A stretch of DNA of 64,000 nt from Microbacterium testaceum (GTDB lineage: Bacteria; Actinomycetota; Actinomycetes; Actinomycetales; Microbacteriaceae). Shown here piece after piece: positions 1 to 64,000 of the stretch. Positions within the stretch are counted from its first letter, which is position 1. Every line of letters begins with the position of its first letter. A program made the translations under genes and the position numbers. The notes under the pieces are model-generated. The model did not search any database. It saw only the letters and a list, made by a program, of their open reading frames with translations, and had not been told where the DNA came from. The stretch lies in contig NZ_QDFT01000016.1 in assembly GCF_003075375.1 (NCBI RefSeq), positions 1 to 64,000 of the forward strand, read 5' to 3'.

Positions 1-58
1 GTCCTGGTTGCTGGCCGTTCCGGCCACGTACGTGGCCGGAACGGCCAGCAACCAGGAC
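1..58. repeat. Perfect 58-bp palindrome at the window edge
   Basis: Bases 1-29 are the exact reverse complement of 30-58 with no loop and no mismatch. The centre (20-39) could be natural coding sequence for PATYVAG of MenE, but the outer part replaces the expected MenE codons by a mirror image. A fold-back at a contig end is the simplest reading. Confidence 0.9.
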
Positions 59-300
59 CCCTCGCCGATGCGGGCGGCCGTGGCGTAGGCGCTGGCGATG
101 AGGGCGTTGCGCGAGATCGCGACCGACTTGGGCACACCGGTCGAGCCCGAGGTGGTCACGACGACGGCCGTCCCGGCGGGGGCATCGCCGGGCAGGTCCG
201 CCCCGCCCAGGGCGACGGCGGGTCCCGCCCCCAGGACCGCCGCGCGCAACGCCCGCACGACGTCGCGCGGATCGCCGGATGCCGGCGGCTCGAGCCTCAC
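1..300 (-). CDS. menE: o-Succinylbenzoate-CoA ligase (MenE), N-terminal fragment
   Basis: Acyl-adenylate-forming ligase that activates o-succinylbenzoate to its CoA ester in menaquinone synthesis. The first ~100 residues are present, reading from a GTG at 300 that lies 16 bases after the menB stop. The AMP-binding P-loop is visible as VVTTSGSTGVPKSV, followed by a Ser-rich helix and the stretch LLAVPATYVAG, which fits the family (LPxHYVAG). Directly downstream of menB in the same orientation, so probably cotranscribed. The gene runs off the window at base 1, and its last codons fall in the perfect palindrome of bases 1-58; the residues after VAG (TASNQD) do not look like MenE and are probably artefact. 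Confidence 0.85.
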   Translation of the reverse strand, partial: MRLEPPASGDPRDVVRALRAAVLGAGPAVALGGADLPGDAPAGTAVVVTTSGSTGVPKSVAISRNALIASAYATAARIGEGSWLLAVPATYVAGTASNQD

Positions 301-316
301 GCGCTCGGTCCGACGC

Positions 317-1219
317 TCAGTAGTGCCACGGCACGCCCGACCAGTCGGGGTCGCGCTTCTCGAGGAAGGAGTCGCGCCCCTCGGCGGCCTCGTCGGTGCC
401 GTACGCCAGACGCGTCGCCTCCCCCGCGAACAGCTGCTGACCGACCAGGCCGTCGTCGACGGCGTTGAAGGCGTACTTGAGCATGCGGATCGCCGTCGGC
501 GACTTGGTCAGGATGGTCCGGGCCATCGCCAGGGCTTCGCGTTCGAGCTCGGCGTGCGGGACGACGCGATTGACCGCACCCATCTCGTAGGCGCGGTCGG
601 CGGAGTACTCCTCGGCGAGGAAGAAGATCTCGCGCGCGAACTTCTGCCCGATCTGCCGTGCGAAGTAGGCGGAACCGTAGCCGGCGTCGAAGGAGCCGAC
701 GTCGGCATCCGTCTGCTTGAAGCGACCGTGTTCGCGGCTGGCGATCGACAGGTCGCACACCACGTTCAGCGAGTGGCCGCCGCCCGCCGCCCACCCGGGG
801 ACGACCGCGATGACCACCTTCGGCATGAAGCGGATGAGACGCTGGACCTCGAGGATGTGCAGGCGTCCCGCGCGGCCCGGATCGTGGACCGTCGCCTCGT
901 CGGTCGAGTACTTGTACCCGTCGCGACCGCGGATGCGCTGATCGCCGCCCGAGCAGAACGCCCAGCCGCCGTCCTTCGCGCTCGGTCCGTTGCCCGTGAG
1001 CAGGACGACGCCGATGCGGTGGTCCTGTCGGGCGATGTCGAGGGCGCGGTACAGCTCGTCGACCGTGTGGGGCCGGAAGGCGTTGCGCACCTCGGGCCGG
1101 TCGAAGGCGATACGGGCGATGCGTCCGTCGTGGGTGACGTGCGCGGTGATGTCGGTGTAGTCGGCGGCGCCGGGCGCCGGCGTCCACTCCGCGGGGTCGA
1201 ACAGCTCGGAGACGGTCAC
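317..1219 (-). CDS. menB: 1,4-Dihydroxy-2-naphthoyl-CoA synthase (MenB)
   Basis: Crotonase-family enzyme closing the naphthoate ring: it converts o-succinylbenzoyl-CoA to 1,4-dihydroxy-2-naphthoyl-CoA in menaquinone synthesis, in the cytosol. The 300-aa length is typical. MenB-specific oxyanion-hole motif GGDQRIRGRDGY is at about residues 91-102, the second conserved block GWAAGGGHSLNVVCDL follows at about 140, then TDADVGSFDAGYGS, and the C-terminus ends in the characteristic RDPDWSGVPWHY. The GTG start at 1219 is six bases after a TAGGCT -10 box on this strand (1226-1231), which suggests a leaderless message. menE follows after 16 bases. Identification is secure. Confidence 0.97.
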   Translation of the reverse strand: MTVSELFDPAEWTPAPGAADYTDITAHVTHDGRIARIAFDRPEVRNAFRPHTVDELYRALDIARQDHRIGVVLLTGNGPSAKDGGWAFCSGGDQRIRGRDGYKYSTDEATVHDPGRAGRLHILEVQRLIRFMPKVVIAVVPGWAAGGGHSLNVVCDLSIASREHGRFKQTDADVGSFDAGYGSAYFARQIGQKFAREIFFLAEEYSADRAYEMGAVNRVVPHAELEREALAMARTILTKSPTAIRMLKYAFNAVDDGLVGQQLFAGEATRLAYGTDEAAEGRDSFLEKRDPDWSGVPWHY

Positions 1220-1225
1220 GTCCTC

Positions 1226-1231
1226 AGCCTA
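1226..1231 (-). promoter_or_regulatory. -10 box of leaderless menB promoter
   Basis: TAGGCT on the minus strand, followed by exactly six bases and the menB GTG. No clear -35 is seen. The same TANNNT-N6-start layout recurs before many genes in this window. Confidence 0.55.
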
Positions 1232-1288
1232 CGCGCGGGCACCGACGCAGGATCGATACGACCGCTGGACGCACCCGGCGCCACCCCG

Positions 1289-1320
1289 TAGCCTGGACGA
1301 CCCCGACGATCGGAGTCCGC
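1289..1320 (+). promoter_or_regulatory. Promoter and leader of small gene copy 1
   Basis: TAGCCT (1289-1294) is followed by a short leader with the block GACGATCGGAGTC, which holds the GGAG ribosome-binding site. The same arrangement, with the same 26 bases between -10 box and ATG, precedes the paralogue at 2429, so promoter and leader were duplicated or conserved together with the coding part. Confidence 0.55.
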
Positions 1321-1500
1321 ATGACGAAGAAAGTGTCGATCCTGGGTCGCATCCGCGAGTACTTCTTCGGAGCCCCCACCCATGACCAGTCCGAGGACGC
1401 GCGCCGCTCGATGAACCACCAGAGCGAGACCGCGCACTACCAGGGCGAGGCCGTCAAGAACTGGACGGGCACCTCGGGCGGAGCGCAGTTCAAGCCGTGA
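1321..1500 (+). CDS. Small basic/acidic protein, paralogue A (59 aa)
   Basis: Function unknown. The 59-aa product starts MTKKVSILGRIREYFFGAP, then a polar stretch THDQSEDARRS and a hydrophilic tail ending GGAQFKP. It is clearly related to the 59-aa product at 2429-2608: both share MTKK.S.L.R.R.Y.FG, H.QSE.AR.S, and equal length. The C-termini differ, with a Gly-rich end in both. No signal peptide or membrane segment; the N-terminal third could be an amphipathic helix. ATG is preceded by GGAGTC at a good distance. The gene ends just before a strong hairpin terminator. It lies between menB and an LLM oxidoreductase gene, with no obvious functional link. Confidence 0.75.
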   Translation: MTKKVSILGRIREYFFGAPTHDQSEDARRSMNHQSETAHYQGEAVKNWTGTSGGAQFKP

Positions 1501-1505
1501 CCGGT

Positions 1506-1532
1506 CGGCGCCCCGGATCCCCCGGGGCGCCG
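1506..1532. terminator. Bidirectional hairpin terminator
   Basis: Perfect 11-bp stem CGGCGCCCCGG / CCGGGGCGCCG with a 5-base loop, followed by TTCG. It sits between the convergent 59-aa gene and the LLM oxidoreductase gene and could serve both. Confidence 0.75.
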
Positions 1533-1537
1533 TTCGA

Positions 1538-2335
1538 TCACGCGTTCTTGCCGTCGCGCCAGCGCAGCCACCGCTCGACGATCGAGTAGTCCCAGTCGGG
1601 ACCCGAGAACCCGAGGGTGAACAGGCGCGTTCCGGCGTCGTAGAGGGCGTCGGCCACGTCTTCGTCGCGGTCCTTCAGCTCGTTCGAGACGACGAGTCCC
1701 GACAGGTCGCGCTGCTCGCTCTCGGCCCACTTCTGGATGACGTCGAACTTGTGGGGCAGTTCGTCCGGCGAGACGAAGCTGTGCCAGATGTCGGCGTGAC
1801 GGGCGACCATGCGCAGCGTCTTCTGCTCGCCCTTGCCGCCGATCATCACGGGGATCTCGCGGGTGGGGGCCGGGTTGAGCTTCGACCAGCGGGCGGCGAC
1901 CCGGTCGAGGTCGGTCGCCAGGGCGTTCAGCCGCGAGCCCGCGGTGCCGAACTCGTAGCCGTATTCGTCGTAGTCGCGCTGGAACCAGCCCGAGCCGGTA
2001 CCGAAGATGAAGCGACCCGTGTCGCCGCCCTTCTTGCTGATGTGGTCGACCGTGCGGGCCATATCGGCCTGCAGGTCGGCGTTGCGGTAGCTGTTGCAGT
2101 TGACCAGGGCGCCGAACTCGACGCGCTCGGTCTGCTCGGCCCACGCCGACAGCATGGTCCACGACTCGAAGTGCTCGCCGTCGGGGTCGCCGTAGAGGGG
2201 GAAGAAGTGGTCCCAGTTGAAGAGGACGTCGACGCCCATCTCTTCGAGACGGAGGACGGCGTCGCGGATGTCGGAGTACTGCACGTGCTGCGGCTGGATC
2301 TGGACGCCGAGACGCACCGGGGTGTCGAAGAGCAT
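1538..2335 (-). CDS. LLM-class flavin/F420-dependent oxidoreductase
   Basis: Bacterial luciferase-like monooxygenase superfamily, 265 aa. Visible family features are the N-terminal beta strand VRLGVQIQPQ, the FNWDHFFPLYGDPD segment, LNALATDLDRV, and PVMIGGKGEQKTLRMVARHADIWH, the conserved cofactor-side block near residue 165. F420 or FMN usage cannot be decided from sequence alone; actinobacterial members of this length usually use F420. ATG at 2335 lies six bases from a TAGGCT -10 box (2342-2347), so the message is probably leaderless. Substrate unknown. Confidence 0.88.
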   Translation of the reverse strand: MLFDTPVRLGVQIQPQHVQYSDIRDAVLRLEEMGVDVLFNWDHFFPLYGDPDGEHFESWTMLSAWAEQTERVEFGALVNCNSYRNADLQADMARTVDHISKKGGDTGRFIFGTGSGWFQRDYDEYGYEFGTAGSRLNALATDLDRVAARWSKLNPAPTREIPVMIGGKGEQKTLRMVARHADIWHSFVSPDELPHKFDVIQKWAESEQRDLSGLVVSNELKDRDEDVADALYDAGTRLFTLGFSGPDWDYSIVERWLRWRDGKNA

Positions 2336-2396
2336 GCGGTCAGCCTATGCCCGCCCCCGTACACCGGGACGGGTGGACGCCTGACGCGATGACACG

Positions 2397-2428
2397 TAGC
2401 GTGGAGAGGCCAGACGATCGGAGTCATC
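2397..2428 (+). promoter_or_regulatory. Promoter and leader of small gene copy 2
   Basis: TAGCGT at 2397-2402, then a 26-base leader containing GACGATCGGAGTC directly before the ATG. It matches the leader of the 1321 gene in layout and in most bases. Confidence 0.55.
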
Positions 2429-2608
2429 ATGACGAAGAAGATGTCGAAGCTGTCGCGAGTGCGCGACTACCTGTTCGGCCCGCGCCGCACGCACGAGCAG
2501 TCCGAGGCCGCGAGGGAATCCCTCGACGCGCAGAAGGATCTCTCCTCCTACACCACCGAACGCCAGACGTTCTGGTTCGGCGGGTTCGGCGGCGGCGGAC
2601 CGCGCTGA
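2429..2608 (+). CDS. Small protein, paralogue B (59 aa)
   Basis: Function unknown; the second member of the pair with 1321-1500. The product begins MTKKMSKLSRVRDYLFGPRR, continues THEQSEAARESLDAQKD and ends in a Gly-rich tail (FWFGGFGGGGPR). The conserved residues cluster in the first 30 positions: MTKK, the R.R.Y.FG core and the H.QSE.AR.S segment. It lies 16 bases before menC, and the -10-like CAGGAT of menC overlaps its end region. No membrane segment or signal peptide. Whether it is made is supported by the conserved leader and equal length, not by any known family. Confidence 0.72.
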   Translation: MTKKMSKLSRVRDYLFGPRRTHEQSEAARESLDAQKDLSSYTTERQTFWFGGFGGGGPR

Positions 2609-2624
2609 GCGGCAGGATGAGGGC

Positions 2625-3626
2625 ATGAGCAGCGCCGCCCTCCCCCCGCTCGCCGACGTCCTCGCCACCGCGCGCGTGGTCTCGTTGCCGCTCGCGGCGC
2701 GGTTCCGCGGCATCCGGGTACGCGAAGCCGTCGTCTTCGAGGGCCCCGAGGGCTGGACCGAGTTCTCACCCTTCGTCGAGTACACGGACGCCGAGGCGTC
2801 GACCTGGCTCGCCGGCGCCCTCGACTACGGGTGGCGCCCCTCGCCCTCCCCGGTGCGCGAGACGGTCGGCGTCAACGCCACGATGCCCGCGGTTGCGGCA
2901 TCCGAGGTCCCCCGAATCCTGGCGCGGTACGACGGATGCCGCACGGTCAAAGTCAAGGTCGCCGAGGCCGGTCAGACCCTCGCCGACGATGTCGCGCGCG
3001 TGCGCGCGGTACGCGAGGCGGTGGGCCCCGAGGGGCGCGTGCGCGTCGACGCCAACGCCGCGTGGAACGTCGACGAGGCCGAGCGCGCGGTCCACGCGCT
3101 GGCGGAGTTCGATCTCGAGTACGTCGAGCAGCCCTGCGCCGAGGTCGACGAGCTCGCCCAGCTGCGCGAGCGCATCGCGTACCTCGACATCCCGGTGGCC
3201 GCCGACGAAAGTGTGCGCAAGGCCGCCGACCCCCTGCGCGTCGCCCGAGCCGGGGCCGCCGACCTGCTGGTGATCAAGGCGCAGCCCCTCGGTGGCGTGC
3301 ACGCCGCGCGCGAGATCGTCGCGCAGGCGGGGCTGCCCGCCGTCGTGTCGAGTGCCCTGGACACCTCGATCGGGCTGTCGATGGGGGTGGCCCTCGCCGC
3401 CTCGCTGCCCGAGCTCGAGTACGACTGCGGTCTCGGCACCGCGTCGCTGCTCACGGCCGACGTCGTGGCATCCCCCCTCCGCGCACACGAGGGGCTGCTG
3501 CGCGTGGAGCGTCCGCGTCCGACGACGGCCGACCTCGACCGGGTCGCCGCCGACGAGGACAGGACGACGTGGTGGCTCGATCGTCTTCGGCGCTGTCACG
3601 CGCTGCTGCAGATCACTCCACGATGA
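2625..3626 (+). CDS. menC: o-Succinylbenzoate synthase (MenC)
   Basis: Enolase-superfamily dehydratase converting SHCHC to o-succinylbenzoate in menaquinone synthesis. 333 aa, the usual length of actinobacterial MenC. Catalytic and metal residues are visible: KVKV at about 109-112, the first metal Asp in DANAAW (142-147), the Glu of VEQPC (~172), the Asp-Glu of AADES (~197) and the Lys of VIKAQP (~222). ATG at 2625 is six bases after CAGGAT, consistent with a leaderless start; an upstream in-frame alternative is not needed. The 3' end overlaps the convergent TetR gene by 14 bases. Works with the menB/menE genes on the other strand. Confidence 0.95.
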   Translation: MSSAALPPLADVLATARVVSLPLAARFRGIRVREAVVFEGPEGWTEFSPFVEYTDAEASTWLAGALDYGWRPSPSPVRETVGVNATMPAVAASEVPRILARYDGCRTVKVKVAEAGQTLADDVARVRAVREAVGPEGRVRVDANAAWNVDEAERAVHALAEFDLEYVEQPCAEVDELAQLRERIAYLDIPVAADESVRKAADPLRVARAGAADLLVIKAQPLGGVHAAREIVAQAGLPAVVSSALDTSIGLSMGVALAASLPELEYDCGLGTASLLTADVVASPLRAHEGLLRVERPRPTTADLDRVAADEDRTTWWLDRLRRCHALLQITPR

Positions 3627-4239
3627 GCCGGACGAGCTGTTCCAGCCGCTCGCCCAGGTGCGCGCGCGACTCGGCGGCCGTCTGACGCGTCATGATCGCG
3701 GTCTCGGCGGTCGCGACCCAGGCCGACAGCAGCACCTCGGTGGCGACGCTCGCGGGGACCCGCAGCGACAGGCCGCGCGCGCGGGCGATGTCCGAGACGA
3801 GCTGCGTGACGCTCTCGGCGAGGGCGGCGTTGGACGACAGGTACGCGGCGGCGAACTCGGGGTTGCGCAGCGCCTGCACCCGGATCTCGGCCCCGAGCAG
3901 GATGTCGAGGCGGTCGTCCCCGGCGATCTCGAGCACCTCCTGCACGAGGTGCAGCACCTCGCCCGTGACGTCGAGGCCCCTGTCCTCGATCGAGGTCACC
4001 CGATCGCGCACGGCGGCGATGGTCGTCTCGGCGGACCGGGCGCACAGCGCGAGGAACAGCTCCTCCTTCGAGGCGAAGTTGGAGTAGAACGCTCCCCGGG
4101 TGAATCCGGCGCGTTCGCACACGGCCTCGACGGAGGCGGCGTCGATGCCGACCTCGGCGAACATCTCGGCGGCGGCATCCATCAGACGCGTGCGCGTGTT
4201 CTCGCGTCGGCGCGACGGCGCGGGTGCGGTGTCGGTCAT
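3613..4239 (-). CDS. TetR/AcrR family transcriptional regulator
   Basis: 208-aa dimeric repressor. The N-terminal TetR helix-turn-helix is clear at about residues 14-60 (TRTRLMDAAAEMFAEVGI ... VCERAGFTRGAFYSNFASKEEL); the C-terminal ligand-binding part is diverse. Divergent from an MmpL-type exporter, and two overlapping dyads lie between the two genes, so it very probably represses the exporter and itself, relieved by an exporter substrate. That role is inference from the arrangement. The 3' end overlaps menC by 14 bases. Confidence 0.93.
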   Translation of the reverse strand: MTDTAPAPSRRRENTRTRLMDAAAEMFAEVGIDAASVEAVCERAGFTRGAFYSNFASKEELFLALCARSAETTIAAVRDRVTSIEDRGLDVTGEVLHLVQEVLEIAGDDRLDILLGAEIRVQALRNPEFAAAYLSSNAALAESVTQLVSDIARARGLSLRVPASVATEVLLSAWVATAETAIMTRQTAAESRAHLGERLEQLVRLIVE

Positions 4240-4294
4240 CCGCGTCCTCCTGTTCCCGGGGGAGATTCAGCTTCGAACTCCCCGTCGGCCACTA

Positions 4295-4330
4295 CGATAC
4301 ATTGATGTATTCGATACGGTGATGTATCGA
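4295..4330. promoter_or_regulatory. Double TetR-type operator with embedded promoter
   Basis: Two direct copies of CGATACNNTGATGTAT start 17 bp apart (4295 and 4312). The first contains the dyad ATACAT-TG-ATGTAT; the second has the arms CGATAC and GTATCG. TTGATG (4302-4307) and TATCGA (4325-4330) are spaced 17 bp and could be the -35 and -10 of the exporter promoter, so bound repressor would cover it. Confidence 0.8.
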
Positions 4331-4356
4331 CCCGTCCGCCGAACGTGGGAGTCACC

Positions 4357-7260
4357 GTGTCGACATTCCTGTACACCCTGGGTCGCTGGTCGTTCCGCCA
4401 CCCGTGGCGCGTCCTGACCGCGTGGCTGCTGGTGCTCGTCCTGGCCGGCGGCGGGGTCGCGCTCCTGGCCAAGGGCACCGACAACACCTTCACGATCCCC
4501 GGCACCGAGTCGCAGGCCGGGCTTGAGATGCTCGAGCGCACCTTCCCCCAGGTCAGCGGGGCGAGCGCCGAGATCGTCGTCGTCGCCGCCGACGGCCGGA
4601 GCGTCCGCGATCAGGATTACCAGCAGGCCATCCAGAAGACGAACACCGACATCACGGCTCTCGACTTCGTCGCCGCGGTCACCGACCCCTACGACGACCG
4701 GATCTCGGGCGGGATCTCGGACGACGACCGCGCGGCCATCGTGCGCATCCAGTTCGACGGCGAGGCCACCGCCGTCCCCCAGGCGACCGAGGACGGCCTC
4801 CGCGAGGCGGCGAGCGCCCTGGGCGCAGCGCTGCCCGCCGGGTCGCAGGCGGTGCTGGGCGGCCAGCTGTTCGCGACCGAGATCCCGGGCGCCTCGCTCA
4901 CCGAGGCTCTCGGCGTCCTGATCGCCGCCCTCGTGCTGATGGTGACGTTCCGATCGTTCCTGGTGGCCGGGATGCCGCTGGCCACCGCGATCCTGGGCGT
5001 CGCCCTGTCGATCGCCCTGATCTTCATCGCCACCGGTTTCGCCACGGTTTCCTCGACCACGCCGCTGCTGGCGGTGATGCTGGGCCTGGCGGTCGGCATC
5101 GACTACGCCCTCTTCATCGTCTCGCGACATCAGGACCAGACCCGGGCGGGCATGGACCCCGAGGAGTCGACCGCGCGCGCCGTCGGCACGGCCGGTTCGG
5201 CCGTGGTCTTCGCCGGGATCACCGTGCTCATCGCCCTCATCGGCCTCGGCTTCGCCGGCATCCCGTTCCTCACGACCATGGGCATCGCCGCCTCGGTCGC
5301 GGTGGCGATCGCCGTGTGCGTCGGGCTGACGCTCACCCCGGCCTTCCTCGGCTTCGCCGGTCACCGCGTGGTCGGCTGGGGCTACAAGAAGAAGGGCGCG
5401 ACGCGCCGTCGTCGCCGCGGCATGTCCGCCCAAGAGGACGCGGACGCCCTGGCCGAGGCTGCCGCGGAGCGCGAGGAGCGTGCCGCCGCGGCCACCGCCC
5501 GCGCGCAGCGCAACGGCCCGGCCAAGCGCTGGGTGGGTCTGGTGACGCGGCATCCCGTCGTCACCACGGTCGCCGTGATCGCGGTGCTCGGCACGACCGC
5601 GATCCCCGCCGCCTCGCTCGCCCTGACGCTTCCGAACGCCGGCCAGCTGCCCGAGGGCGACGAGGCGCGCGTCGCGTACGAACTGACCGACGAGTACTTC
5701 GGCCCCGGCGCCAACGGCCCGCTCATCATGACCGGCACCATCGTCACCAGCAACGATCCGCTGACGCTCATGCAGGACATCGGCGACGAGATCGCCAAGG
5801 TGCCCGGTGTCGCCGAGGTGGCCCTGGCCACCCCCAACGAGACCGCCGACACCGGCATCGTGCAGATCGTGCCCGAGACCGCTCCCGACGACCCGCGCAC
5901 CGCCGACCTGGTGCGCGAGCTCCGCTCGCAAGAGGACCGCCTGTTCGACCAGTTCGGCGTCCGCCTGCTCGTCACCGGCTACACCGCGGTCACGATCGAC
6001 ATCTCCGACCAGTTGGGCGCCGCCCTGCTGCCCTTCGGCCTGTTCGTGGTGGGCCTGTCGCTCGTGCTGCTGATGATCGTGTTCCGCTCGATCTGGGTGC
6101 CGTTGACGGCCGCGGGCGGCTACCTGCTGTCGGTCGCGGCCTCGTTCGGCGTCGTCGCCGCGGTGTTCGAGTGGGGATGGTTCGCCGATGCCCTGCACGT
6201 CGCCAAGGTCGGACCGATCATCAGCTTCATGCCGATCGTGGTGATGGGCGTGCTGTTCGGCCTGGCGATGGACTACCAGGTGTTCCTCGTCTCGCGGATG
6301 CGCGAGGACTTCGTGCACGCCGACCGCGAGGGACGCTCCCCCCGCGAGGTGGCGCTCGGCGCGGTGCGCAGCGGGTTCGCCGCATCCGCCCGCGTGGTCG
6401 TCGCGGCGGCCGTCATCATGTTCGCCGTCTTCGTCGCGTTCGTCCCCGAGGGCGACTCGAGCCTCAAGCCGATCGCCCTCGGGCTGGCCGTCGGTGTCGC
6501 CGTCGACGCGTTCCTCGTGCGCATGACCCTGGTGCCCGCGATCCTCGCGCTGCTGGGGGCGAAGGCGTGGTGGATGCCGCGCTGGCTCGATCGGATCCTG
6601 CCGAAGCTCGACGTCGAGGGCGAGGCCGTCGAGCGCGAGGTGCACCTGGCCGACTGGCCCGCCGAACCCGCGATGGCGATTGCCGCCGACGACCTGGGCA
6701 CCCTGACGGCGACGGATGCCGAGGAGCCGGTGTTCCGCGACGTCTCGCTGCGCCTCGGCTACGGCGGCACGCTGCTGGTCACCGGTGAGACGTCCACCAC
6801 CCGGACGATGCTGCTGGCCCTGTCCGGGCGCCTGTCGAAGATCGAGGGCAAGCTGCGCGTGGACGAACTGCTCGTGCCCGAACGCGCCGGCGCCGTGCGC
6901 GCCCGGGTGGGCGTGGCGCTGCTGGACGACCCGCGCACCGCCGCGGCCGATGTGACGCACGCTGTCGCGGGCGGCTCGCGGATCGTCGTGGTGTGCGACG
7001 TCGACCGCCTCGACGCCGACGCCGCCGCCGATGTCGCCCAGGTCCTCCGCCGTGCGGCGAGCGATCTGCGCGAGCGCCACGACGACGCGGCATCTCCCTT
7101 CACCCTCGTCGTCTCGGCGCGGGACGAACGCCGCGCCCTCGCCCTGCTCGCCGAGGCGCAGCGTCCCGACGTGGCATCCCTCCCCCTCGTCACCCCGCGA
7201 CGCGCCACGCCGTCCGCGCAGCCCGAAACCTACGCCGATCTCTCCGAGGTGTTCGCATGA
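4357..7260 (+). CDS. MmpL-family RND exporter with degenerate NTPase-like tail
   Basis: 967-aa inner-membrane exporter of the MmpL/RND superfamily, which moves lipids or hydrophobic compounds using the proton gradient. Two halves, each with a large periplasmic loop and a group of membrane helices; the proton-relay motifs GIDYALFIVSR and AMDYQVFLVSR are both present. After the last helix (about residue 740) comes a cytosolic tail of over 200 residues with the order of an ABC ATPase (DVSLRLGYGGTLLVTGETSTTRT, then VVVCDVDRLDAD), but the P-loop has no canonical GxGK[ST]. GTG 4357 is chosen because GGGAG lies five bases upstream; GTG 4345 is the longer alternative. TetR operators precede it, and yhgE overlaps its stop. 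Confidence 0.9.
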   Translation: MSTFLYTLGRWSFRHPWRVLTAWLLVLVLAGGGVALLAKGTDNTFTIPGTESQAGLEMLERTFPQVSGASAEIVVVAADGRSVRDQDYQQAIQKTNTDITALDFVAAVTDPYDDRISGGISDDDRAAIVRIQFDGEATAVPQATEDGLREAASALGAALPAGSQAVLGGQLFATEIPGASLTEALGVLIAALVLMVTFRSFLVAGMPLATAILGVALSIALIFIATGFATVSSTTPLLAVMLGLAVGIDYALFIVSRHQDQTRAGMDPEESTARAVGTAGSAVVFAGITVLIALIGLGFAGIPFLTTMGIAASVAVAIAVCVGLTLTPAFLGFAGHRVVGWGYKKKGATRRRRRGMSAQEDADALAEAAAEREERAAAATARAQRNGPAKRWVGLVTRHPVVTTVAVIAVLGTTAIPAASLALTLPNAGQLPEGDEARVAYELTDEYFGPGANGPLIMTGTIVTSNDPLTLMQDIGDEIAKVPGVAEVALATPNETADTGIVQIVPETAPDDPRTADLVRELRSQEDRLFDQFGVRLLVTGYTAVTIDISDQLGAALLPFGLFVVGLSLVLLMIVFRSIWVPLTAAGGYLLSVAASFGVVAAVFEWGWFADALHVAKVGPIISFMPIVVMGVLFGLAMDYQVFLVSRMREDFVHADREGRSPREVALGAVRSGFAASARVVVAAAVIMFAVFVAFVPEGDSSLKPIALGLAVGVAVDAFLVRMTLVPAILALLGAKAWWMPRWLDRILPKLDVEGEAVEREVHLADWPAEPAMAIAADDLGTLTATDAEEPVFRDVSLRLGYGGTLLVTGETSTTRTMLLALSGRLSKIEGKLRVDELLVPERAGAVRARVGVALLDDPRTAAADVTHAVAGGSRIVVVCDVDRLDADAAADVAQVLRRAASDLRERHDDAASPFTLVVSARDERRALALLAEAQRPDVASLPLVTPRRATPSAQPETYADLSEVFA

Positions 7261-9341
7261 CTCTCCCCGTCGAGCGCTCCCGCTCCCGTCGCCCCGTCAC
7301 CTGGCTGACCCTGATCGGCGTGCTGCTGCTGCCCGCCGTCATCGGCGGGATCCTGGTCGGCGCGCTGTACAACCCCACCGACCGGCTCGACAACATCACC
7401 GCCGCGATCGTCAACGACGACAAGGCCGTCGAGCTGAACGGTCAGCTCGTCCCCCTGGGTCGTCAGCTCACCGGCGGTCTGGTCAAGGGCGCCGACGATC
7501 AGCCCAGCAACATCGACTGGGTGATCTCGAACGACGACGACGCCGCCGCGGGGCTGAAGGACGGCACTTACACCGCCGTCGTCACGATTCCCGAGAACTT
7601 CACGGCCGCCTCGCTGTCGACCCGCCCGGGCGAGACGCCCGAGAAGGCGACCATCGATGTCCAGACGGCTCCCGACGCCCGCGTGGTCGACGGCGCGATC
7701 ACCGCGCAGTTGGCATCCACCGCCTCCAGCGTCTTCGGAACCGAGCTGTCCTCGCAGTACCTCACGAACGTGTTCCTCGGTTTCACCACCCTGAGCGACC
7801 AGCTCGGCACCGCGGCGAGCGGCGCGCATCAGCTCGCCGACGGCGCCTCGCAGGCCGCCGACGGGGCGACCGCCCTGAAGGACGGCCTGGGCCAGCTCTC
7901 GACCGGCGCGTCCGGTCTCGCCGACGGGGCTTCGCAGCTCGCGGCCGGCGCCGCCCCCCTGGCCGACGGGGCGACGAAGCTCGCCTCGGGCGCGAGCGCT
8001 CTGGCGACGGGAACACGGGATGCCGCGGCAGGAGTCGACAAGCTGGCGACCGGCGCCGACGGCATCGCCGCGGGCAACCAGCAGCTCGCGACGCAGATCA
8101 ACGGGCTCGCCGACCAGATCCCCCCGGGCTTCTCAACCGACGCGCAGAAGCTCGCCGACGCCGCCCCGCAGGTCAACACCGCCCTCGTCGATGCCGCCGC
8201 CGCCCTGCAGAAGGCCGCCGCCGAGTGCACCGGCACCGCCGAACAGTGCCAGGCGCTGCGCGACGCCGCGGACGCGGCGAACCGCGCCCTGCCCCAGGCG
8301 ACGCAGACGGTCACGCAGATCGGCTCGCTCGCCGGCCAGGCCGCGCAGCTGCCCGCCGGCATCCGCGCCATCGCCGCCGCCAACCAGCAGCTCGCCGACG
8401 GCGCCACCGGCCTCGCCGGGGGTGCGCGCGAGGCCGCGACCGGACTCGGCACGATCGCCGGCGGCATCGACGGCGTCGCCGGTGGAGGAACGCAGCTCGC
8501 CGACGGGGCGCGGCAGTTCGGCACCGGCGCGCAGGCGCTCAGCTCGGGCGCCGGGCAGCTGGCATCCGGAGTCTCCCTGTCCGAGGACGGCGCGGCGCAA
8601 CTCGCCGACGGCGTGGGCCAGGTGGCCTCGGGCACCTCGTCGCTCGCCGACGGTCTCGACACCGCGGTGGAGCAGCTGCCGACCTACACCGACGCGCAGG
8701 CGACGAGCCTCGCCGACGTCGTCGCCGATCCCGTGTCGGCGACCGGCGTGAGCGACTCGCTCTTCGGTGTCGCGGCCGTGCCGCTGCTGGCCATGGCCGT
8801 GCTGTGGTTCGGCGGGTTGGCCTCGTTCGTGGCATTCCAGGCCGTCTCGGCCCGCGCGCTGACGAGCCGCCGCCCGTCGGCCCTGGTCGCCCTGCGCGGC
8901 TTCGCCCCCGCGGCCCTCGTCGGCGCCGTGCAGGGCCTGCTGGTCGCCGCGGTCGTGCAGGTGGCATCCGACTATGACTGGGGCGACTGGGCGGTGTTCG
9001 CCCTCGTCTGCGTCGCCGCGGGCATCGCGTTCGCGGCCGTGCACCAGGCGCTGGTGGCCGTGTTCGGCGGAGCGGGACGCTGGGTCGCCGCCGTCGTGGG
9101 AGCCCTCGCGCTCGGGGCGAGCATCGTGTCGACCGTCCCGCCCGCACTGGCCGCCGTCGCGTCGCTGCTTCCCACCGCGCCGGTGTACGACGCGATGCTC
9201 GGCGCCCTCTCGTCGGCCGGCGGGGTCGGGGCCGGCGTCGCCGGGTTCGTGGTCTGGGCGGTGCTGTCGCTCATCGCGACCACGCTGATCGTGGTGCGCC
9301 GCCGCACGACCACCGCCCGCGCCGCCGCCCAGCCCGCCTGA
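7257..9341 (+). CDS. YhgE/Pip domain membrane protein
   Basis: 694-aa inner-membrane protein of the YhgE/Pip (phage infection protein-like) family, related to ABC-2 type permeases. One N-terminal membrane helix (TWLTLIGVLLLPAVIGGILVG), an extracytoplasmic domain, then a long region of repeated [LA]ADGA..L..GA units between about 190 and 450, and about five C-terminal helices. The repeat pattern is typical of the family and suggests an extended helical or beta-roll rod. ATG overlaps the stop of the MmpL gene (ATGA), so the two are translationally coupled and probably form one export or envelope unit under the TetR regulator. Substrate unknown. Confidence 0.9.
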   Translation: MTLPVERSRSRRPVTWLTLIGVLLLPAVIGGILVGALYNPTDRLDNITAAIVNDDKAVELNGQLVPLGRQLTGGLVKGADDQPSNIDWVISNDDDAAAGLKDGTYTAVVTIPENFTAASLSTRPGETPEKATIDVQTAPDARVVDGAITAQLASTASSVFGTELSSQYLTNVFLGFTTLSDQLGTAASGAHQLADGASQAADGATALKDGLGQLSTGASGLADGASQLAAGAAPLADGATKLASGASALATGTRDAAAGVDKLATGADGIAAGNQQLATQINGLADQIPPGFSTDAQKLADAAPQVNTALVDAAAALQKAAAECTGTAEQCQALRDAADAANRALPQATQTVTQIGSLAGQAAQLPAGIRAIAAANQQLADGATGLAGGAREAATGLGTIAGGIDGVAGGGTQLADGARQFGTGAQALSSGAGQLASGVSLSEDGAAQLADGVGQVASGTSSLADGLDTAVEQLPTYTDAQATSLADVVADPVSATGVSDSLFGVAAVPLLAMAVLWFGGLASFVAFQAVSARALTSRRPSALVALRGFAPAALVGAVQGLLVAAVVQVASDYDWGDWAVFALVCVAAGIAFAAVHQALVAVFGGAGRWVAAVVGALALGASIVSTVPPALAAVASLLPTAPVYDAMLGALSSAGGVGAGVAGFVVWAVLSLIATTLIVVRRRTTTARAAAQPA

Positions 9342-9440
9342 CCCGCGCGGGTCCGCCCCGGTCCGCCCCGCGCGCCGGTCCGCGTCGGCCCGGGCCGCGC
9401 GCCGGTCCGCGCCCGCCTGACCCGCGCGGCGCCTGACACA
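9342..9440. repeat. GC-only low-complexity tract with CCGGTCCGC repeats
   Basis: Non-coding stretch after yhgE made of repeated CCGGTCCGC and GCGCGCC words, with ACCCGCGCGGGT as a short palindrome at its start. No gene is seen here. Confidence 0.5.
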
Positions 9441-9446
9441 TCCGTT

Positions 9447-9502
9447 GAGTGTCCACAACACGCCGCCCTGCGGGCTCGACCAGCGGAGCGTCGTGGACAC
9501 TC
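9447..9502. repeat. 56-bp palindromic repeat, copy A
   Basis: Starts GAGTGTCCAC and ends GTGGACACTC, a perfect 10-bp outer stem, with a partly paired GC-rich middle. One of five copies of exactly 56 bp between 9447 and 10980, all followed by the same GAC. Confidence 0.85.
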
Positions 9503-9506
9503 GACG

Positions 9507-9640
9507 GGACGCGGGGCGCCGGACGCGGGGCCGGGACGCGGGGCACGGGACGCGAGGCGCCGGACGCGGGGCCGGGACGAGGGGCCCGGGACGCGGGACG
9601 CGGGGCGCTCCCGCACCGGGCCGGGCCCGTCTCGGGCCGC
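9507..9640 (+). repeat. G-rich degenerate tandem repeat
   Basis: Runs of GGACGCGGGGC-type words repeated about eight times with small changes, between palindrome copies A and B. It could form G-quadruplexes on this strand. No gene is supported, although one reading frame stays open by chance. Confidence 0.6.
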
Positions 9641-9650
9641 CCCACCCGTT

Positions 9651-9706
9651 CAGTGTCCAAGACACGCCGCGCCGCGGGCGCAACCAGCGGAGCGTCGTGG
9701 ACACTC
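9651..9706. repeat. 56-bp palindromic repeat, copy B
   Basis: Starts CAGTGTCCAA and ends GTGGACACTC; the outer pair and one inner pair are changed compared with copy A. Its right half, ACCAGCGGAGCGTCGTGG, is identical to that of copy A. Confidence 0.8.
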
Positions 9707-9807
9707 GACGACCCTCGGGGGTTTCGGGCGTCCTCCACAACGGGAGGTTATCCACGAGAACGGCGGAAGCGCGATCGTCGGGCACGACGACGGTGTGGGC
9801 TGTCGTC

Positions 9808-10701
9808 ATGCGACCGCGACCGCTCCCGTCCGACCTCGGGCCGATGTTCCACGTCCGCGATGCGGACAGCCACGGCATCCCGCGTCGGCGGCTTCTCGCC
9901 GCAGACCTGCAGTCCCCTTTCCACGGCGTCCGCGCGCTGAGGGATCACCCCCTGGATGGGCTGGAGGCGCGATGCCGTGCCTTCCTGCCGCGAATGGCGG
10001 GCGGCCAGTTCTTCAGCCACACGACCGCGGCCGCACTCTGGGGTATGCCCCTACCCGTTCCCGCAGAGGGTTCCCTGCACGTGGGCTCGGTCCCCCCGCT
10101 GCGCGAACCGCGGACCAGGGGTGTCAAAGGACACCGCATCATGATGCCGCAGGACGGTGTGACCCTCCTGAGGGACCTCCCAATCGCGACCCGCGTCGAA
10201 ACGTGGGCGCAGCTCGGCGGCATCCTTCGGACCGAGGACCTGGTTGCGGCGGGCGACTGGGCTCTCAGCGAGGGCGAGACCATCCGGGAGCTTCAGGAGG
10301 CCGCCCGCCGCGCCCGACGTCGGGGCGCCGTCTCGTTGCGGGAGGCGGCCGACCTGATCCGCCCTGGGGTCGAGTCCCCCCGGGAGACCGCCGTCCGCCT
10401 TGTGCTGGTGGGCGCCGGTCTGCCGGAGCCGCAGATCAACTGGATCCTCCGCACATCCGACGGGGTCTTCGTCGCCCGCCTCGACCTCGCGTACCCGGAC
10501 GAGCGCGTCGCCATTGAGTACGACGGTCGGCAGCACGCGGATGCCGCGCAGTTCCGCCGGGATGCCGATCGCTGGCGCGCCATCGCTCAAGAGGGATGGA
10601 CGCTCATCCGCGTCGTCGCGCATCACCTCGACGCGCCGATGCGGGACGTCGTCGCGCCCGTTCGTCAGGCGCTGCGCGCGTCCGCGCTCCCGCACCGTTG
10701 A
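9808..10701 (+). CDS. AbiEi-type / DUF559 domain protein
   Basis: 297 aa. The N-terminal half resembles AbiEi-family antitoxin-like proteins common in actinobacteria (FFSHTTAAALWGMPLP, GVKGHRI, then VETWAQLG). The C-terminal 80 residues match the DUF559 / Vsr-like endonuclease fold: DLAYPDERVAIEYDGRQH followed by RRDADRWRAIAQEGWTLIRV, with the Asp and Glu of a PD-(D/E)xK-like centre. No toxin partner (AbiEii) is adjacent. ATG 9808 gives the usual N-terminus; a longer open frame to 9445 only reads through repeats A and B. Two 56-bp palindromes lie upstream and three downstream, the first one beginning inside the TGA stop. Exact function unknown. Confidence 0.8.
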   Translation: MRPRPLPSDLGPMFHVRDADSHGIPRRRLLAADLQSPFHGVRALRDHPLDGLEARCRAFLPRMAGGQFFSHTTAAALWGMPLPVPAEGSLHVGSVPPLREPRTRGVKGHRIMMPQDGVTLLRDLPIATRVETWAQLGGILRTEDLVAAGDWALSEGETIRELQEAARRARRRGAVSLREAADLIRPGVESPRETAVRLVLVGAGLPEPQINWILRTSDGVFVARLDLAYPDERVAIEYDGRQHADAAQFRRDADRWRAIAQEGWTLIRVVAHHLDAPMRDVVAPVRQALRASALPHR

Positions 10702-10755
10702 GTGTCCAGGACGCACCGGACCGGGACGCCGCGGCCCGGCATGTTCTGGACACTC
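10700..10755. repeat. 56-bp palindromic repeat, copy C
   Basis: GAGTGTCCAG ... CTGGACACTC, a perfect 10-bp outer stem. The first two bases belong to the TGA stop of the AbiEi/DUF559 gene. Compared with copy A, the base next to the stem is changed on both sides (C to G and G to C), which keeps the pairing. Confidence 0.85.
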
Positions 10756-10830
10756 GACGGGTCGCAGAGCCGAGGCCGCGCCCACGAGCGGCCTCGAGTT
10801 TCCGGGCTGAGGCCGCGCCCGCAAGCTGCT

Positions 10831-10886
10831 GAGTGTCCACGACGCGCCGGGCCGGCAGGCAGCGGCCCGGCATGTTCTGGACACTC
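10831..10886. repeat. 56-bp palindromic repeat, copy D
   Basis: GAGTGTCCAC ... CTGGACACTC, with an inner stem GCCGGGCC / GGCCCGGC-like. Its right half (GGCCCGGCATGTTCTGG) is the same as in copy C, and both are followed by GACGGGTCG. Confidence 0.85.
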
Positions 10887-10924
10887 GACGGGTCGTCGGG
10901 CCGAGGCCGCGGCCACGAGCGGCT

Positions 10925-10980
10925 GAGTGTCCACGACACGCCAGGCCGGGATGCCGTGACCCGGCGCGTCGTGGACACTC
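10925..10980. repeat. 56-bp palindromic repeat, copy E
   Basis: The best-paired copy: GAGTGTCCACGACACGCC pairs with GGCGCGTCGTGGACACTC over 18 positions with one mismatch. It is the last copy before a C-rich low-complexity stretch. Confidence 0.85.
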
Positions 10981-10985
10981 GCGCA

Positions 10986-11110
10986 TCGCGCGCTCGACGC
11001 GAGCGCACCGACGCCCGACCCCGCGGCCACGCGCCCCCGCGCCCACCCGACCCCGCGCCCACGCGCCCCGCGCTCACCCGACCCCGCGCCCACCCGCCCA
11101 CCCGCCCACG
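10986..11110. repeat. C-rich low-complexity tract
   Basis: Repeated CCCGCGCCCACCCGACC-type words, the strand mirror of the G-rich tract upstream of the AbiEi/DUF559 gene. No gene is seen; it ends at the ccsB terminator. Confidence 0.55.
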
Positions 11111-11112
11111 CG

Positions 11113-11142
11113 AAAGCCCCGCCCGGCGTCAGCCGGACGGGC
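11113..11142 (-). terminator. Terminator of the ccs operon
   Basis: On the minus strand, GCCCGTCCGGC-TGAC-GCCGGGCGGGGC followed by TTTCG: about ten pairs with one mismatch, 20 bases after the ccsB stop. Confidence 0.75.
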
Positions 11143-11163
11143 CCGAACGCGACGGGCGACGCC

Positions 11164-12171
11164 TTACGTGGTCAGCCCGCTGTACGCGTGCAACCCCTTG
11201 AAGAAGACGTTCACGATCGTGAAGTTGAACAGCACCGCGGTGAAGCCGATGATCGACAGCCACGCCGAGCGGGTTCCTCGCCAGCCGCGGGTCGCACGGG
11301 CGTGGATGTAACCGGCGTAGAGCACCCAGATCACGAAGGTCCAGACCTCTTTGGTGTCGAAGCCCCAGAAGCGACCCCAGGCGTCGTTCGCCCAGATCGA
11401 TCCGGCGATCAGCGTGAAGGTCCAGAAGATGAAGCCGACGATCGCGAAGCGGTACGCCAGCGACTCGAGGGCGTCGGCGTTCGGGACGGTGCGGAGGAAG
11501 CTGCGCGAGGGTGCGGCATCCACCGGGGCCTCGGCGAGCTTGCGCTCGCGGCGCGTCTGGATCAGCTGCACGACCGACAGACCGAAGGCCAGGGCGAACA
11601 ACGCGGTCGCCAGACTCGCGACGAACACGTGCACCACGAGCCACACCGACTTCAGGGGGTCGGCGAGGGGGACGACCTCGACGTGGAACGCCAGCGTCGC
11701 ACCGCCGAGCAGCAGCACCGCGAGGCCCGTCATCAGCGCGCCGAGGAAGCGCAGGTCGAACTTGGTCAGCACGGCGAGGTACACCGCGATGATGAGCAGC
11801 AGGCCGGTCAGGGCGAACTCGTACATGTTCGACCACGGCACGCGCTCGGCGGCGACGCCGCGCAGCACGGTCGCCACGAGGTGGAACACGAAGCCGAGCG
11901 CCGTGAGCACCGTCCCCAGGCGCGCCCAGAGGTAGCGGGGCTTGGCGGAGGGGGTGGATGCCGACGACCCCCCGCCCGTGGTGATCACTCCCCCGCCACC
12001 GGCGGTCACGAGCTCGCGCGCGACGACCTCGTCCTTGGCCTTGAGCGCGAGGTCGGAGCGGCGGGCGAGGTCGATGGCGTAGGCGATGAACGCCAGCACG
12101 TAGATGGCGACCGCCGTCCACACCAGGAGGAGGGAGATCTCATCGAGGAGAAGCGGGTCGGTTCCGGGCAT
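11164..12171 (-). CDS. ccsB: Cytochrome c biogenesis protein CcsB (ResC type)
   Basis: 335-aa polytopic membrane protein of the system II cytochrome c synthase, which exports and holds heme for attachment to apocytochrome c on the outer face of the membrane. The heme-binding tryptophan-rich block is visible as WANDAWGRFWGFDTKEVW at about 258-275, flanked by conserved His residues (in FVFHLVATVLRG, VWLVVHVFVAS and YIHARATRGW). About eight hydrophobic segments; an unusual Gly/Thr/Ser-rich stretch follows the first helix. It starts four bases after the resB stop and is the last gene of the operon, before a hairpin terminator. Confidence 0.95.
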   Translation of the reverse strand: MPGTDPLLLDEISLLLVWTAVAIYVLAFIAYAIDLARRSDLALKAKDEVVARELVTAGGGGVITTGGGSSASTPSAKPRYLWARLGTVLTALGFVFHLVATVLRGVAAERVPWSNMYEFALTGLLLIIAVYLAVLTKFDLRFLGALMTGLAVLLLGGATLAFHVEVVPLADPLKSVWLVVHVFVASLATALFALAFGLSVVQLIQTRRERKLAEAPVDAAPSRSFLRTVPNADALESLAYRFAIVGFIFWTFTLIAGSIWANDAWGRFWGFDTKEVWTFVIWVLYAGYIHARATRGWRGTRSAWLSIIGFTAVLFNFTIVNVFFKGLHAYSGLTT

Positions 12172-12175
12172 GGTC

Positions 12176-13879
12176 TCAGTCTACTTTTCCGGTGTCGGGG
12201 TGGCTCTGGGAAGGAGGGGCGGGAAGGGTCGCGCCGTGCTTGTCGGCCAGCTGGTCGACGGCGGCGGCGAGGGTCGGGTCCTCGCCGCGGGCGAGGCCGG
12301 CGTACTCGATGAGCACGGTGCCGTTCTGCGGGCTCGCCTTGACCCACATGCGACGGCGCGGCACGAACAGCGCCGCGAGCAGTCCGAAGAGGGCGAGCAG
12401 CGCGAAGCCGAGCACCCACGGACCCGCCAGGTCGCGGTGGATCGAGAGCGAGGCGAAACGCTTGACCGACCCCTCGTAGCCGACGGCTCCGGCCGGGGCC
12501 TCGTTCTCGAAGGTGATGGTCCCCAGACCGTTGGGCAGGTCCTCGGTCTGGCCGGGCATGAGCTGGATCGCCGGGTTCCCGCTGTCGCCGCCCGCGATCT
12601 GCGTCATGCCCGAGGGGTCGAGCGTGTAGACCGAGCGCGGGGTGCCGTCGTCGATGCCCAGGTCGCCCTCGTACACGCGCAACGTCAACGTGGGGTACTC
12701 GAGGGCGCCGTACGTCGAGGTGAGGGCGCCCGTGTCGAGCACGTCCATCGTCGGGTAGAAGAACCCGAGCAGACCGAGCTGCTGCGGCAGCCCGTCGGCG
12801 ACCTTGATGACCCCGAGCGAGGTCATGTTGGCATCCTGGGGCAGGAAGGCGACCGAGTCGTGGAACACCTCGTTGCCCTGGGCGTCGCGGATCGTGACGG
12901 TGGGGGCGTAGCCGTTGCCGAGCAGGTAGACGCGGTCGCCCTGCACGTCGAGCGGGTGGTTGACGCGCACCTCGCCGTCCTGCGGGTCGGAACCGGGCGC
13001 CTGGGTGGTGACGTGGGCGACGAAGTTGCCGGCCTGGCCCGAACCGGGCTGCCCCGGCGGCACGTAGGTGACGTCGAACCGGTCGAGCGTCATCGAGTAC
13101 GGCGTGAGGGTGTCGCCGTTGACGAAGCGTCCGGGGTTGAACGACGAGTAGTCGAGCAGGCTGTTGGCGAAGGCCTGACCCTCGACGAGGACGCGCTGGC
13201 CCGTGTAGGTGAAGCCGCCGCCGACGCCGACGGCGATCAGCACGCCGACCAGTGCACCGTGGAAGAGCAGGTTGCCGGTCTCGCGCAGGTAGCCGCGCTC
13301 GGCCGACACCGAGAACGTTCCCCGTCCGTCGTAGCGGGCGACCCGGTAGCCGCTCTTGCGCAGCTGCGCGGCCGCGGTCTCGACGGCGGCGGCTCCGGCG
13401 GCATCCGCGTCGCCCTCGACCGCGATCTCGCGCGTGCGATGGTCGTCCAGTCGCGAGAGGCGCGCGGGCGTCCGCGGAGGCTGCGAGCGCAGCGCCTTCC
13501 AGTGGTGTTTCGTGCGCGGCAGCACGCAGCCGATCAGCGAGATGAAAAGCAGCAGGTAGATGGCCGAGAACCACGGCGAGGTGTAGACGTCGAACAGGCT
13601 GAGCTTGTCGAGCACCGGCGCCAGGTCGGGGTTGTCGGTGAAGTACTGCGTGACGCCGTTGGGGTCGGCGCTGCGCTGCGGGACGAGCGAACCGGGGACG
13701 GCGGCGATCGCGAGCAGCAGCAGCAGCACCAGGGCGGTGCGCATGCTCGTGAGCTGCCGCCAGCCCCACCGCAGCCAGCCGACGACGCCCAGCTGCGGCT
13801 GGGTGATGTCGTCGCTCGCCGCCGCACCGGCGGACGGTGCGGAGTCGGCGTGGTCGGACGGGCGCAGGGGGTCGGTCAC
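12176..13879 (-). CDS. resB: Cytochrome c biogenesis protein ResB
   Basis: 567-aa partner of CcsB in system II cytochrome c maturation. Membrane helices near the N-terminus (TALVLLLLLAIAAVPGSLVP and FSAIYLLLFISLIGCVLPR), a third around residue 200, a large extracytoplasmic domain, and a final helix before the cytosolic tail (VLGFALLALFGLLAALFVPRR). The ILVPQ-like PGSLVPQR motif after the first helix is typical. It follows ccdA by 28 bases and precedes ccsB by 4. ATG at 13879. Confidence 0.95.
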   Translation of the reverse strand: MTDPLRPSDHADSAPSAGAAASDDITQPQLGVVGWLRWGWRQLTSMRTALVLLLLLAIAAVPGSLVPQRSADPNGVTQYFTDNPDLAPVLDKLSLFDVYTSPWFSAIYLLLFISLIGCVLPRTKHHWKALRSQPPRTPARLSRLDDHRTREIAVEGDADAAGAAAVETAAAQLRKSGYRVARYDGRGTFSVSAERGYLRETGNLLFHGALVGVLIAVGVGGGFTYTGQRVLVEGQAFANSLLDYSSFNPGRFVNGDTLTPYSMTLDRFDVTYVPPGQPGSGQAGNFVAHVTTQAPGSDPQDGEVRVNHPLDVQGDRVYLLGNGYAPTVTIRDAQGNEVFHDSVAFLPQDANMTSLGVIKVADGLPQQLGLLGFFYPTMDVLDTGALTSTYGALEYPTLTLRVYEGDLGIDDGTPRSVYTLDPSGMTQIAGGDSGNPAIQLMPGQTEDLPNGLGTITFENEAPAGAVGYEGSVKRFASLSIHRDLAGPWVLGFALLALFGLLAALFVPRRRMWVKASPQNGTVLIEYAGLARGEDPTLAAAVDQLADKHGATLPAPPSQSHPDTGKVD

Positions 13880-13907
13880 AGTGGTGCCTCGGTCGGTTCG
13901 GGAACGG

Positions 13908-14657
13908 TCAGAGCGGGAGCTGGACAGTGCCGATCACCCCCTGCAGGACGGACATCCACTGCCCCCACAGGCCGGTGACCATGAGCAGGCCGAGCACGAT
14001 CAGAAGAGCCCCGCCGATGAGGTTGACGACGCGGATGTGCCGGCGCACGAACGCCACGGAGCGGGTCGCCCATCCCAGCCCGAGGGCGAGGAGCAGGAAC
14101 GGGATGCCGAGCCCCAGCGAGTAGGCGAGGCCCAGCAGGGCCGCACGCCCGGGGTCTCCCAGGTTGTACGACACCGAGATGATCGCCGCGAGGGTGGGGC
14201 CGATGCACGGCGTCCAGCCGATGCCGAGCGCCACGCCCAGCAGGGGTGCCCCGATCAGCCCGAGGTTGCCGCGGGCCTGCAGGCGCACCGAGCGCTGCGC
14301 GACGCCGAACAGCCCGATGAAGACGAGCCCGAGCAGGATGATGACCACGCCCATGACCCGCGTGATCAGATCGGCGTAGCGCAGGAAGAACATGCCGACC
14401 GTGCCGCCGAGCACGTTCACCGCCATGAACACCGCGGTGAACCCCGCGATGAACAGCAGCGTTCCCCACAGCAGGCGTCCGCGACCCGGAGCGGATGCCG
14501 ATCCTCCGCGCGGCGCGACGGCACCGCCGATGTAGCCGAGATATCCGGGCACGAGCGGCAGCACGCACGGCGAGAGGAACGAGATCAGCCCCGCCGCGAG
14601 GGCGATGGGAAGGGCGACCCACAGCGCCCCGTCGAAGACGAGAGCGCCGGGGTTCAC
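13908..14657 (-). CDS. ccdA: Cytochrome c biogenesis thiol transporter CcdA
   Basis: 249-aa, six-helix membrane protein of the DsbD/CcdA family that passes reducing equivalents from cytosolic thioredoxin to extracytoplasmic thiol proteins. The two redox cysteines are in FLSPCVLPLVPG (first helix) and GIGWTPCIGPTL (fourth helix region). The start overlaps the tlpA stop by four bases. It keeps the CXXCH cysteines of apocytochrome c and the neighbouring TlpA protein reduced. Confidence 0.95.
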   Translation of the reverse strand: MNPGALVFDGALWVALPIALAAGLISFLSPCVLPLVPGYLGYIGGAVAPRGGSASAPGRGRLLWGTLLFIAGFTAVFMAVNVLGGTVGMFFLRYADLITRVMGVVIILLGLVFIGLFGVAQRSVRLQARGNLGLIGAPLLGVALGIGWTPCIGPTLAAIISVSYNLGDPGRAALLGLAYSLGLGIPFLLLALGLGWATRSVAFVRRHIRVVNLIGGALLIVLGLLMVTGLWGQWMSVLQGVIGTVQLPL

Positions 14658-15259
14658 GCGTTCTCCGCGACCAGCGTGCGCACGATGGCCTCGAGGATCG
14701 ACGCCTCGGGCAGTTCGCCCACAATGCGGGCGGCGACGCGACCCTGCTTGTCGAGCACGAGGGTCGTGGGGGTGGCGTTCAGCGAGGTCGCCTGGCTGAA
14801 GGCGAGCTTGAGCGGCGCGTCGTCGACCGCCATGGCGCTCGAGTACGACACCTCGTGATCGCGCGCGAACGACAGCGCGGTGGCGGGCTGGTCGTAGGTG
14901 TTGATGCCCAGGAACGCCACGTCCTGGCCCTGGAAGGTCTGATAGGCCTGCTCGAGGCGGGGTGCCTCGATGATGCAGGGGCCGCAGGTGGCGTACCAGA
15001 AGTTGACCACGAGCACCTTGCCCGCGAAGTCGGTGCTCGACACGGGCGAACCGTTGTCGAGCGTGCCGGTGAACTGCACCGGCTCCGTGCGGTTCTCGGG
15101 AGCGATCTCGGCGGTCTGGAACCCGTTCGCGGCGATGTAGCCCTTGTTGTCGCCGGCGCGGTACTGGTCGGCCAGCGGGTCGGCGCTGCAGGCGGCCAGG
15201 CCCGCGATCAGGGCGGCGGAGGCGGTGATCGCCCCCACTGCGGTCAGGATTCGGCGCAT
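14654..15259 (-). CDS. TlpA/ResA-type thiol-disulfide oxidoreductase (lipoprotein)
   Basis: 201 aa. The N-terminus MRRILTAVGAITASAALIAGLAAC looks like a lipoprotein signal with the lipobox Cys at 24. A thioredoxin-fold domain follows, with the active site VNFWYATCGPCIIEAPRL (CGPC) near residue 90 and the cis-Pro in NATPTTLVLD. It probably reduces apocytochrome c or CcsB/ResB clients, using electrons from CcdA. Its ATG overlaps the stop of the upstream phosphatase gene (TGATG), so translation is coupled. Confidence 0.93.
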   Translation of the reverse strand: MRRILTAVGAITASAALIAGLAACSADPLADQYRAGDNKGYIAANGFQTAEIAPENRTEPVQFTGTLDNGSPVSSTDFAGKVLVVNFWYATCGPCIIEAPRLEQAYQTFQGQDVAFLGINTYDQPATALSFARDHEVSYSSAMAVDDAPLKLAFSQATSLNATPTTLVLDKQGRVAARIVGELPEASILEAIVRTLVAENA

Positions 15260-15903
15260 CAGACGGCTCCTACATCGACGGCTCCGGCGGTGCTCGCCGG
15301 CTCGGCGTACGCCACCTCGACCCAGCGGGCCGAGCCGTCGGCGCCGTCTCGCCGTTCGAAGCTCGTCACGCTCGACAGCGCGCACCGGCGCTTGCGGGGG
15401 TCGTGGCGGGTGGGCTGGTGGGACAGGGCGAGGTGGGTCACCCAGATGGGCAGCTGGTGCGAGACGACCACCACGTCGCCCGCGGGAACGCGGTCCCAGG
15501 CGTCCTGCATCGCCGCGGTCATGCGGGCGACGATGTGCGCGTAGGGCTCTCCCCAACTGGGCACGTCCGGCTGGACGAGGTGGCGCCAGTTGAGCGGATT
15601 CGCGAGCGCCTGCTTCATGCGACGCCCCTCGAAGACGTTGCTCGGCTCGATGACCCGGTCGTCGATGAACGGCTCGATGCCGAACAGCTCGACGAAGGGC
15701 TCGGCGGACTCGCGGGTGCGCTGCAGCGGCGACACGACGAGCGCCGACACGGGTCGCTCGAGCGCCTGCACGTGCTCCGCCGCCTGGCGGGCCATGCGGC
15801 GTCCGTCGACGCTCAGACCGAATCCGGGGAGCCGACCGTAGAGCACGCGACGGGGGTTGTGGACCTCTCCGTGGCGCACGAGATGAAGGCGGTCGGCGGG
15901 CAC
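15259..15903 (-). CDS. Histidine phosphatase family protein
   Basis: 214 aa; phosphoglycerate-mutase-like fold. Catalytic motif LVRHGEVHNP at residues 8-17 (phospho-accepting His in RHG), and the second His in VVVSHQLPIW. Substrate unknown. It is the first gene of the cytochrome c biogenesis operon, an arrangement also known from mycobacteria (phosphatase-TlpA-CcdA-ResB-CcsA). GTG start six bases after TAGACT (15910-15915), probably leaderless. Confidence 0.92.
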   Translation of the reverse strand: MPADRLHLVRHGEVHNPRRVLYGRLPGFGLSVDGRRMARQAAEHVQALERPVSALVVSPLQRTRESAEPFVELFGIEPFIDDRVIEPSNVFEGRRMKQALANPLNWRHLVQPDVPSWGEPYAHIVARMTAAMQDAWDRVPAGDVVVVSHQLPIWVTHLALSHQPTRHDPRKRRCALSSVTSFERRDGADGSARWVEVAYAEPASTAGAVDVGAV

Positions 15904-15909
15904 GTTCCC

Positions 15910-15915
15910 AGTCTA
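15910..15915 (-). promoter_or_regulatory. -10 box of the cytochrome c biogenesis operon
   Basis: TAGACT on the minus strand, then GGGAAC and the GTG of the phosphatase gene. The five genes downstream have no other obvious promoter. Confidence 0.55.
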
Positions 15916-15982
15916 CGGGCGGGTTCTGTGGTCTGACTGAGTCCGGATGCCGGTTGCCTCGACGTGGAGATATCCCGCCGGG

Positions 15983-16678
15983 TCAGGCGTCTTTCTTCGC
16001 CGCGATGAGCGACCGCACGCGCGAGTACAGGAACCAGGCGACGCCGACTCCGACCGCGGCGATGACGACGTACTGCAGGATCGACGCGTACTCCTCGACG
16101 ATGTGCCAGTTCTCGCCCAGCAGGTAACCCGACAGCACGAAGATCGTGTTCCAGATGAGACTCCCGGCCCCGGTGAGCAGACCGAATCGCCAGAGCGGCA
16201 TCTTCGAGACGCCCGCGGGGATCGAGATGAGGCTGCGGAAGATCGGGATCATCCGCCCGAAGAACACGGCCTTGCCCCCGTGCCGCTCGAACCACGCCAC
16301 GGTGCGGTCGACGTCCTCGGGGTGCAGCAGCGGCATCTTCGCCGCGAAGGCGCGCAGGCGCTCGGCCCCGAGCCACCGGCCGAGGCCGTAGAGCATGAAC
16401 GCACCGACGATCGACCCGATGGTCGTCCACAGCAGCGCCTCGAAGAGGGTGAACGATCCGCGGCTGGCCGTGAGGCCGGCCATCGGCAGCACGACCTCGC
16501 TGGGCAGCGGCGGGAACAGGTTCTCGAGGGCGATGGCGACACCGGCGCCCACGGGGCCGATGACCTCCATCAGCGACACCGTCCAGTCGGCGAGCGAGGT
16601 CAGCCACGAGGAGTCGCCCCCGCTGTCCGGTGCCGAGCCGGCGCCGGAGCGGGGAAGGGTGAGGGTCATGTCGGTCAT
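15983..16678 (-). CDS. DedA family membrane protein
   Basis: 231 aa. DedA/VTT-domain protein of the inner membrane, a family now linked to lipid scrambling or flipping. Typical features: ENLFPPLPSEVVLPMAGL after the first helix, then GRWLGAERLR, the FFGRMIPIFRSLISIPAGVSKM motif with two conserved Arg, and the WNTIFVLSGYLLGENW block. ATG 16678 is chosen because the open frame upstream (to 16753) has no family similarity. Stands alone between the phosphatase operon and a small membrane protein. Confidence 0.92.
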   Translation of the reverse strand: MTDMTLTLPRSGAGSAPDSGGDSSWLTSLADWTVSLMEVIGPVGAGVAIALENLFPPLPSEVVLPMAGLTASRGSFTLFEALLWTTIGSIVGAFMLYGLGRWLGAERLRAFAAKMPLLHPEDVDRTVAWFERHGGKAVFFGRMIPIFRSLISIPAGVSKMPLWRFGLLTGAGSLIWNTIFVLSGYLLGENWHIVEEYASILQYVVIAAVGVGVAWFLYSRVRSLIAAKKDA

Positions 16679-16804
16679 CGGGTGCCTTCGCGCTCGGTGA
16701 TCGGCCGCCCGTCCGGACGCCCAGTCCCAGGCTACGGGCCGGTCACGCGGCATTCCTGGGGGTTGCCCCCGAGCGCCCTCTCGCGACGCCGGCGGCGGAA
16801 CGAC

Positions 16805-17215
16805 TCAGGATGCCGCCACCCCCGCGCCCACGATGGCCGCCGAGACGAACCAGGCGGCGGCCATCACGACGATCGTCAGCAGCGGCACCCAGAACGCGAG
16901 TCGATGGCGGACGAGGCTGACGATCGTGACGACAAGACCCAGGACGAACACGACCCACGGCGACACCACCGCTGCCCAGAAGCCCGTGTTCATCAGCGCG
17001 GCGTCGCAGCGGTCGGCTCCGCACGCGTCCGAGGCGAAGGCCAGCAGAACCCCCGCGTACGACGCGGCCAGCGCCAACAGCGGCAGCAGGACGAGCAGCA
17101 CGATGGTCACCACGACGTCCCACGGACGCGACGTCTTCGCCCGCGCTTCGGGGCGCAGCGTCCGGAACGACTGCGGCGGCAGCGGGAACGACTGCGGGGG
17201 CGGGGGCGTGGTCAC
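16805..17215 (-). CDS. Hypothetical four-helix membrane protein
   Basis: 136 aa, family not recognised. A Pro/Gln-rich N-terminal 30 residues, then four hydrophobic segments (VVVTIVLLVLLPLLALAASY, FWAAVVSPWVVFVLGLVVTI, FWVPLLTIVVMAAAWFVSAA and a part before a CGADRC pair). The two Cys in an outside loop could form a disulfide. GTG start six bases after TACGAT (17222-17227). Similar small proteins are common in Microbacteriaceae. Confidence 0.75.
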   Translation of the reverse strand: MTTPPPPQSFPLPPQSFRTLRPEARAKTSRPWDVVVTIVLLVLLPLLALAASYAGVLLAFASDACGADRCDAALMNTGFWAAVVSPWVVFVLGLVVTIVSLVRHRLAFWVPLLTIVVMAAAWFVSAAIVGAGVAAS

Positions 17216-17221
17216 GTCCCC

Positions 17222-17266
17222 ATCGTAGGTTCGCGCCCGGTTCCGGGCGGGTCGCGCACGTAGACT
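17222..17266. promoter_or_regulatory. Divergent leaderless promoters
   Basis: TACGAT on the minus strand (17222-17227) is six bases from the membrane-protein GTG; TAGACT on the plus strand (17261-17266) is eight bases from the aspS GTG. Confidence 0.5.
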
Positions 17267-17274
17267 GGTCGATC

Positions 17275-18612
17275 GTGAGCGAACGCGTCCTGGTCAACCA
17301 GCTGAAATCCCTCCCCGCCGGCCCCGTCGAGGTGTCGGGTTGGGTCGAAACCGTCCGCGATCAGAAGAAGGTGCAGTTCGTCGTCCTTCGCGACGAGACC
17401 GGCGCGGTCCAGCTCGTGAACCCCGCGACGCGTCCGTCCGAGGACGTGGAACAGGATGCCGAGGCCCTCGAGCTGACCGAGACGATCGGCGCCCTGGCCA
17501 CCGGCACGTTCCTGACCGTGCGCGGCGAGCTCAAGCACGACGAGCGCGTGAAGCTCGGCGGCGTCGAGATCAAGGTCGGCGAGCTCCGGGTCGCCGCCTC
17601 GGCGAACCCCGAGACGCCCATCGCGGCCGACAGCAGCCCCGACAAGCGCATGGACTGGCGTTTCCTCGACCTGCGCCAGCGTCGCAACAACCTCATCTTC
17701 CGCGTGCAGACGACGCTCGAGCACGCCATGCGCTCGTACTGGGTGGAGCGCGACTACATCGAGATCCACTCCCCCAAGCTGATGGCATCCCCCTCTGAGT
17801 CCAACGCCGAGCTGTTCGAGGTGCCGTACTTCGAGGACAAGACGGCCTACCTCGCGCAGAGCCCGCAGTTCTTCAAGCAGATGGCCCAGGTCGCCGGCTT
17901 CGGGAAGATCTTCGAGATCGCCCCCGCCTTCCGCGCCGACCCCTCGTTCACCAGCCGCCACGCGACCGAGTTCACCTCGATCGACGCCGAGATCAGCTGG
18001 ATCGACTCGCACGAAGATGTCGCGCGCATGCAGGAGGAACTGCTGCACACGGCCTTCCAGGCCGTCGCCGACAAGCACGGCGCCGAGATCCAGGAGCTCT
18101 TCGGCGTCGAGGTCGAGGTGCCGGCTGTGCCTTTCCCGCGCATTCCGCTGGCCGAGGCCCGCGAGATCGTCGCCGCGCGCGGGTACGACATCCCCCGCAC
18201 CGACGGCGACCTCGACCCCGAGGGCGAGCGGCAGATCGCCGCGCACGTGCGAGAGACGTTCGGCCACCCCTTCGTCTTCATCACGGACTACCACCCCGAG
18301 ATCCGCGCGTTCTACCACATGCGCGACGAAGAGACCGGGCTCACCAAGTCGTACGACCTGCTCTTCAACGGCGTCGAGATCACGACGGGTGCGCAGCGCG
18401 AGCACCGCGTCGACGTGCTGATCGAGCAGGCGAAAGAGAAGGGTCTCGACCCCGAGCACCTCGACTTCTACCTCGACTTCTTCCGCTTCGGCGCACCCCC
18501 GCATGGCGGTTTCGGCATGGGCCTGGCGCGTGTTCTCATGCTCATGCTCGGCGAGTCGTCGATCCGCGAGGTCACCTACCTCTTCCGCGGCCCGACGCGC
18601 CTCGCGCCGTAA
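17275..18612 (+). CDS. aspS: Aspartate-tRNA(Asp/Asn) ligase, archaeal-type short form
   Basis: 445-aa class IIb aminoacyl-tRNA synthetase: an OB-fold anticodon-binding domain at about 1-105, then the catalytic core. Motif 2 is in FRADPSFTSRHATEFTSIDAEIS and motif 3 in GGFGMGLARVLMLML. It lacks the GAD insert of bacterial AspRS (which makes those about 590 aa), so it is the archaeal/eukaryal-like form found in some actinobacteria. Such enzymes are often non-discriminating, charging tRNA-Asn with Asp for later amidation by GatCAB; that is inference here. GTG start eight bases after TAGACT. A strong terminator follows. Confidence 0.95.
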   Translation: MSERVLVNQLKSLPAGPVEVSGWVETVRDQKKVQFVVLRDETGAVQLVNPATRPSEDVEQDAEALELTETIGALATGTFLTVRGELKHDERVKLGGVEIKVGELRVAASANPETPIAADSSPDKRMDWRFLDLRQRRNNLIFRVQTTLEHAMRSYWVERDYIEIHSPKLMASPSESNAELFEVPYFEDKTAYLAQSPQFFKQMAQVAGFGKIFEIAPAFRADPSFTSRHATEFTSIDAEISWIDSHEDVARMQEELLHTAFQAVADKHGAEIQELFGVEVEVPAVPFPRIPLAEAREIVAARGYDIPRTDGDLDPEGERQIAAHVRETFGHPFVFITDYHPEIRAFYHMRDEETGLTKSYDLLFNGVEITTGAQREHRVDVLIEQAKEKGLDPEHLDFYLDFFRFGAPPHGGFGMGLARVLMLMLGESSIREVTYLFRGPTRLAP

Positions 18613-18637
18613 GCCGGCGTAAACATTCGGTACAGCG

Positions 18638-18663
18638 ACGCCCGGGGTTCACTCCCCGGGCGT
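18638..18663 (+). terminator. aspS terminator
   Basis: Perfect 10-bp stem ACGCCCGGGG / CCCCGGGCGT with a 6-base loop, 25 bases after the aspS stop. Confidence 0.8.
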
Positions 18664-18696
18664 TCGCATGTCATCGGCGGCATCTAGCGTGGGCGC

Positions 18697-19764
18697 ATGG
18701 TCGCCATCGTCCCCGTGGATCCGTCGTCGTCCGCTGACGCGCGACGCCCGTCGGGGTGGACGATCTCTCTGCGCGCGGTCAGCCGCGACCGAGCGGGCAC
18801 CGCGATCCTGCGCGACGTCGATCTCGAGATCGACGCGGGACGCATCGTCGCCTTCGTCGGTCCGTCCGGCTGCGGGGCGTCCACGCTCCTGCGACTCGTG
18901 ACGGGTGCCGAGCGTCCCGACAGCGGAAGGGTCGAGATCGAGGGTCGGACCGGCCCCGCAGCGCCACGCGTCGCCGAGGTGAGCGATCGGGCTCCCGTCG
19001 CGCGGTTCGGTCGGGCGCGCGCGGCCATCGTGGCCGCCTCTCGTCATGCCGGGGTCGCCGATCCCGCGGGCGAGACCGAGCGCCTGTGCGCGCTGATGGG
19101 GCTGGGCGCCGCCGACCGCAACGTCCACCGCCTGTCGCACGGAGACCGACAGCGGTGGGCGATCGCCCGGGTGCTCGCAACCCGGCCGCGGGCCCTCGTC
19201 CTCGACGACGCCCTCGCCGCGCTCCACACGACCGCCCGTGCGCAGACGCGGGACGCCCTGATCCGCGAGCTGCGCGAGCGCGGGGTGACCACGCTCTGGG
19301 CGACGCGCGACACGGCCGAAGCCGCGGCGGTCGCCGACGAGCTGGTCGTGATGGATGCCGGCCGCATCGTCGCCGCGGGCGGCCCGGACGAGGTCTACGC
19401 CCGCGTTGCGGATGCGGCGGTGGCCGAGGTGCTCGGGCCGGTGAGCGCGGTGCCCGGCATCGTCGAGGGCGCGGTCGTCGAGGTCTGGGGGCAGGAACTC
19501 CCGCTCGCCGAGGCCGCGCACGACGGCCACTGCGAGGTCGTGGTCCGCCCCGAGCAGGTGGTGCTGGTGGCCCCGGACTCCCCCGGTACGGACGCCGTGG
19601 TCGAGGAGTCGACCTTCCTCGGCAGCGTGCGCCGCTCGACCGTGCGGACCACGGACGGGTCGCGCGTCGTCATCGAGCACGCCCCCGAGCTCAAGCTCGA
19701 GGATCGCGCCGCCGTACGGATCGCACTCGCGCCCGTTCCCGCGACGGTCCGACCGATCGGCTGA
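18697..19764 (+). CDS. Orphan ABC ATPase-like protein with degenerate catalytic motifs
   Basis: 355 aa, arranged like an importer ATPase (nucleotide-binding domain about 20-245, then a TOBE-like domain). Every catalytic signature is altered: Walker A reads GPSGCGAST (Lys replaced by Ala, codon GCG at about 18878), the signature reads LSHGDRQRW instead of LSGGQ, Walker B reads LVLDDALAALH (catalytic Glu to Asp, D-loop Asp to His), and the H-loop reads ATRDTAEA (His to Arg). It should bind ATP weakly at best and not hydrolyse it. The frame is intact and no permease or binding protein is adjacent. ATG six bases after TAGCGT (18685-18690). It may be a regulatory or structural pseudo-ATPase, or a decaying gene. 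Confidence 0.85.
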   Translation: MVAIVPVDPSSSADARRPSGWTISLRAVSRDRAGTAILRDVDLEIDAGRIVAFVGPSGCGASTLLRLVTGAERPDSGRVEIEGRTGPAAPRVAEVSDRAPVARFGRARAAIVAASRHAGVADPAGETERLCALMGLGAADRNVHRLSHGDRQRWAIARVLATRPRALVLDDALAALHTTARAQTRDALIRELRERGVTTLWATRDTAEAAAVADELVVMDAGRIVAAGGPDEVYARVADAAVAEVLGPVSAVPGIVEGAVVEVWGQELPLAEAAHDGHCEVVVRPEQVVLVAPDSPGTDAVVEESTFLGSVRRSTVRTTDGSRVVIEHAPELKLEDRAAVRIALAPVPATVRPIG

Positions 19765-19800
19765 ACGGCGTCTCGACCGCCCCGACGGCGTCGGTGAGGC

Positions 19801-20103
19801 TCAGAACGGGTAGTCGACCGAGGACCGCTCCGCCACGACGGAGCGCACGAACCCCGCCACCTCCTGGTGCGCCGGGTGCACCTGATAGCGCTCGAGGGCG
19901 TCGACGTCGGCGAACTCGCTGACCAGGGCGACGTCCCAGTTGGACTGCGGATTGGCGACGTTGCGACCGACCTCGATGTGCTGGATCTCGTCGATCACAT
20001 CTTTCAGCGCCGTCAACCGCTCGGCGATCTGCTCGGCGTGAAGGGCACGCGTGTCGGCGTCGTCCGCCGCGAGCTTCCAGAGGACGATGTGGCGGATGCT
20101 CAC
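19801..20103 (-). CDS. Dabb (stress-responsive A/B barrel) protein
   Basis: 100 aa. Dabb-domain ferredoxin-like fold starting MSIRHIVLWKLAADDADTRA, with ALKDVIDEIQHIEVGRN and LVSEFADVDALERYQVHPAHQEV, the conserved HP.H segment. Members are small dimeric proteins of mostly unknown role. GTG 20103 overlaps the stop of the glutaredoxin gene by four bases, so it is the last gene of a rhodanese-glutaredoxin-Dabb operon. Confidence 0.9.
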   Translation of the reverse strand: MSIRHIVLWKLAADDADTRALHAEQIAERLTALKDVIDEIQHIEVGRNVANPQSNWDVALVSEFADVDALERYQVHPAHQEVAGFVRSVVAERSSVDYPF

Positions 20104-20378
20104 GAAGAGGCTCCTTCTTTGTCTGCCGCGAGGAGCGCGGCACGCAGGCGGTCGGCGGACACGCGCCAGTGCGCGTGCAGCTCGCCGTCGATGAGCACGA
20201 CCGGGATCTTCTCCCACCACTGCGCGTACAGCTCGGCATCCTCGGCGATCGAGGCCTGCTCGATGTCGACGCGGTCGGCGACGCGCACGGGAAGGTCGGC
20301 GACGACCGTCTCGACGATCTGCTCGGCCACGTCGCACAGATGGCATCCGGGTTTGCCGATCAGCGTGAGGGTGGTCAC
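20100..20378 (-). CDS. Glutaredoxin family protein
   Basis: 92 aa. Thioredoxin fold starting MTTLTLIGKPGCHLCDVAEQ with a CHLC active site; IPVVLIDGEL is the cis-Pro strand. This subfamily, with CxLC near the N-terminus, is common in actinobacteria. GTG 20378 is chosen because TAGGAT lies seven bases upstream and it gives the usual N-terminus; ATG 20387 would add three residues. Probable thiol-disulfide role with the rhodanese gene upstream. Confidence 0.9.
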   Translation of the reverse strand: MTTLTLIGKPGCHLCDVAEQIVETVVADLPVRVADRVDIEQASIAEDAELYAQWWEKIPVVLIDGELHAHWRVSADRLRAALLAADKEGASS

Positions 20379-20406
20379 GCTCTCCATCCTAGGAGCAGCG
20401 ACGGGA

Positions 20407-20700
20407 TCAGGATTCGACGTCGTACCCCGCGGCGATCCAGTCGCCCGTGCCGCCCTCGACGTTGGTGGCGTCGTGTCCGCGGGCGGTGAGCGCCTCGACG
20501 ACGCGCGCCGACCGGCCGCCGAGCTGGCAGATGACGTCGAAGGGCTCACCCGGAAGCTCATCCAGGTGCTCGCCCAGCGTCGACATGGGCAGGTTGACGG
20601 CGCCGGGCACGTGACCGGCGGCGAACTCGTGCTCCTCGCGCACGTCGATGAGGGGACGCTCGCGCCCCGCGTGCAGGTCGTGGACCGAGATGGACTGCAT
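20407..20700 (-). CDS. Rhodanese-like domain protein
   Basis: 97-aa single rhodanese domain. LIDVREEHEFAAGHVPGAVNLP is the N-terminal family block, and the active-site loop is CQLGGRSARV with the catalytic Cys at about residue 58. Such proteins carry sulfane sulfur or act on thiosulfate. A strong ribosome-binding site (GGAGG, six bases from the ATG) precedes it. First gene of the small redox operon. Confidence 0.93.
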   Translation of the reverse strand: MQSISVHDLHAGRERPLIDVREEHEFAAGHVPGAVNLPMSTLGEHLDELPGEPFDVICQLGGRSARVVEALTARGHDATNVEGGTGDWIAAGYDVES

Positions 20701-20758
20701 GCTTACCTCCGGGAGAACGGACGGACGGCGCGCTCGCGGGTCGCGGGCGCATACACGA

Positions 20759-20784
20759 AGCGCCCGTCGCTTCGGACAGGCGCT
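20759..20784 (-). terminator. Terminator after bS22
   Basis: Stem AGCGCCTGTC / GACGGGCGCT (one wobble pair) around a 6-base loop, 16 bases beyond the bS22 stop on the minus strand. Confidence 0.7.
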
Positions 20785-20799
20785 CGGTGTGGTGGCCGC

Positions 20800-20898
20800 T
20801 TACTTCTTGTTGCGGCGCTGGTGACGAGTCTTGCGAAGCAGCTTGCGGTGCTTCTTCTTCGCCATGCGCTTACGGCGCTTCTTGATGACAGAACCCAC
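20800..20898 (-). CDS. Small ribosomal subunit protein bS22
   Basis: 32-aa, extremely basic protein MGSVIKKRRKRMAKKKHRKL followed by LRKTRHQRRNKK. It matches the actinobacterial ribosomal protein bS22 (AURKAIP1/COX24-like), first seen on the mycobacterial 30S subunit. GTG start with GAGG seven bases upstream. The neighbouring HTH gene, and proC a few kb away, repeat the mycobacterial order proC-HTH-bS22. Confidence 0.93.
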   Translation of the reverse strand: MGSVIKKRRKRMAKKKHRKLLRKTRHQRRNKK

Positions 20899-20980
20899 GG
20901 AAAACCTCACTAAGTCGGGGTCTGGGTGCCGATGTCGGCCCCCGGGAACAGCAGGCGTTGGAAAAAAGCCTCGGATCAGT

Positions 20981-21172
20981 CTAGCCGACGTCGGACACCG
21001 GTCGCTGCACAGCCTCGACCACCGCCGATTCCGGCACACGGTAGCTGCGTCCGAAGCGCACCGCGGGGAGCTCTCCGGAATGCACGAGACGATAGACCGT
21101 CATCTTCGAGACGCGCATGAGCTCGGCGACCTCGGCGACCGTCAGGAACCGCACGTCCGGCAGCTCGGCCAT
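20981..21172 (-). CDS. Excisionase/MerR-like helix-turn-helix protein
   Basis: 63 aa, a single winged HTH: RFLTVAEVAELMRVSKMTVYRLVHSGELPAVRFGRSYRVPESAV. Related to BldC and to the small HTH protein always found beside bS22 in actinobacteria. ATG 21172 is chosen because AGGGG lies eight bases upstream; the GTG at 21181 would overlap that ribosome-binding site. A GGGTGA-TCACCC dyad lies 20 bases upstream and could be an autoregulatory site. Probably a DNA-binding regulator of unknown targets. Confidence 0.9.
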   Translation of the reverse strand: MAELPDVRFLTVAEVAELMRVSKMTVYRLVHSGELPAVRFGRSYRVPESAVVEAVQRPVSDVG

Positions 21173-21312
21173 CGCTTTCACCCCTCGTTCCGGGTGAACT
21201 CACCCTCTGATGCTGAGCACACTCTAGGGTCTGCGCGAGACGGCTGTAAACCTGTGGGCCCTCTGTGACGGATGTGCATCATGGATGCCGCGGGCGGCGG
21301 CATCCCTCGCCT

Positions 21313-21708
21313 TCATCGACCGGGGAACTTGCGCAGCGCGGTCGAGAACGAGTGCTTGACCGAGGCCGCGGCGCGGCCGACCACCTCGGCGGCGTGGACG
21401 GCCGACTCGGGCAGCGCGGGCTCGGTGTCCTCGTCGATAGAGAAGAACGGCACGAGCCAGTCGTCGACCTCGTCGAGAGGGGCGACGGCGAGGCTGTAGT
21501 AGCGGTGCTGACCTTCTTCGCGGACCGAGACCAGTTCGGCCTCGCGCAGCACCTTGAGGTGCTTCGACACGGTCGGCTGGCTGACGCCGAGTGCCGCCAC
21601 GATCTGCGAGACGCTCGTCCCCCGCTCACCCCCGGTGGCCCGGTCGAGCAGCAGCTGAAGGATGTCGCGACGCGTTCCGTCAGCGATCACGTCGAAGATG
21701 TCCGCCAT
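21313..21708 (-). CDS. ArsR-family transcriptional regulator
   Basis: 131 aa. Winged HTH starting MADIFDVIADGTRRDILQLL, with recognition region ALGVSQPTVSKHLKVLREAELV and wing EEGQHRYYSL. No metal-binding Cys pair is seen in the alpha-3 helix, so it need not sense metals. Leaderless start: TAATCT (21715-21720) is six bases from the ATG. Divergent from trkH, which is 68 bases away, so it may influence potassium uptake; that is only positional inference. Confidence 0.92.
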   Translation of the reverse strand: MADIFDVIADGTRRDILQLLLDRATGGERGTSVSQIVAALGVSQPTVSKHLKVLREAELVSVREEGQHRYYSLAVAPLDEVDDWLVPFFSIDEDTEPALPESAVHAAEVVGRAAASVKHSFSTALRKFPGR

Positions 21709-21776
21709 GGCATCAGATTAGCGGCGCGTCGGCCCGAGTACCATGATTCGGGTCCGCGCATCGAGAGGAGCGGCGC

Positions 21777-23219
21777 ATGGCGGCGACGCCGAACGAGGCT
21801 CGACGGCGCGTCCGGATGCGACGCATCGCTTACGAGGCATGGGATCGGCTGCGCAATCTCACCACGGCATCCCCCGCCCGCTTCGCGGTCCTCGTCTTCG
21901 CGACCCTCATCGCCCTGTTCACCGCGCTGTTCTCGCTGCCGGCCGCGTCGGCCACCGGCGAGCGGATCCCCTTCGCCGACGCCCTCTTCACCGCGGTGTC
22001 CACGATCTGCGTCACCGGCCTGTCGACGGTCAACATGTATTCCGACTGGTCGCCGCTCGGACACGTCATCACCTACATCGGCGTGAACGTCGGCGCCCTC
22101 GGCGTGCTGACCCTCGCGTCGATCCTCGGCCTGGTCATCTCGAAGCGCCTGGGTCTGCGCGCCAAGCTCATCGCCGCCGGCGACAGCAACCCGCTGCGCG
22201 CGCACGGCGGTCCGGTCAACGAGGGCCAGACCGTGCGCCTCGGCGAGGTCGGCCAGCTCTTGCGCACGGTCGCCCTGTCGACCCTCGTGATCGAGGCGGC
22301 CTTGACGGTGCTGATCTATCCGTCGTTGATCGTGGGCGGCATCGATCCGCTGGTCGCCCTGTGGGAGGCGCCGTACTACGCGGCGATGGCCTTCACCAAC
22401 ACCGGCTTCGTGCCGAACGCCGACGGCCTCACCCCGTTCTCGCAGGACTACTTCCTGCTGACGGTGCTGATGGCGGGCGTGTTCCTGGGCTCGATCGGCT
22501 TCCCCGTCATCTTCACGCTGTGGCGCCACTACTGGCGGTTCCGCCTGTGGTCGCTGCACGCCAAGTTGACGATCATCACCACCGTCGTTCTCTTCGTCGT
22601 CGGCGCGGGCGTCATTCTGCTTCTGGAATACGACAACCCCCTGACCTTCGGCAGCATGGACGCGTGGGACACCACGTTCCAGGCGTTCTTCCTCTCGGCC
22701 ATGACGCGCTCGGGCGGCTTCAGCGTCATCAACATCGGCGACCTGAACGGCGCGACGCTCATCGTCGGGTCGATGCTCATGTTCGTGGGCGGGGGGTCGG
22801 CATCCACCGCGGGCGGCATCAAGGTCACGACCCTCGCCGTCCTCGCCCTCGCGGTGTTCTCGGAGGCGAAGGGCCGCCCCTCGGTCCAGGCGTTCGGCCG
22901 CCGCATCCCCAGCGACGTCCAGCGCGTCGCACTCTCGGTCGTGGCGTGGGGAGCGACGATCGTCGCCGTGTCGACCGTGACGATCAGCCGCATCACCGAC
23001 GCGCCCATCGAATACGTCCTCTTCGACGTCGTCTCGGGCTTCGCCACCGTGGGCCTGTCGACCGGTCTGACGGCGGAGCTCCCCGACCCGGCGGTCTACG
23101 TCATGGCGGCCACGATGTTCATGGGTCGCATTGGTACAGTGACACTCGCCGCCGCAGTGGCTGCCTCGTCCCGATCGCAGCTGTACGCGCTCCCCGTGGA
23201 AAGGCCCATCGTTGGTTGA
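21777..23219 (+). CDS. TrkH/KtrB-type potassium uptake channel subunit
   Basis: 480-aa inner-membrane protein with the four M1-P-M2 repeats of the Trk/Ktr/HKT superfamily. Selectivity-filter loops with the conserved Gly are visible: STICVTGLSTVN, AFTNTGFVPN, AMTRSGGFSV and FATVGLSTGLT. The intramembrane gate stretch SASTAGGIKVTT follows the third pore helix. It forms a potassium uptake complex with the TrkA-type protein whose start overlaps its 3' end by eight bases. Confidence 0.95.
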   Translation: MAATPNEARRRVRMRRIAYEAWDRLRNLTTASPARFAVLVFATLIALFTALFSLPAASATGERIPFADALFTAVSTICVTGLSTVNMYSDWSPLGHVITYIGVNVGALGVLTLASILGLVISKRLGLRAKLIAAGDSNPLRAHGGPVNEGQTVRLGEVGQLLRTVALSTLVIEAALTVLIYPSLIVGGIDPLVALWEAPYYAAMAFTNTGFVPNADGLTPFSQDYFLLTVLMAGVFLGSIGFPVIFTLWRHYWRFRLWSLHAKLTIITTVVLFVVGAGVILLLEYDNPLTFGSMDAWDTTFQAFFLSAMTRSGGFSVINIGDLNGATLIVGSMLMFVGGGSASTAGGIKVTTLAVLALAVFSEAKGRPSVQAFGRRIPSDVQRVALSVVAWGATIVAVSTVTISRITDAPIEYVLFDVVSGFATVGLSTGLTAELPDPAVYVMAATMFMGRIGTVTLAAAVAASSRSQLYALPVERPIVG

Positions 23220-23883
23220 ACGCATCCGCAGTGACGCGCCCGTCCTGGTGATCGGACTCGGTCGCTTCGGCGCCGCATGCGCCGGTGAGCTCGACCGCCT
23301 CGACCGCGAGGTGCTCGCCGTCGACGGCAATCTCGAACTCGTGCAGAAGTGGTCGGAGCGCGTCACGCACGCCGTCCAGGCCGACGCCCGCAACATCGAC
23401 GCGCTCCGCCAGATCGGCGCGCAGGACTTCCAGGTCGCGGTCGTCGCGGTCGGCTCGCTCATCGAAGCCTCGGTGCTCATCACCGCCAACCTCGTCGACC
23501 TCAAGGTCCCCCAGATCTGGGCGAAGGCCGTCTCGCAGTCGCACGGCAAGATCCTGGCCCGCGTCGGCGCCAACCACGTCATCTACCCCGAGGCCGAGGC
23601 CGGCGAACGCGTCGCGCACCTGGTGAGCGGACGGATGCTGGACTTCATCCGCTTCGACGACGACTTCGTGCTGGCCAAGATGTATCCGCCCAAGCTCGTC
23701 CGCGGCGTGGGCCTGAACGAGTCGGGCGTGCGCTCGAAGTACAACGTGACCGTCGTCGGGGTCAAGAGCCCGGGGCGGCCGTTCCGCTACGCCGAGGCGA
23801 ACACCGTCGTCACCAATCACGACCTCATCATCGTGTCGGGTACCAACAGCGACATCGAACGGTTCGCCGCACTCGACCGCTGA
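23212..23883 (+). CDS. TrkA/KtrA-type potassium channel regulatory subunit
   Basis: 223 aa. Cytosolic RCK protein: a Rossmann RCK-N domain with PVLVIGLGRFGAACAGEL (GxGxxG at about 15-20) and the acidic AVDGN end of beta-2, then an RCK-C domain (about 140-223) ending in HDLIIVSGTNSDIERF. It binds nucleotides and gates the TrkH-type channel. TTG is taken as start, inside the trkH 3' end, with AAAGG eight bases upstream; the overlap implies coupled translation. Confidence 0.94.
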   Translation: MVERIRSDAPVLVIGLGRFGAACAGELDRLDREVLAVDGNLELVQKWSERVTHAVQADARNIDALRQIGAQDFQVAVVAVGSLIEASVLITANLVDLKVPQIWAKAVSQSHGKILARVGANHVIYPEAEAGERVAHLVSGRMLDFIRFDDDFVLAKMYPPKLVRGVGLNESGVRSKYNVTVVGVKSPGRPFRYAEANTVVTNHDLIIVSGTNSDIERFAALDR

Positions 23884-23910
23884 CGCGCCGAGCGCGGCCC
23901 CGGCGGGACG

Positions 23911-24198
23911 TCAGGCGTCGATGTCGAGCGCGACGTCGACCACGTCGTCCACGGCGAGGCCCTCGGCATCCTGCAGGGCCTTCTTGACGGGCACGACGTA
24001 ACCGCCGTCCTTCGGCCACAGCGAGGTGGTCGCCGTCGTCGACCCGATCGTGACGGATGCCGGGATCATGCCCCAGCCGTAGGTCACCACGGGCGCGATC
24101 TCGGCGATCATCGCCGCCTCCGCGGGCGGCACCGTGACGAAGTGGTACGGCGCGGGCCCGCGCCAGTACCAGATCGATCCCGAGAAGCGCAGCCGCAT
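23911..24198 (-). CDS. DUF1905 domain protein
   Basis: 95 aa. Starts MRLRFSGSIWYWRGPAPYHF, then VPPAEAAMIAEIAP, TYGWGMIPASVTIGSTTATTSLWP and KDGGYVVPVKKALQ, which matches the DUF1905 beta-barrel family. Role unknown. It starts one base after the proC stop in the same orientation and is probably cotranscribed. Confidence 0.9.
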   Translation of the reverse strand: MRLRFSGSIWYWRGPAPYHFVTVPPAEAAMIAEIAPVVTYGWGMIPASVTIGSTTATTSLWPKDGGYVVPVKKALQDAEGLAVDDVVDVALDIDA

Positions 24199-24199
24199 C

Positions 24200-25045
24200 T
24201 CAGCTCCCGGCGGCCAGCTCTTTCGCGCGGGCCAGGGCCGCCTCGGCGCCGGCGGTGAACACGTCGTCGAGGTGCGCGGACTGCAGCACGGCCACGGCGC
24301 GCTCGGTCGTGCCCTTGGGGCTGGTGACACGGCGGCGCAGCTCGGCGGGATCGACGTCGGCGGAGTCGAGCAGGGTCGTCGCGCCGATGAAGGTCTGCTG
24401 CGCCAGCAGGCGCGCCTGCTCGTCGTCGAATCCCATCCGCACGGCGGCGCGCGTGAACTCCTCGATGAGCAGGAAGACGTAGGCCGGGCCGGAGCCCGAG
24501 ATCGTCGACAGCGCGTCGATCTGCGACTCGGGGACCTCGAGCACGGCTCCGACCGTTTCGAACAGCGCTCGGACCACCGCGACGTCGTCGGCCGAGGCCG
24601 CGGGGCCAGCGGCCAGGCCGGTGACGCCCTTGCCCACGAGCGAGGGCGTGTTGGGCATCGATCGCAGCGTCGCCACGTCGTCGCCCAGGTGCCGCCCGAA
24701 GGTGTCGAGGGTCACGCCCGCGGCGAGGCTGACCACGATCGCCCCCGGGCGCAGGTGCGGCGCGATCTCGGCGAGCAGGTCGGGGACCATGGCGGGCTTG
24801 ACCCCGACGAGCACGATGTCGGACGCGGCGACGGCGTCGGTGTTGCCCGCCGGGTGCGCCTCGAGCGCGACGCTCGTGACCCCCTCGAGCTCGGCCAGCT
24901 CGGCGGCCTTCGCGATCGAGCGATTGGTCGCGATGACCCCGCCGTCGGTGAGACCCGCGGCGACGAGACCGCGCAGGATGGCCCCTCCCATCGAGCCCGC
25001 TCCGAGGATCGCGATAGGGGGCAGGGAGGTCGTGGCATCCGTCAT
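24200..25045 (-). CDS. proC: Pyrroline-5-carboxylate reductase
   Basis: 281 aa. Last step of proline synthesis, NAD(P)H-dependent reduction of pyrroline-5-carboxylate. Rossmann motif ILGAGSMGGAILRGL at about 13-27, VGVKPAMVPDLL, LRSMPNTPSLVGKG, and the C-terminal signature in ALSTISGSGPAYVFLLIEEFTRAAVRMGF and TSPKGTTERAVAVL. ATG seven bases after TACACT (25053-25058). The DUF1905 gene follows. Confidence 0.96.
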   Translation of the reverse strand: MTDATTSLPPIAILGAGSMGGAILRGLVAAGLTDGGVIATNRSIAKAAELAELEGVTSVALEAHPAGNTDAVAASDIVLVGVKPAMVPDLLAEIAPHLRPGAIVVSLAAGVTLDTFGRHLGDDVATLRSMPNTPSLVGKGVTGLAAGPAASADDVAVVRALFETVGAVLEVPESQIDALSTISGSGPAYVFLLIEEFTRAAVRMGFDDEQARLLAQQTFIGATTLLDSADVDPAELRRRVTSPKGTTERAVAVLQSAHLDDVFTAGAEAALARAKELAAGS

Positions 25046-25168
25046 GCCCTCCAGTGTACGAAGCAGGATCCGGCCCCGCCGGGCAAGCCCGCATGCGGTG
25101 CACAGGGGTGCGCGTTAGAGTCGGAAACCGGTGTACCGGGGCACCGGCGAGCGACACGGAGGACCCCC

Positions 25169-26281
25169 ATGACTCTCTTCGACGGCATCAGCGCGCGCCT
25201 GGTCGAGACCGACCGGCTGGGTGTGAACGTGCTCGAGCGAGCGGGGGACGACCCCGCCACGAGCCCCGACCACACGGTCGTCTTCGTGCACGGCAACGTG
25301 TCGTCCTCGCTGTTCTGGCAGGAGATCATGCAGGACCTGCCGAGCGACCTGCGCGTGCTCGCCGTCGACCTGCGCGGCTTCGGTCGCACCGAGCACACCC
25401 CCATCGACGCCACCCGCGGCGTACGCGACTTCAGCGACGACCTGCACGCGACGCTGCAGGCGCTCGAGATCCCCGAGGCCCACCTCGTCGGCTGGTCGAT
25501 GGGCGGCGGGGTCGTCCTGCAGTACGCGCTCGACCACCCCGTGCGCTCGCTCACGCTGCAGGCGCCCGTCTCGCCCTACGGCTTCGGCGGCACCCGCCGC
25601 GACGGATCGCGCCTCAACCACGACGACGCCGGCACCGGCGCGGGCGCCGCGAACGCCGACTTCGTGCAGCGCCTCATCGACCACGACACCACCGCCGTCG
25701 CCCCGACCTCGCCCCGGTCGGTTTTCCGTTCGGGCTACGTGGCCGCGGGGTACGAGAGCGCGCACGAGGACGTCTGGGTCGAGTCGATGCTCACCACCTC
25801 GACCGCCGGGGGGAACTACCCCGGGGACTCGGTCGCGACCGAGACGTGGCCCGGCTTCGCCCCGGGCACGATCGGGGTGCTGAACTCGCTGGCCCCGAAG
25901 TACTTCGACGTGTCCGGCATCGTCGACCTCGACCCCAAGCCCCCGATCCTGTGGATCCACGGCACCGCCGACGCGATCGTCTCGGACACGTCGTTCTACG
26001 ACCTCAACCACCTCGGCTCGCTCGGCGTCGTCCCGGGCTGGCCCGGCGCCGAGGTGGCCCCCGCGCAGCCGATGGTGTCGCAGACCCGCGACGTGCTGGC
26101 CACCTACGCCGACAAAGGCGGCGAGGTGACCGAGGTCGCCGTCGAGGGCGCCGGGCATTCCGTCCACCTCGAGCGCCCGGCGCAGTTTCGCCGCGCGCTG
26201 CTCACCCACATCGGCTACGTCGGCCGCCCCGCCGATCCCGCGCCGCCCACCGAGGCGATCATCCTGCGCTCCGCCGACTGA
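25169..26281 (+). CDS. Alpha/beta hydrolase
   Basis: 370 aa, alpha/beta-hydrolase fold. HGN oxyanion region in VVFVHGNVSSSLFWQ, nucleophile elbow GWSMGGG (Ser at about 112), an acidic residue in WIHGTADAIVSD, and the catalytic His in GAGHSVHLERPAQF. A large insertion between about 155 and 260 forms a lid. Substrate unknown. ATG with GGAGG six bases upstream. The following LLM oxidoreductase gene is 36 bases away with its own ribosome-binding site, so the two may be cotranscribed. Confidence 0.9.
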   Translation: MTLFDGISARLVETDRLGVNVLERAGDDPATSPDHTVVFVHGNVSSSLFWQEIMQDLPSDLRVLAVDLRGFGRTEHTPIDATRGVRDFSDDLHATLQALEIPEAHLVGWSMGGGVVLQYALDHPVRSLTLQAPVSPYGFGGTRRDGSRLNHDDAGTGAGAANADFVQRLIDHDTTAVAPTSPRSVFRSGYVAAGYESAHEDVWVESMLTTSTAGGNYPGDSVATETWPGFAPGTIGVLNSLAPKYFDVSGIVDLDPKPPILWIHGTADAIVSDTSFYDLNHLGSLGVVPGWPGAEVAPAQPMVSQTRDVLATYADKGGEVTEVAVEGAGHSVHLERPAQFRRALLTHIGYVGRPADPAPPTEAIILRSAD

Positions 26282-26317
26282 CGCCCGGCATCCCTTCTCC
26301 CACCCCCGGAGGCCCCC

Positions 26318-27247
26318 GTGGAGTACTGCCTGTTCACCGAGCCCCAGCAGGGCTTCACCTACGACGATCAGCTGGCGTTCGCCCGGTCGGCGGAGCGGCA
26401 CGGCCTGGACGGCTTCTTCCGCTCCGACCACTACCTGCGGATGGGCGAGGGCGACCCGCGCCCCGGCCCCACCGATGCCTGGACCACGCTCGCCGGTCTC
26501 GCGCGCGAGACCTCGCGCATCCGACTGGGCACCCTGGTGTCGTCGGTCACCTACCGCGTCCCCTCGATCCTGGCGATCCAGGTCGCCCAGGTCGACGCGA
26601 TGTCGGGCGGGCGCGCCGAACTCGGACTCGGTACGGGGTGGTTCGAACGCGAGCACGCCGCCTACGGCATCCCGTTCCCCGCGAAGAGATTCGACCTGCT
26701 CGAAGAGCAGCTCCAGGTCGTGACGGGCCTGTGGCAGACCCCGGATGCCGAGACCTTCAGCTTCGACGGCGCGCACTACCGTCTCGACGAGGCGCCGGCG
26801 CTGCCGAAGCCGACGCAGTCACGGGTGCCCGTGATCGTGGGCGGCGGCGGCCCGAAGCGCACCCCGGCCCTCGCCGCGCGGTACGCCACCGAGTTCAACA
26901 TCGGCTTCGTCGCCGAGGACGTGGTGGCCGAGAAGTTCGCCGTCGTCCGCGCCGCGTGCGAGGCCGAGGGGCGCGACCCCGCGACGCTGAAGCTGTCGGT
27001 CGCGCTGCCGACGATCGTGGGGCGCGACGATGCCGAGATCGACCGCCGCGCCGCGGCGATCGGACGCACGCGCGCCCAGTTCGACGACGGGGCCAACATC
27101 ATCGGCACACCCGCCCAGGTGGCCGAGAAGGTCGAGCGCCTGCGCGCCCTGGGCGCCGAACGCGTGTACTTCCAGCTGATGGACCTCCGCGACGTCGAGC
27201 ACGCCGACCTCGTCGGCGCCGAGGTCCTGCCGCTGCTGCCGCGCTGA
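26318..27247 (+). CDS. LLM-class F420-dependent oxidoreductase
   Basis: 309 aa, luciferase-like fold. Starts MEYCLFTEPQQGFTYDDQLA; FFRSDHYLR, GTLVSSVTYRVPSILA, MSGGRAELGLGTGW and VPVIVGGGGPKRTPALAARYATEFN are the family blocks. Actinobacterial members of this type usually use F420. GTG start with GGAGG five bases upstream. Not closely similar to the 265-aa oxidoreductase at 1538. Substrate unknown. Confidence 0.9.
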   Translation: MEYCLFTEPQQGFTYDDQLAFARSAERHGLDGFFRSDHYLRMGEGDPRPGPTDAWTTLAGLARETSRIRLGTLVSSVTYRVPSILAIQVAQVDAMSGGRAELGLGTGWFEREHAAYGIPFPAKRFDLLEEQLQVVTGLWQTPDAETFSFDGAHYRLDEAPALPKPTQSRVPVIVGGGGPKRTPALAARYATEFNIGFVAEDVVAEKFAVVRAACEAEGRDPATLKLSVALPTIVGRDDAEIDRRAAAIGRTRAQFDDGANIIGTPAQVAEKVERLRALGAERVYFQLMDLRDVEHADLVGAEVLPLLPR

Positions 27248-27333
27248 GGGGCGGCATCCCCGGGGACGGCGCGGGTCGCGCAGCACTGATCGGCGTCGGC
27301 TCGGCGCGCGGCTCCGCGGCAGACCGACGCGCG

Positions 27334-27795
27334 TCAGCGCCGCGGATCGAAGAACGCCCGCAGCTGCGCCGCGGCGCGTTGCTCGTCGACGCCGCCGACC
27401 ACCTCGACACGGTGGGGCAGGCGGCGGTCGCGCAGGACGTCGTACATCGACCCGGCGGCTCCGGCCTTGGCATCCCAGGATCCGAACACGACCCGCGGCA
27501 CGCGCGCCTGCAGGATCGCCCCCGCGCACATGACGCACGGTTCGAGCGTGACGACGAGCGTGCAGTCCGCGAGATGCCACGAGCCGACCCGGGCCGCCGC
27601 CGCACGCAACGCGACGACCTCGGCGTGCGCGGTGGGATCGTGCGTGACCTCGCGCAGGTTGCGCCCCTCGCCGATCACCCGTCCCGCCGCGTCGATCACG
27701 ACCGCCCCCACCGGGACGTCGCCGTCGGCCGACGCGGCGTCGGCGAGAGCGAACGCGTGCCGCATCGCCGCGAGGTCGCGGTCGGTCGGGGTCAT
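27334..27795 (-). CDS. tadA: tRNA adenosine(34) deaminase / nucleoside deaminase
   Basis: 153 aa, cytidine-deaminase-like zinc enzyme. Zn-binding and catalytic motifs [11 protein letters not shown] (His and the proton-shuttle Glu) and [12 protein letters not shown] (two Cys). The overall form matches TadA, which makes inosine at the wobble base of tRNA-Arg; a guanine deaminase-like substrate cannot be excluded. Divergent from upp, separated by 55 bases. Confidence 0.92.
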
Positions 27796-27850
27796 CGGGC
27801 TCCAGAGAACGAGGCGGTGGCGGACAGGGGAAGCGGTTAGCCTTGAGCCT

Positions 27851-28483
27851 ATGCGTGTCCACGTCGCCGACCACCCGCTCATCACCCACAAGCTCACCGT
27901 GCTGCGCGACGTGCAGACGTCATCGCCGGTGTTCCGACAGCTCACCGAAGAACTCGTGACGCTGCTGGCCTACGAGGCGACGCGCAACGTCCGGGTCGAC
28001 CCCATCGAGATCCAGACCCCCGTCACCACGACCATGGGCGTCAAGATCAGCGAGCCGCGCCCGATCGTCGTCCCGATCCTCCGCGCCGGCCTGGGCATGC
28101 TCGAGGGCATGGTGAAGCTGCTCCCCACCGCCGAGGTCGGCTTCCTCGGCATGGTGCGCGATGAAGAGACGTTCGAGCCCACCACGTACGCCGAGCGCCT
28201 GCCCGACGACCTCAGCGACCGCCAGTGCTTCGTCCTCGACCCGATGCTCGCCACGGGCGGGTCGCTGGGTGCGGCGATCAACTTCCTCTTCGCGCGCGGC
28301 GCGCAGGACGTCACCGCCATCTGCCTGCTGGGCGCCCCCGAGGGCGTCGCGGCGATCGAGAAGCAGGTCGAGGGACATGACGTGACCCTCGTGCTCGGCG
28401 CCGTCGACGAGCGTCTGAACGAGAAGGGCTACATCGTGCCCGGCCTGGGTGACGCGGGCGACCGCCTCTACGGCACGGCCTGA
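27851..28483 (+). CDS. upp: Uracil phosphoribosyltransferase
   Basis: 210 aa. Pyrimidine salvage, uracil + PRPP to UMP. Starts [34 protein letters not shown], and the PRPP motif [16 protein letters not shown], plus the C-terminal uracil-binding [20 protein letters not shown] lies seven bases after TAGCCT (27838-27843), so the message is probably leaderless. Confidence 0.97.
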
Positions 28484-28547
28484 GGCGGAGCGCCGGGGCC
28501 GGCGCGCCGGGGGCGGAGCGCCAGCGGGCGGCGCGCCGGGGGGCGGC

Positions 28548-31500
28548 TCAGCCCCTCTGCTGCACCAGGCGTGCGAACCCGCTCAAGCGGGCGACCCCCT
28601 CGGGCGTGCGCGGCAGGTCGTCGAGCAACGCCGGCGAGTAGACGACGTAGGCGGCCTGCATCGCGCGCGAGATCGCGACGTTGATGCGGTTGCGTAAGAG
28701 CAGGAACTCCAGCCCGCGCGGGGCCTCGCGCCCGGATGACGCCGCGAGCGTGAGGATGGCGACCACCGCCTCTTTGCCCTGGAAGCGGTCGACCGTCCCG
28801 ACCGGCACGTCCGCGAAGCCGGCGGCCGCGAGGGCCTCTTCGACCGCGACCTGCTGGGCGTTGTAGGGCGTGATGACGATGATGTCGTCGGGACGCAGCG
28901 TCCGCGGCACGTGCGGGATCGCCGTGTCTCCTGTTCCGCCCTCGGCACCGGTCCACTCGCGGCCGACGAGGTCGGCGACCAGCCGAGCGACCTCGTCGGC
29001 TTCTTCGACCGAGAAGGTCGCGTTGCCGGCGTGACGCACCGGCACCACGTGGACGCCCGGATCGACGCCGTCGAGGTGGCGCAGCGCGGTCGAGGGGTGC
29101 GCGGCCAGACGACCCTCGTACGACAGGCGCGACACGGGGCCCGCCACGGCCGGGTGCATGCGGCGCGTGCGGGCGAGGAAGTACCCGAGCTCGACGGGCA
29201 CGACCTCGGCTCCGTCGATGATCCACCCGAGAGCTGAGGTGTCGACGGGTTCGGGGTGGGTGCCCTGGCTGACCTGGGGCAACTGCTGGGGGTCGCCCAG
29301 CAGCAGGAGTCGCTGGGCGGCGAGCGAGACCGCGATGGTGGAGGCCAGCGAGAACTGTCCGGCCTCGTCGATCACCAGAAGGTCGAGGCTGCCGCGCGGG
29401 ATCCGCGCCTCGTGGCTGAAGTCCCACGCCGTGCCCCCGACGACGAACCCGTGCGCCGCGTTCTCTGCGGTGAAGGCCGCGACGCCGTTCTTGGGCAGCA
29501 CCGTGAACGCGTGCGGCGCGGCGGTGTCTTTCGGTGCTTTTCCGACCCGGGATGCCGGCACCCCCGCCGCGATGACCTGCTCGAGCATGTGCTCGATGGT
29601 GGCGTGCGACTGCGCGACGACGCCGATGCGGTACCCGCGCTCCGCGACCAATCGCGCGATGACGTGCGAGCCGACGTAGGTCTTGCCCGTACCCGGGGGG
29701 CCCTGCACCGCGAGGTAGCTGTGGTCGAGATCGGCCACGCTGCGCGCGATCGCGGTGACCTCGTCATCGCCGTCCGACCCGTCGACGGCGGTCACCGGAG
29801 CGAGCGTGCCCGAGCGGGTGCGCGGGGGCACCCGACGCAGGATGTCGGCGGCGGGACCGGCGGGCAGCGTCGGTGCCGCGGCCAGCACGGCGTCGGCCCA
29901 GGCATCGATGGCCTTCTGCTGATTGCCCGCGCGCGGCGGCGCGGGCGGAGTGAGGGCGAGGGGCAGCTCGTCCCACGTGACGCCGTCGGCGGCGACCTCT
30001 TCGATGATCGCGCCGTCATCGAGCACCTCGCGCACGGTCACCCGTCGCGCGCCGTGGATCCACCGCGGGCGGGTGTCGAGCGGGAAGGGGGCGGGCAGGT
30101 CGTAGACGGCGAAGGGTTCGGCATCCGCACTCAGCCGGGTTCCGGGGGCGACCTCGCCGCGCAGCTCGACGAGTCGTCGCTCGGAACCGCGTCCCGACTC
30201 GGCGATGTGCCAGTCGGTCACCACGCGCGAGCGCGCCGCGTCGACCACGACCACGTCACGGGTCTCTTCCCACACCGACAGCGGCTCGCGCAGGCGCAGG
30301 AAGTGGGTCGCCCAGTAGGTCTTCTCTTCGCGCGGGTAGTAGTCGATCGCCGCGGAGGCGAGGCGCAGCGCCGTCGCGTCGGGCTCGACGGCATCCGCCG
30401 CCCAGCGGTGGAGGGCGGTGGCGCGGGGGGACGGTTCGTAGGCCTGCTCGTCGGGTTCGGCGCTGCGCGCGGGGACGGCTCCGCACTCGCGCGCGCGGTC
30501 GACCAGCCAGTCGCGCAGACGGCGGGTCGAGACGCAGTCGTAGCGGTTGTAGTCGGCGAGGTCGTCGAGGACGCGTTCAGCGCCCGCGTCGTCGCCGTCG
30601 GCGGCGAGCGCCCGCGCCTCGACGTACTTCACGATCGAATCGTCGCCGCGCTGCACGTCGCTCGTGCGCACCTCGTCGCCCATGTACAGCGGCTCGAGCT
30701 TCTTGATCGAGTAGGACCGCGACCCCACCCGCAGCGCCCGCCGGACGACGGGGTACAGGTCGACGAAGACGCCGTCGCGCAGGAGACGGTCGACGTCGGC
30801 CTCGCGCACCCCATAGCGCGCCGCCATGGTGAGCAGGTGCGTGGGCTCGTACGGGGCGTAGTGGTAGATGTGCATGCCGGGGTACTGCCGGCGCCGCAGC
30901 GCGACCATGTCGAGGAAACGCTCGAGGGCCGCCCGCTCTTCGTCGAAGGTGTGCGCCCACAGGCGGCCGTACACCTCGCGGGTGTCGACCCACCCGAAGA
31001 GGTAGTCGATGCCCCAGTGCTCGCCCGCCCCCTCGGTGTAAAGGGGATCGCCCTCGAAATCGAAGAACAGGTCGCCGTGGTCGGGGCGCGGGAGCACGCC
31101 CAGGGACTTCGGCGCGACGACCTCGAACGTCGGGACGGCGTGCAGCGGCGCCTCGTCGGACGGCACGCCCGCCGGGCTCTCGAGCTGCAGGCGCGCCTGC
31201 GTGCGCAGCGACGCGAAGGTGTCGGCGCTCATGGCCGCCGGAGCCTGCACGGCCGCCGCGAGCGCGTCGATCGTCGAGACACCCGCGGCGCGCAGACGTT
31301 CGCGCTGGACCGGCCGCATCCCGGCGACCAGCAGCAGGTCGCGGTGAGCCACCACCTCGATCTCGCAGGTGGCGCAGCGGCCGCAGGCGATCACGTCGAG
31401 CTCGTCCCGCGCGTCGCCCCAGGCGATGACGGGTCCGGCGGCGCCGAGGCCCACCCGCCGGTCGGCGATGAGGGCGCGCAGGCGCGCTCGGCGCAGCTCG

Positions 31501-32090
31501 AACACCGGCAGCAGGTCGTCGACGCGGTGCGTGCTCGTCGTGCCGTCGCCGAGCAGCAGCTGCACCTCGTCGGCGCGCGGGACGCCGAGCCGATCGAGCT
31601 GGTCGACGTAGGCCGCGAGCTGCATGAGCGCCGTGACGCGCGCGCGGCGCGCGAGCTTGGTGTCCTGCACGATCCAGGGCCGCACCCCGCCGGGGTCGGC
31701 GGACGGCGAACGGACGAGGAAGTCGGCGAAGCCCACGAACTCGTCGGTCGCGAAGGCGGCCTGATAGACGACCTCGGCGTCGGGGTCGGACAGCGCCTCG
31801 TCGGTGAGACGCACCGCCTCGGCGAGCGCCGCGGCGTCGGACGAGCGGGCCGCGGGGATCTCGCGCACCGCGTCGCCCAGGCGTTCGCGGTACCGCTCGA
31901 GCACCCGCACCTCGTGGGCCGTGCCCAGACGCGCGGCCCGCTCGAGCGTGGCGTCCTCGGGGTCGTCGACGGCGGCGATGCGCCCGACCTTGGCGTCGAT
32001 CGCCCGCAGCCAGGCGAACTCGCACTCGGCCGCCGCCTTGAGGTCGCTGGCGCTCCAGACGATCCGCCCGTCTTGCTCGATGTACCGCAT
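28548..32090 (-). CDS. TM0106-family RecB-like nuclease fused to SF1 helicase
   Basis: 1180 aa. The N-terminal ~550 residues are a RecB-like/RNase H-like nuclease region: IVWSASDLKAAAECEFAWL, then IVQDTKLARR, a four-Cys-like CGRCATCEIEV and DLFFDFEGDPLY. The C-terminal half is an Upf1/Dna2-type superfamily 1 helicase: Walker A VQGPPGTGKTYVGSHV, DEAG box VIDEAGQFSLA, motif III LLLGDPQQLPQVSQG, then TVDRFQGKEAVVAIL and LLRNRINVAISRA. Likely a DNA or RNA end-processing enzyme. ATG 32090 is eight bases from TAGCGT (32099-32104); a longer frame to 32207 is not family-like. Confidence 0.92.
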   Translation of the reverse strand: MRYIEQDGRIVWSASDLKAAAECEFAWLRAIDAKVGRIAAVDDPEDATLERAARLGTAHEVRVLERYRERLGDAVREIPAARSSDAAALAEAVRLTDEALSDPDAEVVYQAAFATDEFVGFADFLVRSPSADPGGVRPWIVQDTKLARRARVTALMQLAAYVDQLDRLGVPRADEVQLLLGDGTTSTHRVDDLLPVFELRRARLRALIADRRVGLGAAGPVIAWGDARDELDVIACGRCATCEIEVVAHRDLLLVAGMRPVQRERLRAAGVSTIDALAAAVQAPAAMSADTFASLRTQARLQLESPAGVPSDEAPLHAVPTFEVVAPKSLGVLPRPDHGDLFFDFEGDPLYTEGAGEHWGIDYLFGWVDTREVYGRLWAHTFDEERAALERFLDMVALRRRQYPGMHIYHYAPYEPTHLLTMAARYGVREADVDRLLRDGVFVDLYPVVRRALRVGSRSYSIKKLEPLYMGDEVRTSDVQRGDDSIVKYVEARALAADGDDAGAERVLDDLADYNRYDCVSTRRLRDWLVDRARECGAVPARSAEPDEQAYEPSPRATALHRWAADAVEPDATALRLASAAIDYYPREEKTYWATHFLRLREPLSVWEETRDVVVVDAARSRVVTDWHIAESGRGSERRLVELRGEVAPGTRLSADAEPFAVYDLPAPFPLDTRPRWIHGARRVTVREVLDDGAIIEEVAADGVTWDELPLALTPPAPPRAGNQQKAIDAWADAVLAAAPTLPAGPAADILRRVPPRTRSGTLAPVTAVDGSDGDDEVTAIARSVADLDHSYLAVQGPPGTGKTYVGSHVIARLVAERGYRIGVVAQSHATIEHMLEQVIAAGVPASRVGKAPKDTAAPHAFTVLPKNGVAAFTAENAAHGFVVGGTAWDFSHEARIPRGSLDLLVIDEAGQFSLASTIAVSLAAQRLLLLGDPQQLPQVSQGTHPEPVDTSALGWIIDGAEVVPVELGYFLARTRRMHPAVAGPVSRLSYEGRLAAHPSTALRHLDGVDPGVHVVPVRHAGNATFSVEEADEVARLVADLVGREWTGAEGGTGDTAIPHVPRTLRPDDIIVITPYNAQQVAVEEALAAAGFADVPVGTVDRFQGKEAVVAILTLAASSGREAPRGLEFLLLRNRINVAISRAMQAAYVVYSPALLDDLPRTPEGVARLSGFARLVQQRG

Positions 32091-32199
32091 GGTGTCCCAC
32101 GCTAATCGGGGCCACCGACATCGGCGTGCGGCATCCGCTCCGAACCCCGTCGGGACGAGGGGATGCCGCGGTGTCGGGCGCTGCTGACAGACTGGACGG

Positions 32200-34260
32200 G
32201 TGAGCACCGACCTGCCGTTCGAAAGCGTCTACCGGCACGGGTTCGCGCGGGTGGCCGCGTGCACCATCCCCGTGGCGGTGGCCGACCCCGCCTCCAACGC
32301 CGACGCCGTCCTCGAGTCGGCTCGGGCCTGCGACGCGGAGGGCGTCGCCGTCGCCGTCTTCCCCGAGCTCTGCCTGACCGGATACGCCATCGACGACCTC
32401 GTGATGCAGGACCCCGTGCTCGACGCGGTCGAGAGCGCCCTGCGACGTCTGATCGCGGCATCCGTCGATCTGCTCCCGGTCCTGCTCGTCGGTGCGCCGC
32501 TGCGCAACGACAACCGCCTGTTCAACTGCGCCGTGGTGATCCACCGCGGGCGCGTGCTGGGCGTCGCCCCCAAGTCCTACCTGCCCACCTACCGGGAGTT
32601 CTACGAGAGCCGCTGGTACGCGCGCGGTGACGACCAGGTCGGTCGGCACATCACCGTCGCGGGCGAGACGGTGCCCTTCGGGCCGGACCTGCTGTTCGAC
32701 GCGGTCGACGTCCCCGGCCTCACCCTGCACGCCGAGGTGTGCGAAGACGTGTGGGTGCCGATCCCGCCGTCGTCGAGCGCCGCGCTGGCGGGCGCGACGG
32801 TGCTGGCCAACCTGTCGGGAAGCCCCATCACCATCGGTCGCGCCGACGACCGCGCCCTGCTGTCGCAGTCGCAGTCCCTGCGGTGCCTCGCCGCCTACGT
32901 CTACGCCGCCGCCGGTCAGGGCGAGTCGACCAACGACGTGTCGTGGGACGGCCAGACCATGATCCACGAGGGCGGACAGCTGCTCGCCACCACCGAGCGG
33001 TTCCCGGACGGTCCGCGCCGCAGCGTCGCCGACGTCGACCTCGACCGCCTGCGCCAGGACCGCCTGCGCCAGGGAACCTTCGACGACAACCGTCGGACGA
33101 TCAACCCGGCCTTCCGCACGATCTCGTTCGAGCTCGCACCCCCCGCGGGCGACATCGGCCTTCGTCGCGCCCTCGACCGCTTCCCGTTCGTCCCCGACGA
33201 TCCCGCCCGTCTCGCGCAGGACTGCTACGAGGCCTTCAACATCCAGGTGTCCGGTCTGGTGCAGCGCCTGCGCGCGATCGGCGGGCCGCGACCCGTGCTC
33301 GGGGTCAGCGGCGGACTGGATTCCACCCACGCGCTGCTCGTCATCGCCCGCGCGATGGACTGCATGGGGCGTCCGCGCAGCGACATCCTGGCCTACACGC
33401 TGCCCGGCTTCGCCACGAGCGCGAAGACCAAGAACAACGCCATCGCCCTGGCCACGGCCATCGGCGCGACGATCGAAGAGATCGACATCCGGCCCGCGGC
33501 GACCGAGATGCTCTCGCGCATGGGGCACCCGTTCGCCGCCGGCGAGCCCGTGCACGACGTGACCTTCGAGAACGTGCAGGCGGGCCTGCGCACGGACTAC
33601 CTGTTCCGCCTGGCGAACATGCACGGCGGCATCGTCATCGGCACGGGCGACCTGTCCGAGATCGCCCTCGGGTGGTCGACGTACGGCGTCGGCGACCAGA
33701 TGAGCCACTACTCGGTGAATCCCGGCATCCCCAAGACCCTCATCCAACACGTGATCCGGTGGGTCATCTCGGCCGGAGAACTGAGCGCGGACACCATCGC
33801 CGTCCTGCGCGACGTGCTCGACACCGAGATCAGCCCCGAACTGGTGCCGGCGGGCCAGGACGGCCGCATGCAGTCCACCGAAGACCGCATCGGCCCCTAC
33901 AACCTGCACGACTTCACGCTGCACCACGTGATGCGCTTCGGTTTCCGGCCGTCCAAGATCGCCTTCCTCGCGGCGCACGCCTGGAGTGATCCGGATGCCG
34001 GAACCTGGCCCCCGGGCTACCCCGAGGGTGAACGCCCCTCCTACGACCTCGTCACGGTCGCCCGATGGCTCGAGGTGTTCCTGCAGCGATTCTTCGGGTT
34101 CGCGCAGTTCAAGCGCACAGCGATCCCCAACGGTCCGAAGGTCTCGCCCGCGGGCTCGCTCTCACCGCGCGGAGACTGGCGCGCCCCGTCGGACGGCAAC
34201 GCCCGCGTGTGGCTCGACGAGCTGCACGCGGCGGTTCCGCACGCCTTCGACCGCGACTGA
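32200..34260 (+). CDS. nadE: Glutamine-dependent NAD+ synthase
   Basis: 686 aa. Last step of NAD synthesis, ATP-dependent amidation of nicotinate adenine dinucleotide. N-terminal nitrilase-type glutaminase: Glu in FPELCLTGY (~52), Lys in APKSYLPTYREFYE (~126), Cys in HAEVCEDVWVP (~183). C-terminal synthetase with the P-loop LGVSGGLDSTHALLV at about 367 and the YTLPGFATSAKTKNNA and GTGDLSEIALGW blocks. GTG start six bases after CAGACT (32188-32193). Confidence 0.97.
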   Translation: MSTDLPFESVYRHGFARVAACTIPVAVADPASNADAVLESARACDAEGVAVAVFPELCLTGYAIDDLVMQDPVLDAVESALRRLIAASVDLLPVLLVGAPLRNDNRLFNCAVVIHRGRVLGVAPKSYLPTYREFYESRWYARGDDQVGRHITVAGETVPFGPDLLFDAVDVPGLTLHAEVCEDVWVPIPPSSSAALAGATVLANLSGSPITIGRADDRALLSQSQSLRCLAAYVYAAAGQGESTNDVSWDGQTMIHEGGQLLATTERFPDGPRRSVADVDLDRLRQDRLRQGTFDDNRRTINPAFRTISFELAPPAGDIGLRRALDRFPFVPDDPARLAQDCYEAFNIQVSGLVQRLRAIGGPRPVLGVSGGLDSTHALLVIARAMDCMGRPRSDILAYTLPGFATSAKTKNNAIALATAIGATIEEIDIRPAATEMLSRMGHPFAAGEPVHDVTFENVQAGLRTDYLFRLANMHGGIVIGTGDLSEIALGWSTYGVGDQMSHYSVNPGIPKTLIQHVIRWVISAGELSADTIAVLRDVLDTEISPELVPAGQDGRMQSTEDRIGPYNLHDFTLHHVMRFGFRPSKIAFLAAHAWSDPDAGTWPPGYPEGERPSYDLVTVARWLEVFLQRFFGFAQFKRTAIPNGPKVSPAGSLSPRGDWRAPSDGNARVWLDELHAAVPHAFDRD

Positions 34261-34281
34261 CCCGCCGCGGCCGGACGGCGG

Positions 34282-34779
34282 TCACCAGCCCATCGAGCCC
34301 GGGACGCCCTTGAAGGGGCCGGCGAGATCGGCCGTGACCCATCCGCCGTAGAAGCCGCCCGGCTGTGGTACGACGGTCTCTCCCGCCAGGACCACCCTGT
34401 CCATCGGGCCCGCGTACACGGCGACCCGGTCGAACAACGTCTCGTAGCCGGGCATCGGGTGCGGGTAGTTCCACGCCGCGCGAGGGGCCACTGCTCCCCC
34501 GCCCCCGTGCACGTCGAAGTAGCGCGCGCCGCCCTTGAACTCGCAGAACGACGCTCCCTCCCCCCGCGTCAGCGCCTCACCGAATGCGGCGATCGGCAGG
34601 TAGTAGACGGGCGGGTGGCTCGTCTCGAGCACCCGGACGACGTCGTCGGTGTCGACGATGCGTCGCCCGCCGAAGTCGATCTGCACCCTCTTGTCGACGC
34701 GCTCCACGCGCGGAGGGCGCGGGTAGTCCCAGACGGACTCCTGGCCGGGGCGGACGGGATCGGGAACGGGGCGCGCCAT
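34282..34779 (-). CDS. DUF427 domain protein
   Basis: 165 aa. DUF427: VWDYPRPPRVERV, GGRRIVDTDDVVRVLETSHPPVYYLP, SFCEFKGGARYFDV and AAWNYPHPMPG are the conserved blocks. Function unknown in this family. ATG 34779 is chosen because TAGCGT (34786-34791) is exactly six bases before it, like many starts here; the ATG at 34785 would lie directly against the -10 box and add two residues. The C-terminal 45 residues (FDRVAVYAGPMDRVVLAGETV) are a second, partial copy of the family pattern. Confidence 0.9.
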   Translation of the reverse strand: MARPVPDPVRPGQESVWDYPRPPRVERVDKRVQIDFGGRRIVDTDDVVRVLETSHPPVYYLPIAAFGEALTRGEGASFCEFKGGARYFDVHGGGGAVAPRAAWNYPHPMPGYETLFDRVAVYAGPMDRVVLAGETVVPQPGGFYGGWVTADLAGPFKGVPGSMGW

Positions 34780-34881
34780 GCGCATACGCTACGCCCGCTC
34801 GGAGGGGTCGGGGGTCGCCGTCGTCCACAGCGGATCGGGGCGCCGCGCTCTTTTGGGTAGCCTGGTGCGGAAGGGGGCAGT

Positions 34882-35079
34882 GTGAACGAGCAGAAGACAT
34901 CGACCACGAGTCAGCGATACCGCGTGTACCAGGTCGGCGGCATCGTGCTCGCCGCGCTGTTCCTCGCCCTGGGTGTCACGGCCTTCGCGGCCGGCGGAGG
35001 CCCCATCATCGCCGCCATCGCCATCACCGGAGGTCTCGCCGTGCTCATCGTCTCGATCGTGATGATGGTGCGCTCGTGA
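34882..35079 (+). CDS. Hypothetical small membrane protein (65 aa)
   Basis: 65 aa with two hydrophobic segments, GGIVLAALFLALGVTAFAAG and IIAAIAITGGLAVLIVSIVM, after a polar 18-residue N-terminus. GTG start with AAGGGGG five bases upstream and a TAGCCT box further up (34859-34864). Its stop overlaps the GTG of the next small gene (GTGA). Family not recognised. Confidence 0.7.
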   Translation: MNEQKTSTTSQRYRVYQVGGIVLAALFLALGVTAFAAGGGPIIAAIAITGGLAVLIVSIVMMVRS

Positions 35080-35207
35080 GCGCGCCCGGGGACGGCGGCA
35101 AGAAGAAGTACCCGCCCGGGACGATCGCCATCTGGGTCGCCGGGGCCGGCGTCGGGCTGTGGCTGCTGATCAGCGGGCTGATCGGCATCCTGTCCGGCGG
35201 GAGCTGA
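35076..35207 (+). CDS. Hypothetical small membrane protein (43 aa)
   Basis: 43 aa, MSAPGDGGKKKYPPGTIAIW then one strong membrane segment VAGAGVGLWLLISGLIGILS. GTG overlaps the stop of the upstream 65-aa gene, so the two are probably translated together and could form a small membrane complex. Too short for standard gene finding; the overlap and the composition are the support. Function unknown. Confidence 0.6.
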   Translation: MSAPGDGGKKKYPPGTIAIWVAGAGVGLWLLISGLIGILSGGS

Positions 35208-35349
35208 GTCCGCCACCGCGACATCCCCGACGAGGAGACCCGTCGGCGCCCGGTCGGGCCCGGACGTGTGCACCGCGGCGTGGCGCGGGAATGCGCTCGC
35301 GCGCGGCCCGTTGTTCTGAAGGTCACCGAACCTCTTCAGGAAGGCCATC

Positions 35350-36294
35350 ATGACGCGCATCGGACGCAGCGACCTCGACATCCTCCCCCTCTCGCTCGGC
35401 GGGAACGTCTTCGGCTGGACGGCCGACCGCGACACCTCCTTCGCGGTCCTCGACGCCTTCCACGCCGGTGGGGGCGATTTCATCGACACGGCCGACGGGT
35501 ACAGCGCCTGGGCACCGGGTAACTCGGGCGGCGAGAGCGAAACGCTCATCGGCGAGTGGCTGGCGTCGCGCAAGCCCGAGAACGTCGTCGTCGCCACCAA
35601 GGTGAGCACGCATCCCGACTTCCGCGGTCTGTCGGGGCGGAACGTGCGGGCCGCGGCCGAGGCCTCGTTGCGACGCCTCGGCGTCGACAGCATCGACCTG
35701 TACTACGCCCACTTCGACGACGCCGAAACGCCGCTCGAAGAAACCGTGGCGGCCTTCGCCGACCTCGTGACCGACGGCCTCGTGCGCTACGTCGCGGTAT
35801 CGAACTACACCGCGGCGCGCATCCGCGAGTGGATCTCGCTCGCCGAGGCCGCGGGAGCCGACCTGCCCGTCGCCGTGCAGCCGCACTACAACCTCGTGCA
35901 CCGCACCGAGGTCGAGGCCGACATCGTCCCGGTCGCCGAGCAGTACGGCATGTCGCTCGTGCCGTATTACGCGCTGGCCAGCGGCTTCCTCACCGGAAAA
36001 TATCGGACGACGGATGCCACCGGCGACTCCCCCCGCGCCGAAGGGGCCGCGAAGCTGGCCACCCCCGCCGGCCTCGCGCTCATCGACGCCCTCGAAGAGG
36101 TGGGCGATGCCCACGGAGCCTCGATCGCCGCGACCTCGCTCGCGTGGCTGCGCGCGCAGCCGACGGTGGCGGCGCCGATCGCCAGCGCATCGAAGGTGGA
36201 GCAGGTCGGCGATCTGCTCGCCGGGGCGCGTCTGGAGCTCGGCGCCGACGAGATCGCCCATCTCTCGCGCGTCTCGGAAGCCGCGCAGGCGTGA
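35350..36294 (+). CDS. Aldo/keto reductase
   Basis: 314 aa, NADPH-dependent AKR of the (beta/alpha)8 fold. Catalytic tetrad: Asp in FIDTADGYS and Tyr just after it, Lys in VVVATKVS, His in LYYAHFDD. Cofactor-binding end PIASASKVEQVGDLL. Substrate unknown; the 70-residue beginning with GRSDLDILPLSLGGNVFGWT is typical of the YajO/general-stress type. It stands alone, between small membrane genes and a nucleosidase gene, with a strong terminator behind it. Confidence 0.93.
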   Translation: MTRIGRSDLDILPLSLGGNVFGWTADRDTSFAVLDAFHAGGGDFIDTADGYSAWAPGNSGGESETLIGEWLASRKPENVVVATKVSTHPDFRGLSGRNVRAAAEASLRRLGVDSIDLYYAHFDDAETPLEETVAAFADLVTDGLVRYVAVSNYTAARIREWISLAEAAGADLPVAVQPHYNLVHRTEVEADIVPVAEQYGMSLVPYYALASGFLTGKYRTTDATGDSPRAEGAAKLATPAGLALIDALEEVGDAHGASIAATSLAWLRAQPTVAAPIASASKVEQVGDLLAGARLELGADEIAHLSRVSEAAQA

Positions 36295-36296
36295 CG

Positions 36297-36331
36297 TCGG
36301 TCGGGCCCGCGGCGCACGCGGGCCCGACCGA
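36297..36331 (+). terminator. Aldo/keto reductase terminator
   Basis: Perfect 15-bp stem TCGGTCGGGCCCGCG / CGCGGGCCCGACCGA around a 5-base loop, directly after the stop. No T-run follows. Confidence 0.8.
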
Positions 36332-36349
36332 ACCGGCGACAATGGAGGA

Positions 36350-36907
36350 GTGAAGCTCCTCGTCGCCGCCCATGCGTCCGAACTCATCGCCTTCGAAGCC
36401 GAGATCCCCGGCTTCGAGCGTCTGTTGACGGGCGTCGGCAAGATCCCCGCCGCCTCGGCCCTCACCCGTGCGCTGGCGACCGGCGACTACGAGGAGATCG
36501 TGGTCGTGGGCACGGCCGGAGCCATCGACGACGAGGTCGAGGGCGGTATCTATGACATCGCCGGCGCCATCCAGCACGACGTGAAGGACCTCGAGGGGAC
36601 CTTCGGCGCGCACGTGTCGCTCCCGACGCGAGTCGAGACCGGGCACGACGGCCTGATCATCGCCACCGGCGACCACTTCGTCGATGACGCCGAGACGGTC
36701 CGCCTCATCCGTGGACTCGGGGCGCGCCTGGTGGACATGGAGTCCTACGCCCTGATCTGGGTGGCCCAGCAGTTCGACGTGCCGATCCGCATCCTGCGCG
36801 CCGTGTCCGACCGCGCCCAGGACGGCGCGACCGAGCTCTGGGACGACGTCGTCGAGCGGTGCAGCCATGAGCTGCGGGCGGAGTTCCGGACGCGCTACGG
36901 CGTCTGA
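36350..36907 (+). CDS. Nucleosidase / nucleoside phosphorylase-like protein
   Basis: 185 aa, shortened MTA/SAH-nucleosidase (PNP superfamily) fold. MKLLVAAHASELIAFE, the LLTGVGKIPAASAL and VVVGTAGAIDD strands, and the substrate-binding VDMESYAL motif are visible; VSDRAQDGATELWDDVV carries the catalytic Asp. Likely splits a purine nucleoside or related thio-nucleoside; substrate unproved. GTG six bases after GACAAT (36338-36343). Confidence 0.85.
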   Translation: MKLLVAAHASELIAFEAEIPGFERLLTGVGKIPAASALTRALATGDYEEIVVVGTAGAIDDEVEGGIYDIAGAIQHDVKDLEGTFGAHVSLPTRVETGHDGLIIATGDHFVDDAETVRLIRGLGARLVDMESYALIWVAQQFDVPIRILRAVSDRAQDGATELWDDVVERCSHELRAEFRTRYGV

Positions 36908-36940
36908 GACGCGGCATCCGCTCGATATCGGGCTCTCCGT

Positions 36941-38446
36941 TCAGGGGGTTTGCGATCCGGAGCGCGCACGACCGGCGAGGTCGGCGACCCCCACGATGAG
37001 GGCCAACCCGAGGAAGACGCCGACCGTGATCATGCCCGAGGCGTACGCGTCGTGGAACAGGACGACCTGGTCGTCGACCGCCCCCTGCTCGCGGTACACG
37101 GTCGCGTAGAACAGCGCGAGCGCGATCGCCGTGCCCACGGCCGTGCCGATGCGCTGCCCGAGCTGTCCGACCGAGCCGGCGACCCCACCGCTGCGGACGG
37201 GGATGTCGGCCAGCGTAAGCGTCTGATTGGGCGAGATGACGAGCCCGCCGGCGAACCCGCCGACGACCATGACCGCCGCCATGGCCCACGGCGTCCACTC
37301 GGGCGCGGTGAACAGGGCCACGAGCACGAGCCCGCCCGCGGTGAAGACCATGCCGACGATGCCCCACACCACCAGGGGCCGTCCCAGCCGCGTGACGAGG
37401 TTTCCGCCGATCCAGGAACTCCAGGCCGAAGCCACCGCGAAACCGATCGTCACCATCCCGGCGAACACCGGCTCGAGGCCGAGTCCACCCTGCAGGTACA
37501 GCGTGCCGAGCAAGAACATCGCGGGCACCGCCGAGAAGTAGGCGGTCGAGATGAGCACGCCGTTGCGATACGACGAGAGCGAGAAGATCGAGAACGGCAT
37601 CAGCGGCATGCGACCGCGTTCGGCGTAGCGACGCTCCCAGAACACGAACACGGCCGCGAAGACGACGCTGGCGACGAGCAACCACCATCGGTTCGGGTTG
37701 TCGTCCGGGCTGCCGGTGGTGAACAGGAACGGCCACATCAGCGCCAGGATCGTCAGGGCGAAAAGGATGACCCCCACAGGGTCGAGGTCGAGCCGTCGAT
37801 GGGACTTCGTGCGGGTGTCGGGCAGCAGCCAGGCCGCCAGGGCGATCACGACGGCGACGAGCGGGATGTTGATTCAGAAGATCAACCGCCAGCCGTCGGT
37901 GTCACCGCCCAGGGCGATGAGCAGTCCGCCGAGAGTGGGGCCGAAGGCGGTGGCGATACCGATCGTCGCGCCGAACAGCCCGAAAGCCCGCCCCCGTTCC
38001 TTGCCCTGGAAGAGCTGCTGCACGAGACCGAGCACCTGCGGCATCTGGATGCCGGCTGCCACCCCCTGCAGCAACCGGGCCACCAGCAGCACGGTGGTGT
38101 TCGGGGCGAGCGCGCAGGCGAGGCTCGTGACGAGGAAGAGCGACAGCCCCACGAGGAAGAGCACCCGGCGCGAGCGCAGGTCGCCGAGGCGCCCCGCCGG
38201 GACGAGGACCAGACCGAAGGTGAGGATGTACCCCGTGACAACGAGCTGCAGTTCGGTGGGGCCGGCGTTCAGGGCCGCCTCGATCGAGGGCAGGGCGACG
38301 TTGACCTTGGTCAGGTCGAGGATGGTCAGGGCGGCGACGGCGACGGCCACCCAGTACGCGCGCCACCGGTGCCGGGGAGACAGGTCGATGTCGCGTGTGA
38401 CCGGGTGTGCGGACTCCGCGGTGGCGTCGGAAGACTGATCAGGCAT
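36941..38446 (-). pseudogene. MFS transporter (DHA2-like), disrupted by one stop codon
   Basis: A full-length 14-helix major facilitator exporter, 501 codons, interrupted by a single in-frame TGA at 37874-37876. The frame reads GDTDGWRLIF-stop-INIPLVAVVIALAAW, where relatives usually have WRWIFFINIP or similar, so a TGG-to-TGA change is the likely event. Both parts otherwise keep the family pattern (ATILDLTKVNVALPSIE, GRLGDLRSRRVLFLVG, LLQGVAAGIQMPQVLG; then GSVGQLGQRIGTAVGTAIA). Either a drug-type exporter lost recently, a base-calling error, or readthrough. The half ahead of the stop alone would have about six helices. Confidence 0.85.
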
Positions 38447-38628
38447 CGCGTGGCACGCTACTCCGGGCCGCGGACACCGGACGCGGGCTTGCGCCGCCGC
38501 GCTCGGACGCTACCCGCGGCAGCGGGGTGCGGTGCGACGGCCTGACACGTGGCCCGCTCCGAGATCGTGCGGTCCCCGGCGGGGTACCGTGTGCGAGGCA
38601 CGGGTGGCGGGTGCGTGTTCGTGTGCGG

Positions 38629-38811
38629 TCAGTCGACGTCGCGCCGGGCGAAGACGGCGCGGAGCACGAAGAACACGATCACGGCGATGACCGCGACCGC
38701 CAGCAGGCGGAACGCGAACGCGATGAGCGAGAACAGGATGTTCACCAGGAACCACGCGATGATCACCGCGACGACGACGCCGAGGATGGTCCAGAGGGTG
38801 CTCTTGCGCAT
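38629..38811 (-). CDS. Hypothetical small membrane protein (60 aa)
   Basis: 60 aa, MRKSTLWTILGVVVAVIIAW followed by two long hydrophobic stretches and a charged end FARRDVD. Probably two membrane helices. ATG is six bases after TAGGCT (38818-38823), which supports expression. Family not recognised; similar proteins are widespread in Microbacteriaceae. The region 38447-38628 behind it holds nothing recognisable. Confidence 0.7.
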   Translation of the reverse strand: MRKSTLWTILGVVVAVIIAWFLVNILFSLIAFAFRLLAVAVIAVIVFFVLRAVFARRDVD

Positions 38812-38897
38812 GCGTCCAGCCTAGGTGCGCCGGTGGGGGTGCGCACCGACGTGGTATCGGCGGGCGGCCCTCGTCCGTCGGGTCACGGGCACGGAGC

Positions 38898-41800
38898 TCA
38901 CCGGGCGACCGACACGACCCCCTGACGGATGATGCTGGGACCGCGCGGGGTCGCGGTGACGTGCAACTGCGCCGGAAGCTGGTCCTTCATCGCGGCGACG
39001 TGGCTGATCACGCCCACGGTCCGCCCGCCCTGTCGCAGCTCGTCGAGCGTGCGCATGGCCAGGTCGAGGGTGTCGTCGTCGAGCGAGCCGAAGCCCTCGT
39101 CGATGAACAGGGTGTCGAGACGGATGCCGCCCGCCCGCGCGGTGACGACCTCGGCCAGACCGAGAGCCAGCGCCAGCGAGGTGAGGAAGGTCTCGCCCCC
39201 GGACAGCGATTGGGGCGGTCGACACTGACCCGTGTAAGCGTCCATGATCTCGAGACCCAGCCCGCTGGATGCGCCGCGCGCCGCGAGCGCGTCGGTGTGC
39301 TGCAGGCGGTAGCGCCCGGACGACATCTGCTCGAGGCGGAGGTTCGCCGCGGCGACGATCTCTTCGAGCTCGGCGGCCAGGACGAACGTCTCGAGCGTCA
39401 TGCGACGGGTGTTCGGGGCTCTCCCCGACACGGTGTCGGCCAGCCGTGCGACCACCGCGTGCGCGTCGGCGAGGGCGGCCGTAGCCGCGTGCGCGGTGTC
39501 GGCGCGCTCGGCCAGCTGCCGCAGTCGTCGCGCCGCCCCGAGCGCGTCGGCGTGCTGCGCCGCGGCGTCGCGGACGTCGTCGCGCGCGGCCGCCACCGCC
39601 GCGACGAAGGGCGCGAGGTCGACGGGTTCGTCGGCGGCATCGACGAGCTGCAGCTCGAGCTCGAGCAGCTGCTGTCGGGTTGCGGTCACCCGTGCGTCGT
39701 ACTCGGCGATGGTCGTGTCGAGCTCGCGACGGCGGCCCGCGGGACGCAGCGCCGCGGCGACGGCCTCGACGTCGGCGAAGGCACTGGCTTCGACCGCGTC
39801 GGTCAACGCATCGACCGCGGTCGAGAGCGCACCGTCGGCGGCCTCGACTGCGGCGAGGGCGACCCGGAGCTCACGCACGGCGTCGCGCCGGTCGCGCAGG
39901 TCGCGCTGGCTCTCGCCCACCGTGGCGAAGGCCCCGCGCGCGGCGTCGAGCGTGGCATCCAGACCCTGCAGGCGTTGGCGCGCGAGGGCGAGCTCCTGGC
40001 GCACGGACGCCCGTTCGTCGGCGACGGCCGCGAGTCGTCGAGCGATCCGGTCGCCGAGTTCGGCGGCGGCCGCGCGTTCGCCGCGCAGCCGTTCGTGCTC
40101 GTCGATCTGCGCCAGCGCGTCGGCGACCCCGTCTTCGGCGACGCGGAGCCGCGCCGCCAGCGTCTCGACACCCTCGCCGCCGGCACGGGCGGCCGCGAGG
40201 GCGTGGGCGTCGCGCGCGACGCGCGCCGCGTCGGACGCGAGGCGGTCCGCTTCGGCCGCGGCGTTCTTGCGGTCTTCGGCGGCGGAGATCTCGTCGTCGG
40301 ACACCGGCTCGTCGTCGCCCGATGCGGGATGCGGATGCGATCGGGCTCCGCAGACCGCGCAGGGCTGTCCGTCGACGAGCCCGTGGGCCAGTTCGACGGC
40401 CGCACCGGCCAGCCGCCGACGCAACAGCGTCGTCCACGCCTCGATCGAACGCTGCAGGTCGTCGGAGCGGACGAGCGCGGCCAGATCGGCCTGCTCGCGC
40501 CGTTCGAGGAGCCGCGCGGCCTCTGTCGCCGCCTCGAGCCGATGGCGGACGTCGTCTCGGGAGGCCACCGCCGCCTCGTGCCGGCTCGCCGCGCCCGCGA
40601 GCTGCTCGAGACGTTCGTCCAGCTCCGCCAGCAATGCGGGGAGGTCGTCGCGTCCGGACGTCAGCGAGAGGTGTTCTCGACCGAGCTCGTCGTCGCGCGC
40701 GGACAGGCGGCAGACCTCTTCGCGAAGGGTCGCGGCTTCGGCCTCGGCGGCGAGCGCCGCCTCGCCGCGGTCGAGTCGAGCCGTCAGTTCGTCGTCGCGG
40801 CGAGCCAGCGCCGGATCGTCGTCGAGGCGAGCCAGCGCCGGCTCGTCGATGCGGCGATCGCGCGCGGATTCGTCGGCGGTTCGCGCGACGTCGGCGGGAT
40901 TGTCGGTGAAGGGCTCCTGTTCCGAGACATGGGCATCGACGCCGTCGACGCGCAGCCAGCGCTCCCGCGCCGTCGCTCGGCGGTCTTCGGCCCCCTCGCG
41001 GGCCCGGCGCGCCGCCTCGACGGCGTCGATCTCGGCGCGGAGGGCCTCGGCGCGTCCGGCCCGTTCCGCCTCGGAGCGGAGTCCGTCGATGCGCGGGGCG
41101 TCGGCGTCGAGGACGCCGAGGGCGTCGCGCACCCGAAGGCGCTCGATCTGCCGGTCGCGCAGGGCGGCCGCCTCGCGCTCGGCCGCGAGCGCGTCGTCGA
41201 GCCGGCGGTCGCTCGCGATCCGTTCGCGGGACAGGGTGTCGACGCGGTAGTCCGCGCGCTCCACCACGCGCACGATGCGCGAAAGCCTCTCTCGGACGCC
41301 GGTCTGACGCGCCGGCTCGCCCGCACCGGCACCAGCACCGGCACCGGCACCAGCAGCACCCGTACCCGCACCAGCACCCGCACCCGCACCGCGGTCGTCC
41401 TCGTCCGGGGTCGCCGACGGCGCCGCCTCGATCTCGACCGCCAGGCGTTCGGCCTCGTCGAGCAGGGTGGCCACCTCGACCCCCTCGGCGGCCAGGCGCT
41501 CCCGCGCGCGCTTACGCCGATCGTCCAGCTCGCTCGCGTACTGCTCGAACGACTTCGTGCCGAAGAGCGTGCGCAGCAGCGCCAACCGCTCGTCGTTCTT
41601 GGCGAGCAGGAATCGCGCGAAGCGGTTCTGCGCGAGGAGGATGACCTGGAGGAATTGCTGCTGCGTCAGACCCAGCACCTCGTCGAGACGAGCGGCGACG
41701 TCGACGGGTCGCGCCGCCACTCCCGTCCAGCCCTCGGGGGCGCGCACCTCGAGCAGGGCGCGGTGGGGCTCTTTGGTCGTGCCGCCGCCACGACGCTTGG

Positions 41801-42101
41801 GACGCTCGAACTCCGGCGAGCGCGTGACGCGCCAGCGCTCTCCCTCGGCACTGAACTCGAGCGTCACCCGGGTGGGGTCGTCGGGGCCGCAGTGGTCGCT
41901 GCGCAGCCGCCGCTCCGCTCCGTCGTACCGCGGCACACCCCCGAACAACGCGTAGCAGACACCGTCGAGGACACTCGATTTGCCCGCGCCGGTGCGGCCG
42001 GTGATCAGGAAGATGCCGTCGTCGGCGAAGGCGTCGAAGTCGACGGTCTGCGGGTCGAGGAAGGGCCCGAACCCCTCGAGTTCGAGACGGTGGAGCTTCA
42101 T
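38898..42101 (-). CDS. sbcC: Exonuclease subunit SbcC (SMC-like ATPase)
   Basis: 1067 aa. Rad50/SbcC-type ATPase that works with SbcD to cut hairpins and DNA ends. N-terminal Walker A LITGRTGAGKSSVLDGVCYALFG, long coiled-coil arms, a zinc hook GQPCAVCGARSHPHPA (CxxC) near the middle, and the C-terminal signature LSGGETFLTSLALALGLAE with Walker B LDTLFIDEGFGSLDDD. A stretch of pure Gly-Ala repeats at about residues 236-260 interrupts the first arm and is encoded by a hexamer microsatellite. ATG overlaps the sbcD stop (ATGA), so the two are coupled. Confidence 0.95.
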   Translation of the reverse strand: MKLHRLELEGFGPFLDPQTVDFDAFADDGIFLITGRTGAGKSSVLDGVCYALFGGVPRYDGAERRLRSDHCGPDDPTRVTLEFSAEGERWRVTRSPEFERPKRRGGGTTKEPHRALLEVRAPEGWTGVAARPVDVAARLDEVLGLTQQQFLQVILLAQNRFARFLLAKNDERLALLRTLFGTKSFEQYASELDDRRKRARERLAAEGVEVATLLDEAERLAVEIEAAPSATPDEDDRGAGAGAGAGTGAAGAGAGAGAGAGEPARQTGVRERLSRIVRVVERADYRVDTLSRERIASDRRLDDALAAEREAAALRDRQIERLRVRDALGVLDADAPRIDGLRSEAERAGRAEALRAEIDAVEAARRAREGAEDRRATARERWLRVDGVDAHVSEQEPFTDNPADVARTADESARDRRIDEPALARLDDDPALARRDDELTARLDRGEAALAAEAEAATLREEVCRLSARDDELGREHLSLTSGRDDLPALLAELDERLEQLAGAASRHEAAVASRDDVRHRLEAATEAARLLERREQADLAALVRSDDLQRSIEAWTTLLRRRLAGAAVELAHGLVDGQPCAVCGARSHPHPASGDDEPVSDDEISAAEDRKNAAAEADRLASDAARVARDAHALAAARAGGEGVETLAARLRVAEDGVADALAQIDEHERLRGERAAAAELGDRIARRLAAVADERASVRQELALARQRLQGLDATLDAARGAFATVGESQRDLRDRRDAVRELRVALAAVEAADGALSTAVDALTDAVEASAFADVEAVAAALRPAGRRRELDTTIAEYDARVTATRQQLLELELQLVDAADEPVDLAPFVAAVAAARDDVRDAAAQHADALGAARRLRQLAERADTAHAATAALADAHAVVARLADTVSGRAPNTRRMTLETFVLAAELEEIVAAANLRLEQMSSGRYRLQHTDALAARGASSGLGLEIMDAYTGQCRPPQSLSGGETFLTSLALALGLAEVVTARAGGIRLDTLFIDEGFGSLDDDTLDLAMRTLDELRQGGRTVGVISHVAAMKDQLPAQLHVTATPRGPSIIRQGVVSVAR
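41324..41393 (-). repeat. Gly-Ala microsatellite inside sbcC
   Basis: About twelve hexamer-like units (GCACCG / GCACCA on the plus strand) encode an uninterrupted Gly-Ala run with one Thr. Such hexamer repeats change length in frame. Confidence 0.85.
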
Positions 42102-43252
42102 GCGTGCGCCTCGCTGACCCGGTGGGCGTCGAGCACCTCGCGGATGAGGGACCGTTCCGCGTCCGACGCGCCCTCGCCCTCGCGCACGTGGGAGAGGAAG
42201 GCGTCGATCACCTCGGCGTCATCGCGGGCCGCGCGCACGCGCCGCGCGTACCCCTCTGCGTCGTCCGCACGGGTGCCGGCGGGCAGGTGGACCACCGTCG
42301 CGCACCACGGGAAGCGTTCCTGCAGCCGCCGCATCGGGTCGGGCTGCGGCGTGGGGTCGGTGTACTCCGCGCGCACCCAGTGCTCGCCGTGGCCGTCGAA
42401 CCGTTCGTCCGCGAGCAGATCGTCGAGCGGACCGCGCAGGGTGACGAGGGGTCGCGGGACGGGCAACGGCATCCACTCCACCGATCGCAGACCCGAGGCG
42501 TCGAGATCGATCAGCCACGAGCCGCGGGGCTTGTCGCCCTCGCCGAAGCTGTAGTGCAACGGCGCACCGGCGTAGCGGACCCGCTCGGACAGCTGCTGCC
42601 GCCCGTGGATGTGGCCGAGGGCGACGTAATCGGGCCCGTCGAAAGCCGACAGCGGGACGACGTCGAGCCCGCCCTGGCGGATCTCGCGCTCGACGCCGGG
42701 CGTCGCCTCGACCCCCGCGGCGAAGCAGTGGGCGGCGACGACGGAACGTCCGCCGCGGGCGGCGAGGTCGGCCCGCACCAGGTCGAGGGCGTGCGTCATG
42801 GTCTGCGCCTGGGAGCGCAGCTCGACGCCCTGCCAGAGGTGACGGACGATCGCCGGCTCGAGATACGGGATGCCGTAGACGTGGACGGGTCCGTGCTCGT
42901 CGGACACCGTGACGGGGGTACCGACCGCGGCCGGGTCGGTGAGCACGGTGATCTCGGGCCGCAGCAGCCCGGATTGGAAGCCGAGTCGTGCGGCGGAATC
43001 GTGGTTGCCGCTCGTGACGATGACGCGCGCGCCCGCGTCGACCAGAGCGCCCAGAGTGCGCGACAGCACGGGATAGCACGCGGCCGACGGCGCCGCGGAG
43101 TCGAAGACGTCACCCGCGACGATCACGAGATCGACACGGGCCGTGCGCACCTGCTCGACGAGCGCGTCGAGGACCGAGGTCAGGGCGTCGAGCGTCGGAT
43201 GCCCGTGGAAGGTGCGCCCGATGTGCCAGTCGGAGGTGTGCAGGATGCGCAT
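42098..43252 (-). CDS. sbcD: Exonuclease subunit SbcD
   Basis: 384-aa Mre11/SbcD-type Mn2+ nuclease. Phosphoesterase motifs: MRILHTSDWHIGRTFHG, VIVAGDVFDSAAPS, VIVTSGNHDSAARLGF, HCFAAG and YVALGHIHGRQ. Partner of SbcC in double-strand break and hairpin processing. ATG 43252 is chosen because it gives the usual N-terminus and TACCGT (43259-43264) is six bases upstream; the frame continues to 43294 without family similarity. Confidence 0.96.
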   Translation of the reverse strand: MRILHTSDWHIGRTFHGHPTLDALTSVLDALVEQVRTARVDLVIVAGDVFDSAAPSAACYPVLSRTLGALVDAGARVIVTSGNHDSAARLGFQSGLLRPEITVLTDPAAVGTPVTVSDEHGPVHVYGIPYLEPAIVRHLWQGVELRSQAQTMTHALDLVRADLAARGGRSVVAAHCFAAGVEATPGVEREIRQGGLDVVPLSAFDGPDYVALGHIHGRQQLSERVRYAGAPLHYSFGEGDKPRGSWLIDLDASGLRSVEWMPLPVPRPLVTLRGPLDDLLADERFDGHGEHWVRAEYTDPTPQPDPMRRLQERFPWCATVVHLPAGTRADDAEGYARRVRAARDDAEVIDAFLSHVREGEGASDAERSLIREVLDAHRVSEAHA

Positions 43253-43320
43253 GCAGACACGGTACGTCGAGCCTCCGACATCGGCTCGCAGCAAACGCCC
43301 GGGCTGGCTCGCCGCGCACC

Positions 43321-43357
43321 CGAACGCCCCGCCCGGATGACCGGAGCGGGGCGTTCG
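43321..43357 (-). terminator. Long hairpin terminator
   Basis: Perfect 12-bp stem CGAACGCCCCGC / GCGGGGCGTTCG with an inner CCGG-ATGA-CCGG stem. It lies ten bases beyond the stop of the 105-aa gene and ahead of sbcD. Confidence 0.8.
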
Positions 43358-43366
43358 AGGGTGGGA

Positions 43367-43684
43367 TCAGGCGCCGGCGACCTCGGCCGCGAGCGCGCGA
43401 ATGCGGTCGTCGCCGAGTTCGAGACCGATCTCGTTGAAGCGCTGACGCAGGACGTCGGCGATGCGCTCCGGGCTCTTGTCGCCGACATCGGCACGGGTCT
43501 GGACGACGACGCCCTGGATGCGCGCCTCGTCGTCGGTCGGGTGGGTGTCCATGCGCGGCTCCGACTGCTCGCCGGGGCCCCCGGCCTTGCGGTCGTGGTG
43601 CACGGCGCCGCCGACGGAGTCAGCGGCGCCGGCGCCGCCGTCGGGTCCGGTGCCGGGTTCGGGTGCGCGGGTGTCGTGCGCCAT
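43367..43684 (-). CDS. Hypothetical protein (105 aa)
   Basis: 105 aa. The first 55 residues are Gly/Ala/Asp-rich and probably disordered; the last 50 form a compact-looking region (RIQGVVVQTRADVGDKSPERIADVLRQ with FNEIGLELGDDRI). No known domain. Its ATG is one base after the stop of the 69-aa gene, so the two are likely one transcript, ended by the hairpin at 43321. Confidence 0.7.
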   Translation of the reverse strand: MAHDTRAPEPGTGPDGGAGAADSVGGAVHHDRKAGGPGEQSEPRMDTHPTDDEARIQGVVVQTRADVGDKSPERIADVLRQRFNEIGLELGDDRIRALAAEVAGA

Positions 43685-43685
43685 G

Positions 43686-43895
43686 TCAGTCCTCCGTACT
43701 CAGGTCGGGGTCGATGCCCTGGCTGGCGGCATCGCCTTCGATGGGGTCCGAGGGCGAGGCGTCGTTCAACCGGGACGACCCCTTCGCGCTCTCGTTGCGT
43801 TCGGCCGTCTCACTATCGGAGACGGAACCGCTCTCCCACCCGCCGGGCGGGTCGGCGTCGATGACGCCTTCGGGCAGATCGCGTTCGTCGTTCAT
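43686..43895 (-). CDS. Hypothetical acidic small protein (69 aa)
   Basis: 69 aa, strongly acidic and rich in Ser, Asp, Gly and Pro, so probably disordered. It begins MNDERDLPEGVIDADPPGGW, a beginning seen in short Microbacteriaceae proteins. AAAGGGG lies five bases before the ATG. Leads the two-gene unit with the 105-aa gene. Function unknown. Confidence 0.65.
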   Translation of the reverse strand: MNDERDLPEGVIDADPPGGWESGSVSDSETAERNESAKGSSRLNDASPSDPIEGDAASQGIDPDLSTED

Positions 43896-44001
43896 GAGTC
43901 CCCTTTCGAGGTCTCCAGCTTGGTCGCGCGTCGGTCGGGAGGGGCAGGGGTTGACGCCCCGCGCGCGGCACGCCTACGACGAGGCGAGCGACCCCCGCGG
44001 G

Positions 44002-44301
44002 TCAGGCCGAGGGGCGCTGGTGCAGCAGGCCGGCCCGCTCCGGGTGCGCCTCGAACCACTCGCCCACGTACCAGCAGACCGGCAGGATCTCGCGCTGACC
44101 GTCGGCCTCGATGGCATCCACGGCTCGTTCCGTGACGACCGCGGCGTAGCCGTGACCGCGGAAGGTCGGGATCGTGAACGCCCGGGTGAGGGCGATGGTG
44201 CGCCCGTCATCGCGATAGTCGAGGACCGAGACCAGGTCGTCCCCTCGATGGAGGGTGAAACGGGATGCCGCCTTGTCGTCGGCGAACAGCAGATCGGACA
44301 T
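44002..44301 (-). CDS. GNAT-like N-acetyltransferase (short)
   Basis: 99 aa, single-domain acetyltransferase of the YjdJ/Gtn type. FTLHRGDDLVSVLDYRDDGR, TIPTFRGHGYAAVVTERAVD (acetyl-CoA-binding RGxGxA) and ILPVCWYVGEWFEAHPE are the conserved blocks. ATG is six bases after TACGCT (44308-44313). Target unknown. Confidence 0.9.
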   Translation of the reverse strand: MSDLLFADDKAASRFTLHRGDDLVSVLDYRDDGRTIALTRAFTIPTFRGHGYAAVVTERAVDAIEADGQREILPVCWYVGEWFEAHPERAGLLHQRPSA

Positions 44302-44420
44302 GCCGAGAGCGTACGCCGCTGGCGCGCGCCCCGGGCCGATCGCGCAGAGTGCACGGCCTCTCCCCCAGACGAGCTCCGCCGCTCCGCAGAATGCGCGGTC
44401 CGAACGGCGACGTCGCGGAT

Positions 44421-44450
44421 TTGACGGATGGCGCAGGCCTCGGTCATAAT
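44421..44450 (+). promoter_or_regulatory. Strong sigma-A type promoter of a leaderless message
   Basis: TTGACG (44421-44426), 18-bp spacer, CATAAT (44445-44450). Transcription should begin at or next to the ATG at 44458. It is the most complete -35/-10 promoter I see in the window. Confidence 0.75.
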
Positions 44451-44457
44451 CACCCCC

Positions 44458-44559
44458 ATGACTGTCACTGCGCGTTCTCTGTCCGCCCGGGAGGCGAACG
44501 GGACTGCCGGCATGATGATGCCCGGCCGCGCGGTGATGTGTTGTCGAATGTGCCGCTAA
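44458..44559 (+). CDS. Cys-rich leaderless leader peptide ORF (33 aa)
   Basis: 33-codon ORF, MTVTARSLSAREANGTAGMM ending VMCCRMCR, with tandem TGT TGT and a third Cys codon just before the TAA. Its ATG sits seven bases after the CATAAT box, so it is probably read from the 5' end of the message. Short leaderless ORFs ending in Cys codons are known cysteine-responsive attenuators in actinobacteria. The Cys codons lie in the loop of a possible CGCGGT / ACCGCG hairpin. The next gene, 176 bases on, is a winged-helix regulator and not an obvious sulfur gene. Translation and attenuation are inference. Confidence 0.55.
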   Translation: MTVTARSLSAREANGTAGMMMPGRAVMCCRMCR

Positions 44560-44735
44560 CCGCGACTCCTCGCCGGACGACCTCGTGCTTCTGAACGCCG
44601 ACGCCGTCCCCCGGTCGCCAGCGGTCCGCGTCGATCACGCGTACTCCGGCGCCGCTCACCGGCCTTTCGGCCCTCACCTCCCGTCGAACCCGCTCTCGGA
44701 TGACGCCAGGGTTCACCACTGAAGGACTTCTCCTC

Positions 44736-45494
44736 ATGTCGCTCTCCGCCGTTCTCGACCGCCCCCAGACCGCTTCCGCCGCCGCGTCGTCGCCCGCTCC
44801 CCGCCTCGCCGTCCCCGCCCGACGCCCCGCGAGCGCCGCCCCCGCCGCCGCCGCGGCAACCCCCGCTCCCGAGCCCGCCCGAGCGGCCTCCCCCACCGCT
44901 CCCCGCGGCTTCGCGCTCTACGTCGGGATCGACGAGGCGAAGGCCGCCGCCGCGGGCGTGAGCCTGGGCACCCTTGTCGAGGCCCTGCGCCGCACGCTCG
45001 GCGAGCTGGCCCCCGCCGCCGAGACCTACGCCACCGTCGCCCTCGCTCCCGTCGGCTCCGGGGGGCGCGACGTCGACGTCGTCCGCCTCGCCCTGCACGA
45101 GCCCTCCGCGGTGGCCCGCACCAAGGACGAGCCCGTCGAAGAGGACCGCGCCCCCGGCGGCGTCGTCGTCGACATCTCGCGCAAGCGCGTCCTGATCGAC
45201 GGAGAGTCCGCCGCGTTCACCTTCAAGGAGTTCGAGCTGCTGCAGTACCTCGTGCTGCGCGAGGGCCGCACGATCGAGCGCACCGAGCTCGTCGCCTCCC
45301 TGTGGGAGGGTGCGACCGACGACGAGGCTCCCGGCGAGCGGACGATCGACGTGCACGTGCGTCGCCTGCGCGCCAAGCTCGGGGTGTACGAGGACATCGT
45401 CCGCACCGTACGCGGCGTGGGCTACCGCTTCGACCGTCACGCGGACGTCTCGATCCGCTACGGCCACGGCACGCCCTCGCCCGACCGGTTCTGA
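44736..45494 (+). CDS. OmpR/PhoB-type winged-helix protein without receiver domain
   Basis: 252 aa. The first ~60 residues are Ala/Pro-rich and low-complexity, then a small domain (RGFALYVGIDEAKAAAAGVS ... VDVVRLAL) of unknown kind, and from about 150 a classical OmpR/PhoB DNA-binding domain: FKEFELLQYLVLREGRTIER, DDEAPGERTIDVHVRRLRAK and VRTVRGVGYRFD. No phosphorylatable receiver, so it is not a response regulator. ATG 44736 is chosen (GAAGGA nine bases upstream) over an in-frame start at 44700. Probably under control of the promoter and Cys-rich leader upstream. Confidence 0.88.
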   Translation: MSLSAVLDRPQTASAAASSPAPRLAVPARRPASAAPAAAAATPAPEPARAASPTAPRGFALYVGIDEAKAAAAGVSLGTLVEALRRTLGELAPAAETYATVALAPVGSGGRDVDVVRLALHEPSAVARTKDEPVEEDRAPGGVVVDISRKRVLIDGESAAFTFKEFELLQYLVLREGRTIERTELVASLWEGATDDEAPGERTIDVHVRRLRAKLGVYEDIVRTVRGVGYRFDRHADVSIRYGHGTPSPDRF

Positions 45495-45571
45495 ACGGCT
45501 TCCGCCGCGGCGGATCGCGCGGCCTCGGCCCCGGATGCCGCGATGTCGGCGGGTCGACGTAAGGTGTCGGC

Positions 45572-46561
45572 ATGAGATCGACCGGGGTTCGCGCGCGGCA
45601 GTCGTCGCGCGACCTCGTCGCCCGCGTCGACCGACCGCTCGAGAGCGAGTACCGCCCTCGCGTTCCCACCGACGTCGGTCGGGCGATCGCCGCCCAGCGG
45701 CACGGGGCGAACGACCCGACCTATCACGCGACGACGCCCCTCTCGACCGGCGGGATTGTGTGGCGGGTGAGCCGCACCCCGCTCGGCATCGCGACGCTCG
45801 CGCTGCGCCGTAGCGCGGGCGGATCCGTGCGCGCCGCCGCCTGGGGGCCCGGTGCCGAATGGGCGCTCGCGCAGGTCCCGGCGCTGTGCGGCGCGCACGA
45901 CGACCCCGACGGATTCGACGCGACGCGGCATCCCTCGGTCGCCGAATGGCACCGCCGTCACCCCGACCTGCGGATCGGCCGCACCGATCTCGTGTTCGAC
46001 GCCCTCGTCAGCGCGATCATGGAGCAGAAGGTCACGAGCATGCAGGCCTTCTCGGTCTGGCGCAGCATCGTCACCTGGTACGGCGAGCGGGCCCCCGGTC
46101 CCACGCCGCGACCGATGTTCGCCCCGCCGAGCATCGACGGATGGCGCCACGTGCCGTCCTGGGCGTGGCACCGCGCAGGACTCGAGCCTCCCCAGTCGCG
46201 CACGATCGTCGAGACCGCGCGCCGCGGCGAGAGCGTCGTGCGCGCCGCCGAGGCCGCCGTCGACGGCGAGGCCCGCGACCGGGTCTTCATCGGCCTGCGC
46301 GGCGTCGGCATCTGGACGAGCGCCGAGACGCGCATCCGCGCCTTCGGAGATCTGGATGCCGTGAGCGTCGGCGACTACCACCTCGCCCATCAGGTCGGTT
46401 TCGCGCTGACCGGCCACCGCACCGACGACGACGGCATGCTCGAACTGCTCGAGCCCTTCGCCGGCCACCGGCAGCGCGTCATCCGCCTGATCTACGCGGG
46501 CTCGGCGCTCGAACCCCGTCGCGGCCCTCGCCTTCACCCCGAGGATCATCGCGATCGCTGA
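45572..46561 (+). CDS. DNA-3-methyladenine glycosylase, AlkA-like
   Basis: 329 aa. HhH-GPD superfamily base-excision glycosylase. Family blocks are LVFDALVSAIMEQKVTSMQA (the helix before the HhH), LRGVGIWTSAETRIRAFGD (hairpin region) and the catalytic Asp in DAVSVGDYHLAHQVG. The N-terminal ~110 residues match AlkA-2 proteins. ATG six bases after TAAGGT (45560-45565). Likely removes alkylated purines. Confidence 0.9.
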   Translation: MRSTGVRARQSSRDLVARVDRPLESEYRPRVPTDVGRAIAAQRHGANDPTYHATTPLSTGGIVWRVSRTPLGIATLALRRSAGGSVRAAAWGPGAEWALAQVPALCGAHDDPDGFDATRHPSVAEWHRRHPDLRIGRTDLVFDALVSAIMEQKVTSMQAFSVWRSIVTWYGERAPGPTPRPMFAPPSIDGWRHVPSWAWHRAGLEPPQSRTIVETARRGESVVRAAEAAVDGEARDRVFIGLRGVGIWTSAETRIRAFGDLDAVSVGDYHLAHQVGFALTGHRTDDDGMLELLEPFAGHRQRVIRLIYAGSALEPRRGPRLHPEDHRDR

Positions 46562-46620
46562 CGCGACGACCGTTGGCTGGGGGTGGTGACAGCGGAGCGC
46601 GGCGGGTGCACACTTTCGTC

Positions 46621-47034
46621 ATGACCACGGCGCTCGTGACGTACCTGCAGTTCCGTTCCTCCACACGCGAGGCGATGGAGTTCTACCATTCCGTGTTCGG
46701 CGGCGACCTGGACATCGCCACCTTCGACGACTTCGGGATGCCGGTGGGCGAGGGCGAGGGAGGTCTGGTCATGCACGCGCGCCTGCGGACCGCGCGCGGG
46801 TTCCTCTTGATGGCGTCGGACACCCCCTCGGCCATGGAGCTGGCGCCCGCGGGCGGGTTCTCGCTCGCCCTCACCGGGGACGAAGAGGCCGAGCTGCGCG
46901 GCTGGTTCGAGGCGCTCGGTGAGGGTGGCCGGATCGAGATGCCGGTCGGGGTTCCGCCGTGGGGTGGGTTGTACGGCACGCTCGTCGACCGCTTCGGGGT
47001 GGCCTGGATGGTGGCCGTCGGCGAAGCCGAGTGA
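46621..47034 (+). CDS. VOC-family (PhnB-like) protein
   Basis: 137 aa, glyoxalase/VOC fold. Starts MTTALVTYLQFRSSTREAME and has the PhnB-like FYHSVFGGDLDIATFDDFG, LVMHARLRTARGFLLMASD, FSLALTGDEEAELRGWF and WGGLYGTLVDRFGVAWMV blocks. Metal ligands of true glyoxalases are not all kept, so the reaction is unknown. ATG six bases after CACACT (46609-46614). Confidence 0.92.
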   Translation: MTTALVTYLQFRSSTREAMEFYHSVFGGDLDIATFDDFGMPVGEGEGGLVMHARLRTARGFLLMASDTPSAMELAPAGGFSLALTGDEEAELRGWFEALGEGGRIEMPVGVPPWGGLYGTLVDRFGVAWMVAVGEAE

Positions 47035-47068
47035 CGGTCCCGCGGGGTCGGCCGCCTAGGCTGGGCGC

Positions 47069-47290
47069 ATGACGCAGACGGGGACCGGCTGGCCGCGCGG
47101 CCGCACGTACTGGGTGCTGGGCAGTCTGCTGCTGCTGGGGCTCGGCATCCTGTTCGGACTCGTCTGGCAGAACGTCTGGCTGGGACTGGTCATCGCCGCG
47201 GCGGTGTCGGTGGGATGGCTCATCGCCTACGAGTCGAGCCGAGGCCGGAACGTCGGCGTGAACGATCCCGACAACGGCATCCAGCTCTAG
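47069..47290 (+). CDS. Hypothetical small membrane protein (73 aa)
   Basis: 73 aa with two membrane segments, YWVLGSLLLLGLGILFGLVW and WLGLVIAAAVSVGWLIAYES, and a polar tail VNDPDNGIQL. ATG six bases after TAGGCT (47057-47062), a good leaderless signal. Family not recognised. Confidence 0.72.
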   Translation: MTQTGTGWPRGRTYWVLGSLLLLGLGILFGLVWQNVWLGLVIAAAVSVGWLIAYESSRGRNVGVNDPDNGIQL

Positions 47291-47308
47291 GTCGCCGCAG
47301 CGGCTCGG

Positions 47309-47764
47309 TCAGCGCCCGGGTGCCTCGCGGCGCATGGGCACGTGCGGGATGCCGTCCTCGGCGAACGCGTCGCCGGACACGACGAAACCGAACCGTCCGT
47401 ACCATTCGGCGAGATGCTGCTGCGCGTCGAGCAGGATCGGCAGGCCGGGGGCCTCGGCATCCAGGTACGCGACGGCGGAACGCATGAGGTCGGCGGCGAT
47501 GCCGCGGCCCCGGGCCGCAGCCGCGGTGGCGACACGGCCGATGCGCGTGTTCGCGGGCTCGCGCAGCAGGCGCAGAGTGGCCAGGACGTCGTCTCCGTCA
47601 CCGGCCCACATCAGCTCGGCGTCGGGTTCGATGTCGCGTCCGTCGATCTCGGGGTAGGCGGCCTGCTGCTCGACGACGAACACCGTGACGCGCAGCCACA
47701 GGATGCGGTAGAGCGTCAGGGGTGGGATGCCGGACACGGGCGCTCGATGGACGGTGACGGTCAC
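47309..47764 (-). CDS. GNAT N-acetyltransferase (ElaA-like)
   Basis: 151 aa. YRILWLRVTVFVVEQQAAYP is the ElaA-type N-terminus, RIGRVATAAAARGRGIAADLM is the acetyl-CoA loop, and HLAEWYGRFGFVVSGDAF plus GIPHVPMRRE complete the family pattern. GTG seven bases after TAGCGT (47772-47777). Substrate unknown. Confidence 0.93.
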   Translation of the reverse strand: MTVTVHRAPVSGIPPLTLYRILWLRVTVFVVEQQAAYPEIDGRDIEPDAELMWAGDGDDVLATLRLLREPANTRIGRVATAAAARGRGIAADLMRSAVAYLDAEAPGLPILLDAQQHLAEWYGRFGFVVSGDAFAEDGIPHVPMRREAPGR

Positions 47765-47833
47765 CCCTCCGACGCTACCCCGCCCGCCGGTTCGCCCTGG
47801 TGCCTCCCCGTGGCGCGGCGCTAGCCTCGGGAC

Positions 47834-48123
47834 ATGTCGTTTCAGGCTTATCTCGACGCCATCGAGACCAAGACGGGCTTACGCCGCGCCAGCTCGTCGA
47901 ACTCGCCGGACAGCGCGGCTTCGGCCCGGGCACCAAGGCGACACCGATCCTGCAGTGGCTGAAGGACGACTACGACCTGGGTCGCGGCCATGGAATGGCA
48001 CTCGTCCACGTCATCACGAAGGGGCCGAAGATCAGCGACGCCCATGTGGGCCGCGGAGGCGCACACGGCGATCGCAGTGACGAGCTGTGGCTCGACGGCG
48101 CCGCGTCGAACCCCCACGCTTAG
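47834..48123 (+). pseudogene. DUF4287 protein gene with a one-base deletion
   Basis: The ATG at 47834 opens MSFQAYLDAIETKTG, then the frame is lost near 47876-47880 (ACGGGCTTACGCC). In the next frame the family continues as LTPRQLVELAGQRGFGPGTK and DDYDLGRGHGMALVHVITKG. One base is missing between the two parts (GGGC-CTTACG expected). The full protein would be about 96 aa, usual for DUF4287. The ATG has a good TAGCCT box (47822-47827) six bases upstream. A recent frameshift or a sequencing error. Overlaps the convergent MerR gene by four bases. Confidence 0.85.
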
Positions 48124-48734
48124 TCCGGAAGGGTGCCGAACCGGCGCGAGGCGGCGACCTGCTCGCCGACCCGACGGAGCGCCAGGATGAGGGGTTCGAC
48201 CAGGGCGGTTCCGAGGACGACGTATCGGACGGCATCCTCGATCGAGGTCTGCGGGGTGGCGGCGAGCTCGGCCTCGGCGAGGGCGCCGAGGTGTTCCACG
48301 TAGGCGTCCATGACGTCGTCGGGGACGACGAACCCGGCGCGGTCGAGGGCGGCGAGTGCGTGCGCGACAGCGGCGATCTGATCGGGGGCGCAGGCGTCGG
48401 GGGCCCCGCCCATCCGCTCGAGGATCGCCTGGGCGGCGGTGAGGTCGATGTCCGCCGAGACCTCGGGGGTGACGGCTGCGTTGGCGGCGCCCAGCAGGTC
48501 GTAGGGGTTCTCGGGGGGCTCCTCGAGGACGCCGACGACCTTGCGCACCCCGGCGATGCCGACTCCCGCGTCGACGAGCGCCCGGATGACACCGAGGCGT
48601 TGCACGTGCGCCTCGGTGTACGCGGCCTGCGTGGGTGAGGACCGCTGGCCTTCGGGGAGCAGTTTCTCGCGCAGGTAGTACTTGATGGTGGCGACGGGGA
48701 CGCCGCTGCGCATGGACAGTTCCGAGATCCGCAC
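48120..48734 (-). CDS. MerR-family transcriptional regulator
   Basis: 204 aa. MerR N-terminal HTH (MRISELSMRSGVPVATIKYYLREKLLPEGQ) and the VIRALVDAGVGIAGVRKVVG dimer helix, then a C-terminal domain of unknown ligand. GTG 48734 is chosen because it gives the family N-terminus and GGGGGA precedes it; the frame to 48866 reads through the operator. Divergent from a DUF4188 gene with a dyad between them, so it probably controls that gene and itself. Confidence 0.92.
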   Translation of the reverse strand: MRISELSMRSGVPVATIKYYLREKLLPEGQRSSPTQAAYTEAHVQRLGVIRALVDAGVGIAGVRKVVGVLEEPPENPYDLLGAANAAVTPEVSADIDLTAAQAILERMGGAPDACAPDQIAAVAHALAALDRAGFVVPDDVMDAYVEHLGALAEAELAATPQTSIEDAVRYVVLGTALVEPLILALRRVGEQVAASRRFGTLPD

Positions 48735-48750
48735 GTCTCCCCCTTGACTC

Positions 48751-48788
48751 GATAGCGATACTATCCAACACTGGATAGTGTCACTATC
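48751..48788. promoter_or_regulatory. MerR-type operator dyad
   Basis: GATAGCGATACTATCC (48751-48766) and GGATAGTGTCACTATC (48773-48788) pair at 14 of 16 positions around a 6-base centre. It lies between the divergent MerR and DUF4188 genes; GATAGT inside the right arm may be the -10 box of the plus-strand gene. Confidence 0.75.
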
Positions 48789-48803
48789 GAGAAAGGACGT
48801 GCC

Positions 48804-49316
48804 ATGGCATCCCTCATTCCGGGCCGCATGACCCACCGCTGGAACGGCGAACTCGTCGTGTTCCACATCGGCATGACCGTCAACCAGTGGTGGCGTCCCG
48901 ACCTGTGGATGCCGGTCTTCGGCGACATGCCCAAGATGCTGCGCGAGCTGAGCATGGACGGCGACTCCGGCCTACTCGGCTACACGATGCTCGTGGGAGC
49001 CCGCGGACCGTACCTCGTGCAGTACTGGTCCTCGCTCGACAAGCTGTACGCCTACGCCGCCGCTCCCGACCAGGAGCACCGCCCCGCCTGGACGCGCTTC
49101 AACCGTCGCGCCCGCACGGCGCCGAAGGCGGTCGGCATCTGGCACGAGACGTACCTCGTCGACCGTGCCGAATCGATCTACGTCGGCACCCCGGCGATGG
49201 GCCTGCCCCGCGCCACTGAGATCGTCCCGATCGCCTCGCGCCACGATCGCGCCCGCGCGCGGGTCGCCGACGGCTCCACGCGGGGATCCGAGCCCGCTCC
49301 CCCGACGGCCGCATGA
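48804..49316 (+). CDS. DUF4188 domain protein
   Basis: 170 aa. Starts MASLIPGRMTHRWNGELVVF, then FHIGMTVNQWWRPDLWMPVFGDMPKML, YLVQYWSSLDKLYAYAAAPD and GIWHETYLVDRAESIY, the blocks of DUF4188, a ferredoxin-like monooxygenase-fold family. The last 25 residues are Arg/Pro-rich and not conserved. AAAGGA lies before the ATG. Paired with a divergent MerR regulator, as in other actinobacteria, so probably induced by a small molecule. Confidence 0.9.
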   Translation: MASLIPGRMTHRWNGELVVFHIGMTVNQWWRPDLWMPVFGDMPKMLRELSMDGDSGLLGYTMLVGARGPYLVQYWSSLDKLYAYAAAPDQEHRPAWTRFNRRARTAPKAVGIWHETYLVDRAESIYVGTPAMGLPRATEIVPIASRHDRARARVADGSTRGSEPAPPTAA

Positions 49317-49332
49317 CCGCCAGACTGGGACC

Positions 49333-50193
49333 ATGACCGAGATCCTCGTCTCCGCAGCCGCCCTGCGCACCGCCCTCGACGACGGGGCCTTCGCCGACGG
49401 CGGACCCGTCCGCGTGCTCGACGTGCGGTGGCGGCTCGACCGTCCCGACGGCCTGCCCGCGTATCGCGCGGGACACATCCCCGGCGCGCAGTACGTCGAC
49501 CTCGACCACGACCTCGCCGCCCACGGCGCACCGGCCGAGGGACGGCATCCCCTCCCCCCGATCGAGACGCTGCGATCCGCCGCCCGCCGCTGGGGCATCG
49601 ACCCCGGGGACACGGTCGTCGTCTACGACGACCTGAAGAACCTCTCGAGCGCCCGGGCCTGGTGGCTGCTGCGTCATGCCGGGGTGGCCGACGTCCGGCT
49701 GCTCGACGGGTCGCTGCGGGCCTGGACCGACGCGGGATTCACCCTCGAGCACGGGGATGCCGAGACCCCCGCACCCGGCTCGGTCGAGCTGACCTACGGG
49801 TCGCTGCCCGCGCTCGAACTCGACGCCGTCGCGGGGTTCGCCGAGTCGGGACTGCTGCTCGACGCCCGCGCCGGTGAGCGCTACCGAGGCGAGGTCGAAC
49901 CCGTCGACCCGCGCGCGGGTCACATCCCCGGCGCGGTGAGCGCACCGACCACCGAGAACGTGGACGAGGACGGTCGCTTCCGCTCGCCCGACGAGCTGCG
50001 CGCGCGCTTCCGCCTGCTCGGCGCCGAGGACGGGATGGACGTGGGCGTCTACTGCGGCTCGGGCGTGACCGCGGCGCACCAGGCGGTCGCGCTCACCCTC
50101 GCCGGTTTCGAGCCCCGTGTCTTCGCGGGTTCGTGGAGTCAGTGGTCGAACCACCCCGACCTTCCCGCGGCGACCGGCCCCGACCCGCGCTGA
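49333..50193 (+). CDS. sseA: Two-domain thiosulfate/3-mercaptopyruvate sulfurtransferase
   Basis: 286 aa, two rhodanese domains. Domain 1 (about 5-125) lacks a catalytic Cys; domain 2 has it in VYCGSGVTAAHQAVAL (about residue 240). VLDVRWRLDRPDGLPAYRAG, GHIPGAQYVDLDHDLA and LLDARAGERYRGEVEPVDPRAGHIPGA are the family blocks. The loop CGSGVTA fits the mercaptopyruvate type. ATG six bases after CAGACT (49321-49326). Ends three bases before the convergent amine oxidase gene. Confidence 0.93.
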   Translation: MTEILVSAAALRTALDDGAFADGGPVRVLDVRWRLDRPDGLPAYRAGHIPGAQYVDLDHDLAAHGAPAEGRHPLPPIETLRSAARRWGIDPGDTVVVYDDLKNLSSARAWWLLRHAGVADVRLLDGSLRAWTDAGFTLEHGDAETPAPGSVELTYGSLPALELDAVAGFAESGLLLDARAGERYRGEVEPVDPRAGHIPGAVSAPTTENVDEDGRFRSPDELRARFRLLGAEDGMDVGVYCGSGVTAAHQAVALTLAGFEPRVFAGSWSQWSNHPDLPAATGPDPR

Positions 50194-50196
50194 GGC

Positions 50197-51601
50197 TCAG
50201 GCCCAGAGATCGCCGACCGGGATCTCTCGGCCCAGCACGTTCTGCGCGGCCCGATGGCCCGACAGCATCGCCCCCGGGACGGTCGCGGGGTCATCGCCCC
50301 AGGTCGCCTCGCCCGCGAGGTGCAGCACGCCGTCGATGGGCTCGGCGAGGTCGTCGTGGTCTGCGCCGACCGACCCCCGGCAGCATGTATGCGTAGGAGC
50401 CGCGCGAGAACGGGTCGTCCTGCCAGCGCGTCACGACGGCGCTCGTGGGGGCGGGCACCGCGTCGCCGTACAGCCGGCGCAGTTGCGCGAGGGTGGATGC
50501 CACGATCTCGTCGTCGCTCCAGGTGCGCGTGGCCACGGCGGCGGGTCCAGCGGCGAAGGTCAGCAGGGCCGGCTCGTCGTGCAGGCGGCCGAGGTCGTAC
50601 CAGGAGTGCCACCACTCGCCCTCGTCGCCGAGCTGACGGATGCCGTAGACCCCGGCATCCCAGAACCGTTCCGCGAAGCGCAGCACGACCTTCTCGAACG
50701 CGTTCATGCGCAACAGGCTCAGCGCCCGGCTGTGCGTCTCGGGCAGAGCCGGCTCGAAGACCACGTCGCCGGCGTGCAGGACGCCGACGGGGACCGTGAC
50801 CACGACGTCGGCGGCGGCGAAGACGCCCCGGTCCGTGTCGACCTCGACGCCGCCCGAGGTCCGACGGACGCGGGTGACCCGGTGCTCGCGCCGCACGTCG
50901 AGGCCCTCGGCGAAGCGGGTGGCGAGCTCGTCGTACCCGTTCGGGAAGACGACCTCGTCGCCGTTGACCGTGTCGTCGTCGAGGCCGTGGGCTCCCAGGC
51001 CGTCCATGCCGATGCCGTACTGCTCCTGGGCGCGGCGGTCGTTGTACTCGCGCACCCGTTCGGCGCGTTCGGCATCCCACCCCTGCTCGGCGAGGACCTG
51101 TTCGACGACTTCGCCGTACGTGGCGTCGGGCCCCGATCGCGCGATCACGTCGACGAGCGCGGCGTTGACCGTGCGGATGTCGTCGGCGTAGCCGCGGACC
51201 GCGGCCTCGTCGAGCCGCTCGCCCGTGGCGTCGAAGTACGTCAGGGGACGGGAGTCCGGCTGATACCCGCCGACGGTGAACTCCACCATCGGCATACCGA
51301 AGGCGCGCGCCGCCGCGGCGACCGGGCTGTCGTCGATGCCGTGGATCCACGACGCGCCGCGGTCCGTGATGTGACCGCCCGTGCGGTCGGTGAAGACACG
51401 TCCGCCGACGCGGTCGCGGGCCTCGAGCACGATCACGCGTCGACCCGCGCGGGCGATCAGTCGCGCGGCGGCGAGTCCCGCGACCCCGGCTCCGACGACG
51501 ATCGTGTCGGCGCGGGCGGCGGCGGCGCGATCGGCGGTGCCGGCGGTGCTGTCGTCGGCGGTGCCGGGGGTGTCGGTGCCGGGGGTGTCGGGCGTGCTCA
51601 T
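50197..51601 (-). pseudogene. Flavin amine oxidase gene with a +1 frameshift
   Basis: FAD-dependent amine oxidase of about 468 residues. FAD-binding motif DTIVVGAGVAGLAAARLIAR at about 32-51, LEARDRVGGRVFTDR, GASWIHGIDDSP, and WQDDPFSRGSYAYMLPG are clear. After that the frame turns to Arg-rich nonsense. Removing one G from the run at 50374-50378 (CCCCC on the plus strand) restores the normal end: SVGADHDDLAEPIDGVLHLA, GEATWGDDPATVPGAMLSGH and a stop at 50197. So the FAD-binding C-terminus is lost by one inserted base in a homopolymer. Real pseudogene or sequencing error. A Pro/Thr-rich N-terminal extension precedes the domain. Confidence 0.85.
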
Positions 51602-51710
51602 GTCTGCTCCCGCGTGCTCGTGGTTGTGCGACGCTAACGCGAGCGCGGGGTGCGCGGCATCCACCGATCTGGAGCGCGCGACGAGCGGGACTGGCCGCGG
51701 TGTACAGCCG

Positions 51711-53165
51711 TCAGGCGAGGGGCGCCTCTTCGTCGCGTCGCACCGGGGTGATGCCCTTGCGCCCGTACCGCAGCCAGAAGAACAGGTAGCACAGGCCCAC
51801 GAACGGGATGCCGAAGTACAGCGCCGGCGCCTGATTGGGATCGAACGCGATCGCCACGATCGACGCCGTCAGCAGCACGAACGCCAGGATCGGCACGAGG
51901 GGGTAGAACGGGGTGCGGAAGGCGAGGGCCGCGGGGTCGCCCCCGTCGCGGACGTACGCGCGCCGGTGGAAGAACTGCGCCGCGACGATCGACATCCACA
52001 CCGCGACGGCGGCAAAACCGGCGATCGACACCAGCACGAGGTACACCGTCTCGGCGGCGACGACGCTCGAGATCAGCGAGACCAGACCGATCGCCAGGCT
52101 CACCAGCAGAGCGATCATCGGGATGCCGCGGCGCGTGAGGCGCGTGAACGCCTTCGGCGCGTATCCCTCCTCGGCGAGCGAGAACAGCATCCGGGCGCAC
52201 GAATAGAGGCCGCTGTTGCCGACGGAGAGGAGCGCGGTGATCACGACGAAGTTCATGATGTCGGCGGCGTAGGGCACGCCGACGTACTCGAAGACATCGA
52301 CGAACGGGCTCGACGACAGCCCCGCCTGCTCGTAGGGCAGCAGGGCCGCGATGACGATGATCGAGCCCACGAAGAGCACCAGCAGACGCAGCACCGTGGA
52401 GCGCAGCGCGCGCGGAATGTTGCGGGCCGGGTCCTTCGTCTCACCCGCGGCCACCCCGACCAGCTCGGCGCCGCTGAAGGCGTAGAACACCGCGAGCGAG
52501 GTGATGAGCACACCGCCCAGGCCGGCCGGGAGCAGGCCGTCCGAGGTGACGAAGTTGCTCAGGCCGACCGCCGCGTGAGGCTCGGACGACAGCGGCGTGA
52601 AACCGAAGATCGCCATCGTCCCGAGCACGATGAGCGCCACGATCGCGACGACCTTGATGAGGGCGAACCAGAACTCGGTCTCGCCGAAGACGCGCGCCGA
52701 GATCGCATTGAGGGTGAACAGCACACCCGCGAACACGATGCACCACACCCAGACGTCGACGGTCGGGAACCATCGCTGCATGAGGATGCCGGATGCCGTG
52801 AACTCCGAACCGAGGGCGACCACCCAGCACAACCAGTACAACCAGGCGGTGGCGAAACCGGTCGCCGGCCCCATCGTGCGCGCGGCGTAGATGTGGATGG
52901 ATCCCGAGACGGGATAGACCACCGCGAGTTCTCCGAGGCACACCATGACGAGCCACACGACGAACGCGCCCAGCAGGTACGCCAGCACGGCGCCCAGCGG
53001 TCCCGCCTGGTTGATCGTGTACCCCGAGCTGAGGAACAATCCCGACCCGATGACGCCGCCCAGGGCGATCATCACCAGGTGTCGCGCCTCCATGGCACGG
53101 CGCAGGCGGCGGGGGCCGCCCTCGCTCGCGGGGACGTCGACGGACGAATCGGTGGGACGACTCAT
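51711..53165 (-). CDS. Amino acid permease (APC superfamily)
   Basis: 484 aa with about 12 membrane helices. LRRAMEARHLVMIALGGVIGSGLFLSSGYTI is the AAT-family start, then VSGSIHIYAARTMGP, YWLCWVVALGSEFTASGILM, FYAFSGAELVGVAAGETKDP and ARMLFSLAEEGYAPKAFTRL. Proton-coupled amino acid uptake; the substrate is not decided by sequence. ATG 53165 is chosen from the family N-terminus; the frame runs on upstream. Divergent from the PLP enzyme gene, with 173 bases between them and no clear operator. Confidence 0.93.
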   Translation of the reverse strand: MSRPTDSSVDVPASEGGPRRLRRAMEARHLVMIALGGVIGSGLFLSSGYTINQAGPLGAVLAYLLGAFVVWLVMVCLGELAVVYPVSGSIHIYAARTMGPATGFATAWLYWLCWVVALGSEFTASGILMQRWFPTVDVWVWCIVFAGVLFTLNAISARVFGETEFWFALIKVVAIVALIVLGTMAIFGFTPLSSEPHAAVGLSNFVTSDGLLPAGLGGVLITSLAVFYAFSGAELVGVAAGETKDPARNIPRALRSTVLRLLVLFVGSIIVIAALLPYEQAGLSSSPFVDVFEYVGVPYAADIMNFVVITALLSVGNSGLYSCARMLFSLAEEGYAPKAFTRLTRRGIPMIALLVSLAIGLVSLISSVVAAETVYLVLVSIAGFAAVAVWMSIVAAQFFHRRAYVRDGGDPAALAFRTPFYPLVPILAFVLLTASIVAIAFDPNQAPALYFGIPFVGLCYLFFWLRYGRKGITPVRRDEEAPLA

Positions 53166-53338
53166 GGGGAGACTCGCAATCGTGATCGAGCCCGGAGCCG
53201 AAGAGGCGTCCGGGCGACGCAGGTCACAGTAGTTCATGACGGCCGGGTCGATGCGCTCACTACGCTGATCGAGCCGGGTGACGCGCACGCTCACCTCGGG
53301 TGAGGTGCCGGGCCGAACCGGCGCGAGAGGGGACCGGG

Positions 53339-54607
53339 ATGCCAGCAGCAGACGACGCGAAGACGGCCGAGCAGGCGGGCGGAACCGTCGGCGGCGGGGC
53401 CGGTCGTCCGGAGCGCGGCGTCGAGCGGAGTCTGGGGCCGTCGAGCCTGGCGGTGCACGGCGGTATCCGGCTCGACAGCACCCGCGCGTTGAAGACGCCA
53501 CTGGTGATGTCGAACTCTTTCGCGCTGCCCGACGATCCGAGCGAGATCAGCTGGTCGGCCACCGCGCCGAACCTCTACACCCGCAACTCCGGCGTCAACC
53601 AAGTCGCTCTCGAACGCAAACTCGCCGCGCTCGAGCACGGCGAGGACGCCGTCGTCCTCGCGTCCGGTGTCGCCGCCCTGCACGCCGTGTTCTTCACGCA
53701 CGTGCGCGCCGGGGATCACGTCGTCGTCAGCGACGTCGTGTACGAGGCCACGTGGCGGCTGTGGACCGAACTGCTCCCCCGGCGCTACGGCATCCAGGCC
53801 ACCTTCGTCGATGTCACGGATGCGGATGCCGTGCGCGCGGCGCTGCGTCCCGAGACGGTGCTCGTGTGCGTCGAGGCGATCGCCAACCCCACGACGAAGG
53901 TCGCCGACATCGCCCTGCTCGCCGAGATCGCCCACGCCGCCGGTGCGGTGCTGATGGTGGACTCGACGTTCACGCCGCCGCCGTTCTACCGTCCGCTCGA
54001 GGACGGCGCCGACCTCGTCGTGCACTCGCTGACGAAGTACATCAACGGCCACGGCGACGCCATGGGCGGAGCGGTCGTGGGGCGCAGCGAGCTCATCGAG
54101 CCGATCAAGGCCGACGCGATGGTCGACGTCGGCGGGATCGTCTCGCCCTTCAACGCCTGGATGATCCAGCGCGGATCGGTCACGCTGCCGCTGCGGCTGC
54201 GTCAGCATTTCGCCTCGGCGCAGCGGGTCGCGGAGTTCCTCGAGGCGGACCGGAGGGTCGCCTTCGTCGCGTATCCGGGTCTGGAGTCCCATCCCGGGCA
54301 CGAGGTCGCACGACGGCAATTCGGCGGACACGCGTACGGCGGCATGATGGCGTTCGCCGTCGAGGGCGATCCCGACGCGCAGAACCGTTTCGTGGCGCAG
54401 CTGCGGCTCATCACGTCCGGCTTCTCGCTCGGCCACGACGACAGTCTGATCGTGCACACCGCGGCGGACGGTCCGCGCACGGCGACGTATCCCGAGCCGT
54501 TCCGCCGCTACGGGCACCTGCGCCTGTCGGTGGGGCTGGAGGATGCCGAGGACCTGCTCGCCGATCTGGAGGCGGCGTTGGACGCGACGTTCCCCACCGC
54601 AGGCTGA
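53339..54607 (+). CDS. Cys/Met-metabolism PLP enzyme (cystathionine lyase/synthase type)
   Basis: 422 aa, fold type I trans-sulfuration family. PLP Lys in DLVVHSLTKYINGHGDAMGG (about residue 234), NLYTRNSGVNQVALERKLAAL and LASGVAALHAVFF, and YPGLESHPGHEVARRQF are typical of gamma-synthase, beta- or gamma-lyase members, which cannot be separated here. The first ~45 residues are Gly/Ala/Glu-rich and unconserved. AGGGGA lies before ATG 53339. Could be cystathionine gamma-lyase, methionine gamma-lyase or a similar enzyme. Confidence 0.9.
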   Translation: MPAADDAKTAEQAGGTVGGGAGRPERGVERSLGPSSLAVHGGIRLDSTRALKTPLVMSNSFALPDDPSEISWSATAPNLYTRNSGVNQVALERKLAALEHGEDAVVLASGVAALHAVFFTHVRAGDHVVVSDVVYEATWRLWTELLPRRYGIQATFVDVTDADAVRAALRPETVLVCVEAIANPTTKVADIALLAEIAHAAGAVLMVDSTFTPPPFYRPLEDGADLVVHSLTKYINGHGDAMGGAVVGRSELIEPIKADAMVDVGGIVSPFNAWMIQRGSVTLPLRLRQHFASAQRVAEFLEADRRVAFVAYPGLESHPGHEVARRQFGGHAYGGMMAFAVEGDPDAQNRFVAQLRLITSGFSLGHDDSLIVHTAADGPRTATYPEPFRRYGHLRLSVGLEDAEDLLADLEAALDATFPTAG

Positions 54608-54613
54608 GCGGGT

Positions 54614-55423
54614 TCACCGCTCCGGGAAGAGCTCGGCGAGCGTGCGGGGGACGCCCTGGTCGATGTTCGACGGAGCGCGGTGGCGCGCGCGGGCGAGGAC
54701 ATCGGGATGCGCGTTCTGCATCGCGTACGACCAGTGGGCGGCATCCATCATCTCGAGATCGTTCAGGTAGTCGCCGAAGGCGGCGGTCTGCTCCGGGGCG
54801 ACTCGCAGTGCCTCTTGCAGAGCGCGAAGGGCGGTCCCCTTGTCGACGCCGGGGTTCATGATGTCGACCCAGTGCCGCGCCGACACGACGACGCGGTGCG
54901 TCGCGGCGATGTCGTCGAGGGCGCGTCCCACGCTCTCTTCGGCGAGGGCGTAGTCGTAGACGGCGATCTTGAGCACGTCGTCGTCGACGGCGAGCAGGTC
55001 GTCGACCGCTTCGAGGGCGGCGTAGTAGGTGGCCGCGTGGGCCGTGAAGTCCTCGTCGGTGCGTTCGATGTACGCCGAGCGTTTGCCGCACAGGACGACG
55101 CCGAGGTCGTAGCCGGCGGCGGAGAGGTCGCGCAGGTGGCGGATCGCGCGTTCGACGACGTCTCGCTCCAGGGCGAACGCGGCGACCTCGGCACCCTCGT
55201 GGACGACGTACGCGCCGTTCTCGGCGATGAACGACATGTCGTCCGACGCGTCTCCGAACGCCTGGCGCAGGGTGGCCAGCTGGCGTCCGGACGCCGGCAC
55301 GAAGGCCACGTCTCGCGCGGCGAGGCGCGGCAGGACATCCCAGAGGGATGCCGGGATCCGGCCGTCGCCGTCGAGGAGCGTGCCGTCCATGTCGACGGCG
55401 ACGAGGCGGATGTCGTGAGGCAT
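54614..55423 (-). CDS. HAD-IIB (Cof-type) phosphatase
   Basis: 269 aa. HAD motif I VAVDMDGTLLDGDG at 8-21, motif II VPASGRQLATL, motif III Lys in NPGVDKGTALRAL, motif IV AFGDYLNDLEMMDAA. A C2b cap lies between. Family members dephosphorylate sugar phosphates or flavin precursors; substrate unknown. Convergent with the PLP enzyme gene, six bases apart. Confidence 0.93.
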   Translation of the reverse strand: MPHDIRLVAVDMDGTLLDGDGRIPASLWDVLPRLAARDVAFVPASGRQLATLRQAFGDASDDMSFIAENGAYVVHEGAEVAAFALERDVVERAIRHLRDLSAAGYDLGVVLCGKRSAYIERTDEDFTAHAATYYAALEAVDDLLAVDDDVLKIAVYDYALAEESVGRALDDIAATHRVVVSARHWVDIMNPGVDKGTALRALQEALRVAPEQTAAFGDYLNDLEMMDAAHWSYAMQNAHPDVLARARHRAPSNIDQGVPRTLAELFPER

Positions 55424-55538
55424 GCGACCATCCTCGCAGGCGCCGCGGCGCGGGGCGGACGGGACGGGTTGAGGGCGCGGGGCGGAGGCGGGCGGGAGAT
55501 AGCCCCGGGCCGGGGACGGACGTGACCCAGCCGCAGCA

Positions 55539-56957
55539 TCAGAACGGGATCGGCTCGGAATCGGGCGGCGGCGACTCGTCCGGAAGGAACCGCACCGCCG
55601 GTGAGTACGGCAGAGGCTCGTCGGCGTACATCCGCCCCGACGGCGAGGTCCACTCGAGCACGCCGCCGGCTCGCTGGCGCACGCTCCATCGAGTGAACTG
55701 CTTCTGCGAGTGATGTCTTTGGCAGAGGTGTCCGAGATTGGCCACCTCGGTCCTGCCGCCTCGTGCCCATTCACGCGTGTGGTCGACCTCGCAGCGGATG
55801 GCCGGCACGGCGCACCCCGGCCACCGGCACCGTCGGTCCCGGGCGCGGAGGTGACGGTCGATCGCCGCGGTGCGATGGTAGGTGTCGGTCGACAGCACCT
55901 CACCGGTCACCGGGTGCGTCAGCACCCGGTCCCACGGCACGACGGTCGCCTCAGCCAACCTGCGGGCGGTGTCGATGTCGATCGGCCCGTGACCGACGAG
56001 CTCTGCCGGATCGAGGTTCTCGTCCTCCGGCCGCAGCACCGACAACGCCGGAACCACCACCTGAACCCGCGCCCGGATCGCACCCAGACCACCCGCCTCG
56101 CCGTCGGCGTGGGTCGGGTCGAGGGACGGGGCCGTCGTCAGGAGAAGATCCGCGAGGATGTCGGCGCGGATCTGGTCGGTGGTGCGTTCGTCGTCGCCGG
56201 AAATCCCCTCGGCCGTCGATTCCGCCCCGTCCACGCCCACCGCGCCGACACCGCCGCCGGACCCGCCGCCGGACCCGCACGAAACGGCGTCCGCCCCCTG
56301 CTCCCTCGCGTCGATCAGGGCCCGACTCTGCTGCGTCAGACGGTCGTAGATGCCCACCGCGAGCACCGTGGGCAGGGTGGCGATGAGGTCGGACATGCCG
56401 TCGACGCCCGTCACGATGCGCACGCAGCGCGTCTCGCGGCCCCGCCGGTGCCGTTCGGAGAGAGTGGTCGGCTGCAGCTTCTCGGCGACCGCCGCCAGGC
56501 GGGCGCGCAGGCGCCCGGGGCTGAGCTGCGGCCCGAGGGACGCGGCGATCGCGTCGAACTCGGCGCTCCGCTCTTCGGGCAGGGTCGACACGACGTCGGC
56601 GATGGCCCGCACGTGAGCCCGGGTCAGCGTTCCCGTTCCCCACGCCGCGAGAGTGACCGGCAGATCGTCGACGATCTGCATCGCGCGGCCGATGTGGGCC
56701 TGCACCGTGCGATCGGACAATCGCTGCGCCGCCGCGAGTTCGGACGCAATCTCGCGCAACGCCATGTCGGATGCGCGCTTCGTCGGGCGGTCGCCCGCCG
56801 CCGCGTCGAGCCCGTACTGTCCGAGCGCCGCGTAGGCGCGGGTGCGCCACACTTCGGCCGCCGCGAACGCCGCGTCCGCCGCGAGCGCGTCGGCGATCAG
56901 CGCCTGACGAGTGCGGGACCCGTCGGGAGCGGCAGGCGGAGGAGTCTCGGGTGACAT
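55539..56957 (-). CDS. DUF222 / HNH endonuclease domain protein
   Basis: 472 aa. An N-terminal DUF222 region (about 20-330) with a Gly/Ser-rich insert around 230-255, then an HNH centre: RDRRCRWPGCAVPAIRCEVDH, TREWARGGRTEVANLGHLCQRHHSQK. Metal-site His and the two CxxC-like Cys pairs are all kept. Such genes are very abundant in actinobacteria, often several per genome and linked to mobile DNA; role unknown. ATG 56957. No transposase or phage genes are seen nearby. Confidence 0.92.
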   Translation of the reverse strand: MSPETPPPAAPDGSRTRQALIADALAADAAFAAAEVWRTRAYAALGQYGLDAAAGDRPTKRASDMALREIASELAAAQRLSDRTVQAHIGRAMQIVDDLPVTLAAWGTGTLTRAHVRAIADVVSTLPEERSAEFDAIAASLGPQLSPGRLRARLAAVAEKLQPTTLSERHRRGRETRCVRIVTGVDGMSDLIATLPTVLAVGIYDRLTQQSRALIDAREQGADAVSCGSGGGSGGGVGAVGVDGAESTAEGISGDDERTTDQIRADILADLLLTTAPSLDPTHADGEAGGLGAIRARVQVVVPALSVLRPEDENLDPAELVGHGPIDIDTARRLAEATVVPWDRVLTHPVTGEVLSTDTYHRTAAIDRHLRARDRRCRWPGCAVPAIRCEVDHTREWARGGRTEVANLGHLCQRHHSQKQFTRWSVRQRAGGVLEWTSPSGRMYADEPLPYSPAVRFLPDESPPPDSEPIPF

Positions 56958-57113
56958 GTCTGCATGCTAGCTCCGACCTCCGACATTGCCCCGGTCAGAC
57001 GGACTTTCTTGTGCACAGACCAGCGCTCGAGCACCCCGTGGAGGAGGGGCGGGGACCCGGACCGCTCGGCCCGCGAGCCACTCGACCTATGAATCACGAA
57101 AGCGTGACGAGAT

Positions 57114-57247
57114 CCTCTTCCGCTCCGTTACCTCACCGTTATAGAGTGTGATCACGGTAGTTGTTTTGCTGTGGCAGCTACCGACATGTGATTGCAGGAC
57201 ACTCTCGTGCAGGAAAGGGCCGGTCGGGAATCTCCCGACCGGCCCTT
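57114..57247 (+). repeat. Direct repeat copy 1 (promoter plus small RNA)
   Basis: About 135 bp that recur at 58087-58224 with roughly 80-85% identity by eye. Contains CTCCGTTACCTCACCG, TATAGAGT and the whole probable small RNA with its terminator. The 56958-57113 stretch ahead of it holds only the HNH gene promoter region. Confidence 0.85.
57154..57247 (+). ncRNA. Putative small RNA, copy 1
   Basis: About 94 nt, unknown class. A 5' hairpin GGTAGTTG ... CAGCTACC (57156-57182) with a U-rich loop, a conserved single-stranded part (GACATGTGATTGCAGGACAC), then a terminator with a perfect 15-bp stem AAGGGCCGGTCGGGA / TCCCGACCGGCCCTT (57215-57247). A TAGAGT -10 box is at 57142-57147. The other copy keeps both stems while the loops change; the hairpin swap CAG/CGG keeps pairing through a U-G wobble. 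It is upstream of a phosphatase gene, but the second copy is not upstream of any plus-strand gene, which argues for a free RNA and not a riboswitch. Confidence 0.6.
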
Positions 57248-57281
57248 CATCCGTCCGCGACCATCCCCATCACCGATGCAC

Positions 57282-57333
57282 CACCCCGCCCCGGCCCGGC
57301 CCGCCCCACCCCGCCCCGCCCCGCCCCGCCCCG
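57282..57333 (+). repeat. CCCCG-type low-complexity tract
   Basis: Runs of CCCCG and CCCGG in the leader of the phosphatase gene. No gene is seen in it. Confidence 0.5.
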
Positions 57334-57405
57334 GCGACGCAACCGAACAGCCCGTATCAGGCAGCCCCGGATGCCGACACCCCGACGACACGCGAGGATG
57401 AAACC

Positions 57406-58026
57406 GTGAAGGACGCAGACCTGACCGAACCCGACGGCCGCATCGTGCTGGTGCGGCACGGAGAGACCGAGTGGAGCCGCACCGGCCGCCACACCGGCCT
57501 CACGGACATCCCGCTGACCGAGACCGGGGCCTACAAGGCCGAGCTGGCGGGAACGCTGCTCGCGACCCGGCGCTACGACCTCGTTCTGACGAGCCCGCTG
57601 CAACGCGCCGTCGAGACCGCCACGCGCGCCGGCTACCCTCGGGCGCAACCCGAGCCGCGCCTGGTCGAGTGGGACTACGGCGCCTTCGAGGGCATGACGA
57701 CTCCCGAGATCATCGAGCAGGTCGGGCACCCCTGGACGATCTGGCAGGCGGGCGCCCCGGCCGGCGCCACCCCCGGGGAGTCGATCGCCGAGGTCACGGC
57801 CCGCGCCGCCTCATTGCTGGACGAACTGCGCCCGCGCGTGCGCGCCGGCGAGCAGATCCTGCTGTTCTCGCACTCCCACTTCCTGCGCGCCCTGGCCGGC
57901 ACCTGGCTGGGGCTGACCGCCGACGGGGGGCGCTACTTCGTCCTCGGCACGTCGGCGGTGAGCGAACTGGGCTTCGAGCACGGTTCCGAGGTCATCACGC
58001 AGTGGAACCACGTGCGCGGACGCTGA
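57406..58026 (+). CDS. Histidine phosphatase family protein (Gpm-like)
   Basis: 206 aa. RHG motif VLVRHGETEWSRTGRHTG at about 14-31, LTSPLQRAVETATRAGY, WDYGAFEGMTT, and the second His in LLFSHSHFLRALAGTWLG. Closer to acid phosphatase/phosphoglycerate-mutase-like enzymes than the phosphatase at 15259. Substrate unknown. GTG 57406 is chosen because GAGGA lies seven bases upstream. Placed between the two copies of the small RNA. Confidence 0.92.
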   Translation: MKDADLTEPDGRIVLVRHGETEWSRTGRHTGLTDIPLTETGAYKAELAGTLLATRRYDLVLTSPLQRAVETATRAGYPRAQPEPRLVEWDYGAFEGMTTPEIIEQVGHPWTIWQAGAPAGATPGESIAEVTARAASLLDELRPRVRAGEQILLFSHSHFLRALAGTWLGLTADGGRYFVLGTSAVSELGFEHGSEVITQWNHVRGR

Positions 58027-58086
58027 GGCACCCCGGATGCCGCCGAGGCGACCATCCGAAAATTCATCACGGAAATATAACGACGA

Positions 58087-58224
58087 CCTCTTCCCCTCCG
58101 TTACCTCACCGTTATAGAGTGCTCGCACGGTAGTTGTTTTGCTGTGGCGGCTACCGACATGTGATTGCAGGACACTCTTGGTGCAGGGACAAGGGCCGGT
58201 CGGAAGCCTCTCCGACCGGCCCTT
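58087..58224 (+). repeat. Direct repeat copy 2 (promoter plus small RNA)
   Basis: Second copy of the 135-bp unit at 57114-57247, after the phosphatase gene and before the convergent metallophosphoesterase gene. The 58225-58343 stretch after it holds nothing recognisable. Confidence 0.85.
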
Positions 58225-58229
58225 ACTCT
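58127..58229 (+). ncRNA. Putative small RNA, copy 2
   Basis: Same layout as copy 1: TAGAGT box at 58115-58120, hairpin GGTAGTTG ... CGGCTACC, conserved ACATGTGATTGCAGGACACTC, and a terminator with a perfect 14-bp stem AAGGGCCGGTCGGA / TCCGACCGGCCCTT (58191-58224), followed by ACTCTTTCG. Compared with copy 1, both the loops and the region before the terminator changed by small indels, which would shift any reading frame; the stems did not change pairing. No target is proposed. Confidence 0.6.
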
Positions 58230-58343
58230 TTCGTCACCCGCGGCACACGGGATGCCACCGCCCCGCCGACCCACGCGATCCGGCCGAGCGGGCGGGGGAC
58301 GGGGCCCGACGCCGCGACGCGACGCGGACCCCGTCCGCACCTG

Positions 58344-61300
58344 TCACCCGCGGCGAGCGCGCCGCCTCGCGATCGCGAGTCCCGCACCGACGGCGAGCAG
58401 CAGACCGGCCCCGAGAGCCCACGGCAGGAGGGCGGCGGCATCCCGTCCCGTCACGGCGAGCGGGGTGCGACCGGAACGATCCTCGGACCCCCCGAGCGCG
58501 TCGGCGGACCCGCTCGAGGACGCCCCCGCACCACCCGAGCCCGGAAGACCCGCCCCCGGCTGACCCGAACCCGGAAGACCCGCCCCCGGCTGACCCGAAC
58601 CCGGGAGCCCAGACCCCGGCTGACCTGACCCCGGAAGCCCGGTTCCGGGATCACCCGGACCCGGTTCCCCCGGCTCGACCGACGCCGCGCCCACCGTAAA
58701 CAGCGCGACCCGCGAGCGATCCACCGCACCGTAGGGGTCGGTCGAGCGCACGTACCAGCCGTGCTCGCCCTCGTCCGGCACCGGCCAGGTGGCCGACAGG
58801 ATCGTGCCGCTGGGAACGTCCGAGAACGTCGCGATCTCGGTCGACCCCAGGACCTCGGCCGAGAACGCCTCGGTGCCCAGCGTCCGCTCGCGCGGCTCGA
58901 TCCCCAGCTGGTCGTACGTCAGCTCGAACTCCTGCTGCGCGTACGGGTCGTCGGCCGGCCCGAGAAGGCTGGGCTCGTCCGAGTTGTAGCGATCGAGCGA
59001 CGGCGAGTAGGTGCGCACCATCATGCGTTCGCCCTCGTTGTCGAAGTGCAGCAGTCGCAGATACCCCAGACCGCCCTCGGGCAGTCCCTGGTAGTCGAAC
59101 AGCATCGAGTACACGGTGCGGTCGTCGACGCCGTCACCGTCGTCGTCGAACGCGTCGGTGCGCAGGAAGGCGTCGTGGTAGTGACCCGACATCACCATCC
59201 GCACGTTCGGGTTGGTCGCCACGACCTCGTCGAGCACGCGCTGCGGGATGGCTCCGAGCCCGCCTGTGGTGAGGATGAATTCGTGCTGGGCGACGATCGC
59301 GACGCGGTCGGGGTAGCGCTTCAGCACGTCGTTCATCCAGGCGATGGACGCGTCGTCGGGCAGCCACCCGGTGTACAGCATGAGGAAGTCGATGCCGCCG
59401 GCCGAGACGAGGTCGTAGTGGCCGCGGTTGTTCTCGTAGCTTCCGCCGTACCAGGGGTTGTCCGCGAATCGCTTCTCGCCGAAGTAGGTGCCGTAGTTCG
59501 TGTAGTCGCCGACGTCGTGACCCACGTCGTGGTTGCCGGCCAGCACACCGTAGGGAAGGCCCGCTCGGTCGAGTCGGTCGTACTGCACGGCGGCACGGTC
59601 CCATTGGGGGATGACGTCGTAGTCGTCGACGATGTCGCCCGTGTGGAACACGTACTGCAGGTTGAGCTCGTCACGACGGTCCAGGAAGTACGAGTGGATC
59701 GCCTCCTGGTGCTTATAGGGCTCACCCGCCATCTCGTTCTCGTTGTAGTACTGGGTGTCCGACTCCCACCCAAGGGTGAAGTCGTACTCCGAGCGCGGCA
59801 CATCGCCGGCGTTGCGGGGTTCGACCGCGCTGTCACGCGTGCTGCGATCCGGCGCCGCGAAGCCCTCGGAGTGCTGCACGAGCATGCGCACGACCCCGTC
59901 GACGCGGTGGTCGTCGACCGAGACCACACCCTCGAGGGTGAAGGCCTCGTCGTCGGCGGCGGCCACGTGGCGAGCCACCTCGTCCCACCCCGACCCGTCG
60001 GGACGCTGGACCGACAACACGACCGTGGCACCGGCGTTCGCCCGCCCCGACCAGGTCGATCGCACATCGGCGCCGGCGTCGGCGTCATCCACCGCCACCT
60101 CGAACAACTGGTAGGGGAACGCCTCGGAGCTCGAGACGTCGGCGGTCGAACCGTCGACGGCGGCGAGGCCCTCGACCTGCTCCCGCGACAGCGTGCGCGC
60201 TTCGGTCCGCTCGACGGCGGCGGCATCCGCGACCGTTCCGGACCGCACCGCGACATCGCCGTCGGCGAGGTCGAGGCGGCGCCCCTCGAGGAACGCCACG
60301 TCGAGCGCGTCGCCCTGCGGGTCCTCGACCTTGGCCTGCAGCGTCACGTCGCCGGCGGCGACCTCCGCACCCTCGGCCGGCGAGAGCAGACCCGCACCCG
60401 GCTGCTCCGCGTACGTCTCGAAGGTCGCCGTCCACGTCGTGGAGTTGCCCACCGCGTCCGTCGCCACGACCTCGAACGCGTGATCGCCGGCAGCCAGGGT
60501 CAGCGACGAGGTCGTGAACGGCAGGGTGATCTCTCGACCGTCCAGCCGTGCGATGGTCGAGGCGACGCCCGAACCCGCGTCGCTGACCTGGGCGTCGAGG
60601 ACGATCTCACCCCGGTAGGCGGTGCCGTCGAGAACCCGCGAGGTGACCACGGGAGCGGTGTTGTCGACGTGCACCGTCGCCGACACCGTCTCATCGCCGT
60701 CGCTCGCCGAGACGACGGCGTCGCCGTCGGCGCGGGCGGCCGTGTCCCAGGTGTGCGACACGGCGGAGTACGCGTCCTCGGGCACCGTGAAACGGGCGTC
60801 GAAGAAGTCGAGCTTGCCCGCACTGTCGCCCATGCGCAGCACCGACGTGGGATCGGCGTAGCCCGCGGGCGTGAGCGTGCGCCCGTCGGGCAGCACCAGT
60901 CGCAGGCCGCGGATCTCGAAGTCGTCGTTGTTCTCGTCGGGATCGATCTCGGGCGCCTTCTTGGTGCCCGCCCACACGCTGACCGTGAGGTCGCCGCCGC
61001 GCTGCAGGTAGTCCAGCGGCACGGGGGTCGCGATGGTCTCCCACCCCTCGGTGCCCTTGTCGAAGATTGTCAGCACGTCGTCGCCGATGCGCACGCCGTT
61101 CTTGAAGTAGTAGTTGACGTTGGTCGCTTCGAACACGAAGGTGGGGCGGCCCTCGAGACTCGGCGTCGTCTCGACGGCGGCACCGTCGATCGTCAGGGTC
61201 AGCGGGCTCGGATACGCGTCCCCGGATGCCACGACCTCGGTCGCTCCGCGCACGAACGCCCCCTCGGCGAGGTTCAGGCGCACGGGCGCGTCGGTGAGCC

Positions 61301-62891
61301 CGGCCACCGCCACCCGGCGCTCGGGCGTCGTGACGCTGTTCGCTCCGTCCGAGGCGGTCACGCGGTAGGCGTACCACCGCTTGCCGGTGAGGTCGACGGC
61401 CTTCACGGTGTGACGGAAGACCCCGCCGCCCGCGTCGGTGAGCGGGATGCGCAGGGGTTCGGCGTCGACGTCGTTGCGCAGCTCCAGCGTCGCGGTGCGC
61501 ACCTGCACGTCATCGGCGAGGGCCAGGTCGACGACGAAGTCGGCACCCGGGGTGATCTCGGCGGCCGTCCGGTCGGTGACGGTGGGGGCGGTGGTGTCCA
61601 TCGGAACGGCGACCGGGGCGGGGGCCACCTGATCGCTCTGCACCGCTCCCGGCGTCGCGGGCGCGAGGTCGAGCAGACGCTGCCGCGCGGGATCCTCGGA
61701 GGTCGTGTAGCGGATGCCCTTGTCGGCCTGGGTGTCGTCGCGTCCGTCGAGGTTGTAGAACGCCGCACTGACCGCGTAGCCGGTGTTCGTCGAGACCTGG
61801 ATGCCGCGAGCGCTCCCGTTCGCCATGCCCGCCGAAGAGATCTCGACGAGCGAGGCGCCGGCGACCAGTGCGGTGCCGAACTGCCGGTTGAAGTCCGCGA
61901 CGGTGAGCGCGTCGTTCGCGCCGTTCTTGATCCAGAAGACCAGGGTGCCGCGGGCCGGGATGACGACGTCGGCGGGCACGGCCGGCCAGCGGCTCACGGT
62001 TCCCTCGACCGGGTAGAGGTAGTCGATGGCGTAATCCGAGAAGTCGATCGGCGCCGCCGTGGCGTTGAACACCTCGATGAACTCGTACCCGTCGGAGCCT
62101 CCGACGTTCGCGGAGTCGGGCAGCAGCTCGGTGACCTGCAACGGCGCGCCCGCGGGGGTCGAGCCGGTCGGCGGCGTCGTCGTCGGGGTGGCGCTCGGCG
62201 TCGCCGTCGGGCCGGGGGTCGCGGTCGGCGTGGGCGAGGGGCCGGCGGGCCGGACGACGGCCTCGGGCAGCACGCTGCCGGGCGACGGCGCGGCGTTCAC
62301 GCCGAAGACGTCCAGGCGTCGGGCGCCGGGGTCGGCGGGCAGGGCGAAGTGCGCGGCCAGATCGGCGCCGAAGGCACCGGCGGGGGCGTGCGACCACGAC
62401 GACAGTTCTCCGCCGACGAGCACCCGGATCCCGCGGTTGCCGCCGTTGGCGAGACCGGGCTGGCCCGTGACCCGCACGACCTCGACGTCGGCGGCGACCT
62501 TGTGGAAGGCACGGAATTCTTCGATCGTGCGGATCGAGGTGTCGACGGATCCCGAGGTGTAGCTCACCCACAGCAGGGCCGTCTCGTGGGCGTCCAGCAC
62601 CAGGGGCTCGGCGGTGAGCGGCACGTCGCGCGAGCGGTCGGTGGAGTCGTCGTACGAGTAGGCGAAGGTCACACCGGATGCCGCGAGGTCGACCGCGGCA
62701 TCCGACACGTTGTGGACCTCGATGTACTCGAAGTTGTCGGCGCCGGTGTTGTCGGCGACGATCTCGGTCACCACGACCGCGGGCGCACCGAGCGCGGCGT
62801 GCGCGGCGGGGACGGCGAGGATCGGGGCGATCCCGGCGACCAGCGCGGTCGCGAGGGTTGCGGAAAGGACACGGGGATGCCGTGGGCGCAT
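58344..62891 (-). CDS. Secreted LTD-domain metallophosphoesterase with sortase signal
   Basis: 1515 aa. N-terminal signal peptide ending AAHA-A (about 33). Two lamin-tail (LTD) domains: VVVTEIVADNTGADNFEYIEV at about 38 onward and LQVTELLPDSANVGGSDGYEF at about 270 onward, joined by a Pro/Thr linker. Immunoglobulin-like regions follow. The phosphoesterase lies at about 1040-1300: DTQYYNENE, FHTGDIVDDYD, VLAGNHDVGHDVG and MSGHYHDAF. The end has a Gly-Pro repeat, the sorting motif LAVTG, a membrane segment and an Arg-rich tail, so it is cell-wall anchored. Acts outside the cell, probably on phosphate esters or nucleotides; substrate unproved. Confidence 0.93.
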   Translation of the reverse strand: MRPRHPRVLSATLATALVAGIAPILAVPAAHAALGAPAVVVTEIVADNTGADNFEYIEVHNVSDAAVDLAASGVTFAYSYDDSTDRSRDVPLTAEPLVLDAHETALLWVSYTSGSVDTSIRTIEEFRAFHKVAADVEVVRVTGQPGLANGGNRGIRVLVGGELSSWSHAPAGAFGADLAAHFALPADPGARRLDVFGVNAAPSPGSVLPEAVVRPAGPSPTPTATPGPTATPSATPTTTPPTGSTPAGAPLQVTELLPDSANVGGSDGYEFIEVFNATAAPIDFSDYAIDYLYPVEGTVSRWPAVPADVVIPARGTLVFWIKNGANDALTVADFNRQFGTALVAGASLVEISSAGMANGSARGIQVSTNTGYAVSAAFYNLDGRDDTQADKGIRYTTSEDPARQRLLDLAPATPGAVQSDQVAPAPVAVPMDTTAPTVTDRTAAEITPGADFVVDLALADDVQVRTATLELRNDVDAEPLRIPLTDAGGGVFRHTVKAVDLTGKRWYAYRVTASDGANSVTTPERRVAVAGLTDAPVRLNLAEGAFVRGATEVVASGDAYPSPLTLTIDGAAVETTPSLEGRPTFVFEATNVNYYFKNGVRIGDDVLTIFDKGTEGWETIATPVPLDYLQRGGDLTVSVWAGTKKAPEIDPDENNDDFEIRGLRLVLPDGRTLTPAGYADPTSVLRMGDSAGKLDFFDARFTVPEDAYSAVSHTWDTAARADGDAVVSASDGDETVSATVHVDNTAPVVTSRVLDGTAYRGEIVLDAQVSDAGSGVASTIARLDGREITLPFTTSSLTLAAGDHAFEVVATDAVGNSTTWTATFETYAEQPGAGLLSPAEGAEVAAGDVTLQAKVEDPQGDALDVAFLEGRRLDLADGDVAVRSGTVADAAAVERTEARTLSREQVEGLAAVDGSTADVSSSEAFPYQLFEVAVDDADAGADVRSTWSGRANAGATVVLSVQRPDGSGWDEVARHVAAADDEAFTLEGVVSVDDHRVDGVVRMLVQHSEGFAAPDRSTRDSAVEPRNAGDVPRSEYDFTLGWESDTQYYNENEMAGEPYKHQEAIHSYFLDRRDELNLQYVFHTGDIVDDYDVIPQWDRAAVQYDRLDRAGLPYGVLAGNHDVGHDVGDYTNYGTYFGEKRFADNPWYGGSYENNRGHYDLVSAGGIDFLMLYTGWLPDDASIAWMNDVLKRYPDRVAIVAQHEFILTTGGLGAIPQRVLDEVVATNPNVRMVMSGHYHDAFLRTDAFDDDGDGVDDRTVYSMLFDYQGLPEGGLGYLRLLHFDNEGERMMVRTYSPSLDRYNSDEPSLLGPADDPYAQQEFELTYDQLGIEPRERTLGTEAFSAEVLGSTEIATFSDVPSGTILSATWPVPDEGEHGWYVRSTDPYGAVDRSRVALFTVGAASVEPGEPGPGDPGTGLPGSGQPGSGLPGSGQPGAGLPGSGQPGAGLPGSGGAGASSSGSADALGGSEDRSGRTPLAVTGRDAAALLPWALGAGLLLAVGAGLAIARRRARRG
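58534..58653 (-). repeat. 30-bp tandem repeat coding a Gly-Pro stalk
   Basis: Four 30-bp units (starting 58534, 58564, 58594 and 58624), each encoding a ten-residue GQPG[SA]GLPGS-like stretch of the wall-proximal stalk. The second unit differs from the first by one base. Copy number may vary between strains. Confidence 0.85.
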
Positions 62892-63059
62892 GGCGGAGCC
62901 ACCTTCGTCTGGGGGGATGCTCCGACCATAGGAATCTCATCGGAGACGCACGTGAACGCTGACCGCCGGCCGGGTGACCGACGGGTGACGCGACGCGCTA
63001 CCCGCGTGTGATACCCGCGCGCGGGGCTCGCCCGCCCCCATGAGCTCTATGGTTTAGGG

Positions 63060-63491
63060 ATGACCGATCGACGCCTCGCCGTGCAAGCCTGGGAGAACCT
63101 CTTCCGCGCGCAGCACGAGGTGTTCGAGGACATCCGTTCGGACTTCGACGGCACCGAGCTCACGCAGGCCGAGTACGACGTGCTGCTCACGGTCACGCGT
63201 GCCCCGGGCATGACCGCGCGTCTGCGCGACGTCACGGGCAACATGCTGATCAGTCAACCGAGCGTTTCGCGACTGGTGGAGCGGATGGTCACGCGGGGGT
63301 TGCTGATCAAGTGCGCCGACCCCGAGGACGGTCGTGGCTCGCTCGTGACCGCCACCGAGGACGGGGCCGTCGTCTTCCGCCGCCTCGCGGCCGCCCACGG
63401 CCGCTCGATCGCCCAGCGGATGGCCCGCCTCGACAACGACGAGCTCGCACAGCTTCAGGCCCTCACGGCCAAACTGCGCGGCCGCGCCTGA
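63060..63491 (+). CDS. MarR-family transcriptional regulator
   Basis: 143 aa. Winged HTH of the MarR type: [50 protein letters not shown], the wing [16 protein letters not shown], and a C-terminal dimer helix. ATG is exactly six bases after TATGGT (63048-63053), a leaderless start. Target unknown; the metallophosphoesterase gene diverges on the other side. Confidence 0.92.
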
Positions 63492-63492
63492 C

Positions 63493-63523
63493 CGTCCCCG
63501 CGGGCTACGCTCCCACGGGGACG
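63493..63523. terminator. Bidirectional hairpin terminator
   Basis: CGTCCCCG (63493-63500) pairs with CGGGGACG (63516-63523) around a 15-base loop, between the convergent MarR and serine dehydratase genes. Confidence 0.6.
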
Positions 63524-63527
63524 ACGC

Positions 63528-64000
63528 TCAGCACTCGATGACGTTGACGGCGAGGCCGCCCTCGCTGGTCTCTTTGTACTTCGTCGACATGTCGATGCCG
63601 GTCTGACGCATCGTCTCGACCACCGCGTCGAGCGAGACGTAGTGGCTGCCGTCTCCGCGCAGGGCCAGGCGTGCCGCCGTGACCGCCGTCGACGCCGCGA
63701 TCGCGTTGCGCTCGATGCACGGGATCTGCACGAGACCCCCGACGGGATCGCACGTGAGCCCGAGGTGGTGCTCCATGGCGATCTCGGCCGCGTTCTCGAT
63801 CTGCCGGTTGGTGCCGCCCATGACGGCCGTCAGGCCACCCGCCGCCATCGCGCAGGCCGAACCGACCTCGGCCTGGCAGCCACCCTCGGCGCCCGAGATC
63901 GAGGCGTTGGCCTTGAAGAGCGATCCCAGCGCCGTCGCGGTCAGCAGGAAGCGCCGGATGCCGCGACGCCGGTTGGCGTCGGCGACGTCCTCGTCGTCCC
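63528..64000 (-). CDS. sdaA: L-serine ammonia-lyase, C-terminal part (runs off the window)
   Basis: Iron-sulfur L-serine dehydratase, converting L-serine to pyruvate and ammonia. Only the last ~157 residues are present; the 5' part lies beyond base 64000. The cluster cysteines are in [38 protein letters not shown], and the C-terminal [37 protein letters not shown] with its terminal Cys, which is characteristic of the single-chain SdaA. No frame problem is seen. Confidence 0.93.

What the first reader, a model, noticed from the sequence alone, without database searches (positions are those of the whole stretch)
57114..58229. Tandem copies of an unknown structured RNA around a phosphatase gene
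Two ~135-bp units carry the same TAGAGT box, a 5' hairpin, a conserved single-stranded block and a long terminator stem. Between the copies, loops and spacers change (including indels that would break any frame), while the stems stay paired: CAG to CGG in the hairpin keeps a U-G pair, and the terminator stem is 15 bp in one and 14 bp in the other, both perfect. This is the pattern of a functional RNA. Copy 2 is not upstream of a plus-strand gene, so a cis-acting role is unlikely for it. I do not recognise the class.
Basis: partly seen in the sequence, partly recalled or inferred. Interest (0 to 1): 0.78.

Follow-up and report, generated by a model that had tools for sequence, protein, structure and literature searches.

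The report
Family-wide small RNA of Microbacteriaceae
Two nearby copies of a small non-coding RNA gene belong to an undescribed RNA family found across one bacterial family, and its promoter carries a box like that of the cell-wall regulator MtrA, so it may be an RNA arm of cell-envelope control.

Summary
In detail: 57114-57250 and 58087-58224 are two copies (89% identical) of one structured RNA unit. The interpretation (functional RNA, class unknown) holds and can be extended. No Rfam family matches. A covariance model finds it in 191 of 198 genomes of the genus (1-3 copies); BLAST finds it in 209 of 299 genomes of the family; outside the family, 5 genomes gave weak hits that are only terminator-like. 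The stems of hairpin 1 and of the terminator covary (19 of 25 pairs in the structure changed on both sides), while the loops are nearly invariant: an RNA of about 95-100 nt with three hairpins. The TAGAGT box is most likely the -10 of its own promoter. Over it lies an 11-bp direct repeat, GTTAYCNNNNCGTTAY, that fits published sites of the response regulator MtrA and recurs before secreted peptidoglycan-hydrolase-like, GDPD, DivIVA and WhiB genes. The phosphatase gene is incidental. A MarR-type gene follows the RNA in 22 of 40 fetched loci, so a cis role is not general. Best explanation: a free-standing, MtrA-controlled, trans-acting sRNA of the envelope regulon. RNA family: near certain. MtrA control: likely. 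Base-pairing role: inferred; no target found.

The parts
57093..57108 (+). copy 1, upstream direct repeat ATCAC-N6-GTGAC (possible activator-position box)
   Evidence: sequence; upstream alignment
57127..57142 (+). copy 1, MtrA-type box GTTACCTCACCGTTAT overlapping the -10
   Evidence: consensus from papers
57142..57147 (+). copy 1, predicted -10 element TAGAGT (TANNNT)
   Evidence: TANNNT in 98 of 98 upstream regions; TSS not mapped
57155..57183 (+). copy 1, hairpin H1 (stem covaries, loop constrained)
57184..57212 (+). copy 1, conserved block with hairpin H2 (UUGCA/UGCAG) and loop GGACACUCUCG
57215..57247 (+). copy 1, intrinsic terminator, 15 bp stem
   Evidence: covariation
57406..58026 (+). 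histidine phosphatase gene between the copies; judged incidental
   Evidence: Pfam His_Phos_1
58066..58081 (+). copy 2, upstream direct repeat ATCAC-N6-ATAAC
58100..58115 (+). copy 2, MtrA-type box GTTACCTCACCGTTAT overlapping the -10
58115..58120 (+). copy 2, predicted -10 element TAGAGT
   Evidence: TSS not mapped
58128..58156 (+). copy 2, hairpin H1
58157..58186 (+). copy 2, conserved block with hairpin H2 and loop GGACACUCUUGG
58191..58224 (+). copy 2, intrinsic terminator, 14 bp stem
44736..45494 (+). orthologue of c1, the receiver-less OmpR-type winged-helix gene that precedes the RNA in other genera
   Evidence: start chosen from homologues
63060..63491 (+). orthologue of c0, the MarR-type gene that follows the RNA in many relatives

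Best explanation
Each copy is a free-standing small-RNA gene of an undescribed RNA family of the Microbacteriaceae. RNA polymerase starts just after the TANNNT box and stops at the terminator, giving an RNA of about 95-100 nt with three hairpins (inferred from sequence, not mapped). The GTTAYC-N5-GTTAT repeat over the -10, with a second repeat upstream in 72 of 98 members, is bound by the response regulator MtrA, so that the RNA is made or withheld with the cell-wall regulon: the -10 position predicts repression, the upstream one activation. The RNA then acts in trans: the nearly invariant loops UUUGCUGUGG (H1) and GGACACUCUUGG (H2; its core CUCUU can pair with Shine-Dalgarno-like purine runs) probably pair with mRNAs of envelope genes and change their translation. 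Shown: RNA family, structure, spread, and the box with its regulon-like company. Inferred: transcript ends, MtrA binding, sign of control, base-pairing mode. Unknown: the targets.
For: Covarying stems, constrained loops. Present in 191 of 198 genus genomes, 178 of 180 good ones, and in 209 of 299 family genomes by BLAST, with diverged members added by the covariance model. Second copies lie among other genes and the terminator hairpin is kept in the aligned members, so it is a separate transcription unit. Box: 70 hits against 3 for the reversed control in 31 family genomes, most of them chosen for having the RNA; 41 of the 70 are at the RNA itself. Upstream repeat in 72 of 98 regions, reversed control 0 of 98. 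The other 29 box sites include M23 peptidases, CHAP proteins, an SLT-like protein and its likely relatives, DivIVA, WhiB and GDPD genes. In genomes where c1 was not found the box precedes M23, Rpf-type transglycosylase and WhiB genes. The box fits published MtrA sites and the position rule (PMC13189361, passages; PMC3353115, passages). The window's genome encodes MtrA, 385 bits over a cut-off of 300.
Against: No transcript data were available. MtrA and GlnR boxes look alike (PMC10704036, passages), and c1 is a third OmpR-type candidate. No box was found in 4.7 kb around mtrA. 15 of the 29 non-RNA sites lie by other genes or inside genes, one of them in a 16S rRNA gene. In 30 further genomes the enrichment is weaker: 28 hits against 8, and four of the 28 are near-copies of one sequence in G457. 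26 of 98 members lack the upstream repeat. A duplex search against 119 genes of the genome gave nothing better than shuffled RNA, so base pairing is untested. H2 shows no two-sided compensation, and in L085 it is replaced by another hairpin.
Confidence: 0.6

Rival explanations
1. A protein-binding RNA: the invariant loops are recognised by a protein (a sponge or polymerase-binding RNA) and not by mRNAs.
For: Loops and H2 are nearly invariant across a whole bacterial family, more than simple seeds need; no mRNA target was seen.
Against: No RNA family of any kind matches in Rfam; the RNA is short.
Confidence: 0.2
2. The RNA is mainly a cis-acting leader (attenuator) of the MarR-type gene c0.
For: In 22 of 40 fetched loci c0 follows on the same strand.
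Against: In the window neither copy precedes c0 (c0 is at 63060); in the other 18 of 40 loci the script did not find it there; copies with other neighbours keep the structure; the terminator arms vary while the upstream block is nearly invariant, so no conserved antiterminator is apparent.
Confidence: 0.08
3. The promoter box is read by c1, the receiver-less OmpR-type protein next door, or by GlnR, and not by MtrA.
For: c1 ends 117-454 nt upstream of the RNA's core motif in 12 of 40 loci; OmpR-type proteins bind such 11-bp repeats; GlnR boxes are alike; the nearest solved structures to c1's DNA-binding domain are OmpR-family regulators (8hml, 8hig, 8hih), which I recall as GlnR.
Against: The box occurs before cell-wall genes in genomes where c1 was not found at E 1e-20; the company fits the MtrA regulon.
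Confidence: 0.25
4. A short coding gene or leader peptide.
For: Conserved ATGTGATTGCA block.
Against: One-base indels inside the block; the longest closed ORF in the aligned RNA is 1-26 aa and differs between members; covarying stems.
Confidence: 0.02

Closest known systems
Mcr7, PhoP-dependent ncRNA of Mycobacterium tuberculosis (PMC4038636; title and start of abstract seen)
   Same: An actinobacterial small RNA controlled by a two-component response regulator tied to the envelope.
   Different: Other lineage and regulator; no sequence comparison was made beyond the Rfam search. Its effect on the TAT system is in the title; our targets are unknown.
MtrA regulon of Corynebacterium and Streptomyces (PMC3353115, PMC13189361, PMC5650626; passages)
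   Same: Direct-repeat box of the same core and 11-bp period; cell-wall peptidases and a resuscitation factor in the regulon.
   Different: The passages name only protein genes; no sRNA target was seen in them.
Rfam PtaRNA1 (RF01811)
   Same: Best weak match, 24.8 bits.
   Different: Gathering score is 47; it is the GC-rich terminator hairpin that aligns, and also on the opposite strand.
6C and Ms1 RNAs of actinobacteria (recalled)
   Same: Conserved actinobacterial small RNAs.
   Different: No Rfam family at all reaches its threshold in the window.

Membership tests
any Rfam 15 family | score at or above the gathering threshold | tested here: not met
   0 matches in the window; best weak match 24.8 of 47 bits
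MtrA regulon | direct repeat GTnACC-n5-GTnAC / RTAAC-n6-RTAAC in the promoter | tested here: met
   against the consensus
MtrA regulon | MtrA encoded in the genome | tested here: met
   385 bits, cut-off 300
MtrA regulon | same box at known types of MtrA target (cell-wall hydrolases, WhiB) | tested here: met
   10 of 29 non-RNA sites in the family (9 hydrolase-like, 3 of them by eye and 1 below the Pfam cut-off; 1 WhiB);
MtrA regulon | MtrA binds the box and changes transcription | not testable with these tools
   needs footprint/ChIP and RNA measurement
trans-acting bacterial sRNA | own promoter and intrinsic terminator, not tied to one downstream gene | tested here: met
   (promoter inferred, no transcript seen)
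trans-acting bacterial sRNA | conserved complementarity to mRNA targets | tested here: inconclusive
   119 genes of one genome only, no signal over shuffles
cis-regulatory leader of the MarR gene | always upstream of the same gene type | tested here: not met
   22 of 40 loci; neither copy in the window
mobile or phage-borne RNA | copies on phages, plasmids or viral contigs | tested here: not met
   no match in the phage, plasmid and viral-contig collections

The most novel reading that the evidence does not exclude
A small RNA conserved through a whole actinobacterial family is a direct, possibly dual-site, target of MtrA and is the post-transcriptional arm of the cell-wall regulon, comparable in role to the envelope-stress sRNAs of enterobacteria, in bacteria where few conserved sRNAs have a known network position (the last clause is recalled).
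Probability: 0.45. Interest if true: 0.75.

Novelty: new member of a known kind. Interest (0 to 1): 0.6.

Why it matters
It adds a well-supported RNA family that Rfam lacks, found in most sampled genomes of a large family of soil, water and plant bacteria. It comes with a testable regulator and a clear experiment in Microbacterium laboratory strains. If MtrA controls it, the actinobacterial cell-wall regulon has an RNA branch that protein-only regulon maps would miss.

Tried and rejected
Rejected: Rfam families; coding; phage, plasmid or viral copies; members outside the family (5 genomes with 30.6-36.7 bits show only a terminator-like hairpin; L100, L102, L103 and L104/L105 judged not real, by eye for those printed there). 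Led nowhere: duplex search of the RNA's loops against start regions of 119 genes of the genome; box around mtrA or before c1; sigma-70 consensus promoter (none found); papers on small RNAs of Microbacteriaceae or Clavibacter, or on MtrA with sRNA (listings only): none seen on this RNA. Caveats: the extraction for alignment A2 required GTGATTGCAGGACACTC with up to 2 changes, which inflates invariance there; A3 adds members found without it. The upstream regions were taken with a pattern that held the box (2 changes allowed), so the box there is not independent. Gene calls in fetched loci are my own (GC-based ORF choice), starts uncertain. In one search the loose RNA marker gave false marks (for example in L107 and L140) and missed the true RNA in L123 and L124, so the adjacency counts are approximate. 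L352, L338 and L337 have no Pfam match; I group them with L351 (SLT, 20.2 bits, below its cut-off of 21.3) by the look of their C-termini.

Full report
What is there. The window holds two copies, in the same direction, of one unit: 57114-57250 and 58087-58224. They are 89% identical and are the only full ones that BLAST finds in the 3.36 Mb draft genome (two further hits are the terminators read on the other strand). The core 21-mer, with up to 3 mismatches allowed, is found twice and never in 100 shuffles. Both copies fold better than all 200 shuffles. A His_Phos_1 gene (57406-58026) lies between them, a DUF222/HNH gene before and an LTD/metallophosphatase gene on the opposite strand after.

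Not a known family. The window has no Rfam match at gathering scores. The best weak hit, PtaRNA1 at 24.8 of 47 bits, rests on the terminator hairpin and appears on both strands.

Spread. BLAST finds the unit in 146 of 149 genomes of the genus, 135 of 135 good ones, and a 103-base part in 209 of 299 genomes of the family, 191 of 268 good ones, 61 of 85 genera. A covariance model from 30 sequences finds it in 191 of 198 genus genomes, 178 of 180 good ones. By my hand count of that table 148 have one copy, 41 two and 2 three. The two good genomes without it are G611 (rated 100% complete) and G741 (96%). At order level 27 of 297 genomes matched: 22 of the own family with at least 52 bits, and 5 outside with 30.6-36.7 bits that on inspection are only terminator-like hairpins. 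Of 25 genomes that earlier searches had missed or hit weakly, 12 had a model match and I judge 8 real, including genomes of 1.4-1.7 Mb. A further diverged member (L375) was seen only because of its promoter box next to c1. The 80 listed include Microbacterium, Cryobacterium, Agromyces, Clavibacter, Curtobacterium, Leifsonia and Rathayibacter, genera of the Microbacteriaceae; I recognise no named genus of another family among them, and two metagenome bins are named only as Actinomycetota and Actinomycetales. Phage, plasmid and viral-contig collections had no match.

Structure. On 36 diverse members and a structure that I named, 95.9% of cells pair, against 28-50% when the partner is slid by 1 to 3 columns. 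19 of 25 pairs have changes on both sides: 7 of 7 in H1, 12 of 13 in the terminator, 0 of 5 in H2, where only one-sided G-U changes occur (RNAalifold on the first 30 sequences gave 20 of 32 pairs). Mean column conservation is 0.69 in the H1 stem and 0.82-0.83 in the terminator stem, but 0.97 in the H1 loop, 0.96 in the H2 loop, 0.94 in the linker, and 0.98 and 0.94 in the H2 arms. So H1 and terminator stems are kept by shape and the loops by sequence. No reading frame is kept. L085 has another hairpin in place of H2.

Promoter. 98 distinct upstream regions, taken with a pattern that allowed two changes in the box, all hold exact GTTAY-N6-GTTAT and a TANNNT element. In the window TANNNT is TAGAGT, 7 nt before H1, so it is most likely the -10. 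The 8 diverged model hits, found without the pattern, show the box too, L099 with a change. A second direct repeat, RTNAC-N6-RTNAC, lies within 45 nt upstream in 72 of 98 (48 of 62 in the genus, 24 of 36 in others), against 0 of 98 for the reversed pattern, and in both window copies.

Company of the box. Exact GTTAYCNNNNCGTTAY occurs 8 times in 4 genomes against 1 for the reversed pattern, and 62 times in 27 genomes against 2. Most of these genomes were chosen because they have the RNA, and 41 of the 70 hits are at the RNA. Of the other 29, nine lie at or near the start of genes for peptidoglycan-hydrolase-like secreted proteins (M23 twice, CHAP three times, SLT-like once below cut-off, three more by eye), three near GDPD, one near DivIVA and one near WhiB. 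The remaining 15 have other neighbours or lie inside genes, one of them in a 16S rRNA gene. In 30 further genomes, 24 of them outside the family, the box has 28 hits against 8; outside the family and where c1 was not found it has 14 against 3, four of the 14 being near-copies in G457. These 14 include sites before two M23 peptidases, an Rpf-type transglycosylase with LysM (266 nt away), a WhiB gene, a GH18 gene and a subtilase; the others have no such neighbour.

Regulator. Published MtrA sites are GtnAcC-n5-GTnAcn in Streptomyces (PMC13189361, passages) and (A/G)TAACAATttn(A/G)TAACAAT in C. glutamicum, with repression when near the -10 and activation when upstream of the -35; the regulon includes mepA, mepB, nlpC and rpf2 (PMC3353115, passages). 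mepA and whmD are named as MtrA regulon genes in another paper (PMC9602371, passages). Our box and its company fit this, and the genome has MtrA. GlnR boxes are similar (PMC10704036, passages). c1, a receiver-less OmpR-type protein (Pfam Trans_reg_C only), is the upstream neighbour of the RNA in other genera, but it is also present in family genomes without a detected RNA (for example G611, G195, G199), and the box exists where c1 was not found. MtrA is the best candidate, not a proven one.

Locus. In other genera the order is trkH-trkA-proC-CDF-tadA-upp-c1-RNA-MarR-photolyase, in whole or part (names from reading the translations; Pfam for c1 and MarR). The window keeps c1 (44736-45494) and MarR (63060-63491) on either side of the RNA copies, but no longer adjacent. 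MarR follows the RNA in 22 of 40 loci (11 of 20 in the genus) and c1 precedes it in 12 of 40 (none in the genus) (approximate; in L123 and L124, which the script missed, c1 is adjacent by the coordinates). Where two copies exist they lie, in the pairs that I looked at, from 0.2 kb (G085) to 57 kb (G730) apart. This speaks for an RNA that works in trans.

Function. The H2 loop core CUCUU can pair with Shine-Dalgarno-like purine runs (by inspection). A duplex search against 119 genes did not beat shuffled sequences, so targets remain unknown and the base-pairing role is inference.

Verdict. A real, undescribed (by Rfam and by the listings searched), family-wide small RNA with a predicted place in the envelope regulon; a new RNA family of a known kind.

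Noticed in passing
window 44458-44559 (+): A 33-aa ORF ending in MCCRMCR just upstream of the c1 gene, behind TTGACG/CATAAT-like hexamers; it looks like a cysteine-sensing leader peptide (recalled pattern).
   Followed up: no
L327, L341, L350, L378: Glycerophosphodiester phosphodiesterase genes in four genomes (three genera) carry the same MtrA-type box just upstream: candidate MtrA targets.
   Followed up: partly
G611 (searched): A genome of the same genus rated 100% complete lacks the RNA but keeps c1 and the box at a GDPD gene.
   Followed up: partly
L085 (G197): A diverged member in which the H2 region is replaced by a different, GC-rich hairpin while H1, promoter and the GGTGCAAGGG segment are kept.
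   Followed up: no
L131 (G001 contig C6, 10,189 bp): A small contig with two inverted copies of the RNA, similar in part to the chromosomal region L132; duplication or assembly product.
   Followed up: no
window 57280-57334: A C-rich low-complexity tract after copy 1.
   Followed up: no
window 62974-62989: GTGACCGACGGGTGAC, a GC-rich match to the MtrA consensus, about 70 nt upstream of the MarR gene; may be chance.
   Followed up: no
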